Part shown: positions 1 through 43,113 of the stretch, piece after piece
How the letters are laid out: each line of letters starts with the position of its first letter
How positions within the stretch are numbered: the first letter of the stretch is position 1
Source of the DNA: Myxococcales bacterium
Lineage (GTDB): Bacteria; Lernaellota; Lernaellaia; Lernaellales; Lernaellaceae
Reading direction: 5' to 3'
DNA length: 43,113 nt
Assembly (NCBI GenBank): GCA_012517325.1
Contig: JAAYVF010000094.1
Location: forward strand, 1 to 43,113
Translations under genes and position numbers: made by a program
The notes under the pieces: model-generated
What the model was told of the DNA's origin: nothing
Database searches by the model: none
What the model saw: only the letters and a program-made list of their open reading frames with translations

Positions 1-80
1 AAAGCCCGATGCAAAACGGAAAATCGAAAGGGAACAACCAACTGGACGTGGGTCTATCAGGCCTCGGCTCCGAACTCTAC

Positions 81-130
81 GTAACCAAGGGGACATTTTT
101 GCTGCACAGTTGAGGGGACATATTGCCTAA
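81..130. repeat. short GGGGACAT direct repeats, possible insertion-sequence edge
   Basis: Two copies of GGGGACAT lie 25 bp apart at 89-96 and 114-121, in a stretch with no convincing gene (1-225). Such repeats in this spacing are often seen at the ends of, or just upstream of, IS481/IS21-like elements, but no transposase is visible here, so the assignment is tentative. The rest of 1-225 shows nothing I can name. Confidence 0.25.
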
Positions 131-225
131 GTATAAACAGATCGGCTTTTTCCGGTCGCGGCGGCGCTTGCCATCCGCGCCGAACCCCTCGATAGTAGCC
201 GGGAGGTCTTTCGCCACTAAAGCCA

Positions 226-1791
226 ATGAACGAAAACGCAACCGAAAATGCTGATTCCATGAGCGCCGACCTGCATTCTTCGGATCGCCTGCCGTCGTCG
301 GCCGCGAAACTCGTGCCGGCCGTGGCGGTCGCCTTGTTGGTCGCGCTGGCCGGGGCGCTGCGCTGGATCGTGCTGCGGCGGACCATCAACTGGTACAACG
401 AAGAACCGTTTTTCTATCTCTACGACACGGTGCAGTTTCTCCGCCAGCCGTTTCACTTCCCGCTCGTCGCCAACCATCCCGGCGGCTACCAGTATCTGCT
501 GGCCTTGTTGATCCGGCTCGGCGGAATTCACGACGTGGTGGCGCTGGGGCGCTACTTGAGCTTCGTGCTGGGCACGGCGACCGTGATCCCTCTTTTTCTG
601 CTGGTGCGCCGGGCGCTCGGCGACTGGACGGGCTGGTTGGCCGGCGCGGCGCTGGCGATTTACAGCACGCACATCCTGCTGAGCGTCAACTCACTCAATT
701 TCGCGCCGTTCTTTTTCTTTTTACTGACGGGTTGCTGGCTGTTCGGCGAGAGCCTGACGCTCGTCGGTTCCGCCCGGCGATCCTGGGCCGCCCTCATCGG
801 CGCCGCGCTCTGTTTCGTCGCGGCCGGCACCCTGCGCTTCGAATCCTGGCTGTTCATCGTGCCGCTGGTCGTTTGGCTGGGCTGGAAAAAACAGTGGCGC
901 CGGGCAGCAGTGTTCGGCGCGCTCACCGCCGCTTTCCCGCTGCTTTACCTGGCGTTCGCCCGGGCGAAGTACGGCGACTTTTTCCCCTTCCTCGAAGTGT
1001 CGGGCGGCATTGATCGGGCGTTTTCCGGTTGGCTGGACTGGCGCGCCGCCGGCGTCTGGGGCCGGGAATTGTCTCGCGAGGTCGGGCTCGTGCCCCTGGC
1101 CGCCGGAGTCGTCGGCATTGTTCTCGGTCTGCAACGACGGCACCAGAAAGAGCTGTTGCTTTACCTCGGGTTGGTGGCCGCCTTTTATCTGTTTCGCACG
1201 ATGCGCCACCGGTTCATCTTCGCCGGCGTTTTTCCGCGCTACGACGTCCTGCCGCTGCTCTTTTTTCTTCCCTATGCCTTCAGCGCGGCGATCGACCTGA
1301 CGCGCCGGATCAAAACCGCCCGGTCGTGGGCCGCCGCGGCGCTGGCCTTGCCGATTCTGCTGGCTTTCGGTTGGCAATCCGCCGCCAATTTTTTCCACGT
1401 GGTCGACGAGGAAGGATTGGCCGCCGCGCCGCCGGCCACCCGAAGCCTGATCGATTGGATGAAGCGGGAGTTGCGGCCCGACGAACCAATCTGCCTGGAT
1501 TTCTGGCTGCACCCGACGGTTCTCTATTCGCTGATCGAAGCCAAGGGCCTCGCGGCGCCGCCTTATGCCTATCCGTTCCACCCCTGTTTGGAGCATGGCC
1601 GCGACTGCCGGGCCGAGGGAGTAGACTGGCCGCAAATCGGCCGCGATTTTTTGGCCAGCGAGAACTGCCGCGTGGTGATCAGCCGGTCCAACGAGCCATT
1701 GTATCCCCTGCTCGCCGCCCCCGATTCGCCGTTCGTTCCCGTCGCCGAGGTCGATCCTTATCGGATCTACCGCCGCGCCGCCGCGCCCTGA
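226..1791 (+). CDS. GT-C fold membrane glycosyltransferase (family 39-like)
   Basis: A 521-residue integral membrane protein that most resembles the ArnT/PMT-type glycosyltransferases, which transfer a sugar from a polyprenyl-phosphate donor at the outer face of the inner membrane. A first membrane helix lies near residues 25-47. It is followed by an extracytoplasmic loop with an acidic YNEEP motif near residue 57, where this fold carries its catalytic acidic residue, then about ten more hydrophobic segments up to roughly residue 390. The C-terminal ~130 residues are soluble and contain several Cys. The acceptor cannot be inferred. The ATG at 226 has only a weak ribosome-binding site, so a start at 259 is possible. 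The gene converges on the next one with a 6 bp gap and no terminator. Confidence 0.7.
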   Translation: MNENATENADSMSADLHSSDRLPSSAAKLVPAVAVALLVALAGALRWIVLRRTINWYNEEPFFYLYDTVQFLRQPFHFPLVANHPGGYQYLLALLIRLGGIHDVVALGRYLSFVLGTATVIPLFLLVRRALGDWTGWLAGAALAIYSTHILLSVNSLNFAPFFFFLLTGCWLFGESLTLVGSARRSWAALIGAALCFVAAGTLRFESWLFIVPLVVWLGWKKQWRRAAVFGALTAAFPLLYLAFARAKYGDFFPFLEVSGGIDRAFSGWLDWRAAGVWGRELSREVGLVPLAAGVVGIVLGLQRRHQKELLLYLGLVAAFYLFRTMRHRFIFAGVFPRYDVLPLLFFLPYAFSAAIDLTRRIKTARSWAAAALALPILLAFGWQSAANFFHVVDEEGLAAAPPATRSLIDWMKRELRPDEPICLDFWLHPTVLYSLIEAKGLAAPPYAYPFHPCLEHGRDCRAEGVDWPQIGRDFLASENCRVVISRSNEPLYPLLAAPDSPFVPVAEVDPYRIYRRAAAP

Positions 1792-1797
1792 GATCGA

Positions 1798-3681
1798 TTA
1801 CGGTTCCACGACCGGCAGCACGATCCGCGACGGCTGCGCGGCGTTGCGTTGCACGGTGAATTTCGTCGGCGGACTGGACAACTCCCGGAAGTGATCGGCG
1901 TCGGCGCCGGCGATCGCCACCCGGATCGCATGCCCCTGCCGGAACAGATAAGAGACCGGCTGCAGATCGAACACCAGCTCGGCCGTTTCGCCGGGTTGCA
2001 GCGGCCGGCCGTCGCGCCGCAGGAAGGTGCGATAAGGCGCGGGCGAGCGGTACGGCGGCGGCGCGTCGCTCAATTGCCGGTGCAAAGCGCGCAGCATCCC
2101 CTCGGTCACGTAGCTGACCTCGCCCGTTTCGTTCACGTCTTCCAGGTAGACGAACACCTGGGCGTCGGGCGCGTCGGCGGCCAGGAACAGCCGCGCCAGC
2201 GGGTGGCCGGTCACTTCCAGGTCGCCCGGCAGCGGCGCGGATTGGTAGTAAAGCAGCCGGCGGTCGCGGTGTTTGCGGTCCGGATAGGCGACGCGGGTTT
2301 CCACGGCCAGCGCGTTGTATCGCGACAGGCTTCCCGTTCCCGCGCGCGGATCGACGTGGTAATCGTCGCGGCCGGCTTCGTCTTTCGTCGCGGCGAAGGA
2401 CAGCCGGTGATCCGCGGCCAGGTACAGCGGCGTTTCCCGGGCCGGCGGCGGCCAATGATCGGCCGAGCGCCAGCGGTCGGCGACCATCGTGTAGTAGTGG
2501 ACCGGCGGTTCCACCTCGATCCCCGTTTGTTTGCCCTTCAGATGAAAATCGAAAAAGCGCCGCACTTCGCCGATCAGGTCGAACCGGCTGCGCACCGTCT
2601 TGTCGAACGGCCGGATCTGATCGGCGCCGCCGTGATCCCAGGGGCCGAGCAACAGGCGGCTGCCGGGGTTTTCGACCGTCAGAAAGCGCTTGACCGCCGC
2701 GTGGGGGTAAGCGCCGTCGAACCAGCCGCTGATATTGTAAACCGGAATGCCGGCCGCCCGCAGGCGGTCGCTGTAGGTATGCGGACTGAACCGGTCGGTG
2801 CAAATGCCGCCGGGGCTGACGTCGTCGCGGTAGTTCAGCGTCAGCGTTTCTTGATGAATCTGCACGTTGCCGCGATGCCCGGCGACCGCGCGGGCGCGCT
2901 CTTCGCCGTAGCGATCGCCGTCGACCGGCGCGACGCCGCTGGTCAGCAGGCGGGCGAACCAGAAGGCTTCCTGCGGCCGGTTCCGGTCCATGATGCGGTT
3001 GCCGCGCTCCCATTCGCGGGTGAACCAGGAAAGCTGGATGCCGCCCGGAAACGCGATGTCGGTATAAACGTCGAAGAGCGCGAACATCGGGGCGATGGCC
3101 TTGACCGCCGGATGCCGGTTGAACGACAGGAACTCGGCGGTGGTGCCTTCGTAGGAGCCGCCGGCGGCGCCGACCTGGCCGTCGGACCAGGGTTGGGCGA
3201 CGATCCAATCGACGACCTGCGCGCCGTCGCGCACCTCGCCGTCGTTCCACGGATAGGGGATCTGACCGAACGAAGCGCCCGAGCCGCGCACGTCGACCCG
3301 CACCAGCGCATAGCCCGCCTCGACGATGCGTCGGATTTCATCCAGCGGCCCGAAGAACAGGCTGGCCGGCCAGTGAATATCCAGGCGCCGCCAATAGCGC
3401 GTCTGGTCGAGAATCGTCGGCAGCTTGTCGGCCGGTCGCAGCCCGGCGGGAAGATAGACATCGACGGCGATCTTCACGCCGTCGCGCATCGTCAGGTATT
3501 GCGAGGTGAGCGTCAGGCCGTGATAAGGGCCGCTTTCCGGCGGCGTATTTTCGTCGGCCCGCCACCAGGCGGTGTCGAGCCGCGCCTCCGGCCGGGCGGC
3601 CCACGTCGCGCCGCCGCCGAAGCCGAACACAACCATTGCCGCCAAAAGGAACCAACCGCCGGTCGTCAGTCGTCGCCGCAT
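1798..3681 (-). CDS. CocE/NonD family hydrolase (X-Pro dipeptidyl-peptidase S15 fold)
   Basis: A 627-residue protein with an N-terminal hydrophobic signal segment (about residues 8-28), so it is probably exported. The alpha/beta-hydrolase core carries the nucleophile elbow GGSYEG with Ser176, the upstream RVDVRGSGAS block typical of this family, and a later LLGPWDHGG block that supplies the His. The C-terminal ~230 residues fit the jelly-roll PepX_C domain. Family members cleave acyl-ester or amide substrates such as cocaine, glutaryl-7-ACA or X-Pro peptides; the substrate here is unknown. It lies 37 bp downstream of the PEP carboxylase gene on the same strand and may be read through from it, but no functional link is apparent. 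Confidence 0.85.
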   Translation of the reverse strand: MRRRLTTGGWFLLAAMVVFGFGGGATWAARPEARLDTAWWRADENTPPESGPYHGLTLTSQYLTMRDGVKIAVDVYLPAGLRPADKLPTILDQTRYWRRLDIHWPASLFFGPLDEIRRIVEAGYALVRVDVRGSGASFGQIPYPWNDGEVRDGAQVVDWIVAQPWSDGQVGAAGGSYEGTTAEFLSFNRHPAVKAIAPMFALFDVYTDIAFPGGIQLSWFTREWERGNRIMDRNRPQEAFWFARLLTSGVAPVDGDRYGEERARAVAGHRGNVQIHQETLTLNYRDDVSPGGICTDRFSPHTYSDRLRAAGIPVYNISGWFDGAYPHAAVKRFLTVENPGSRLLLGPWDHGGADQIRPFDKTVRSRFDLIGEVRRFFDFHLKGKQTGIEVEPPVHYYTMVADRWRSADHWPPPARETPLYLAADHRLSFAATKDEAGRDDYHVDPRAGTGSLSRYNALAVETRVAYPDRKHRDRRLLYYQSAPLPGDLEVTGHPLARLFLAADAPDAQVFVYLEDVNETGEVSYVTEGMLRALHRQLSDAPPPYRSPAPYRTFLRRDGRPLQPGETAELVFDLQPVSYLFRQGHAIRVAIAGADADHFRELSSPPTKFTVQRNAAQPSRIVLPVVEP

Positions 3682-3718
3682 GTTTTTCTTCGCTCCGGAA
3701 CAGGATGTTTCGGGGATG

Positions 3719-6463
3719 CTAGCCGGTCGTCCGCAACCCGCTGGCGATCGCGTTGACCGACAACAACACGCGCGGCAGCAGCGCCTCGGCGCCGGTCTGA
3801 TCGCCGGCCGCCGACCGCTCCCGCCACTGCCGCAACAGCATGATCTGCATTTGGTGCAGCATCGTCAGGGCGCGTTCGCGCCGCACCAGGGTGCCCAGCA
3901 GTCGTGGCCGCCGCACCGCGAAATCGCCGCCGAACAGGCGCCCCAGCACTTCGCGCGTCCGCCGGTATTCGTCGCCGATCAGCGTTAGGTAAGTCGCCCG
4001 CACCGCGTCGTCGGCCACCAATTCGGCGTATCGCTCGACGATCCGCAGATCGGCGGACATCAGGCTCGTTTCGGTGTTGGTGAACACGTACTGTAAAAAC
4101 GGCCAGTTCTCGAAACCCGCCGCCAGATCGGCGAACCGCGCGGGCACCTCGGCCAATAATTCCGTCAGGGCGGTGCCGACGCCGTACCAGCCGGGCAGGT
4201 AATGGCGCGACTGGTTCCAGGCGAACACCCAGGGAATCGCGCGCAAATCCTCCAGTGTGCGCCGCCCGGTGCGGCGCGCGGGGCGCGAACCGATCCGCGC
4301 CTGTTCGATGGCGTCGATCGGCGTCGCCTGGCTGAAATAGGCCATGAAGTCGGGCCGGTCCAGCAGATCCTCGTAGACTTTCTGGCTGCGGGTCGCCAGC
4401 AGATGCATGATCGGCGCGAGTTTGACGTTGCGCGATACCGGCCGCTGGTGCCGCAGCTTCATCGCGGCGACGCCGGCGACGAGCAGTTCCAGGTTGTAGG
4501 AAGCGGTGCCGAGGTTCGCGTATTTCTGACTGATGGTTTCGCCCTGCTCGGTGGCCCGGAACGCCCCGGAAAGCGAACCGTGCGGTAGCGACTGCAAAAA
4601 GCGGTGCGTCGGCCCCGCGCCGCGGCTGATCGTTCCGCCGCGGCCGTGAAAGAAGCGCAGTTCGAACCCGGCTTCCGCCGCCATTTGCGCCAGGGTCCGT
4701 TGCGCCTGGTGCAGCGCCCATTGCCCCGACAACACGCCGGCCGCCTTGGCGCTGTCGCTGTAACCCAGCATGACCTGTTGGCGGCGCCGGCCGCCGGACT
4801 CCGTGACGCTACGCCCGGTGATCGGGTGGGCGAGAAATTCCCGCAGAATCGCCGGCGCCTGCTCCAGGTCCGCGACCGTTTCGAACAGCGGCACGACGGG
4901 CAAACGGCAGACGAGGCCCGCCGGTGTCGGCCGCGCCAACCCGGCTTCGCGCGCCAGCAGGTAGACGCCCAGCAGATCGGACACCGAGCGGGTCATGCTG
5001 ACGATCAGCGCGCCGATGCCATCGTAGCCGTATTCCTCGCCGTGCGAGGCCAGCAGGCGATAGGTCGCCAGAATTTCCCTCGCTTCCGGTCCCAATTCCG
5101 CCGAGCCGTGCGCCAGCGGCCGCGGCGATTTCAGTTCCTGCTCCAGCAACTCCCGCCGCTTTTCCTCCGGCCAGTCGGCATAATCGGCGCCATCCAGGCC
5201 GGCCGCGACCAGAAGCTGGGCGATCGCCCGGTCGTGGTAGGCGCTGTTCTGGCGGACGTCGAGCACCGCGAGGTGGAAGCCGAACACTTCGACGGCGCGC
5301 CATACCGGCAGCACTTCCTCTTCCGCCAACCGCGCCGCGCCGACCGCGACCAGCGATTCGTACAGCAGCCGCAAATGTTCGAGCAGGGCCCGGGGATGGC
5401 GGTAATGATAGGGCGCCTCGATCCGGCAATCGTCGAGATTCGGCAGTTTGGCGCGCACCAGGTTGAGAAACTGTCGCCAGGGCTCGAACGGATTGCGCGT
5501 CACCGCCTGCGCGCCGATTTCGCCGAGTTGCCCCGTTAATTCGTCGATCGCCGCAGCGAGTTCCGCCGGCGGCGCCTGCCGGGCGGACGACAGGCTGAGG
5601 CGCTGCGCCACCGCCTGCAAATGGCGATCGTGGAGGCCCAGCGCCGCCCGGCGCAACGCCAGCAGCGTTTCATTCGTCACCGCCGCGGTGACCAGTCCGT
5701 GCCCGTCGCGATCGCCGCCGACCCACGTGCCGAACGACACCAACGGCATCCGCCCCGCGCCCGCCAGCCGGCGCGGATCGAAGCCGGCTTCCTTCCAGGC
5801 CTGCCGCAGTCGCCAATCGAGCCGCGGCACGACTTCGGGGAAAACGTCGTGCAGAAAATAGAGTATCGCGCGCCGCTCGTGGGCGAGGTCCGGCTTTTGC
5901 AGCATGATTTCGCCGGTGCGCCAGATGCGTTCCAACGCGAGGATGATCTGGCCGCGGATCTGCTCCTGTTCCGCCGGCGTCCAGATGTTGTTTTCGCGTT
6001 TGAGCAGCAACAGGTAGAGCTGGCGGTGTTGTTCGAGCAGCGAGGACCGCTTGGCCTCGGTCGGATGCGCGGTCAGCACCGGTTCGACCCAAATCCGGGG
6101 CAACAGGTCGGCGATCTCTTCCTCGGAACAGCCGTCCAGCCGCATTTGATTTAGCCGGTCGCCCCATAGGCCCGGCTCGGCGGCCAGCCCCCGTTCGTGC
6201 TCGACCCGCCGCCGCGTCTGGGCGGCCGAGTTTTCCTCGACCATGTTGAGCAGTTGAAAGCTGAGCGACAGCGCCTGCAGGCCCGCTTCCGAGCACAACA
6301 TTTCCATCGGCGCCTGATTTTCAGGCGCGGAAGCCCATGGCAACGAGCGCGCCAGGTCTTTTTCGCCCAGCTCGGCCAGCATTTCCTGGAAGCACTTCAT
6401 CAGGTAGGCCAGGTCGAGGTCGAGCTTGGCGAAAGTGAAATTCAGTGTCTGGTCGGTGCTCAC
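3719..6463 (-). CDS. ppc: phosphoenolpyruvate carboxylase
   Basis: This 914-residue enzyme converts PEP and bicarbonate to oxaloacetate, replenishing C4 acids. Family signatures are all present in order: VLTAHPTE with catalytic His133, GYSDSAKAAG, the glycine-rich loop HGRGGTISRGAGPTHRF, the RAIPWVFAWNQSR block, and the C-terminal LLSVNAIASGLRTTG, in which the extreme C-terminus helps form the active site. Length matches full-size bacterial PEPC. The start is GTG at 6463, with a GGGGAG ribosome-binding site ten bases upstream. The gene is complete and shows no frameshift. Confidence 0.97.
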   Translation of the reverse strand: MSTDQTLNFTFAKLDLDLAYLMKCFQEMLAELGEKDLARSLPWASAPENQAPMEMLCSEAGLQALSLSFQLLNMVEENSAAQTRRRVEHERGLAAEPGLWGDRLNQMRLDGCSEEEIADLLPRIWVEPVLTAHPTEAKRSSLLEQHRQLYLLLLKRENNIWTPAEQEQIRGQIILALERIWRTGEIMLQKPDLAHERRAILYFLHDVFPEVVPRLDWRLRQAWKEAGFDPRRLAGAGRMPLVSFGTWVGGDRDGHGLVTAAVTNETLLALRRAALGLHDRHLQAVAQRLSLSSARQAPPAELAAAIDELTGQLGEIGAQAVTRNPFEPWRQFLNLVRAKLPNLDDCRIEAPYHYRHPRALLEHLRLLYESLVAVGAARLAEEEVLPVWRAVEVFGFHLAVLDVRQNSAYHDRAIAQLLVAAGLDGADYADWPEEKRRELLEQELKSPRPLAHGSAELGPEAREILATYRLLASHGEEYGYDGIGALIVSMTRSVSDLLGVYLLAREAGLARPTPAGLVCRLPVVPLFETVADLEQAPAILREFLAHPITGRSVTESGGRRRQQVMLGYSDSAKAAGVLSGQWALHQAQRTLAQMAAEAGFELRFFHGRGGTISRGAGPTHRFLQSLPHGSLSGAFRATEQGETISQKYANLGTASYNLELLVAGVAAMKLRHQRPVSRNVKLAPIMHLLATRSQKVYEDLLDRPDFMAYFSQATPIDAIEQARIGSRPARRTGRRTLEDLRAIPWVFAWNQSRHYLPGWYGVGTALTELLAEVPARFADLAAGFENWPFLQYVFTNTETSLMSADLRIVERYAELVADDAVRATYLTLIGDEYRRTREVLGRLFGGDFAVRRPRLLGTLVRRERALTMLHQMQIMLLRQWRERSAAGDQTGAEALLPRVLLSVNAIASGLRTTG

Positions 6464-6679
6464 GGCTCGAATTCTCCCCCGTGACTCGCCGTCAGGGTTC
6501 CGTCAACCAATCAGGCTTTGATCGCACCTGTCATACTGTATGGCACGGGTGCTCGGCGTCAAGATTTTTATCTTCGCGGTTCGCGCACTGAAGAATGACC
6601 AGATATCTTTTTAGTCCGGCGGGCATCCAAGGTAAAACGCGAACCCGTATTCGGCAGACACCGCCGCGGCCTTTGACAA

Positions 6680-7138
6680 TCAGCCCTTGGCCGCCTCTTC
6701 CGCCAGTGCCTCGGTCAGAGATTGCAGCGGATTGAGTCCGGCGAGGGTTTCCGCCTCGCCGAAATAGGATTTTTGATTGCCGTAGACCTCGCGGTAGATG
6801 ATCTTCGCGACGCCGGCGCCGAGCAGAAGTTTCAGGCACGACAGGCAGGGCTTGAAGGTGCAGTAGCAGGTCGAGCCCTCCAGCCGGATGCCGAAGCGGG
6901 CGGCTTGCAGCACGGCGTTGGCCTCGGCGTGAATCGTGCGCACGCAGTGGCCGTCCTTGAGCAGATGGCCGACCTCGTCGCAGTGCGGCGTGCCGGGCAG
7001 CGAGCCGTTGTAGCCGGTGGTCAGAATGCGATTGTCCTTGACGATCACCGCGCCGACCTTGAGCCGGTCGCAGGTGGCGCGGGTCGAGACGTCCTGGGCG
7101 ATCTGCATGAAGTACTCGTGCCAACTGGCGCGCGACAT
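6680..7138 (-). CDS. comEB: dCMP deaminase (ComEB-like)
   Basis: A 152-residue zinc cytidine-deaminase-fold protein. The catalytic HAE motif is at residues 70-72 and the zinc-binding PCLSC at 97-101. Additional Cys and His in the GTPHCDEVGH region match the dCMP deaminase family rather than guanine or tRNA deaminases. It converts dCMP to dUMP, the substrate for thymidylate synthase. The start at 7138 has a strong AGGAG site seven bases upstream. It follows nrdJ by 31 bp on the same strand, and thyX lies further upstream, which gives a coherent dTMP-supply context. The 216 bp between this gene and ppc holds nothing I recognise. Confidence 0.9.
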   Translation of the reverse strand: MSRASWHEYFMQIAQDVSTRATCDRLKVGAVIVKDNRILTTGYNGSLPGTPHCDEVGHLLKDGHCVRTIHAEANAVLQAARFGIRLEGSTCYCTFKPCLSCLKLLLGAGVAKIIYREVYGNQKSYFGEAETLAGLNPLQSLTEALAEEAAKG

Positions 7139-7169
7139 CGTGGTTCTCCTTTCGCGACGGGACGACCGC

Positions 7170-10604
<3,435 letters not shown>

Positions 10605-10666
10605 CTCCAAATCCTCTTCAGGGCGCAAAAGGCCCAAGAACTCTGAAAGAAACCGAAAACCGGGTT

Positions 10667-10713
10667 AGAAGCTAGATAGTGTAGTCCCTTTTGCGAAAGA
10701 ATCAATATGTTGT
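10667..10713 (-). promoter_or_regulatory. candidate tandem NrdR boxes upstream of nrdJ
   Basis: Two 16-bp segments, 10667-10682 (ending GATAGTGT) and 10698-10713 (containing CAATATGTTGT), match the NrdR consensus acaCwAtATaTwGtgt at about 11 and 10 of 16 positions by eye. Their starts are 31 bp apart, which is the usual three-helical-turn spacing of NrdR box pairs. Their location just upstream of nrdJ fits. Neither box is perfect, so this is a reasoned candidate. Confidence 0.45.
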
Positions 10714-10828
10714 ATGGGTACGAAATAAAAAAGTCGGTTTGCCGATCATAACTTTTTACACGAACCATCCTTAGTCGAGATTACTTTGATTTGAATTCAG
10801 CCGACTAAAATCTTGTTGTAACGGATGT

Positions 10829-11668
10829 TTACTCGGTGTCGTTCAGCCGGAGCTTGGCGCGAAATTCCGCTTCCGCCATCCCCGACAACCCGGTTTCGCG
10901 ACCGGCCAGCAGATTTTTCACCGCCTTGATCTCGTCGGAGGACAATCGGCATCCCTTGAGGATATGCCGCTCGAAAGACTCGTAGGCCCACGGCGTCACG
11001 GTTTTCACGATGCGCGCCATCACCTTGGCGTATTCGCGGATTTCCAGTTGCGCGTGCTGGTCGAGGCGCAGCCGTAAAAAGCGGAAGAGGTTGTGCAGGT
11101 CGATCTGCCAGTAGAACTCGGTGTACAGCGAAAGCGGCAGATTGATGCGGGCCAGTTCGCGGGAAATGTCGTGCGACAGCATTTCCTGGTAGTTGGCGTA
11201 AACCGTCTTGTTGTGCGCGGTCATCTGTTCGCGAATCGCCTCACGCACCTCGGGCGACGCCGGCCGGGTTTCGTCGCGTCCCTGCCGGTTTTCCTGGTTC
11301 TGCAAATGGATGTTCGCGTCGGCCGGGATGTAGAACTCCTCGGACATCACGCTGTAACGGCCGCTGATTTCGTTCATCCGCGCCGTGCGGTGGCGCACCC
11401 ACTGGCGGGCGACGAAGATGGGCATCTTGAGGTGAAAGGTGAAGACCACCTGTTCGAACGGCGAGGTGTGGTCGTGGCGCAGCAGGTAGTCGATCAGCGC
11501 CTTGTCCATGCGCACGGTTTTCGTACCGGCGCCGTACGAAACGCGCGCGGCCTGCACGATGCGCTCGTCGTTGCCCAGGTAATCGACCAGGCGGATAAAA
11601 CCGTGGTCCAGTACGTCGAACTGTTGATCGAGGATCGCGTCCGCCTCGGTTTTATGGTTGTGGGCCAT
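10829..11668 (-). CDS. thyX: flavin-dependent thymidylate synthase
   Basis: A 279-residue ThyX that methylates dUMP to dTMP using methylenetetrahydrofolate and FADH2. The ThyX signature begins RHR at residues 92-94 and continues through NEISGRYS to residue 106; the position usually written as Ser after RHRxx is Arg/Ala-like here. Upstream, the FEQVVFTFHLK strand is typical of the family. Start at 11668 with GGGAG seven bases before it. A strong terminator (11758-11797) separates it from the hydrogenase operon, so it probably has its own promoter in 11669-11757. The 190-bp gap to nrdJ contains the candidate NrdR boxes. Confidence 0.95.
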   Translation of the reverse strand: MAHNHKTEADAILDQQFDVLDHGFIRLVDYLGNDERIVQAARVSYGAGTKTVRMDKALIDYLLRHDHTSPFEQVVFTFHLKMPIFVARQWVRHRTARMNEISGRYSVMSEEFYIPADANIHLQNQENRQGRDETRPASPEVREAIREQMTAHNKTVYANYQEMLSHDISRELARINLPLSLYTEFYWQIDLHNLFRFLRLRLDQHAQLEIREYAKVMARIVKTVTPWAYESFERHILKGCRLSSDEIKAVKNLLAGRETGLSGMAEAEFRAKLRLNDTE

Positions 11669-11757
11669 GTCGGTCTCCCTTGAAATAGAGGTGCGGCTGA
11701 GTGGCTTTTCTTATCTCCCGTCCGGCGCGAATCTGTCAAGCGGCGTCGCGATTCCAA

Positions 11758-11797
11758 TAAAAAAAATACGGGCCGCCGGCAACCGGCGACCCGTATT
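11758..11797 (-). terminator. strong Rho-independent terminator of the hydrogenase operon
   Basis: Read on the minus strand, a long stem (AATACGGG, two mismatched bases, then GCCGG paired with its complement; arms 11765-11779 and 11783-11797) closes on a three-base loop and runs into a tract of T residues (complement of 11758-11764). It lies 18 bp after the small-subunit gene. Confidence 0.9.
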
Positions 11798-11814
11798 CGA
11801 CCGTCCCGAGCGGC

Positions 11815-12141
11815 CTAGGATCTGGGTTTCCAGCCTTTTTCCAGAACCTTGCGCAAGGCTGCCGAGCGGTCCGCGTAGTTCGTATGCAACAGGTGATGCG
11901 CCCGGTGGGAATTCGGATGCTCGAGATAATCCGCGTAGAGCTTTTTAACCATGGGGTTGTCCTGGGATTTACGTCGCGGCATGCCGGCGTCGCGCTGGTA
12001 CGCGGCCGCCAAACGCCGATCCAGATAATCCAGGGTGGCGGCCCACGCGCTACGGATGCCGATCACGCCCGTCGCGGCCACGGTGACGGCCGCGCCGCAA
12101 GCCTTGAGAAATTGACGCCTGGTGATTTGCGAAAGGCTCAT
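11815..12141 (-). CDS. hydS: [FeFe] hydrogenase small subunit, Tat-targeted
   Basis: A 108-residue protein. The N-terminus has a twin-arginine signal (RRQFLKAC at residues 8-15, a hydrophobic stretch, cleavage after AWA). The mature part matches the iron-hydrogenase small-subunit domain, ending in the characteristic HHLLHTNY segment. In Desulfovibrio this subunit wraps around the large subunit and carries the export signal for both. It begins 11 bp after the upstream large-subunit gene with an AGGAGG site, so the two are almost certainly co-translated. Length is slightly below the ~120 residues usual for the family. Confidence in the family is high; the periplasmic location is inferred from the signal. 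Confidence 0.9.
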   Translation of the reverse strand: MSLSQITRRQFLKACGAAVTVAATGVIGIRSAWAATLDYLDRRLAAAYQRDAGMPRRKSQDNPMVKKLYADYLEHPNSHRAHHLLHTNYADRSAALRKVLEKGWKPRS

Positions 12142-12152
12142 CGACGACCTCC

Positions 12153-13415
12153 TTACACCGAACGGCGGCGAAGCGAGAGTTTACGGTTCCAATGGGCGAA
12201 CAGCCGGCCGAACAACGATTGGCCGGACATTCGCACTCCCGGCGGAATCGGCTGTCCCGCGCCGTTGACGCAACCGCCCGGACAATTCATGACCTCGATG
12301 AAGTGGTAGGGTGATTTGCCGGCGCGCACTTCCTCGCAAAGCATCCGCGCGTTTTCCAAACCGTGGACGATGCCGACCTTGACCGTCGGACCGTTCGGAA
12401 TGGGAATGGCCGCGGAACGAACCGCCTGTCGGCCACGGACCGCGGTCAATTCGACGTTTTGCAGTTCCTGCCCGGAAACAGCTTCGAAGGCGAAACGCAA
12501 CGCCGCTTCCATGACGCCGCCGGTCGCGCAGAAGATCGTGGCGGCGCCCGTCGCGTCGCCGAGAGCGGGGTCGGCGGCTTCCTCGGGCAACTTCGCGAAG
12601 TCGATCCCCGCGGATTTGATCAGGTAGGCCAGTTCGCGCGTGTGAAGGGTCGCGTCGATATCGCGGAATCCACTGGCGGCCATTTCCGGCCGCAATCCCT
12701 CATATTTCTTGGCGATGCAGGGCATGATGGAAACCGTATAGATTTTTTCCGCGGTCTGTTTCGTGACGTCCGCGCCATAGGTTTTCGCCAGCGCCCCGAG
12801 CATGCCGATCGGCGACTTGCAGGTCGAGAGGTGCGGCCGCAAATCGGGATAATAGGTTTCGACGAATTTGATCCAGGCTGGGCAACAACTGGTAAATTGC
12901 GGCAGCGGTTTGTCGCTCTGCTTGGTCAATCGCGCGATGAGTTCCGTGCCTTCCTCGAGAATCGTGACGTCGGCGGTCATCTCGTTGTCCCAGACATAGT
13001 CGAAGCCCAACCGGCGCAAAGCGGCGAACATCTTGCTGTTGACCGATTGGCCGGGGTCCAGGCCGAACGCTTCGCCGAGCGCGTAACGCACGGCCGGCGC
13101 CGGCATGGCGACAACGACCTTGTCGGGGTCGGCCAACGCTTTCCTCACCGCCGCGAGAAACGAAACATTTTCGTAAATGGCGCCATACGGACAGTGATAG
13201 AGGCACTGTCCGCAATGGACGCAGGCGGCCGGATCGACGACCGCGCGCGGACCGTCCTTGCCGTCGCCCGGTTGAATCGCTCCGGTGCCGCAAACCGATT
13301 GGCACTCGCCGCACTTTTGACATTTCGCCGGATCGACCTGCACGAAAAACAGGTCGTCGACGGCCGCCGGCGGCGGCGCCTTTTCACCCATCCAGACTTG
13401 TTCGACTTCAATCAT
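12153..13415 (-). CDS. hydL: [FeFe] hydrogenase large subunit, Desulfovibrio-type
   Basis: A 420-residue catalytic subunit. Two [4Fe-4S] ferredoxin motifs are at Cys32/35/38/42 and Cys65/68/71/75. H-cluster motifs are complete: TSCCPAW (Cys177, Cys178), MPCIAKK (Cys233) and EVMNCPGGC (Cys378, Cys382). These positions nearly coincide with those of the Desulfovibrio periplasmic enzyme. No small-subunit domain is fused; it is supplied by the next gene. The start at 13415 follows GGAGGAGG closely, and the open frame upstream to 13442 is disregarded. The start codon overlaps the end of the LarC-like gene by 8 bp, showing tight coupling. No signal peptide is present, so export would depend on the Tat signal of the small subunit. 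Confidence 0.95.
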   Translation of the reverse strand: MIEVEQVWMGEKAPPPAAVDDLFFVQVDPAKCQKCGECQSVCGTGAIQPGDGKDGPRAVVDPAACVHCGQCLYHCPYGAIYENVSFLAAVRKALADPDKVVVAMPAPAVRYALGEAFGLDPGQSVNSKMFAALRRLGFDYVWDNEMTADVTILEEGTELIARLTKQSDKPLPQFTSCCPAWIKFVETYYPDLRPHLSTCKSPIGMLGALAKTYGADVTKQTAEKIYTVSIMPCIAKKYEGLRPEMAASGFRDIDATLHTRELAYLIKSAGIDFAKLPEEAADPALGDATGAATIFCATGGVMEAALRFAFEAVSGQELQNVELTAVRGRQAVRSAAIPIPNGPTVKVGIVHGLENARMLCEEVRAGKSPYHFIEVMNCPGGCVNGAGQPIPPGVRMSGQSLFGRLFAHWNRKLSLRRRSV

Positions 13416-14322
13416 GAATTCCTCCTCCCAATAGCGGCGCACCGAGTAAAACCCGCAGGGCGTTCGGCCGATCGGCCAACGGATGGTCTCCGACGCCGAA
13501 ACCTTGCGAGACGATTTTCATGTCTGGCGGCGGGCCGAAGCGTTCCGCCACGGTTGCCAGGAGAGCGGCGCCGGTGGGCGTCGTCAATTCGCCCTCGCCG
13601 CCGGTGCCGACGGGAAGCCCCCGCAGCAACTCGACGGTCGCCGGCGCGGGAACCGGCAACCAGCCGTGCGCCGTTTCCACCAGACCCGTGCCCAAAACGG
13701 GCGGCGAAGCGGAAATCGACGCGGGTGCCAGAAACGTCAAGGCGGCGGCCATGCCGACGATGTCGGCGATCGAGTCGTCGGCGCCGACCTCGTGAAAGGT
13801 GACCCGGTCGACATCGACGCCGTGGATTTTCGCCTCGGCGCACGCCAGCACCTGAAAGATTTTGTGGGCCAGTTCGCGCGTTTCAGGCGGCAATTCGGCC
13901 CGGTTGAGCATTTCGCGGATTTCCCCGTAATCGCGATGCCCGTGCGCGTGCCCGTCGTGAGCCATGCCGTCCGAATCGCCGATAGAACCCCCGGGACTGA
14001 CGATCGTTCCGGTCGGAACTTGTGGATGGTCTTTCTCGTGAGCACTCACTCTAGTTTCGTCCTTGCCGGACGTCACGCAGAAGGACTTGCCGACCAGGGA
14101 GTGGGTTCGCCGGTCGCGAAAAGCGATCGTCAGCCCGGGAAGTTTCATTGCGTCCACCGCGTCGCGGACGATTTTTTCAGGGACGCCGGCATCGACCAGG
14201 GCCGCGACGGTCATGTCGCCGGCGATGCCGGAAAAGGTGTCGAAGTGCAAATGCAGTCCGGGCGGCAGATCGTCAAGCATTGCCGGCTCGGAGTCGACTG
14301 GTACCTTGTTGTTTGGCTTCAT
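13408..14322 (-). CDS. larC: LarC1-only protein (nickel-pincer cofactor LarC N-terminal domain)
   Basis: A 304-residue protein with the hallmarks of LarC (DUF111/COG1641): FDTFSGIAGDMTVAALVDAG at the start, a His-rich insert (DGHAHGHRDY), KIHGVDVDRVTFHEVGADDSIADIVG in the middle, and a GFGVGDHPLADRPNALRVLLG end. The last block is where LarC1 normally joins LarC2. Here the frame stops about 11 residues later and the next hydrogenase gene starts, so LarC2 is absent. LarC inserts nickel into the pincer cofactor of lactate racemase-type enzymes, and the LarC2 half carries the CTP-dependent metallation. No larB, larE or larA lies nearby. Its setting between two [FeFe] hydrogenase genes, with an 8 bp overlap, suggests another metal-handling or scaffold role (inference). 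Confidence 0.85.
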   Translation of the reverse strand: MKPNNKVPVDSEPAMLDDLPPGLHLHFDTFSGIAGDMTVAALVDAGVPEKIVRDAVDAMKLPGLTIAFRDRRTHSLVGKSFCVTSGKDETRVSAHEKDHPQVPTGTIVSPGGSIGDSDGMAHDGHAHGHRDYGEIREMLNRAELPPETRELAHKIFQVLACAEAKIHGVDVDRVTFHEVGADDSIADIVGMAAALTFLAPASISASPPVLGTGLVETAHGWLPVPAPATVELLRGLPVGTGGEGELTTPTGAALLATVAERFGPPPDMKIVSQGFGVGDHPLADRPNALRVLLGAPLLGGGIHD

Positions 14323-14368
14323 GCCCGCCTCGATCCGCTTGGAGTATGGCGCGCGCGACCGCCGCCGA

Positions 14369-16294
14369 TCAGAGGATGAATTTGCCGCGCGGCGTATAAT
14401 GCGTGTGCAGCAGCTTGTGACTCAGGTGACCGCACGGCCCATCCGTCAGAAACTCGCGGTATAACCGCAGCACGGCGGGGTTTTCGTGGGATTTGCGAAC
14501 GGCGTAGGCGCCGTCCTCGGCATAAATGGCCCGGGCCCGCGCTTCCCGGATGTCCGGCCCGGTGGGAATCGGTTGGCCGCCGCCGCCGAGGCAACCGCCC
14601 GGGCAGCCCATGAATTCGATGAAATGGAACGAGGCCAGTTCGCCGCCGGCCTTGATGTTTTCCACGACCCGCCGCGCATTCGCCGTGCCGTGCGCCACGG
14701 CCACCTTCAAGGTCGCGCCCTTCAGCCAATCCCAATGCGGCACCAGAGGCCGCAACAATTCCGGCACCGCGCCCACCTTGGGGATCGCCAGTTCGACCTT
14801 GCGGACGCCTTCCATGCCGCGCACCGGGACGATGTCGGCGTGCGTGAACAGGCTTTCCACCTTTTCACCCGTCACCAATTCGATCACGGTGCGCAGCGCC
14901 GATTCCATGACACCGCCCGTCGCGCCGAAAATCACGCCCGATCCGGTGGCGGTGCCGAAGGGATCGTCGAAGTCGGATTTTTCCATCCGCGGCAGATCGA
15001 TCCCGGCTTCCTGCATCATCTTGGCCAGCTCGCGGGTGGTCAGGCCGTAGTCCACGTCCTTGAAACCGCTGGCGACCATTTCCGGCCGATTGCACTCGAA
15101 TTTTTTCGCGGAACAAGGCATCAGGGCGACCGTGACGATGTCGGCCGGATCGATGCCGGCCACTCCGGCATAGAAGGTTTTGATGATCGCGCCGAACATC
15201 TGTTGCGGCGACTTGGCGGTCGAGACGTTCGGGATGAATTCCGGATAAAAATGTTCGAGGTACTTGATCCAGCCCGGCGAACAGGAGGTGAATTGCGGCA
15301 GGGCCACGGCGGCATCCTTTTCCACCAAGGCCCGATACAACCTCAGAATCAGTTCCGTTCCTTCCTCGAGAATCGTCAAATCCGCGGTGAAATTGGTGTC
15401 GAACACCTTATCGAAGCCGCAGAACCGCAACGCGGTATTCATCTCGAAGGTCAGGGGCCGCCCCGGCTCCAAGCCGAAGCACTCGCCGATGGCCGCGCGC
15501 GGCGCGGGCGCGGTCTGGATGACGACGTGTTTGCGCGGGTCGTCGATCGCCGCCCAGACCTCGTCGGTCGGATCGTTGGCGCGCAAGGCACCCGTCGGAC
15601 AACGGTTGATGCATTGCCCGCAATTGATGCAAACGACCTGGGAAAGCGGCCGGTCCATGAACGTGGCGATTTTGGTCCGCTCGCCGCGGTTGATCGCTTC
15701 CAGACAACCGACTTCCTGCAGGTCGATGCAGGTGCGGACGCATCGCCGGCACAAAACGCACTTGTTCATGTCACGGATGACCGCATGGCTGGAGCCGTCG
15801 ATTTCGTACAACGGCCGCTCGGGATGACCGAAGCGGAACGAATCGACGCCGTATTCCTTGGCCAGCGCCTGCAATTCGCAATTGTTGTTGCGGCCGCAGG
15901 CGTAGCATTCGCCGTAGTGTTTGGCGAGCAGCAGATCCAGCACATGCCGCCGCGCCCGGCGCACCTTGCGGGTATGCGTCCACACGCTCAGTGGTTGGAA
16001 CACGGGATAGGCGCAAGCCGCCTGCAAGGTGCGCTGGCCCTCGACTTCGACCACGCAAACGCGGCACATGCCGGCGGCGCGGAGATCCGGGTGCGCGCAC
16101 AAGGTGGGGATCCGAATGCCCAAGCGGTTCGCGGCTTCGAGAATCGTCGTGCCGAGGGGAACCTTGACTTCCTGGCCGTCGACGGTCACCGTCACCCGAC
16201 CGCCGATCTGGGTTTCGTCGTCGGGCCGCGCGATGGCGTGTCCCAACTGGCTGACCGGCGCCCGATTCGCCTCCATTTGCAGGGTCTCTTTCAT
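14369..16294 (-). CDS. hydA: NAD-linked [FeFe] hydrogenase catalytic subunit HydA
   Basis: A 641-residue subunit with domains in order: an N-terminal [2Fe-2S] NuoG-like domain (Cys66/77/80/94), a His-Cys3 [4Fe-4S] site (His126, Cys130/133/139), two ferredoxin [4Fe-4S] sites (Cys179/182/185/189 and 222/225/228/232), the H-cluster domain, and a fused small-subunit domain at the C-terminus ending LLHTHYTPRG. H-cluster motifs are TSCSPGW (Cys338, Ser339), MPCSAKK (Cys394) and FMGCPGGC (Cys564, Cys568). The second Cys of the first motif is Ser. The start at 16294 follows AGAGGA; the longer open frame to 16468 is not supported. It works with the HydB and HydC genes just upstream, exchanging electrons between NADH and H2 in the cytoplasm. 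Confidence 0.93.
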   Translation of the reverse strand: MKETLQMEANRAPVSQLGHAIARPDDETQIGGRVTVTVDGQEVKVPLGTTILEAANRLGIRIPTLCAHPDLRAAGMCRVCVVEVEGQRTLQAACAYPVFQPLSVWTHTRKVRRARRHVLDLLLAKHYGECYACGRNNNCELQALAKEYGVDSFRFGHPERPLYEIDGSSHAVIRDMNKCVLCRRCVRTCIDLQEVGCLEAINRGERTKIATFMDRPLSQVVCINCGQCINRCPTGALRANDPTDEVWAAIDDPRKHVVIQTAPAPRAAIGECFGLEPGRPLTFEMNTALRFCGFDKVFDTNFTADLTILEEGTELILRLYRALVEKDAAVALPQFTSCSPGWIKYLEHFYPEFIPNVSTAKSPQQMFGAIIKTFYAGVAGIDPADIVTVALMPCSAKKFECNRPEMVASGFKDVDYGLTTRELAKMMQEAGIDLPRMEKSDFDDPFGTATGSGVIFGATGGVMESALRTVIELVTGEKVESLFTHADIVPVRGMEGVRKVELAIPKVGAVPELLRPLVPHWDWLKGATLKVAVAHGTANARRVVENIKAGGELASFHFIEFMGCPGGCLGGGGQPIPTGPDIREARARAIYAEDGAYAVRKSHENPAVLRLYREFLTDGPCGHLSHKLLHTHYTPRGKFIL

Positions 16295-16328
16295 CGTTGT
16301 CCTCTCGTTCGTTGCGCGGGGGGATGGA

Positions 16329-17525
16329 TCAACGCAAACCGTTCGCCGCTCGGCCCAACAGTTCATCCTTAAAATGGGCGGCGATGGACAAAAACGCGTT
16401 GGGGGCCGATTGTCCCAGCCCGCACTTCGAGGCCGATTGCATCGTCTCGCCGAGTCCGCACAATTCATTCAGGTAGCTCATCGAACAGGTTCCGGCCGCC
16501 AGCCGCCGCACGCCTTCCAACAATTTCGCGGCGCCTTCCCGGCAGGGCGTGCATTGTCCGCAGGATTCCTCGACGAAAAATTCGAGGAAATTCTCGGCGA
16601 CATCCAGCAGGTCGCGGTGCGGGCCGATGACGATGACCGACCCGCCGGTGGCGACGTCCTCGTAAGCGATGGTTCGGTCGAATTGGCCGGCCGGCACGCA
16701 TTGCCCGGAGGCGCCGCCGATTTGCACGGCCTTGGCTTCGGCGCCGCCCACGACCGCGAGCAATTGCGCCACCGTGATCCCCAAGGGGAACTCGTAAACC
16801 CCCGGCCGGGCGCAATCGCCCGACACCGAAAACAGCTTCGGCCCGGTCGACCGCGCCGTGCCGACACGGTTGAACCAAGCCGCGCCTTTCTCGCCGATTC
16901 CCGCCACCCAGGCGAAGGTTTCCACGTTGTTGACGATCGACGGGCATTTTTGAAAACCCGTATTCACCGGAAACGGCGGCCGGTTGCGCGGCTCGCCGCG
17001 ATGGCCCTCGAGCGACTCGATCAGCGCGGTTTCCTCGCCGCAGATATAGGCGCCGGAACCCATTCGGATTTCGATGTCGAAGGCGAAGCCGGCCTGACCG
17101 TCCACCGCGTCGCCGAGCAGTCCCTCGCGCCGCCGCCGGCTCAACACCTCTTCGAGCCAGCCGCGCAGATAGGCATATTCGCCCCGCAGGTAAATGATTC
17201 CCCGCGATGCGCCGACGGCGTACGCGCCGATGGTCATGCCGTCGATCACCAAATCGGCGTATTCGGTCAGAATGACGCGGTCCTTGAAGGTGCCAGGCTC
17301 GCCCTCGTCCGCGTTGCAGATGACATACTTTCGTTCGCCGACCGCGGCCGCCGCCAGATTCCACTTGACGCCGGTCGGAAACCCGGCCCCGCCGCGCCCC
17401 TTGATTTGCGAGGCGGTCACCTCGCCGATGAGGTCGGCGCGCGAGCGTTTAAGCGCCGCCCGCAACCCGGCCAAGGGTTCGATCGCGGCAAAGGAAATTG
17501 GTCCGACAAGATTGGAATGAATCAT
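16329..17525 (-). CDS. hydB: NuoF-like flavoprotein subunit of NAD-linked hydrogenase (HydB)
   Basis: A 398-residue diaphorase subunit that binds FMN and NAD(H). It shows the NuoF signatures GRGGAGFPTG (43-52), CNADEGEPGTFKDR (70-83) for NADH/FMN, GSGAYICGEETALIESLEG (156-174), and the [4Fe-4S] ligands SCGQCTPC (Cys322/325/328) with Cys368. It lacks both the N-terminal thioredoxin-like [2Fe-2S] domain and the C-terminal two-cluster ferredoxin domain found in electron-bifurcating Thermotoga-type HydB, which is over 600 residues. The start at 17525 overlaps the HydC stop in an ATGA, and the frame extending upstream to 17795 is only a shadow of hydC. The reduced architecture argues for simple NAD(H)-H2 exchange, though this is inference. 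Confidence 0.93.
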   Translation of the reverse strand: MIHSNLVGPISFAAIEPLAGLRAALKRSRADLIGEVTASQIKGRGGAGFPTGVKWNLAAAAVGERKYVICNADEGEPGTFKDRVILTEYADLVIDGMTIGAYAVGASRGIIYLRGEYAYLRGWLEEVLSRRRREGLLGDAVDGQAGFAFDIEIRMGSGAYICGEETALIESLEGHRGEPRNRPPFPVNTGFQKCPSIVNNVETFAWVAGIGEKGAAWFNRVGTARSTGPKLFSVSGDCARPGVYEFPLGITVAQLLAVVGGAEAKAVQIGGASGQCVPAGQFDRTIAYEDVATGGSVIVIGPHRDLLDVAENFLEFFVEESCGQCTPCREGAAKLLEGVRRLAAGTCSMSYLNELCGLGETMQSASKCGLGQSAPNAFLSIAAHFKDELLGRAANGLR

Positions 17526-18040
17526 CGCGCCTCCGCGCTTTCGGCCATGGCATGGACGCCGAAGGTCCGTTTGCATTCCTCGATGATGTCGTGCACCGCC
17601 GCCGGCGTGACCCGCGTGTAAACGTGGTCGTTCACCAACAGCGCCGGCCCCTGATCGCACATGCCCAGACAATTGGCCTCGGCCAGCGTGAACCGGCCGT
17701 CGGCCGTCGTTTCGCCGAAGCCGATGCCCAGGTCGGCTTCCAATTGCCGGGCGACGCGATCCTTGCCCTGCATGACGCAGGAAAGCGTCCGGCACAGACG
17801 AACGACAAACCGGCCTTGCGGACGCGACCTTAAGAAGGAATAGAAGGAGACGACGCCGTGAACCTCGGCGGGATGAATCGACAAATGATCGGCCACCAGC
17901 TGCATCGCCACGTCGGATATCCAGCCGAATTTCGCCTGGATTTGCTGCAAGGCCGGAATCAAGTTTTCACGCCGCGATCCCTGGCGCTCGAAATACGCGG
18001 CGATCTCCTGTCGCAATCGCTCCTGTTCCGTCACAAGCAT
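17522..18040 (-). CDS. hydC: NuoE-like [2Fe-2S] subunit of NAD-linked hydrogenase (HydC)
   Basis: A 172-residue thioredoxin-fold ferredoxin. The [2Fe-2S] ligands are visible as CxxxxC (Cys83, Cys88) and CxxxC (Cys124, Cys128) in the order expected for NuoE/HydC. The N-terminal helical bundle contains the LIPALQQIQAKFGW block typical of the family. It passes electrons between HydB and HydA. Its ATG lies three bases after the stop of the receiver-domain gene, and its stop overlaps the hydB start, so the three genes are translationally coupled. Confidence 0.95.
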   Translation of the reverse strand: MLVTEQERLRQEIAAYFERQGSRRENLIPALQQIQAKFGWISDVAMQLVADHLSIHPAEVHGVVSFYSFLRSRPQGRFVVRLCRTLSCVMQGKDRVARQLEADLGIGFGETTADGRFTLAEANCLGMCDQGPALLVNDHVYTRVTPAAVHDIIEECKRTFGVHAMAESAEAR

Positions 18041-18043
18041 CGC

Positions 18044-18421
18044 TCAGGCCCCTTTCCGTAAAAGCTCGGCGACCGATGCCAACAACCGATCCGCCGCAAT
18101 CGGTTTTTCCTCGAACTTGTTCACCGGAACCAGGTCTTGATCCGGGCCGTAGTCCAGTCCCGTGACCTTCCCGATGCTCGACATCATGAGGATCGGTTTG
18201 GTCCATCCCTCGCGTCGTAGCGTTTGCGCCAAAACGAAGCCGTCCGCCGGCGATTCCATCATCACATCCAAAATCAGCAAATCCGGCTGTTCACTTGCGA
18301 TCATGGCCTGCCCTTCAGGCGCCGAACGCGCGGTAACCACCGCGTATCCGGCCCCTTCCAAAACCGTCTGGATGGCAAAAACAAAATCGCCGTCGTCGTC
18401 GACAACCAGAATTTTCACCAT
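18044..18421 (-). CDS. single-domain response regulator (CheY-like receiver)
   Basis: A 125-residue receiver domain with no output domain. The acidic pocket is VDDD (residues 7-10), the phosphoacceptor is Asp52 in LLILDVMM, the switch serines lie in MMSS, and the conserved Lys is in FEEKP. It is the first gene of the hydrogenase operon, followed after only three bases by hydC, so it probably reports to or is sensed by the hydrogenase or its regulators through protein contact, not DNA binding. No histidine kinase is present in the window. Small receivers accompany NAD-linked [FeFe] hydrogenases in some other anaerobes, but their role is not settled. Confidence 0.88.
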   Translation of the reverse strand: MVKILVVDDDGDFVFAIQTVLEGAGYAVVTARSAPEGQAMIASEQPDLLILDVMMESPADGFVLAQTLRREGWTKPILMMSSIGKVTGLDYGPDQDLVPVNKFEEKPIAADRLLASVAELLRKGA

Positions 18422-18456
18422 CGCTCGAAGCCTTTCGTGTCGAAAATTAGTATTAT

Positions 18457-18469
18457 GATTTTCAAAATC
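18457..18469. promoter_or_regulatory. 13-bp palindrome upstream of the hydrogenase operon
   Basis: The sequence GATTTTCAAAATC is a perfect 6+1+6 palindrome, 36 bp before the first hydrogenase-operon gene. On the minus strand it directly precedes CATAAT, a fair -10 element. A repressor site or part of the promoter is possible; no matching regulator is known to me. Confidence 0.3.
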
Positions 18470-18653
18470 GTGTTACCATTGCCAAGAACCCGCCCTTTTG
18501 TCAAGCGAAAACACCGGATCGCAGGATTATTTTATCGCCCTGCCGTTGGATCTCTGCCGCGATTTTCCGGATGAAACGACACCTTCGTTCGCCTACAATA
18601 CAGGTCGATTGCCGACGAATAAGGGTGGCCAAACCCTGGAGAGGAATAGCGCA

Positions 18654-19376
18654 ATGCAGTTTTTGCGGATCGACATCAGCGGCGCAGTGGCGGTGATGAC
18701 CTGGAAACACGAGGAACAAAACCGGTTCACGTCGCCGTTCAACGAGGAAATCATCGCCGGCCTGGAGCAACTGGCCGCCGACCCGGCGATTCGGGCGGTC
18801 GTGGTGACCTCCGGCGTGCCGAAATATTTTTCGACCGGCCTCCACCTCGACTGGATCAAGGCCCAGGTCGCCGCCGACCCGGAATCCCTGCGGCCGTTCT
18901 TTCATTCGATCAACCGGCTGATGACCCTGGCGACCGGTTACCCGAAACCGCTGATCGCGGCGATCAACGGCCACGCCGTTGCGATGGGCTTGATCATCAC
19001 CGCCTGCATGGACTACCGCCTGATGGCCGTCGACCGCGGCTTCCTGCGCTTGCCCGAGGTCCAAATCGACATTCCCTTCCTGCCCAGCATGACCGCCGTC
19101 TTCAACGAAATCCTGCCGCCGCGCTCGTTCCGCGACCTGGCCTATACCGGCGACAAGTTCACGCCGATCCAGGGGCAGGAAATGGGGTTGATCGATCAGA
19201 CCTTCCCGGCCGCCGAACTGCTGCCGGCAGCGGTGGAACTAGGGAAGAAGCTGGGCGCGCACAAGTCGGCAACCTACGCGACCATCAAGCGCGACAACCG
19301 GCGCCGGGTGCTGGCCGCGCTGCGGGACGACGACCCGGCGGCGATCGAGGTATTACTGAAACGATTCACCGGTTAG
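18654..19376 (+). CDS. enoyl-CoA hydratase/isomerase family protein
   Basis: A 240-residue crotonase-fold protein. The first oxyanion-hole strand (VVVTSGVPKYFSTGLHLDW) and the second (INGHAVAMGLIITACMDYRLM) are typical. A later acidic residue in FLRLPEVQIDIPF occupies the place used by delta3-delta2-enoyl-CoA isomerases, while the usual hydratase Glu pair is not obvious, so an isomerase role in fatty acyl-CoA turnover is a reasonable guess. The start at 18654 has GAGAGGA at a good distance; the frame runs open to 18498 but without a site. A short selenoprotein gene follows 42 bp later on the same strand, probably in one transcript. Confidence 0.85.
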   Translation: MQFLRIDISGAVAVMTWKHEEQNRFTSPFNEEIIAGLEQLAADPAIRAVVVTSGVPKYFSTGLHLDWIKAQVAADPESLRPFFHSINRLMTLATGYPKPLIAAINGHAVAMGLIITACMDYRLMAVDRGFLRLPEVQIDIPFLPSMTAVFNEILPPRSFRDLAYTGDKFTPIQGQEMGLIDQTFPAAELLPAAVELGKKLGAHKSATYATIKRDNRRRVLAALRDDDPAAIEVLLKRFTG

Positions 19377-19418
19377 CGACGCGCGCCGCGGAAAAAATTC
19401 GCCGCGCAGGAGCCCGCC

Positions 19419-19637
19419 ATGAAAGTGACGATCACCTATTGCACGCTGTGAGGGTACCTGCCCAAGGCCGTCGGTCTGGCGGCTGAGTTAAAAGAAAAAT
19501 TCGGCGCGGAGGTGGAATTGATCCGCGGTTCCTACGGCGATTTCGAGGTGCGCGCGGACGATCGCCTGGTCTATTCCAAAACGCGAACCGGCCGCTTCCC
19601 CGAAGCGGGCGAAGTCAGCCGGTCGCTGGGCAAGTAG
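19419..19637 (+). CDS. SelW/Rdx-family selenoprotein with in-frame UGA (Sec11)
   Basis: A 72-residue protein read through an in-frame TGA at 19449-19451. The start ATG at 19419 has AGGAG six bases upstream. The first residues are MKVTITYCTL, then U (TGA), then GYLPKA, so the redox motif is CxxU in the thioredoxin-like Rdx family (SelW, SelT, SelH), where the usual form is CxxC or CxxU after a beta strand. The rest, including the RGSYGDFEV strand, the TRTGRFPEAGE segment and a TAG stop, fits that short fold. A GGUCU-loop hairpin sits just after the TGA. Standard gene finders stop at TGA, so the gene is easily missed. Function in the family is thought to be redox regulation. Confidence 0.9.
19452..19484 (+). 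promoter_or_regulatory. bacterial SECIS hairpin for the SelW-like gene
   Basis: Starting 14 bases after the TGA, bases 19467-19472 (GCCGTC) pair with 19478-19483 (GGCGGC), including one G-U pair; an outer G-U at 19466/19484 may extend the stem. The loop 19473-19477 is GGUCU, the apical sequence known from the E. coli fdhF SECIS that SelB recognises. Position inside the coding region, close after UGA, is the bacterial arrangement. Confidence 0.85.
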
Positions 19638-19649
19638 CGCCGGCCGCCG

Positions 19650-20081
19650 TCAGTTCTCGCCGGATCTGGTATCTTGGTCCGCGGTGGCGTGCGCCTCGTA
19701 GGCAATGACCTGGGCCAGCCCCCGCGCGGCCTGAGCGTTGCGCGGATTGATTTGCAGCGCCTGCGCGAACAACTCGCGCGCCTCCCGCCAGCGCCCTGTC
19801 GGCCCCGCCTCGTCGGAAACCAACACTTCCGCCAGCGCCGCCATCACCGCGTCGTTGCGCGGATCGGCGTCCAGGGCGTCGCGGAGCAGCGACTCCGCCC
19901 GGCGGTAACCGTCCGACCGGCCCTCGCTTTTAGCCGTATCGATCAACTTCGCCGCCTCTTGAATCACGCCGAGCTTAGGGCTGGCGGCCGGGCCCGCTTC
20001 CTCCGTCGCTTTCTTATCCGAGGCACAACCGGCCAATAGTAAAAAAAGTAAGACAATCGAGATGGTAATCCACTGTCTCAT
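19650..20081 (-). CDS. small lipoprotein with TPR-like repeats
   Basis: A 143-residue protein with a lipoprotein signal: hydrophobic segment then LLLAGC, so lipidation at Cys is expected. The mature part contains two tetratricopeptide-like helical pairs: one around YRRAESLLRDALDADPRNDAVMAALAEVLV and one around WREARELFAQALQINPRNAQAARGLAQV. TPR proteins usually hold partner proteins; the partner is unknown. The start at 20081 has GGGGAGGA upstream; the longer frame to 20171 is not favoured. The gene converges on the selenoprotein gene 12 bp away, with no terminator seen between them. Confidence 0.7.
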   Translation of the reverse strand: MRQWITISIVLLFLLLAGCASDKKATEEAGPAASPKLGVIQEAAKLIDTAKSEGRSDGYRRAESLLRDALDADPRNDAVMAALAEVLVSDEAGPTGRWREARELFAQALQINPRNAQAARGLAQVIAYEAHATADQDTRSGEN

Positions 20082-20217
20082 CGGAATGGTCCTCCCCTCT
20101 GGCCCGCCGATTGTATCACGCCGCTTCCTTGCCGCTTCAAGTGGCCTTTTCTTCTTGTGGGCGATCGGCAAACCGGGTAAGAAAGCCTAGGCGGTAGCCA
20201 GCAACAGGAGTCCGGGC

Positions 20218-21321
20218 GTGTGCGAAAAATGGTCTGACCAAACCGGCGACGATCGGGGTATGACGTCTGGCGTCGCGCCCGATCGCCGGGCCGGCGAACG
20301 CTCCGTTCGTTTGTGTTCCGAGAGCGCCGCTCTGCTCGACTGGCTGCTGCGCGAACCGATCCGCTACCCGGACGGCCGCCTGGCCGCCTGGCTGGATGAT
20401 CAGCGGCCCGTCTTTCCTTATGAGGAATCGACCGGCTATCTGATTTCGCTCCTGGCCTGGCTCTACCGGCAAACCGGCGAGCCGCGTTTCTGTCGCGAGG
20501 CCTGGCGGTCGGCGACGGCGCTGGCGCGGGCGCTGGGCGACCGGCCCGGCTGCGGGCGCGACGGCCGGATTTATCTCTTCGACACCGCCGTATGTCTGCG
20601 CGCGCTGGGCTCGGTGCTCGCGTTGCCACCCGAAACCGGCGATGTCGCGGAACGCGCCGCTTTATCGGCTTTGGCGACGCGGCTGGCCCGGACCGTTTTG
20701 TCGCTGTTTCGGCGACGCCGGGCCGTTCTCGACGACGAAGCGCCGGCCGGCTCGCCGCGCTGGTCCGAAGCCTTCACCTTCCACTTGTTGAAGGCGCTGC
20801 CTTTTTCTCTTCCCTGGCTGTCGGAGTTACGCGAATTGCTGGATTGGCGGGCGCTGGCCGACGAATGGATCGGCGCGCATTACCGCGACGGCCTTTTCGT
20901 CCTGCCCGGGCCGTCCGATCGCGTCTACCTGCACGCCCATTGTTATGCGGCGGAAGGTTTGCTGGGTCTGGCGGATTCGGGGTATCGGCCGGCCGAAATC
21001 CTGCCGCCCGCGATCGGCGACCGGCTGGCCGGGCTGCAAATGCCGTCCGGCGCCCTGCCCCGGTGGCATCCGGAAAACGGCGAGCGGGAAGCGGCGGGCG
21101 ACGCGACCGCGCAGGCGGTCCGGCTCTGGCAATGCCTGGACGCGGCGGCTTACGCCGGTCCGATCGCGCGCGGCCTGGCGTATCTGCGCGCCTCGATCGC
21201 GCCCGCCGGCGGGGTCTATTATTCGTCGCACCTGCGGCACCCCAATTCGTGGGCCACGATTTTCGCCCGGCAAGCGTTGCAGTGGGGCGACGGCCCCGGG
21301 GAAAAGCAGCAGTTGATTTGA
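20218..21321 (+). CDS. uncharacterised protein, probably alpha-helical toroid fold
   Basis: A 367-residue protein that I do not recognise by family. It is rich in Trp, Arg and Ala and shows regularly spaced helices, with repeated motifs such as RYPDGRLAAWLDD, YEESTGYLISLLAWLYR, YRDGLFVLPG and MPSGALPRWHPENGERE. This pattern recalls the (alpha/alpha)6 barrels of six-hairpin glycosidases and terpene-cyclase-like toroids, but no catalytic pair can be pointed out. The start is GTG at 20218, with an alternative ATG at 20260 preceded by GGGG. It has no signal peptide, so it is probably cytoplasmic. A candidate promoter for the next gene lies just after its stop. Confidence 0.6.
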   Translation: MCEKWSDQTGDDRGMTSGVAPDRRAGERSVRLCSESAALLDWLLREPIRYPDGRLAAWLDDQRPVFPYEESTGYLISLLAWLYRQTGEPRFCREAWRSATALARALGDRPGCGRDGRIYLFDTAVCLRALGSVLALPPETGDVAERAALSALATRLARTVLSLFRRRRAVLDDEAPAGSPRWSEAFTFHLLKALPFSLPWLSELRELLDWRALADEWIGAHYRDGLFVLPGPSDRVYLHAHCYAAEGLLGLADSGYRPAEILPPAIGDRLAGLQMPSGALPRWHPENGEREAAGDATAQAVRLWQCLDAAAYAGPIARGLAYLRASIAPAGGVYYSSHLRHPNSWATIFARQALQWGDGPGEKQQLI

Positions 21322-21351
21322 TGACGCGCCGCCCGTCCGGGGTTCGCTTAA

Positions 21352-21380
21352 TTGACTTTCCCGGGACACGGTGTTAATAA
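21352..21380 (+). promoter_or_regulatory. candidate sigma-70 promoter for the SHMT-GcvT fusion gene
   Basis: TTGACT (21352-21357) is followed after 17 bp by TAATAA (21375-21380). The -35 is near-consensus and the -10 is weak. It lies 59 bp ahead of the 21439 start. The 117-bp gap is too short for a full glycine riboswitch and I see none. Confidence 0.4.
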
Positions 21381-21438
21381 AAGCAAGCCCTTAAAATGAG
21401 GTGTTTATCGCCTCGCGCCAACGAATAGAGGTAATGCC

Positions 21439-24400
21439 ATGCCGAAAGACTTGACGAACCAATTCCTTTTCGAAACCGACCTGACCAAAATCGACCCCCT
21501 CTTCGCGGAATTGATCGATCGGGAAGACGAACGGCAAGCGCGTCAAATCGTGCTGATCCCCTCCGAAAGCATCTGCTCCTGGCCGGTCCGCCGGGTCCTG
21601 GACAGCTCCTTTTCCAACCTGTACGCCGAAGGCTATCCGGCCGCCGACAACACCCTGATGTCCACGGCCGACCTCGGCGACCTGCCGATGCGCCTGGCCC
21701 ATTACCGGCGCTACGGCGACCGCCGTTTCTACAAGGGCAACGCCTACGTCAACCCGGTGGAAGCGCTTTGCCGGCGGCGGGCGGCGGAATGTTTCGCCAC
21801 CGCCAAGACGCCGTTCGGCTCGATCTTCGCCAACGTGCAGCCCCTGTCGGGGGCGGCGGCCAACCTGGCGGTTTACGAAGCCTTCGTGCCCCTGGGCGGT
21901 ACCGTGATGGGCCTGAGCTTGATGGAAGGCGGCCACCTCACCCACGGCAGCAAGTTCAACATGACCGGCAAGCGGTACAACATCGTTTCCTATCACGTCG
22001 ATCCGCAGACCGAGCTGCTCGACTACGACGCCATCCTGGCGCTGGCCAAGGAAGCCAAGCCCAAGATGATCATCACCGGTTACACGTCCTATCCGTGGGC
22101 GCCGGACTTCGCCAAATTCCGGCAAATCGCCGACGAGGTGGGCGCGATTCTGATGGCCGACATCGCGCACCCGGTGGGCCTGGCGATCGCCGGCGCGTAT
22201 CCGAACCCCATCGACCACTGCGACGTGGTGACCTTCACCACCCACAAGACGCTGATGGGGCCGCGTGGCGCGGTCATCCTGACCAAAACCGAGGAACACG
22301 CGCGCAAGATCGACGCGGCCGTGTTCCCCGGCGAACAGGGCGGCCCGCACATGAACACCATCGCCGCCCTCGCCGTCGCGTTCCACCTGGCGCAATCCGA
22401 CGGCTTTAAAAAACTGCAAGGCAAGATCGTCGAAAACGCCGGGCACCTGGCCGACGAGTTCAAAAAGCTCGGCCTTCGCCTGGCTTACGGCGGCACCGAC
22501 ACCCACAAGCTGCTGATCGACCTGAAGTCCCTCGGCAAGAAAAACGGCGTCGTCCTCTACGGCGAACCGGCGGCCCACATCCTGGAACTGGCCGGCATCG
22601 TCCTGAACAAAAACACCATCCCCGGCGACGCCGAAACGGCCTTCGGCACCGGCCTGCGCATGGGCACCCCGTGGCTGACCCAGCGCGGCGCCGGCGAAGC
22701 CGAGGTGCGGCAGGTCGCCCGCTTCATCCACCGCATCCTGACGGCCTGCGAACCCTTCCTCTACAAAGGCCTGACCCGGCCGCTGCCGCGCGGCAAGGTC
22801 GATCCGCGCGTCCTGCGCGAGGTCAGCGAGGAAGTGGACGCCTTCTGCGCCAAGCTGGCGGTGCGCCCGCCGCGCGTTTCCGGCTATCCGCACTTCCCGT
22901 ACCTCGATCCGGCCAAGGGCGGCCGGTTGATCAAAATCACCGGCCCGCACGCCGAGGCGTTTCTCGCCGATACGATCGCCGGCGATCTGTCGACCTTGAA
23001 AAACGGCGGCGTCATGACCGCGTTCGTGCTCGACGGCGACGGCCGGGTGATCGACGAGGTGTCGTTGGCCCGGTTGCCGCGGGCAAACGACGCGCGCCGC
23101 GACGGCTTCGTGCTCAAGGCCAATCCGCAAAACATCCGGTCGCTGCTGGTGTGGCTGCGCGGCCTGTCCGACGGCTTCACGCTCTTCGAACCCGGCGATG
23201 TCACGGCGAAAATCGAAGGGCCGGCCGTCATCGAGCAACTCGAGGAAGACTGCGAGTTCGTCAAAACCTGGACGGCGAAACTGCCCGACACCGACCCGCA
23301 AATGGCCGGCCGGAGCGGCGCCGAACTGCTGGCGCGGATTCCGGTCAAGCGGCCTTATTTCATCGGCCAACACGCGCTGGCCAAGGCGGCCCCCAAGCCC
23401 GACCTGCCCGCATTCGCCTGGCAAGAGCCCGCGGAAGCGCTCAAACGCACCAGCCTCTATGAGGAACACAAAAAGCTCGGCGGTAAACTGGTGCCCTTCG
23501 CCGGCCACGAAATGCCGGTGCGCTATGTCTCGACCATCGAGGAGCACAACGCGGTCCGCAAGGCCGCCGGCCTGTTCGACGTGTCGCACATGGGCGTCTT
23601 CGAGGTCAGCGGTCCGCGCGCCCTGGCTTTCCTCGATCTGGTCTGCTCGAACTACATCGGCGCGATGGCGGTCGGCGATTCGCTTTATAACTACCTCTTC
23701 GATCACGACGCCAACCTGCTCGACGATCTGCTGGTGTACCGCCTCGAGGAAGAGCGCTTCTTCATGGTGGTCAACGCCGCCAACGAAGCGAAGGACTGGG
23801 CGTGGCTGACCGCGGTCAACGAGGGCCGGGTGCTGCTCGACGCCGAAACCCCGCAGCGGGCGATGGAAGCGCCGGCGGTGCTGCGCAACCTTAAAGAAGC
23901 GCAGTGGGGCGCGGAACGGCGGGTCGATCTGGCGCTGCAAGGGCCGAAATCGAAGGAAATCCTGCTCCGGTTGGTCGATGTGCACCAGAAGGAAGTGCTG
24001 CGCAAGCTGGGCCGCACCAAGTGCGGCTACTTCAAGCTGGCGGGCTTCGACACCGTGGCCTCGCGCACCGGTTACACCGGCGAAGCGATCGGCTTCGAGA
24101 TTTTCGTCCATCCCGATCAGGCGACTGCGTTGTGGAACGCCATCCTCGAGGCGGGGAAGGAATTCGGCGCGCTGCCGATCGGCCTGGGCGCCCGCGATTC
24201 GCTGCGCATCGAGGCCGGGTTGCCGCTCTACGGCCACGAACTGGCGGGCCATTACGACATCACGCCCGACGAGGCGGGCTTCGCCGGCTACGTCAAGCTG
24301 CACAAACCGTTCTTCATCGGCAAACGGCCCTACATGAAAAAGGTGGCTGGCCGCGAGATGAAGATCGTGCGCTTTGCCGTGCCCGCCAAGGGCAGCAAGC

Positions 24401-24657
24401 CCGTCAAGCTGGGCGATCCGATCATCGACGACAAGGGCGCCTGCCTGGGTTACGTGACCAGTTGCGCCACCGACACCGAGGGCTTGCTCGTCGGCCAGGC
24501 TTACGTGCAGCAAAAGAAAGCGGCGCTCGGCCCGATCCTGATCCTGCCCCTGCCCGCCGGCGGCAAAAAATCCCCGGGGGCGGAAGACCTCAAACCGGGC
24601 AGCCGCCTGCCGATGCCCGTCGAGGCGCAGATCATCAAGCGGTTCCCGAAGCGGTAG
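21439..24657 (+). CDS. serine hydroxymethyltransferase fused to glycine cleavage T protein
   Basis: A 1,072-residue bifunctional protein. Residues ~1-465 are a full GlyA: it retains the PLP-binding lysine, Lys270, in TTHKTLMGPRG, the MSTADLGDLP block in place of the usual GlyA signature, and the FPGEQGGPHM loop. Residues ~470-655 are a shorter GcvT-like segment with a degenerate active-site strand (VIDEVSLARL). Residues ~671-1072 are a complete aminomethyltransferase, with DDLLVYRL containing the catalytic Asp and a GARDSLRIEAGLPLYGHEL folate-site block. Together these would transfer one-carbon units between serine, glycine and tetrahydrofolate. The start ATG at 21439 follows AGAGGTA. The gene is isolated between a weak promoter and a terminator, so P, H and L proteins must lie elsewhere. 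The domain joining is unusual. Confidence 0.92.
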   Translation: MPKDLTNQFLFETDLTKIDPLFAELIDREDERQARQIVLIPSESICSWPVRRVLDSSFSNLYAEGYPAADNTLMSTADLGDLPMRLAHYRRYGDRRFYKGNAYVNPVEALCRRRAAECFATAKTPFGSIFANVQPLSGAAANLAVYEAFVPLGGTVMGLSLMEGGHLTHGSKFNMTGKRYNIVSYHVDPQTELLDYDAILALAKEAKPKMIITGYTSYPWAPDFAKFRQIADEVGAILMADIAHPVGLAIAGAYPNPIDHCDVVTFTTHKTLMGPRGAVILTKTEEHARKIDAAVFPGEQGGPHMNTIAALAVAFHLAQSDGFKKLQGKIVENAGHLADEFKKLGLRLAYGGTDTHKLLIDLKSLGKKNGVVLYGEPAAHILELAGIVLNKNTIPGDAETAFGTGLRMGTPWLTQRGAGEAEVRQVARFIHRILTACEPFLYKGLTRPLPRGKVDPRVLREVSEEVDAFCAKLAVRPPRVSGYPHFPYLDPAKGGRLIKITGPHAEAFLADTIAGDLSTLKNGGVMTAFVLDGDGRVIDEVSLARLPRANDARRDGFVLKANPQNIRSLLVWLRGLSDGFTLFEPGDVTAKIEGPAVIEQLEEDCEFVKTWTAKLPDTDPQMAGRSGAELLARIPVKRPYFIGQHALAKAAPKPDLPAFAWQEPAEALKRTSLYEEHKKLGGKLVPFAGHEMPVRYVSTIEEHNAVRKAAGLFDVSHMGVFEVSGPRALAFLDLVCSNYIGAMAVGDSLYNYLFDHDANLLDDLLVYRLEEERFFMVVNAANEAKDWAWLTAVNEGRVLLDAETPQRAMEAPAVLRNLKEAQWGAERRVDLALQGPKSKEILLRLVDVHQKEVLRKLGRTKCGYFKLAGFDTVASRTGYTGEAIGFEIFVHPDQATALWNAILEAGKEFGALPIGLGARDSLRIEAGLPLYGHELAGHYDITPDEAGFAGYVKLHKPFFIGKRPYMKKVAGREMKIVRFAVPAKGSKPVKLGDPIIDDKGACLGYVTSCATDTEGLLVGQAYVQQKKAALGPILILPLPAGGKKSPGAEDLKPGSRLPMPVEAQIIKRFPKR

Positions 24658-24709
24658 GGGAAACCTTTCATTCTGAGGCTCTTGGCCGAAGAATCGACTG
24701 ACCCACATG

Positions 24710-24741
24710 AAAAAAGCGGGCTCTACGGAGTCCGCTTTTTT
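24710..24741 (+). terminator. Rho-independent terminator after the SHMT-GcvT gene
   Basis: Stem GCGGGCTC (24716-24723) pairs with GAGTCCGC (24728-24735) with one G-U, loop TACG, flanked by A and T runs so it can act in both directions. It sits 53 bp after the stop codon. Confidence 0.9.
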
Positions 24742-25026
24742 CTTTGCAATAGTTGATTATTGCGGCATCCGGCGCATAACCACACTCGAACGGTGATTTG
24801 TTGGCAAATGGTAAAAATTGGTGACATTCTCATTAATACCTATTACGGCGCCATCTGGCGCCTGCCACAGGCTTTTCAACGGGTAACCGCTTTGTTCGTC
24901 GTGCCACTGAACCCTGTCGTAATGCATCATCGGAGGAATCATTTTATCCTAATGATTATAGCACTTATTAACGATTTCTTGGCTGAGCGGTATTAATTTC
25001 ATTTTTCCTGTGTTAAAACTTTTTTC
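24742..25026. other. AT-rich intergenic spacer at the island edge
   Basis: From here the base composition becomes clearly AT-richer. A small inverted repeat, GCAATA/TATTGC (24746-24751 and 24758-24763), is present, and a GGCGCC-ATCT-GGCGCC palindrome lies near 24845-24860. A 61-codon minus-strand frame at 24757-24942 has no ribosome-binding site and no recognisable domain, so I do not call it. Otherwise nothing is seen. Confidence 0.5.
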
Positions 25027-25522
25027 ATGGTTCATCTAATCAAGCCAGACTCGCAATATGGGGATCTTGAGGAAGTCACTCGGCTGTATCGACAGGAACG
25101 AGATAGCCGCCTCTCGACTCGCCTTAATATCATTCGCCTGCTCATGCTTGCGAGAAAATGTGGTGGGCGCGGTGCGACCGCGGGACGGGAAACTCGCCTG
25201 CCTGATGATGCCAGCGGTGAATACCGAAACCTTTTAGATTTTTCTGAATCATCTCCAAGACCAAGCTCCTGACGGCCGGATCGTATTGGTCCTGGACAAC
25301 GCGTCATGGCATAAAGCGAAACGTTTGAACTGGGGCCGAATCTAGCCGCTCTACCTACCGCCTTACTCGTCGGACCTCAACTGTATCGAACGCCTTTGGC
25401 TGGACATCAAAAACCAATATTTCACCTACTTCGTTACCAAGTTGCACGAAGAACTCAAACGTCATCTGGAAACCGCCCTCAAGTTCTATCGCCTGCATCC
25501 GGAGGTTTGCTGGCAGATTTGA
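25027..25522 (+). pseudogene. decayed IS630-family transposase
   Basis: The 5' part (25027-25180 or so) encodes an N-terminal helix-turn-helix-like segment (DLEEVTRLYRQERD). The 3' part, in another frame, encodes the second and third DDE blocks of IS630 transposases: VLDNASWHKAKR and LPPYSSDLNCIERLW, ending about 40 residues later at the TGA at 25520. An in-frame TAG at 25343 and a missing centre, with loss of the first Asp, show that it is dead. Both frames are out of register by a deletion. It supports past mobile-element activity at the island. Confidence 0.8.
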
Positions 25523-25569
25523 GGAGCAAAGAAATGACTAATAAGTGCTATAATATGTCATCATATTCC

Positions 25570-25583
25570 AATAGCATGCTATT
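25570..25583. repeat. 14-bp palindrome between transposase remnant and nuclease gene
   Basis: AATAGCATGCTATT is a perfect palindrome, next to AATATG/CATATT arms at 25552-25567. It lies just after the nuclease gene stop on the opposite strand. Role unknown; possibly a weak transcription stop or an element end. Confidence 0.3.
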
Positions 25584-25620
25584 TTTAATAGCCATTGTAT
25601 TTTTCTCGCCAATTATGCCG

Positions 25621-28065
25621 TTATTTGCTTTTAACCTTGTCGATACAGCACTTCTTAAACTTTTTTCCGCTTCCACATGGGCACGGATCATTTCTGCCGA
25701 TTTTTTGGGCTGAGATTTTCTGGAAGGCAATTTTTCTACCTTTGAGATTCCTAGTCTCCTTCTCTAACTCCTCGTCAAAAATCCATTTGCCCTCAAACAT
25801 TTCAAAGTCAAGAACTCTTGAGTTCTCACCACGCCATTTGAGCGGAATAACAGCCCATTCCTCCGCCCTTGTCTCATACATTTTTATACGACAATACGCC
25901 TCCAATCTCTTTAGTATTTCAGAATTGATCTCGGCGGTCGTACATATGGTCAGTCCCCAATTTGCCTTGCGAAACTCCATTGAAAAATCATGGTCTCGCC
26001 CATCTCGCAAATGCATCTGTTTTGTTTGTTGAATGTACTGAAGAACCTGCTGCTGTGCATCGACGCTAAGATCAAGCAACCTTGTTGTAAGTTTGGAGAA
26101 CCCCAGTTTATTAGTATTTTCAATTTCTTGAATCAGAGATTTGAACGGTTGAGGTATTTTCTGCTTTGGTTTTTCTCCACTGGAAACCCGGCCAGCAAGG
26201 AGATCATAGTATCTGTCCAACTGTTCCGTATATCCAACCAACGCAATATTGTCGTATTCTTTGGGAAGCTCATCGGGGAAAAATTCTTGGTTTAAGTAAT
26301 ACATAAAGATATCCAACTCGTCTTCTGCCTGAAACTGTGGATAATCATTTAATCGAATTCTCTTTTTCAAATAGTGTAAATACTGAGAAGGAAACTCGCA
26401 TAACTCGGAAATGATGCGCAAATCATTAATGAATATTGAATAAGGCCATTCTTTTCCCTCAAGCAAACCTAGCCGCTTTATAGAATTCAACTGTGTTGCA
26501 TATGGCCCCAGGTATTGCAGCGTGACGTTTATTAAGAATACGTTTTTATATTGTTGCTTGTCAGTTAACCTTAGAACTTGTTGGCCCTTCTCATCTTCGA
26601 AAATCGGGGTTTCACTATTTTCAATGAAATTTTTTGTCCGTAGGGCTTGCGTGTAAGCTTCGTCAACAATAGAAGAAAGGTCCCTGCGGATTCTCTCAAG
26701 ACTTCCCCGTTTTGCCGAAAGAGAAATCTCTCCAGATTTTGCTTCAAGGATAAAGATATTTTCATCAAACAAAATGATGCCATCTGTTTCAGCCCGGACC
26801 GGAATTCCCTTTTCCTCAACCCTATAGAAGAGACCTTTGTAGACTTGCGCTGTCGGGAAGATGTTTTTTATATACTGAATTGCCTTATTTTCCAAATACT
26901 TGCCGCGTTTTTCCAAGTATATTTCCGCATAATACCTGGAATCAGCATCTCGAATTAGTCTTTCAAATATTGTCATCAAACTTCGAAATGGAACCTGAGG
27001 AGAAAAACAATAATATTTTTCTCCCCAACGCAAGACCGGAAATTCAAAGATTATTGAGTCATTCGTTGGCCAACCGGGGCTTTTATTAAAATCCACAAAC
27101 TTATAGTTGTCACCGGGGACGGCGCATATCAGGTCCAGAGCCTCTTTCTTGACCGAATTATTTGGAATAATTTCAAATGGGTTTTTACTTATGTCTCTAA
27201 AAGCAACGGCAACCCTCTCCTCCAATTCCGAACTTCCTGGTTCTTTTCTAAACATCTCCATGGCCTGTGCTTCGGATTCGAAAGCCTTCTTTCCTTTTTT
27301 TGCCACATATATTTGAAATTTATTATAGTGCTCTATGAGCGCTTTTCCCCGTTTCCGTCCGTTGTTGATATTGTCTATAACTTGGTCTTCTAATTCTTGA
27401 ATAGCGCTAATAAAGGTTCTCGCCGAAAATCCATAATGTTTTTCAAAAAAGTTGTCATGCTCTGAAAATATCTCCAAAACCATTTCAACGTGGTGTTCAG
27501 GATAGGAATCACCACGAATGTGCAGAAAGCGCACAATGGAGTGAAAGCGAAGACGGTCGTCCTCCCAATTTCTCTTATGCTCAACAGTTTCTGTACCAAA
27601 ATACCAGGCAACTTCTTGATAGATCTTTTCAATTAGCTCGCTAAATCTCTTGATCGCCTCCTTTGAGGCGTGTTCATATTTCGATTTTCTCGATTTTCCT
27701 AAGACCAAGCTCAGTGCATATTCCGCATAAGATTCCTTCCCCTGATGTGTGATCTCCGTATACTCTTCGGGATCACCAAAACAATTTGTCATTGAGACTA
27801 TAGCCAAGAGTTCTAACGGATCATACTTGTCAATTATTTCCAATAGTTCAGCAATATTATTATTGATATTACCTTTAAGTCGAGGACGCGACTCCCGCAT
27901 TTTCTTTAAATGTGACTCGAACTCAGCTTCTCCCAAATCCGATCCCATCCTTAGCACTCGTCCGTTTCGTTCGAGTGTTATTGGGCCATATTTGTGCACT
28001 TCATGGTCGCCAACCCTAATTTTCATATGTTTATTTTTACGTTTTCGTTTATTTATTTTGCTCAA
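25621..28065 (-). CDS. large PD-(D/E)xK nuclease-like protein with C-terminal SEC-C motif
   Basis: An 814-residue protein, markedly AT-rich compared with the genome. The core around residues 390-445 has ENKAIQYIKNIFP, then DGIILFDENIFILEAKSG; the E, D and ExK spacing matches restriction-endonuclease-like nucleases. The last ~25 residues carry DPCPCGSGKKFKKCC, the SEC-C zinc-binding motif. The remaining ~370 N-terminal residues and the 445-790 region are helical and unrecognised. I choose a TTG start at 28065, because GGAAGGAG (28073-28080) lies seven bases before it, whereas the ATG at 28026 and the frame start at 28095 lack a site. It follows the Orc1/Cdc6-like fragment by 52 bp on the same strand. 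A DNA-directed defence role is an inference from this combination. Confidence 0.7.
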   Translation of the reverse strand: MSKINKRKRKNKHMKIRVGDHEVHKYGPITLERNGRVLRMGSDLGEAEFESHLKKMRESRPRLKGNINNNIAELLEIIDKYDPLELLAIVSMTNCFGDPEEYTEITHQGKESYAEYALSLVLGKSRKSKYEHASKEAIKRFSELIEKIYQEVAWYFGTETVEHKRNWEDDRLRFHSIVRFLHIRGDSYPEHHVEMVLEIFSEHDNFFEKHYGFSARTFISAIQELEDQVIDNINNGRKRGKALIEHYNKFQIYVAKKGKKAFESEAQAMEMFRKEPGSSELEERVAVAFRDISKNPFEIIPNNSVKKEALDLICAVPGDNYKFVDFNKSPGWPTNDSIIFEFPVLRWGEKYYCFSPQVPFRSLMTIFERLIRDADSRYYAEIYLEKRGKYLENKAIQYIKNIFPTAQVYKGLFYRVEEKGIPVRAETDGIILFDENIFILEAKSGEISLSAKRGSLERIRRDLSSIVDEAYTQALRTKNFIENSETPIFEDEKGQQVLRLTDKQQYKNVFLINVTLQYLGPYATQLNSIKRLGLLEGKEWPYSIFINDLRIISELCEFPSQYLHYLKKRIRLNDYPQFQAEDELDIFMYYLNQEFFPDELPKEYDNIALVGYTEQLDRYYDLLAGRVSSGEKPKQKIPQPFKSLIQEIENTNKLGFSKLTTRLLDLSVDAQQQVLQYIQQTKQMHLRDGRDHDFSMEFRKANWGLTICTTAEINSEILKRLEAYCRIKMYETRAEEWAVIPLKWRGENSRVLDFEMFEGKWIFDEELEKETRNLKGRKIAFQKISAQKIGRNDPCPCGSGKKFKKCCIDKVKSK

Positions 28066-28117
28066 CCTAAAACTCCTTCCGACATATAGTCTCAAGTATG
28101 GATATTCACTCTACAGC

Positions 28118-28825
28118 TCATTCGGCTGGATTGAACTCCATAACTTTGCCTCTGACTCTCGCACGCTTTCCATGAATCAATCGCGCCTGCATGAGTGCAT
28201 TATAGTACGCATAAAATATTCTTCTAGCAATTGGAACCCAGTCTCTCTCAATGCAAGCGTCGCGGTATAAATTATAAAGTTCGCCTGAGAGTAGCTTTTT
28301 ATTCTTCTTGACAATCTCGTAGAGCAATTGGTGATGCTCAGTCATTTTCTTCGATACATAGAGTTGCTTCAGTTCTCGTGTACTGCTGAATCGCTTGTGT
28401 AGGTGTTCGCTTTCCAAGAACCCTTTGAATTCACGTTCCGCGAAATTCGATGCACTACGCAACGTTTGTATCGCGATTCGTGAGTCGCCCTGAGCCATCG
28501 AAGCAATCTGCTCAAGATGAGTCATGCTCCATGTGTCGGGCTTCAATGCGTGGGAAGCACGATTTATCAAGATATGGACAAGTTCATCGTCAAGATATGG
28601 CGGGAATCCGATTATCTGGACGTTCAAGCGCGATCCGACGCAGCTATAAAGGCAATAAAGGTCATAGCGGCTCGTACAGGCGCAGACGATACCCACATTG
28701 CCAAGCGTGGAAAGAGTGTGAAGCGTGTCATTGCGATCTTTTAGAGGCATTTGGTCGATTTCATCCAGAACAATAATGAGCGGCGCTTGCTTTATAAATC
28801 GTCGAAGTTCGCTGAGAGAACTCAA
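28118..28825 (-). pseudogene. 5'-truncated Orc1/Cdc6-like AAA+ ATPase
   Basis: The readable part (about 235 residues) begins near TGLSSLSELRRFIKQ and goes on to a Walker B motif in LIIVLDEIDQM, a sensor-1 region (VGIVCACTSRYDL), the FPPYLDDELVHIL signature of the Orc1/Cdc6 family, a sensor-2 helix (GDSRIAIQTLRSASNFAE) and a C-terminal winged-helix region. The Walker A loop and everything N-terminal to it are missing, because the DNA switches at about 28825 to the neighbouring GC-rich gene. The open frame extends to 28870 only through that gene. No good start codon precedes the Walker B block, so it is probably inactive. Bacterial Orc1-like ATPases do occur on mobile elements. Confidence 0.75.
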
Positions 28826-30147
28826 ACCGGTTGATCGTTCTCCCGGCCTTCCGGCAGCATCCGCAACCACTCCCAGCCGTATTTTTGCAGCAACTCGTCG
28901 AGCGAAGGTTCCGGCCGCGGTTCGCCGGGGCCGGCGGCCGTCAGCCCCGCCTGGAGGATGGCCGCGACGATCCCATGCGCGGCCTGGTGATAGCCGCGCC
29001 AGTTCAGGTGGCAGACATCGACGAACAACTCAGAGCCGGGCAGGCCGTGCGGCGCGGCTTGCTCCAGCAGGTTTTCCAGATCGGCCAGGGCGAACCGGTT
29101 TTCCGTCGCGTAGTCGCGCAGGAATTGATTGAATGACGGCCGCATCTGGGAAGTCGGCCGCTGCTCGACCGCCAGCTTGTAGTACTGACGGGCATCGTCC
29201 CACCGGCCGAGCGCCTCGGCGCAACGTCCCATATAGAGCAGGCTGTACGCGGTGTGGCGGCTCTCGGCCAATACTTTCAGCGCCGCCGCGTACTTTCCGG
29301 CGGCCAGCAGGCGGCGGCCTTCCGTCAGGGCCGCGTCGTTCTCCGGCAGCGGATACGGCGATTGCTTCGCGTCGTAGCGCAAATTGATCGGCAGCGTGGC
29401 CAGAACCAGCTTCACGCCCCGCTCGCGCGCCGCCTCGCCGATCACGCGGATATTCCGCTGAAAAGCCCGGCGGATCGCGGCGGTATCGGCGTCAGCCGGC
29501 GAAAAATAATTGCCCTGGGCGGCGGGCGACGGCCGAATGCCCTTTTTCAACAGGCGATACAGCACCCACCGATGCAACAGCGCGTTGTATTGGGTCGGCG
29601 GCACGTAGCCTTCGTTGTTGCCGGTGGCAAGAATCAGCAGATCGGTGTCGAGTCGCACGAGTTGCCGCGCGATCTCGGCGACCCGCGTGGAATTTTGCGC
29701 GCCGGCGGCGGCGTTGACGACCTCGAACCGGCGCGACGGAAACCGCGTTTCCAGCAGGGCGCGAATCCAGTTGGGCAGATCGCCGCCGAGATTTTTCGCG
29801 CGATCCTGATGGGCGTACGGCGTACCCATGGCGAAGGATTCGCCGGTGACGAAGACGCGAACGACGCCCGGTTCCTTCCGCAGCGGAAACGTCGAGGCGA
29901 CCATATTGGCGTCGGTCAGACGGTAAACCTTGCCGTGCGGACCGTCTTCCAGCCGTAGCCAATCGACCGGCGGATACGCCACCCGATCCTCCGGCCGCTG
30001 CGTGTCGATCCAACCCCGCGCTTCCAGAAAAGCCACGATCAGCGTCGCCGCGCCCAGAACGGCCGCCGTCAGCACCAGGGCGAAAAACAACCGTTTGCCG
30101 CGCGGCAGCAAAACTCTCGGCGCGGTGTCGGGCGACGTTTCTTTCAT
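28822..30147 (-). CDS. SGNH-like hydrolase with TPR segment, membrane-anchored
   Basis: A 441-residue protein. An N-terminal membrane helix (about residues 18-40) anchors it, with most of the chain outside the cytoplasm. The SGNH signs are GESFAMG with Ser104, the block III-like GNNEG, and DVCHLNW with Asp377 and His380. A TPR-like helical stretch (LTEGRRLLAAGKYAAALKVLAES, then LGRWDDARQYYKLAVEQRP) interrupts the fold between blocks. Proteins of this shape include O-acyl-modifying enzymes; the substrate is unknown. I place the start at 30147, with an alternative ATG at 30189. The last few residues may come from the island junction, since its stop (28822-28824) coincides with the break point. 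Confidence 0.75.
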   Translation of the reverse strand: MKETSPDTAPRVLLPRGKRLFFALVLTAAVLGAATLIVAFLEARGWIDTQRPEDRVAYPPVDWLRLEDGPHGKVYRLTDANMVASTFPLRKEPGVVRVFVTGESFAMGTPYAHQDRAKNLGGDLPNWIRALLETRFPSRRFEVVNAAAGAQNSTRVAEIARQLVRLDTDLLILATGNNEGYVPPTQYNALLHRWVLYRLLKKGIRPSPAAQGNYFSPADADTAAIRRAFQRNIRVIGEAARERGVKLVLATLPINLRYDAKQSPYPLPENDAALTEGRRLLAAGKYAAALKVLAESRHTAYSLLYMGRCAEALGRWDDARQYYKLAVEQRPTSQMRPSFNQFLRDYATENRFALADLENLLEQAAPHGLPGSELFVDVCHLNWRGYHQAAHGIVAAILQAGLTAAGPGEPRPEPSLDELLQKYGWEWLRMLPEGRENDQPV

Positions 30148-30273
30148 TGTTTTCCAGAATTGAATTTGCCTTTTTGTAACACATAGCAAAAGGAAAACGA
30201 ATTACGGTTGGCGGTTCGCGCCACCGCGGTTTATGATTCCGCCATCGTCAGCCACCAAACGGGATGAACGAAC

Positions 30274-30897
30274 ATGTTCGCTCGCTGGCAAGCCCGGATG
30301 CTGAAAAACCCCACCGGCCTTTTCGCCCGGTGGTATCTGGGGCCCCTGTGGAACCGGCGGAATGCCGTGCTGAACGACGCGGCGCTCGAAGAGTTGCTAA
30401 AATTCCCCGGCGGCCGGGTATTGGAAATCGGGTTCGGCGGCGGCTACCTGTTGGAGCGTTTGGCCGCCACGGCCAACGATGCGGTCCTCCACGGCGTCGA
30501 CGCCTCGCCGACGCTCGTTCATTTCGTCTCGCGGCGCCTGCGGCCGCTGATCCGCGCGCAAAAATTGACTTTGCATTGCGCGACCGCCGAAGCGCTCCCC
30601 TTTCCGGACGCCGCTTTCGATCAAGTCGTTTCCGTCAATTCGTTGTTCTATTGGGACGACCCGTCGCGCGGTTTCGCCGAAATCCGCCGCGGGCTCGCCA
30701 CGCCCGGCCGCCTCGTGCTGTGCCTGACCGAAAAGGAAAGCCTGCGGGTAAAAAAATTCAGCCGCCACGGCCTGAAGCTTTTCGAAGCGGAGGAACTCGA
30801 ACGCCTGCTCGCGGCAGCGAATTTCACCGGCATCCGTTGCGAACGGCGCCAGGACGCCTACCGCCGTTTTCTTCTCATTACCGCGAATGCACGCTGA
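30274..30897 (+). CDS. class I SAM-dependent methyltransferase
   Basis: A 207-residue protein with the Rossmann motif I (VLEIGFGGGYLL), an acidic motif II-like GVDASP after strand 2, and the later strand block EALPFPDAAFDQVVSVNSLFYWDDP, typical of Methyltransf_11 enzymes. It resembles the small-molecule methyltransferase group; no substrate can be assigned. It is read away from the SGNH gene, leaving 126 bp in between, and has no strong ribosome-binding site visible before the ATG at 30274. Confidence 0.85.
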   Translation: MFARWQARMLKNPTGLFARWYLGPLWNRRNAVLNDAALEELLKFPGGRVLEIGFGGGYLLERLAATANDAVLHGVDASPTLVHFVSRRLRPLIRAQKLTLHCATAEALPFPDAAFDQVVSVNSLFYWDDPSRGFAEIRRGLATPGRLVLCLTEKESLRVKKFSRHGLKLFEAEELERLLAAANFTGIRCERRQDAYRRFLLITANAR

Positions 30898-31033
30898 CTC
30901 GACATTCGCCCTCTTCCATCCTGCCGGCCGTCAACCAACCGGGAAATAAAATAATAATCATTTGTTATTGATGGGTTATGGATATCGCTGCCGAACCTGG
31001 GGATATAAACAGAAGGTTTTTCAGACCGGATTA

Positions 31034-31070
31034 AAACGGACAAAAATGAGATTGACTAGTCCGTCCGTTT
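31034..31070. promoter_or_regulatory. candidate TetR-type operator/promoter
   Basis: AAACGGAC (31034-31041) and GTCCGTTT (31063-31070) form inverted arms. An ACTAGT palindrome lies between them (31055-31060), next to a TTGACT element (31052-31057). If this is the operator-promoter region of the TetR gene, the ATG at 31047 cannot be its start. Tentative. Confidence 0.35.
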
Positions 31071-31750
31071 CGATTAGCCTGGAGTTGTTGACGCGATGCG
31101 CCGTTAAACATGGTAGGAGGCAAGCCACGGTTTCTCCACTGCGAAAACAGCGGGATTTCGACCGCAAGGAAAGCACCCGGCAGGAACTGCTGGACGCCGC
31201 CATCGACGTGTTCTGTGACAAAGGCTATCACTTCAGCCTCATTTCCGACATTGTCACGAAAGCCGGCGTCGGCCAGGGAACGTTCTACCGCCATTTCAAA
31301 AGCAAGCGCGACCTGATCGATTCCATCATGGACGAGTTCGGCCGGATGATGCTGGGCCAGTTCGATTTCATGACCGTCCACCTGCCCGCCAACGCCGACG
31401 AGTACCGGGAGGCCAGCAAAAACGCCATTCAGGCGATGGCCACGCTGCTGGAAAAAAACCGCAAGCTGGCCTTGCTGCTGTTGCGGGAAGCCCCGACCGT
31501 GGATCGCGACTTCGAGCAACGCGTCAACGAGTTGTACAACCAGTTTGCCGGTCTGGCCGCATTTTATCTGGATTACGCGGTCGACCGGGGATTCGCCCGG
31601 CCTTGCAACACCACCATGGTGGCTCAGGCCATCGTGGGAATGGGGTTGCGCCACATCAACCTTTGGCTGCACGACGAAACGAACCGGACGGACATTCACG
31701 AGTTGATCAACGAACTGGTGGATTTCGCATTTTTGGGCTTTGGCGCCTGA
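31047..31750 (+). CDS. TetR-family transcriptional regulator
   Basis: The N-terminal helix-turn-helix is clear: RQELLDAAIDVFCDKGYHFSLISDIVTKAGVGQGTFYRHFKSK, the TetR DNA-binding domain. The C-terminal half is a helical ligand-binding region. The coordinates use the ATG at 31047 (234 residues), but that start has no ribosome-binding site and lies in a probable operator. A perfect AGGAGG lies at 31115-31120, six bases before an in-frame ACG at 31127, which would give about 207 residues; no in-frame ATG or GTG is near. The gene precedes the glycyl radical enzyme by about 90 bp on the same strand, so it probably senses the substrate or product of that enzyme and controls it (inference). Confidence 0.8.
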
Positions 31751-31839
31751 AACGGAGAGACATGCCGCATGAGCAACCCTGAAACTCACGCCTCGAAGCG
31801 CGCGGCATGCGGACAACAGGGATTTTCACGGAGTCAATC

Positions 31840-34800
31840 ATGGTGACCGTCGGCCGCTATCCTTTCGAACGACAAGAATCCGATCACTCCCCCGACCGGA
31901 ATCCCCGCCTGCACGCGGACCAACTGCACTTGTTGAAAATCCAGCGCACCTGCGTCCACGACGGCCCGGGCATCCGCACGACCGTTTTCTTTTTCGGCTG
32001 CGGGTTGCGCTGCGCCTGGTGCCAGAATCCCGAGGCGCTTTCGCTGAAAGCCGACGACGCGACCGGCGAGTTTCGTTCGGTCGACGAGATCGTCGAAATC
32101 ATTACGCGCGACAAGGACTACTACATTAAAACGGGCGGCGGCGTGACGTTGAGCGGCGGCGACCCGCTGCTGCAGGATCCGGCGACGCTGATCCCCCTGC
32201 TGAAAAAATTGCGGAAGGAAAAAATCCACGTCGCGGTCGAAACCTCGTTGCACGTGCCCTGGAAAAACGTCGAAAAACTGGCGCCGTACATCTCCCTCTT
32301 TCTCGTCGATCTGAAAATCGTCGGCAACGATCTGCTGCACAAGAAATACACCCACCAGACCACCGGCCTGATCCACGGCAACATCAAAAAGCTGCTTGCG
32401 CTGAAGGCCAAGGTCAAATTCCGCATGGTGATCGTTCCCGGCTACAACGACGCCGACGACCATCTCCGGGCGGCCGCCAAATTTCTGAAGTCCGTCGGCC
32501 ACCGCTCGCTCGAACTGCTGAAGTACCACAGCATGTATGAGGAAAAAGCCCGCCGGCTGGGCATCGAGCGTGAATCGTTGCACATCGGGAACGACCAGGC
32601 CCTCGCCGCGGTTAAAAACGCGGTGCGGGTGTTCGCCGACCAAAAGATCAAGGCCGAGTGCTACGACCTGGACGCGCCCCGGCACAAAGCGGTTTTCACG
32701 CCGCGCGTTTACGACATCCAAAAGGCGATCCGGGAAAGCGATCACAGCCTTTGCTTCGAGGTGTCCCGCCTGAAAACGGCCTTCTACAAGAAAAACGGCT
32801 TCGACCAGCCCAACCCGATTCACCGGGCCAAGCGCCTCGCCTACGTGTTGCAAAACAAGCAGGTCATCGTTTATCCGGGCGAATTGCTGGTCGGCAATTT
32901 CACCTCGAAACGGCGCGGCGCCCAGGTGTGGGAAGAGCACTACGGCATTCTGCTGGGTTCCATTCTCCACCAGATCGACACCCAGGAGCCGGTGCCCTTC
33001 AAGTGCAGCCGGGAAGATAAGATCGACTTTTATCGCAATATTCTGCCGTTCTGGATGAAGCATTGCCTTTTACGGAAAGTCTATCCCACGATCCACGACT
33101 TCCGCCTGCCCCTGGCCCGGATTTCCGAGATGAATACCGGGTTCAACAACAACCTGTCGGCGATCGCGCATTTCGTCGTCAACTATGAACGCATCCTCAA
33201 ATACGGCACGACGGGCCTCATCGCCGAGATCGAGGCGACGCAAAAGGAAAAACCCGAAAACAACCGGGACTTCTACCTCGGCGCGATCATCGGCCTGAAA
33301 GCGCTGGAGACTTTCGCCGAAAATTACGCCAACAGCCTGGCCGCCCTGAGCCGGAAAGAAGCCGACCCGATCCGCCGCCGGGAACTGGAGGAAATGGCCG
33401 CCATCTGTCGTTGGGTTCCGAAGAACCCGGCCCGCACCTACCATGAAGCCTTGCAGAGCATGATGTTTCTGCACATCGCCATCTGCATCGAATCCTACGA
33501 AAACGCCATTTCCCCCGGCCGCCTCGATCAGATCCTCAATCCCTATTACGAAAAGGACAAAGCGGCCGGCCTCATCGATTACGAGAAAGCGAAGGAGTTG
33601 TTGGCGCTGTTCATCCTCAAGCTGGACGAATCCATCCTGGCCAACGACGGCAACACCTATATGCGTTTCGGCCGGCTTTTCGAAACCATGTCGATCGACC
33701 AGACCATTACGGCGGGTGGGCTGGACAAGGACGGCAAGGACGCCACCAACGACCTGACCTACGCGCTGCTGGATATCTGCGAATTGCAGCCCTACGCCGC
33801 GAACATGACGGCCCGCATCCATCCCGACAGCCCGCCCGAATACCTGGACCGGCTGGCGGAAGTGTACATCAACGGCGCGCCCATGCCGGCGTTGTACAAC
33901 GACGAGATTTATCTCGAAACCCTGCAAAAGCACTACGACACGACGCTGGAAGACGCCCGCAACTACGCGATCATCGGCTGCGTCGAACCCAACGCCTCGG
34001 ACGATCACTACGGCAACACCGACTGCGCCAACATGAACGTCACCCTGCCCTTCCTGCAGGCGCTGAAGGGCGAAGAGGACGACCTGTGGAATTTCGGCAT
34101 CCCCGACCAGGTGGAAAAAATCGCCACCAAATTCATCGATTTCAACTTCGACGGGAAAGACGGCGGGATCTCCCAGGCGGTCACCGCCAACTATCACAAG
34201 GTCCGCGACCTGTTTAAAAAATCGCGCGCGGCCAAGCCCAATCCGCCCGCCGACATGAATGAACTGCTGGCGCGGTTCCAGCGGCGGTTGAACCACCTGG
34301 CGACCGCCATCCTGACCGATCACCAGACGATCGAAAAAGCCATCCGGGAAAACTTCACGACGCCCCTCGCCTCGACGCTCTTTAAAAGCTGCATCGAGCG
34401 CGGCAAGGACGTGACCGAGGGCGGCGCCCGCTTCAACAGCAGCGGCATCCAGGCCGTGGGCATCACGGACGTCGCGGATTCGCTGCACGCCATCGACGAG
34501 GTCGTCTTCAAGCAACAACGCTACACGCTACTGGAAATCATCGACGCCATCGAACACGACTTCGTCGGGGAGAATCGCCCGCAAATCCGCGAAGCCTTGC
34601 TGGCCGTGCCGAAATTCGGCCAGGACGAATCGCCGGCCGCGGTCGCCTGGGTGAACCGGACCTTGCAGGCGTATACCGACGCCCTGAAACAGGTGCCGAA
34701 CTGCCCGCGCAACGGCATTTACGCCGCCGGCTATTACGCGCTCAACGTCAACGACATTTACGGCAAGAAGACACCGGCCCTGCCCTCCGGCCGCTTGCGC

Positions 34801-35181
34801 GGCGTTCCGTTGGCCAACAGCGTCACGCCGCACTATGGCATGCAGTTCGCCGATCTGCTCTCGTCGCTGAATTCCGTCGCCGGGGTCGATTTCGTCGAGT
34901 ACGCGCCGAACGGCACCACGGTCACCTTCACGATCGACGCCGCGCTGTTCCAGGGACCGGGCGGGGTCCGCAATCTGGCGAGCATCTTCAGCACCTATTT
35001 CAAGAAGGGCGGCATGCAGTTCCAGCCCAACGTCATCAACCGGGAAATCCTGCTGGATGCGTACGAGCACCCGGAGAAATATCCCTATTTGCTGGTGCGG
35101 GTCGCCGGTTACTGCGCGTACTTCAACGACCTCTCCGACGACTTGAAAAAGATCATCATCAATCGCACTTGTTACAGTTGA
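31840..35181 (+). CDS. fused radical SAM activase and glycyl radical enzyme
   Basis: A single 1,113-residue chain. Residues ~35-280 are a glycyl radical activating enzyme: DGPGIRTTVFFFGC with the radical SAM Cys54, Cys58 and Cys61, and GGGVTLSGGDPL after it. There is no ferredoxin-like insert between them, so only one [4Fe-4S] cluster is expected. Residues ~285-1113 are a complete glycyl radical enzyme: the thiyl Cys714 in GCVEP with Glu716 two residues on, and the C-terminal RVAGY loop with Gly1090. The Cys-x-Glu pattern is that of eliminases and C-C lyases rather than pyruvate formate-lyase. The substrate is unknown. The start at 31840 is supported by GGAG six bases upstream; an upstream ATG at 31807 lacks one. 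The gene follows the TetR regulator and ends at a strong terminator. Oxygen sensitivity implies an anaerobe. Confidence 0.93.
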   Translation: MVTVGRYPFERQESDHSPDRNPRLHADQLHLLKIQRTCVHDGPGIRTTVFFFGCGLRCAWCQNPEALSLKADDATGEFRSVDEIVEIITRDKDYYIKTGGGVTLSGGDPLLQDPATLIPLLKKLRKEKIHVAVETSLHVPWKNVEKLAPYISLFLVDLKIVGNDLLHKKYTHQTTGLIHGNIKKLLALKAKVKFRMVIVPGYNDADDHLRAAAKFLKSVGHRSLELLKYHSMYEEKARRLGIERESLHIGNDQALAAVKNAVRVFADQKIKAECYDLDAPRHKAVFTPRVYDIQKAIRESDHSLCFEVSRLKTAFYKKNGFDQPNPIHRAKRLAYVLQNKQVIVYPGELLVGNFTSKRRGAQVWEEHYGILLGSILHQIDTQEPVPFKCSREDKIDFYRNILPFWMKHCLLRKVYPTIHDFRLPLARISEMNTGFNNNLSAIAHFVVNYERILKYGTTGLIAEIEATQKEKPENNRDFYLGAIIGLKALETFAENYANSLAALSRKEADPIRRRELEEMAAICRWVPKNPARTYHEALQSMMFLHIAICIESYENAISPGRLDQILNPYYEKDKAAGLIDYEKAKELLALFILKLDESILANDGNTYMRFGRLFETMSIDQTITAGGLDKDGKDATNDLTYALLDICELQPYAANMTARIHPDSPPEYLDRLAEVYINGAPMPALYNDEIYLETLQKHYDTTLEDARNYAIIGCVEPNASDDHYGNTDCANMNVTLPFLQALKGEEDDLWNFGIPDQVEKIATKFIDFNFDGKDGGISQAVTANYHKVRDLFKKSRAAKPNPPADMNELLARFQRRLNHLATAILTDHQTIEKAIRENFTTPLASTLFKSCIERGKDVTEGGARFNSSGIQAVGITDVADSLHAIDEVVFKQQRYTLLEIIDAIEHDFVGENRPQIREALLAVPKFGQDESPAAVAWVNRTLQAYTDALKQVPNCPRNGIYAAGYYALNVNDIYGKKTPALPSGRLRGVPLANSVTPHYGMQFADLLSSLNSVAGVDFVEYAPNGTTVTFTIDAALFQGPGGVRNLASIFSTYFKKGGMQFQPNVINREILLDAYEHPEKYPYLLVRVAGYCAYFNDLSDDLKKIIINRTCYS

Positions 35182-35211
35182 TCGCGGCCCCTCGCCGCGC
35201 GAAAAAACGGG

Positions 35212-35244
35212 AAGATTAAAGCCGGTTCGCCGGCTTTAATTTTT
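35212..35244 (+). terminator. UUCG-loop Rho-independent terminator
   Basis: ATTAAAGCCGG (35215-35225) pairs perfectly with CCGGCTTTAAT (35230-35240) around a TTCG tetraloop, followed by TTTT. It ends the glycyl radical enzyme gene 30 bp after its stop and separates it from the convergent hydrolase gene. Confidence 0.93.
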
Positions 35245-35264
35245 CGGCGGACACACTGTCGCGC

Positions 35265-36044
35265 TTAGCGGAAGATTGTCGCGAAAAACGCGACCATTTC
35301 CCGCCACGAATCGGCGTCGGCCGCGGCGTTGTAAGCCACGCCCTTGGCCGGATCGCTCCCGGCCTCTTTTTGCGTGAAGGCGTGAACCGCTCCCGGGTAG
35401 GAAACGAAACGATAATCGACCTTGGCGTCGTCCATTTCCTTCTTGAACAACGCGACCTGCGCCGGCGGAACGACCGGATCGTCGGCCCCTTGCAGGACCA
35501 ACAGCCGGGTCTTGATCTGTTTGGCGTCCGCCGGGTTGGGCGTATCCAGATTGCCGTGAAAGCTGACGACGCCGGCCAGATCCGCGCCGCCGCGGGCCAG
35601 TTCGAGCACCGCACCGCCGCCGAAGCAATAGCCGATGGCCGCCACGCGCCTGGCATCAACCAGAGGACTGGCTTTGAGCCGGGCCAGCCCCGCCGCGGTG
35701 ACGGCGCGCAACAGCGCCCGGTCGGCCCGGAATTTACCGGCGGCCGCGCCCGCCTCCGCCGGGTTTTTCGGCCGCAAATCCTGGCCGTAGATATCCGCGA
35801 CCAACGCCACGTAACCGAGTTCCGCCAGTTGTTTGGCCCGTCCCAATTCGTAATCGGTCGGCCCCATCCATTGATGAACGACCAGCACGCCGGGACGCTT
35901 GTCCTTCCCGGTATCGTCGTAAACCAGCCGGCCGGCCAAGGTGGTTCCCGCATGCGAATAGGGCGCCGGTTCGACCACGATTTTCGCCCAGGCCGAGGTC
36001 GCGGCCAGCGTCGTCAGAATTAACGCCAGAATCATCGTTTTCAT
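35265..36044 (-). CDS. exported dienelactone hydrolase family protein
   Basis: A 259-residue alpha/beta-hydrolase with an N-terminal signal (residues 1-20, cleavage after SAWA). The catalytic triad can be read: Cys140 in IGYCFGGG, Asp189 in GADDPVVPP and His221 in PGAVHAF, the Cys-Asp-His triad of dienelactone hydrolases. The family hydrolyses lactones and esters; being exported, it is unlikely to act in a catabolic dienelactone pathway. Start at 36044. It lies divergent from the repeat lipoprotein gene. The 217 bp between them contain no clear element beyond a short CTTCTG/CAGAAG repeat. Confidence 0.88.
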   Translation of the reverse strand: MKTMILALILTTLAATSAWAKIVVEPAPYSHAGTTLAGRLVYDDTGKDKRPGVLVVHQWMGPTDYELGRAKQLAELGYVALVADIYGQDLRPKNPAEAGAAAGKFRADRALLRAVTAAGLARLKASPLVDARRVAAIGYCFGGGAVLELARGGADLAGVVSFHGNLDTPNPADAKQIKTRLLVLQGADDPVVPPAQVALFKKEMDDAKVDYRFVSYPGAVHAFTQKEAGSDPAKGVAYNAAADADSWREMVAFFATIFR

Positions 36045-36261
36045 TGCCGCCTCCGTTCTACTTGCAGATTAATCATGCCGCGGGCGAAATTCATTCCGCC
36101 CGACTAAAAAACGCTTGGGGGATTGCGGTGGGCGGCGTCCGGTTCGGGTGCCTATTGCCGAAAAGCGTCGATCGCGATATAGGCTTCTGGATGCATTTTT
36201 TCAGAAGTAATATTTTCTCCCGGCGGGCGGGAAACAAGACAAACCGAAAGAGGCGGCAACA

Positions 36262-37176
36262 ATGAAAACCTGGCTGTGGTTGGCGGCGCTGCTCCTACTG
36301 GCGATCTTCACAACGGGCTGTTCCTGCGACGATGACGATGACGACAACGACTCCGGCGGTCAGGATGACGACTCCGGCGACGATGAAAATGACGACGACC
36401 AGACGGACGACGACGCGGCCGATGACGACGTCTGCCGGCTCGATTCATATACCGGCGATTACGGCTGCGACGGCGTCGACGACTACTGCGCCGACTACAC
36501 CTATGACGCCGACGGCAACCAGACGTCGGAAATGCTGGACGACGGTTGCGACGGGCCTTCGCAAGACGATTATTGCGCCACCTATGAATACGACGCGGCC
36601 AACCGTTTGCAGCACGAGGAACGGGATATCGATTGCGACGATGTCATCGACACCTGCGGCGATTACGAATACGATGCGAACGGCAATCAAATTCTGATTC
36701 AGTTGGACAACGACTGCGACGGCACGCCCGATTGGTGCGATGCGACCGAATTCAACGCCGAGAACCAGGCCGTCTCCTACGAACTGGATACCGACTGCAA
36801 CGGCGTTCCGGATACGTGCGGCACCTACGAATACAACGCGGACGGGCTGGAAACAGACCTGCGTGAAGATACCGGTTGTGACGGAACGAATGACTGGTGC
36901 GTTCATTGGACGTACGATGCGAACGGACGGGTGGCGACCTATCAAGGCGACACTGGGTGTGACGGGACTCCCGAATTCTGCTCGGAATACGTCTACGACG
37001 AACAAGGCCACGAGATTGGTTACAATCTCGACGACAACTGCGACGGCCCGTCGCCTGACGACTATTGTTCGACCTTCGAGTTCGACGAGAATGACAACTA
37101 CGTGTCCGAATCCGATGACAACGGCTGCGACGGCACCGTCGACGACTGTTGGGAATATGTCTGGGATTGCGAGTGA
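36262..37176 (+). CDS. Asp-rich lipoprotein with Cys-paired tandem repeats
   Basis: A 304-residue protein. The lipobox is FTTGC, so the chain is lipid-anchored. It is followed by a linker of Asp runs (DDDDDDN, DDDSGDD, NDDDQTDDD). From about residue 68 the chain is built of eight and a half repeats of ~28 residues with the plan xCDGxxDxCxxYxYDAxGN, followed by about eight variable residues and ending in Asp. Each repeat has two Cys about 7 residues apart, and the Asp/Asn-rich loop recalls calcium-binding motifs; disulphide formation outside the cell is likely. The YxYDAxGN segment resembles YD repeats. Role unknown; surface display or adhesion is a guess. Confidence 0.85.
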   Translation: MKTWLWLAALLLLAIFTTGCSCDDDDDDNDSGGQDDDSGDDENDDDQTDDDAADDDVCRLDSYTGDYGCDGVDDYCADYTYDADGNQTSEMLDDGCDGPSQDDYCATYEYDAANRLQHEERDIDCDDVIDTCGDYEYDANGNQILIQLDNDCDGTPDWCDATEFNAENQAVSYELDTDCNGVPDTCGTYEYNADGLETDLREDTGCDGTNDWCVHWTYDANGRVATYQGDTGCDGTPEFCSEYVYDEQGHEIGYNLDDNCDGPSPDDYCSTFEFDENDNYVSESDDNGCDGTVDDCWEYVWDCE

Positions 37177-37221
37177 AGCGACTACCGCGCCGCTAAAAAA
37201 CGATCCGGTCGGTTCAGTGAA

Positions 37222-37992
37222 CTACCACTGCGCATCGTGGTCGCAAAAGTCGGCCAGGGCGGCAGCGAAATCCGCGCCGGGGGCCAGCGTGCGGCAACCG
37301 GGAATCGCTTTGGCATAGAGCGCCGCCACCGCGGCGGGATGCAAGTCGTCACCGCCAGGCTGCAACAGAGTCGGCACCGCCAGCGCGCGCAATTCAGCGA
37401 AATCATCGAACGGCTGGGCGCCCGCGGCCAGGAACGCCGTCGTCGCGGCGATGCTGCCCGCGTCGAAACCGTCCAACATGGCCAAAGCTTGATCCCGCAT
37501 CTCGGGCGGCAGGTTCCCGTACAGCGGGCGCAACACGTCGACTCCCTCGGCCGGGGCGCGGCGGCCGAGCGCGTCGGCCAGGCCGAACGCCATCCGTTGC
37601 ACCTCGGTCAATCCGCGTTGAGCGCCGGCGTATACCGGCATCGCCATTACCAGTCCCGCGACCCGCTCCGGCCGGCGCAAGGCGAAACGAAGCGCGACCC
37701 CCGTCCCGCCGGAAACGCCGCCGACCACGGCGCGGGGCGCTTCGAGTCGATCCAGAAGCGCCGCCAGATCGTCGGCAAGCCTATTCCACGAAAGCGGCCG
37801 CGCATCCCACGATTTGCCGCTGGCGCGCAGATCGGGCGCCACGACGCGAAACCGCGCCGCCAGCGGCGCCACCAGGCCCCAAGCGGCCGTATGATCGGCC
37901 AGCCCGCCGTGCAGCATGACCACCGGGCGACCGGCGCCGTCCTCGACGACAAACAGTTTGGTCCGATCGCCGGTAAACCATAATTCGCGCAT
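37222..37992 (-). CDS. alpha/beta hydrolase
   Basis: A 256-residue alpha/beta-hydrolase fold protein, without a signal peptide. It has VVMLHGG before the first helix, the nucleophile elbow GGVSGG with Ser94, an acidic GGDDLHP region near residue 220, and a His near the C-terminus in FCDHDAQW. The start at 37992 is preceded by AGAGGA; the frame open to 38016 overlaps the upstream gene. The substrate is unknown. It directly follows the Asp-rich protein gene (38004-39032) and overlaps nothing. Confidence 0.85.
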   Translation of the reverse strand: MRELWFTGDRTKLFVVEDGAGRPVVMLHGGLADHTAAWGLVAPLAARFRVVAPDLRASGKSWDARPLSWNRLADDLAALLDRLEAPRAVVGGVSGGTGVALRFALRRPERVAGLVMAMPVYAGAQRGLTEVQRMAFGLADALGRRAPAEGVDVLRPLYGNLPPEMRDQALAMLDGFDAGSIAATTAFLAAGAQPFDDFAELRALAVPTLLQPGGDDLHPAAVAALYAKAIPGCRTLAPGADFAAALADFCDHDAQW

Positions 37993-38003
37993 GGTTCCTC
38001 TTT

Positions 38004-39032
38004 TCAGAAGCCGCAACCACTGTCGTCGTTGTCGTCATCATCATCGTCGCCGGCCGCATCGTCGTCGGTTTCGCCGGCGGAATCGTCATCATCGTCGCCG
38101 GCCGCATCGTCATTGGTGGCGTCGTCATCGGGGGGCGTGGCGTCGTCGTCTGCCGTGTCGTCATCCAAAATGGTGCCGTCGTCGGGCGTGCCGCAGTTCG
38201 ACAGCGTCAGGCCGAGCTCGTAGTTCGAAAAATTCGCCACCTCGTGCACCGGTTGCCAATTCTTGCCGATGAGCCAGCCGCCGCCCGGATTGATGTACAT
38301 CGCCGGGTCGCCGCCGCCGGCCGCCGAAAGCGCCCAGTACCAGAACACGTCGGTTTCCCAGGTGACCCAATCGAGATACAGCATCACCCAATAATGCCCG
38401 GGCGGCAGGCCCGACGCGGTGTCGGTGGCGAACAACGTGATGCCGTTATGGTAGTCGCGGTCGAACGAAATGCGCGGATCGTTGTACGACCAGTAATCCG
38501 ACCACACCGGCGCGTCGCCGCCCTCGGGATAGCCCGCCGGATGGCCGTCCTGATCGCGGTAGATCAACACGTGAAAACCGGTCGCGTGCCCGGGATCGCC
38601 GCCATCGGTGCCGCAACCGTTGAAGTCGAAGCGGTCGATCACCCACCGCTGATCCGTGGGCACGGTGAAATCCTCCGCCGAATAGGCGTTGTAGTTCGCG
38701 TAATCCTCCGCGAACTGGGTGGACAAAACGCCGGTGACCGGCTCCAGGTCCATTTCCTGGTGCAGATATTCGCCGCAGGTCAGACAGGTTTGCTCCCACC
38801 CGCAGGCCTGACCGGACGCCGCGCAGTTGACGCAGGCCGCGCCGCCCGTGCCGCATTGGTTGTCCGCGGTGCCCGGCTGACAAAGGAAGCCGAGGCAGCA
38901 GCCGTCGGGACAGGTCGCGGCATTGCAGGCCGCGAAGAGCGGCGTCGCCGGCCCGATCCAGAACAACAAAACGACGAAGGCCGGAAAAATCGCGCGAAAC
39001 CAAATCGAATAACGGTTCTTTGGCGGCTTCAT
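38004..39032 (-). CDS. secreted Cys-rich protein with Asp-rich C-terminal tail
   Basis: A 342-residue protein with an N-terminal signal (a hydrophobic stretch from about residue 12 to 33, then FAACN). Cys-rich segments follow (CPDGCC, CQPG, CGTGGAACVNC, CGWEQTCLTC). A central domain of about 180 residues with many Tyr, Trp and Asp (DRFDFNGCGTDGGDP, YWSYNDPRISFDRDYH) looks like a beta-sandwich; I cannot name it. The last ~60 residues are runs of Asp with Ala and Asn, ending SGCGF. It shares the Asp-run style with the two neighbouring lipoproteins but not their domains. Start at 39032 with GGGAGAG. Extracellular. Confidence 0.75.
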   Translation of the reverse strand: MKPPKNRYSIWFRAIFPAFVVLLFWIGPATPLFAACNAATCPDGCCLGFLCQPGTADNQCGTGGAACVNCAASGQACGWEQTCLTCGEYLHQEMDLEPVTGVLSTQFAEDYANYNAYSAEDFTVPTDQRWVIDRFDFNGCGTDGGDPGHATGFHVLIYRDQDGHPAGYPEGGDAPVWSDYWSYNDPRISFDRDYHNGITLFATDTASGLPPGHYWVMLYLDWVTWETDVFWYWALSAAGGGDPAMYINPGGGWLIGKNWQPVHEVANFSNYELGLTLSNCGTPDDGTILDDDTADDDATPPDDDATNDDAAGDDDDDSAGETDDDAAGDDDDDDNDDSGCGF

Positions 39033-39174
39033 TTTCTCTCCCTGGTCGGTCGACCGCGCCGGTCATTCGGCGCGGCGGAGCCGTCGGAATTTTTATGGAT
39101 CGCATCGTACACAATCGCCGGGAAAAGGCCAAACGGCCATCCCGGCGAAACCGCAAAATATTGATTGGCGCGAT

Positions 39175-39792
39175 TCAGCCGCGCACGCAGAAAAAGGCTT
39201 GCGCCATGAAACCCTTGCTTTCGGGAAAAATTTCCGCGCAACCGAAACCAAGCAGCCAGACTCCCAAGGTCGTATCCCCGTCTGGATATTGGATCGGCGT
39301 CGTCGACCAGTATCCGTTGTCGCTGCCGCTCAGCTCGTTCGGCCAATAATACCCGTCCGCCGGCCCATCCCCGCAATAGCAACGAATGCAATCGTCCAAA
39401 CACGATTCGACGATACAGTTTTCCGTCACCCCGCAAGCGCCGTCTTCCTCCATGTTCGGACAACCGCGTACCAACGAGCGAAGTTCGGTGATCGTCGGCA
39501 ACCGCCAATCGGTGAAACCGCCGCCGACCATCCGTTCGCAATAGGATTTCGCTTCATTCCAGAGCATCCGGTTTTCCTCATCCTGGGCCTGGACCTGCCA
39601 GGTCAGCCCGGTCGAGGAATCCAGCCACACTTGGCCCGCGGGAACGGTATCGGCCGCAGTGTCATCGCCCGCGTCGTCGTCACCGCCGGTGTCGTCGTCG
39701 TTGTCATTGTCGTCGTCGTCGCCGCAGGTAAAGGCCGCCAACGTCAAAAAAGCGAAGAGTACAAGTCCCCAGATAAACCGATCGCCGGTCAT
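39175..39792 (-). CDS. DUF1566-domain lipoprotein with Asp-rich linker
   Basis: A 205-residue protein. The signal ends in AAFTC, a lipobox-like Cys, followed by an Asp-run linker (DDDDNDNDDDT and DDDAGDDTAAD). The mature domain is DUF1566-like, with signature features VWLDSSTGLTW, WNEAKSYCE, FTDWRLPTITELRSLV and YWSTT, a fold seen in many surface lipoproteins. It also has several extra Cys pairs. The start at 39792 has GGGAGG ahead of it. No role is known; being in a row with two other Asp-rich exported proteins, it is probably part of the cell surface. Confidence 0.85.
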   Translation of the reverse strand: MTGDRFIWGLVLFAFLTLAAFTCGDDDDNDNDDDTGGDDDAGDDTAADTVPAGQVWLDSSTGLTWQVQAQDEENRMLWNEAKSYCERMVGGGFTDWRLPTITELRSLVRGCPNMEEDGACGVTENCIVESCLDDCIRCYCGDGPADGYYWPNELSGSDNGYWSTTPIQYPDGDTTLGVWLLGFGCAEIFPESKGFMAQAFFCVRG

Positions 39793-39834
39793 TTTAATAC
39801 CTCCCGCCAAGATCATGTTCGAAATGGAATGACT

Positions 39835-40605
39835 TTATTTTAAATTGGCGACCGTATCGTTGGCAATTCGCCCCCATTGGCCTTGCTTCATTCGCCGGAA
39901 AGAAAAGGGAAGCAACATCGGAACATCCTCCTGATACCGGCGATAAGCGGCGCCGAACTGCGCGACCAGATCCCGTTCCTCCCAGCGGGTGGCGACGACG
40001 ATCCAGGCCGTGAAGAGCACGTTGGAGAGAAGCATGTCGGTCGTGAGGGCAGGTACGGACCAGAAGGCGATGAGTACGAAGAAGTAGAGCGGGTGCCGGA
40101 CGAGGCGATAGGGCCCCTGGATCGCGAGTCCCTCCGGCTGATTGGTCTTGCCGTGTAGGTGCGCCCGCAACGGGGATAGCCCCAGCGGATCGAAGCCTCC
40201 CTTACCCAGGGACCAGGCTCCCCAGAAGAACCCCGCCGCGGCCAGCAGCGACAGCCCCGTCGGCAGCCAACGGACCGGACCCGTCAGCGTGAAGAGCGTC
40301 TCGTCCGTCCGCTGCCAGAAAACCACCAGGAGGGCGAGCGCCACGCCGGAAGCGATCGCGTAAACGGAAGGATAGAAGTAGGCAGGGATAAATGAGCTGG
40401 CCCAGCGCTTAAACTTACGGCGGATCATGCCGCTGTGCTGGACGAAGAACAGCAGGCAGAGGAAGGCGTCGAGCGACAGGCGTTCCGCCGACGAAAGCGA
40501 CGTAAAAGCGGGGCCGATGCCGGGGAAATGAAGCAACAAAACGATGGACCCGCCGCCGACCAGGATGGCGAACGCGATCAACACATAAGCAACCAGGTTT
40601 TTCAT
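39835..40605 (-). CDS. isoprenylcysteine carboxyl methyltransferase-like membrane protein
   Basis: A 256-residue polytopic membrane protein with about five or six hydrophobic segments and the hallmark GPYRLVRHPLYFFVL and ERDLVAQFG segments of the ICMT/PEMT/NnrU superfamily. These enzymes methylate lipids, protein C-termini or, in bacteria, unknown small molecules at the membrane. The start at 40605 is preceded by AGGAGG. It is divergent from the AhpD-ECF-ChrA operon, and a candidate ECF promoter pointing towards it lies at 40808-40834; its leader would be about 195 bases and hold several hairpins. Confidence 0.8.
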   Translation of the reverse strand: MKNLVAYVLIAFAILVGGGSIVLLLHFPGIGPAFTSLSSAERLSLDAFLCLLFFVQHSGMIRRKFKRWASSFIPAYFYPSVYAIASGVALALLVVFWQRTDETLFTLTGPVRWLPTGLSLLAAAGFFWGAWSLGKGGFDPLGLSPLRAHLHGKTNQPEGLAIQGPYRLVRHPLYFFVLIAFWSVPALTTDMLLSNVLFTAWIVVATRWEERDLVAQFGAAYRRYQEDVPMLLPFSFRRMKQGQWGRIANDTVANLK

Positions 40606-40625
40606 GACTTTCCTCCTGCCCATCG

Positions 40626-40642
40626 AGCAGACTGTTGAAAAA
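40626..40642 (+). repeat. dispersed repeat AGCAGRCTGTTGAARAA, copy 1
   Basis: AGCAGACTGTTGAAAAA is nearly identical to AGCAGGCTGTTGAAGAA at 42971-42987. The two copies flank the AhpD-ECF-ChrA unit, and the first opens the hairpin at 40634. Confidence 0.5.
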
Positions 40643-40664
40643 GGCCGTCCTGGCCTTTTTCAAC
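40634..40664. repeat. 13-bp stem hairpin in the leader
   Basis: GTTGAAAAAGGCC (40634-40646) and GGCCTTTTTCAAC (40652-40664) are perfect inverted arms around a 5-base loop. On either strand it can act as a weak GC stem followed by T5, so it may be a terminator or attenuator just ahead of the methyltransferase start (40605). Confidence 0.7.
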
Positions 40665-40699
40665 CGCGCTCAACAAAAAGCGTGGTTTTTATTTCGCTT

Positions 40700-40732
40700 C
40701 ATTTTCGGCAATTTCGGAAGTTGCCGAAAATG
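40700..40732. repeat. 12-bp stem inverted repeat
   Basis: CATTTTCGGCAA (40700-40711) and TTGCCGAAAATG (40721-40732) are perfect inverted arms with a 9-base loop. It is the middle of a row of hairpins in a gene-free stretch (40606-40931). Confidence 0.75.
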
Positions 40733-40754
40733 GCGATCCATCCCTGAATCGCAC

Positions 40755-40798
40755 GCCGGGTGTTTTTCAACACCCGGCTAGGGCGCACTTCGTTGCGC
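40755..40798. repeat. two adjacent hairpins
   Basis: GCCGGGTGTT (40755-40764) pairs with AACACCCGGC (40769-40778), loop TTTC. Right next to it GCGCA (40783-40787) pairs with TGCGC (40794-40798). They lie between the hairpins above and the leftward ECF-type promoter. Confidence 0.7.
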
Positions 40799-40807
40799 AC
40801 CGAACCA

Positions 40808-40834
40808 GACGTTTCCCGACTGCTCAAGGTTACA
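40808..40834 (-). promoter_or_regulatory. leftward ECF-type promoter (TGTAACC, 16 bp, CGTC)
   Basis: Read on the minus strand: TGTAACC (40834-40828), a 16-bp spacer, then CGTC (40811-40808), followed by TGG. It is a mirror image of the rightward element at 40856-40882. It points to the methyltransferase gene that starts at 40605. Confidence 0.7.
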
Positions 40835-40855
40835 GAAAATCTCACCGCCGGTTCC

Positions 40856-40882
40856 TGTAACCTCGACCGCCCGAAATACGTC
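40856..40882 (+). promoter_or_regulatory. rightward ECF-type promoter (TGTAACC, 16 bp, CGTC)
   Basis: TGTAACC (40856-40862) lies 16 bp before CGTC (40879-40882), with the same spacing and the same TGG after it as the leftward copy. The AhpD-like start is 50 bp downstream at 40932. It fits the -35/-10 style of ECF sigma factors such as sigma-X-type promoters, and the second gene of the operon is an ECF sigma factor, so autoregulation is likely. Confidence 0.75.
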
Positions 40883-40931
40883 TGGTATTTGAGCGCCGAG
40901 AATGGCCGGCGCATGACAGACAGGAGGAAAA

Positions 40932-41201
40932 ATGTCCATTGACGAAAAGACGACGCTCTTGGTATGCATCGGAGCAGCGATGGCCGCCAACTGCGGACCC
41001 TGCTTCGAGCACTACTACGGTAAGGCAACGGCGGTAGGCATCACCGCCAGTGAGATCGCCGAGGTCCTCGAGGTGTCGGCGAAGGTGAAGAAGGGGGCCC
41101 ACCTCGCGCTGCTGAACCGCATCAGCGACCTGATGAAGGGCAACGCGAAGCGGGACGCGCCCTGTGGTGAGCCGAACACCTCTGGTTGTTGCTGCGGGTG
41201 A
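40932..41201 (+). CDS. AhpD-like (carboxymuconolactone decarboxylase family) protein
   Basis: An 89-residue single-domain protein. The redox motif CGPC is at residues 21-24, with an EHYYGKA helix after it holding the conserved His, as in AhpD-type alkylhydroperoxidases. The C-terminus is Cys-rich (Cys77 and CCC at 85-87), unusual for the family and perhaps metal-binding. It would use a thiol pair for peroxide or disulphide chemistry. It is the first gene of the operon driven by the rightward ECF promoter and is followed 20 bp later by the sigma factor. ECF sigma factors are known to control carboxymuconolactone decarboxylase-like genes in other bacteria. Confidence 0.88.
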   Translation: MSIDEKTTLLVCIGAAMAANCGPCFEHYYGKATAVGITASEIAEVLEVSAKVKKGAHLALLNRISDLMKGNAKRDAPCGEPNTSGCCCG

Positions 41202-41221
41202 CCACACCAAGGAGACGAGGC

Positions 41222-41803
41222 TTGGACTGGTGGGAACTTTATGATCGCTGGTACGGCCCGGTGCGGGCGTTCCTGGCCGCGCGCCTGCGCGATGAAGCGG
41301 CGGCCGACGATCTGGCGCAAGAGACATTCGCCCGCGTTCACACATCCCTGGCCGAGTTGCGCGATCCGGAAAAGGCGAAGGCCTGGGTATTTCGCATCGC
41401 GCACAACCTATATGTGGACCGGGTGCGCGCGGGTCAGCGGGAACCTTCGACGACCAACGAAGACGAAGAGGAATCGCGCACGGAAGATCCCGCCAGCGAG
41501 GCGTTCGTCGGCGAGATCGAGCGCCAGGAGATGAGCCAATGCGTCCGGGACAAGATCGCCTTATTGCCCGAACCGCTCCGGACCGTGCTCGTGCTGTTCG
41601 ATCAAGAGGAGTTTTCCCACCAGGAGATCGCCGAGCTGCTGGGCCTGAGCATCGGCGCGGTGAAGGTCCGACTGCACCGCGCTCGGCGGGCGCTGAAGGA
41701 AATCCTCCAGCGCGAATGTTCGTTCGAGATCGACGGGCGCAGCGTCCTGGTGTGCAGCCCCTGTAAACCGCCGGCGGATCCGCGCGACAAACCTCAATGG
41801 TAA
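41222..41803 (+). CDS. ECF RNA polymerase sigma factor with Cys-containing tail
   Basis: A 193-residue sigma-70 family ECF factor. Region 2 runs from about residue 5 to 70 (DDLAQETFARVH for -10 recognition) and region 4 from about 105 to 160 (EFSHQEIAELLGLSIGAVKVRLHRARRAL). The last ~30 residues contain Cys166, Cys178 and Cys181 in a pattern like CxFxxDxRxxLxCxPC. This resembles the C-terminal cysteine-rich domain of metal-responsive CorE-type (ECF44) factors, which act without a separate anti-sigma factor; none is seen here. I choose a TTG start at 41222 because AAGGAG lies before it; a GTG at 41198 overlaps the previous gene. It overlaps the ChrA start, so it is coupled to it. Confidence 0.9.
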   Translation: MDWWELYDRWYGPVRAFLAARLRDEAAADDLAQETFARVHTSLAELRDPEKAKAWVFRIAHNLYVDRVRAGQREPSTTNEDEEESRTEDPASEAFVGEIERQEMSQCVRDKIALLPEPLRTVLVLFDQEEFSHQEIAELLGLSIGAVKVRLHRARRALKEILQRECSFEIDGRSVLVCSPCKPPADPRDKPQW

Positions 41804-42972
41804 TTGTATTGCCTCCCTCCATCCGCCAATCGCCGTCGCTGACCGAGCTTTTCGCCTCGTTCCTGCGGCTCGGCGCGACCGCCTTCGGCGGGCCGGCGAT
41901 GATCGCTTACATCCAAAAACTCGCCGTGACAAAAAAGGGTTGGTTGACCCCGGAGGATTTCAAGAACGGCGTGGCGCTGTGCCAGACGATCCCCGGCGCG
42001 ACCGCCATGCAGTGCGCCGCCTACGTCGGCTGGCGAACCCGGGGTCTGCTGGGGGCCATCGCCGCCTTTACCGGCTTCGGCTTGCCGGCTTTTTTGGTCA
42101 TGGTCGGACTCGCGATCGTGTATCGCCGGGCGGCCGGCCTTCCCGACTCGGCCGCCGCCTTGACCGGGTTGCGCGTGATCGTCGTGACGTTGGTCGCGAA
42201 CGCGACCTGGACCTTCGGTCGGTCGTGGGTGAAGGACTGGCGGGAAGCCTTGCTGGTTTTCCTGGCGGCGGTTTTTTTCCTGTCCGGAATCAGTCCCTTC
42301 GCTTGTCTGCTCGGCGCGGGCGTGGCGGGCGGCGTTTTTTTCCGAGACCGGAAGAACGAAAGCGCCGGGCCGGTAGTCTCGGACGACCGTTCGTCATGGT
42401 CGCCGCTGCTTTTGCTGGTCGCGGCCGCGGTCTTTCTCGTTATTTTTCTCGCCTGGGATCGGAAGTTGGCGACCATCGCCTTGATCATGATGAAGGTGGA
42501 CGCCTTCGCGTTCGGCGGCGGTTTCGCGGCCCTGCCGCTGATGCTTCACGAAGCGGTCGGTGTGCACGGGTGGCTGTCATCGTCCGCCATCATGGACGGC
42601 ATCGCCCTCGGACAAGTGACGCCGGGGCCGATCGTCATCACGGCGACCTTCATCGGTTATCAGGCCGCGGGCGCCGCCGGAGCCGTCGCGGCGACGGTCG
42701 GCATTTTCCTGCCGTCGCTTTTCATCGTCACGTTTGTCGAGCCGTATTTCCGGCGCCTGCAGTCCTCGCCCACTTTTCGCGGCGTGACCAGGGGCCTGAC
42801 GCTGTCGTTCGTCGGGCTATTAATTTCGGTGACCATACACTTCGCCCAGGCGGCGCCGTGGAGCATCCGTTCCGGGATCATCGCCGCGCTGGCGATGGCG
42901 GCGCTGCTTTGCAAGGTCGATCTGCTTTGGGTCGTCTTGGCCGGCGCCGTCGTTTCGGTGATCCTGCTTTAG
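41797..42972 (+). CDS. chrA: chromate transporter, two-domain (ChrA)
   Basis: A 391-residue CHR-family membrane protein with two homologous halves: the first carries FGGPAMIAY near residue 30 and the second FGGGFAALPLM near 240, both with many hydrophobic helices. ChrA exports chromate in exchange for, or in competition with, sulphate. The ATG at 41797 lies inside the end of the sigma gene (7-base overlap). Its place in the operon after an ECF factor suggests stress-controlled oxyanion efflux. A short repeat related to 40626 begins at its stop. 42973-43113 holds no gene I recognise. Confidence 0.92.
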   Translation: MVIVLPPSIRQSPSLTELFASFLRLGATAFGGPAMIAYIQKLAVTKKGWLTPEDFKNGVALCQTIPGATAMQCAAYVGWRTRGLLGAIAAFTGFGLPAFLVMVGLAIVYRRAAGLPDSAAALTGLRVIVVTLVANATWTFGRSWVKDWREALLVFLAAVFFLSGISPFACLLGAGVAGGVFFRDRKNESAGPVVSDDRSSWSPLLLLVAAAVFLVIFLAWDRKLATIALIMMKVDAFAFGGGFAALPLMLHEAVGVHGWLSSSAIMDGIALGQVTPGPIVITATFIGYQAAGAAGAVAATVGIFLPSLFIVTFVEPYFRRLQSSPTFRGVTRGLTLSFVGLLISVTIHFAQAAPWSIRSGIIAALAMAALLCKVDLLWVVLAGAVVSVILL

Positions 42973-42987
42973 CAGGCTGTTGAAGAA
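42971..42987 (+). repeat. dispersed repeat AGCAGRCTGTTGAARAA, copy 2
   Basis: AGCAGGCTGTTGAAGAA begins within the chrA stop codon. It differs from the copy at 40626-40642 at two positions. Elements with this start are commonly seen between bacterial genes; function unknown. Confidence 0.5.
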
Positions 42988-43113
42988 TCGACTTTCCGGC
43001 ATGATTTTTCGAAGTGAAGCGGGTTGATGGCGGTTGCGGCAGCAAAAACGGCGATCGCTGGTGGGATATTTGGTGCCGCCGGGGCGGCGCGGGCCGCCCG
43101 GCGGGCGGCTCGA

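Follow-up and report, generated by a model that had tools for sequence, protein, structure and literature searches.

Locus and gene structure

The window, i.e. the whole stretch of 43,113 nucleotides analysed here, is contig C94 of a draft genome of 5.25 Mb (134 contigs, 97% complete). Its forward strand carries a selW-like gene directly downstream of a gene for an enoyl-CoA hydratase/isomerase, and a convergent gene for a TPR protein follows (Table 1).

The selW-like frame opens with an ATG at 19419, contains one in-frame TGA as codon 11 and closes with a TAG at 19635-19637. We confirmed these coordinates, given in the first-pass annotation as a well-started frame of 73 codons, and found the ribosome-binding sequence AGGAG 6 nt before the ATG. 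The gene is also missed by ordinary ORF calling, as had been claimed: the mechanical ORF list of the window holds no ORF at 19419-19637. With the TGA read as U, the product is MKVTITYCTL-U-GYLPKAVGLAAELKEKFGAEVELIRGSYGDFEVRADDRLVYSKTRTGRFPEAGEVSRSLGK.

Table 1 Features of the selW-like locus and of the selD gene of the same genome.
Feature	Position	Strand	Evidence or remark
Enoyl-CoA hydratase/isomerase gene	18654..19376	+	ECH_1, 2.5e-27; directly upstream, 42 nt gap
Ribosome-binding site AGGAG	19408..19412	+	6 nt 5' of ATG, from sequence
selW-like gene	19419..19637	+	72 residues including Sec, then TAG; Rdx 2.5e-20; NF041051 above cut-off
CxxU redox motif Cys8-Thr-Leu-Sec11	19440..19451	+	aligned to CxxC of 3dex chain
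In-frame UGA as selenocysteine (U11)	19449..19451	+	TGA at same codon in 19 intact relatives; TGT (Cys) in L043
Bacterial SECIS hairpin (predicted)	arms 19467-19472 and 19478-19483, loop GGTCT 19473-19477	+	inside coding sequence; fold energy, covariation, published criteria
selD, locus L031	own genome, C15:10646-11569	-	in-frame TGA, ...LSHGSG-U-ACKL...

Profile searches were run with Cys substituted for U. The 72-residue product matches the Pfam family Rdx (PF10262) with an E-value of 2.5e-20 and 72.9 bits (cut-off 22.6), over residues 2-69 and thus on both sides of the TGA. Comparison with SelW/Rdx proteins, which had been proposed as a check, also gave matches above cut-off to NCBIfam TIGR02174 (60.4 bits against 34.2) and NF041051 (SelTWH_Campy; SelT/SelW/SelH family (seleno)protein; 94 bits against 88). 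The Rdx homology of 19419-19637 is far above chance.

Near the N-terminus lies the motif C8-T-L-U11, with U11 as the second redox residue. The Cys-type protein of solved structure 3dex (IEYCTQCRWLPRA) aligns without gaps across this motif, with Cys opposite U11. From the profile matches and this alignment, the Rdx homology runs on across the TGA, and this codon occupies the redox position, which is where the first-pass annotation had placed it (YCTL-U-GYLPKA).

Conservation of the in-frame UGA

A protein scan of public genome contigs returned relatives that have TGA at the U11 codon in 13 of 13 cases. Their labels are Phycisphaerae, Planctomycetota, Deltaproteobacteria, Proteobacteria, Gemmatimonadetes, Myxococcota, Zixiibacteriota and unclassified bacteria. 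Sixty whole genomes were also searched and yielded the window's own copy and eight others, of which six intact ones (L036-L041) all carry TGA at this codon. In L043, from the same search, the position is Cys, encoded by TGT within a CPRC motif. The 20 intact TGA sequences, the window's included, are all distinct. After the Sec, the window product has Gly, as against Asn or Asp in most relatives.

Since distinct relatives share the TGA codon, a sequencing error or a chance frame, which the first-pass annotation had asked relatives to reveal, is excluded, and its SelW-like selenoprotein reading is supported instead. A recent nonsense mutation or read error in a Cys-type SelW homologue, turning TGC or TGT into TGA, would take a single base change, and Cys homologues do exist (CPRC in L043, the PDB chains). 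The same-codon TGA in 19 distinct relatives from independent assemblies nevertheless refutes this explanation, and the covarying hairpin 3' of the UGA and the Sec machinery of the genome, both described below, also speak against it; we consider it extremely unlikely.

In a relative of the same class, locus L042 (G006:C28:123797-123958), the last of the eight copies from the 60 genomes, starts as ...YCVQ-TGA-NYLP and loses its frame soon after the TGA. It has either decayed or been misassembled; the genome is 77% complete.

Broken copies such as L042 may thus exist, and the UGA of the selW-like frame could truncate the gene, leaving a decaying pseudogene with residual homology. Against this, the window frame is intact to its TAG with residues conserved throughout, has a sound start and ribosome-binding site, and retains the stem pairing of the hairpin. 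A pseudogene is very unlikely here. For a genuine, conserved Rdx/SelW-like selenoprotein gene at 19419-19637, with UGA read as selenocysteine, we estimate a probability of about 0.97 from the sequence evidence.

A hairpin 3' of the UGA

Inside the coding sequence, the RNA can form the hairpin GCCGUC-GGUCU-GGCGGC, with -10.5 kcal/mol and a z-score of -2.53 for the minimal hairpin fold; the first-pass annotation makes no mention of it. Published criteria for bacterial SECIS elements ask for a loop of 3-9 nt, a stem of 4-16 bp, a G in the first two loop positions, a UGA-to-loop spacing of 16-37 nt and an MFE of at most -7.5 (PMC13188914). The window hairpin agrees with all of them: it has a 5-nt loop beginning with GG, a stem of 6 bp (7 counting a G-U pair), a spacing of 21 nt and the energy given above. 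The 40-nt fold starting at the UGA has a z-score of only -0.94.

Covariation is the stronger evidence for a SECIS than the folding z-score. It was assessed on the 20 intact TGA sequences, and also in a 14-sequence version: the hairpin scores 0.300, with shuffled alignments at 0.122 ± 0.027 and slid registers reaching no more than 0.103. Two stem pairs change on both sides (GC to UA; CG to UA or GC). The hairpin is itself coding, and some of its covariation therefore goes along with Ala/Ser and Ala/Glu substitutions in the product. The stem of L038 is displaced by one base, and two relatives miss the MFE limit on the short fold, L012 with -7.2 and L040 with -4.4. The latter, a selW relative with TGA in genome G044, has a weak 4-bp hairpin at the usual place (-4.4 kcal/mol); its SECIS may be differently shaped or placed.

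A scan of the whole window with Rfam at gathering threshold gave no match, so that the SECIS assignment rests on the published criteria and on covariation. A covariance model of UGA plus SECIS, which is selW-specific and misses e.g. selD, was run against the window's own genome. Only the window selW is significant (E 3.3e-7), and no second selenoprotein with a selW-type SECIS was found by this model. Its next matches (E near 1 and above) lack a TGA where one is expected or fall in noise-like frames.

Selenocysteine machinery and codon usage

The first-pass annotation predicted a Sec-decoding organism, and the same genome indeed encodes selA (593 bits), selB (339 bits against a cut-off of 242), selD (339 bits) and tRNA-Sec (72.7 bits against a gathering threshold of 47; ARAGORN: tRNA-SeC, anticodon tca, i.e. 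UCA). The selD gene itself has one in-frame TGA. It falls in the Gly-rich active-site segment that holds the catalytic Cys/Sec of SelD. Sec-containing SelD is common in Sec-decoding bacteria and, judging from its frame, SelD is itself a selenoprotein here; selD with its TGA and selW together give at least two selenoprotein genes in the genome. No Sec-FdhA was seen: the three molybdopterin oxidoreductase loci of the genome, taken as FdhA candidates, have no in-frame stop within their matched frames.

An in-frame TGA inside a conserved protein could also arise if TGA were a general sense codon of the host, e.g. for Trp. In the window, TGA terminates 6 of the 11 recognised genes, internal stops occur in none of the 11 and TGG is used in all; hence Trp is not generally encoded by TGA. 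Moreover, the TGA of selW stands at a redox Cys/Sec site, no Trp site, and the genome has a tRNA-Sec(UCA). These observations refute the general sense-codon reading, the probability of which is vanishingly small.

Among the seven searchable genomes of the class, selB is above cut-off in five. In two of these selB-bearing members, G002 and G003, selW was not detected, G002 being only 84% complete; selW is thus not essential to the Sec trait.

Proposed decoding and function

SelA and SelD, both genome-encoded, would make the Sec-tRNA, and SelB with Sec-tRNA-Sec would decode the UGA of codon 11 as selenocysteine. SelB would be recruited by the SECIS hairpin, 21 nt 3' of the UGA on the same mRNA. 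The product would be a small protein with a thioredoxin-like fold, by homology to the solved Rdx chains, in which Cys8 and Sec11 form a thiol/selenol redox couple. SelW-like CXXU proteins are regarded as redox proteins, and an interaction with glutathione has been reported (PMC1088965).

The gene, its motif and conservation, the hairpin and the machinery are demonstrated at the sequence level, whereas actual Sec insertion and redox activity are inferred, as would be a functional tie to the hydratase gene upstream. Altogether, SelB/SECIS-directed Sec insertion yielding a putative thioredoxin-fold selenol-thiol oxidoreductase is well supported by sequence.

Relation to known SelW-like proteins

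SelW-like bacterial selenoproteins have been known since 2005, for about twenty years. They were the most abundant selenoprotein family in the Sargasso Sea set, with 48 genes (PMC1088965), and have also been recorded in Geobacter, Desulfotalea and Symbiobacterium (PMC1794560). As these reports and a curated NCBI model precede it, the window gene adds to a known family; a literature search on SelW in MAGs added nothing specific. It shares with the reported genes the CXXU motif and a bacterial SECIS that lies directly 3' of the UGA and has a G in its small apical loop. It differs in host lineage; the comparison was made on these features.

With NF041051 and PF10262 the product shares a whole-length match above cut-offs, the N-terminal CxxU and the bacterial form of about 70 residues, but it scores only 94 bits against 88 in the former and is thus probably a somewhat diverged NF041051 member; it also has Gly after the Sec. 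SAV_2001 (PDB 3dex), one of several Cys-type Rdx structures, belongs to the same Rdx family and is alignable over residues 2 to 68 (E 2.9e-8), but has Cys in place of Sec and a chain of 107 residues.

The window selW leaves the current understanding of Sec decoding unchanged. It shows that a UGA-interrupted frame which mechanical ORF listing passes over is a true gene, establishes at the sequence level that a sparsely sampled lineage has the Sec-decoding trait, and adds a well-supported alignment of SECIS and SelW from many phyla.

Genomic neighbourhood

For the upstream hydratase/isomerase, whose ORF opens at 18498, we prefer the ATG at 18654 as start; co-transcription with selW is likely. 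In G001, of the same family and another genus, the selW homologue (L036) also follows an ECH_1 gene (6.6e-26), whose product shares 55% identity with the window hydratase. The hydratase-selW pair is thus kept in these two genera. A functional tie between Sec-SelW and the adjacent enzyme in this class, e.g. protection or regulation of a CoA-thioester pathway, would mean that bacterial SelW has a specific partner; we consider it unlikely.

Pairing with ECH beyond the family was rejected: none of the genes scanned beside L001, L002, L005, L006, L007 and L011 is related to ECH; they encode tyrosyl-tRNA synthetase, FHA-cyclase, PilM, a PhoU-like protein and an alpha/beta hydrolase. Two deltaproteobacterial or proteobacterial MAGs, those of L002 and L005, have a gene for an FHA-domain guanylate/adenylate cyclase after their selW homologue.

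Elsewhere in the window, the reverse strand carries two genes for [FeFe] hydrogenase large subunits (12153-13442 and 14369-16468), with a nickel insertion protein gene (PF01969; 13408-14322) between them. NuoF- and NuoE-like genes (16329-17795 and 17522-18040, same strand) accompany the hydrogenase genes, and the segment 12153-18040 resembles a bifurcating hydrogenase cluster. Along with a glycyl radical enzyme gene, the hydrogenase and NuoE/NuoF-like genes point to an anaerobic metabolism.

A fused activase and glycyl radical enzyme

This last gene (31807-35181, forward strand) is a single open frame of 1124 amino acids. A radical SAM activase-like domain occupies about residues 52-217 and is followed in the same chain by a complete glycyl radical enzyme, in which the PFL-like part covers 299-760 and Gly_radical 1003-1107, with the motifs GCVEP and VRVAGY. 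As a rule, the activase and the enzyme are two distinct proteins, and in these genomes this also seems true of most other copies. In a brief search of the literature, we met no clear account of a fusion of this sort. G003 has it in full length (a 1117-aa frame, 72% identity) and G005 as two pieces at contig ends. This fusion may be more interesting than the selW gene.
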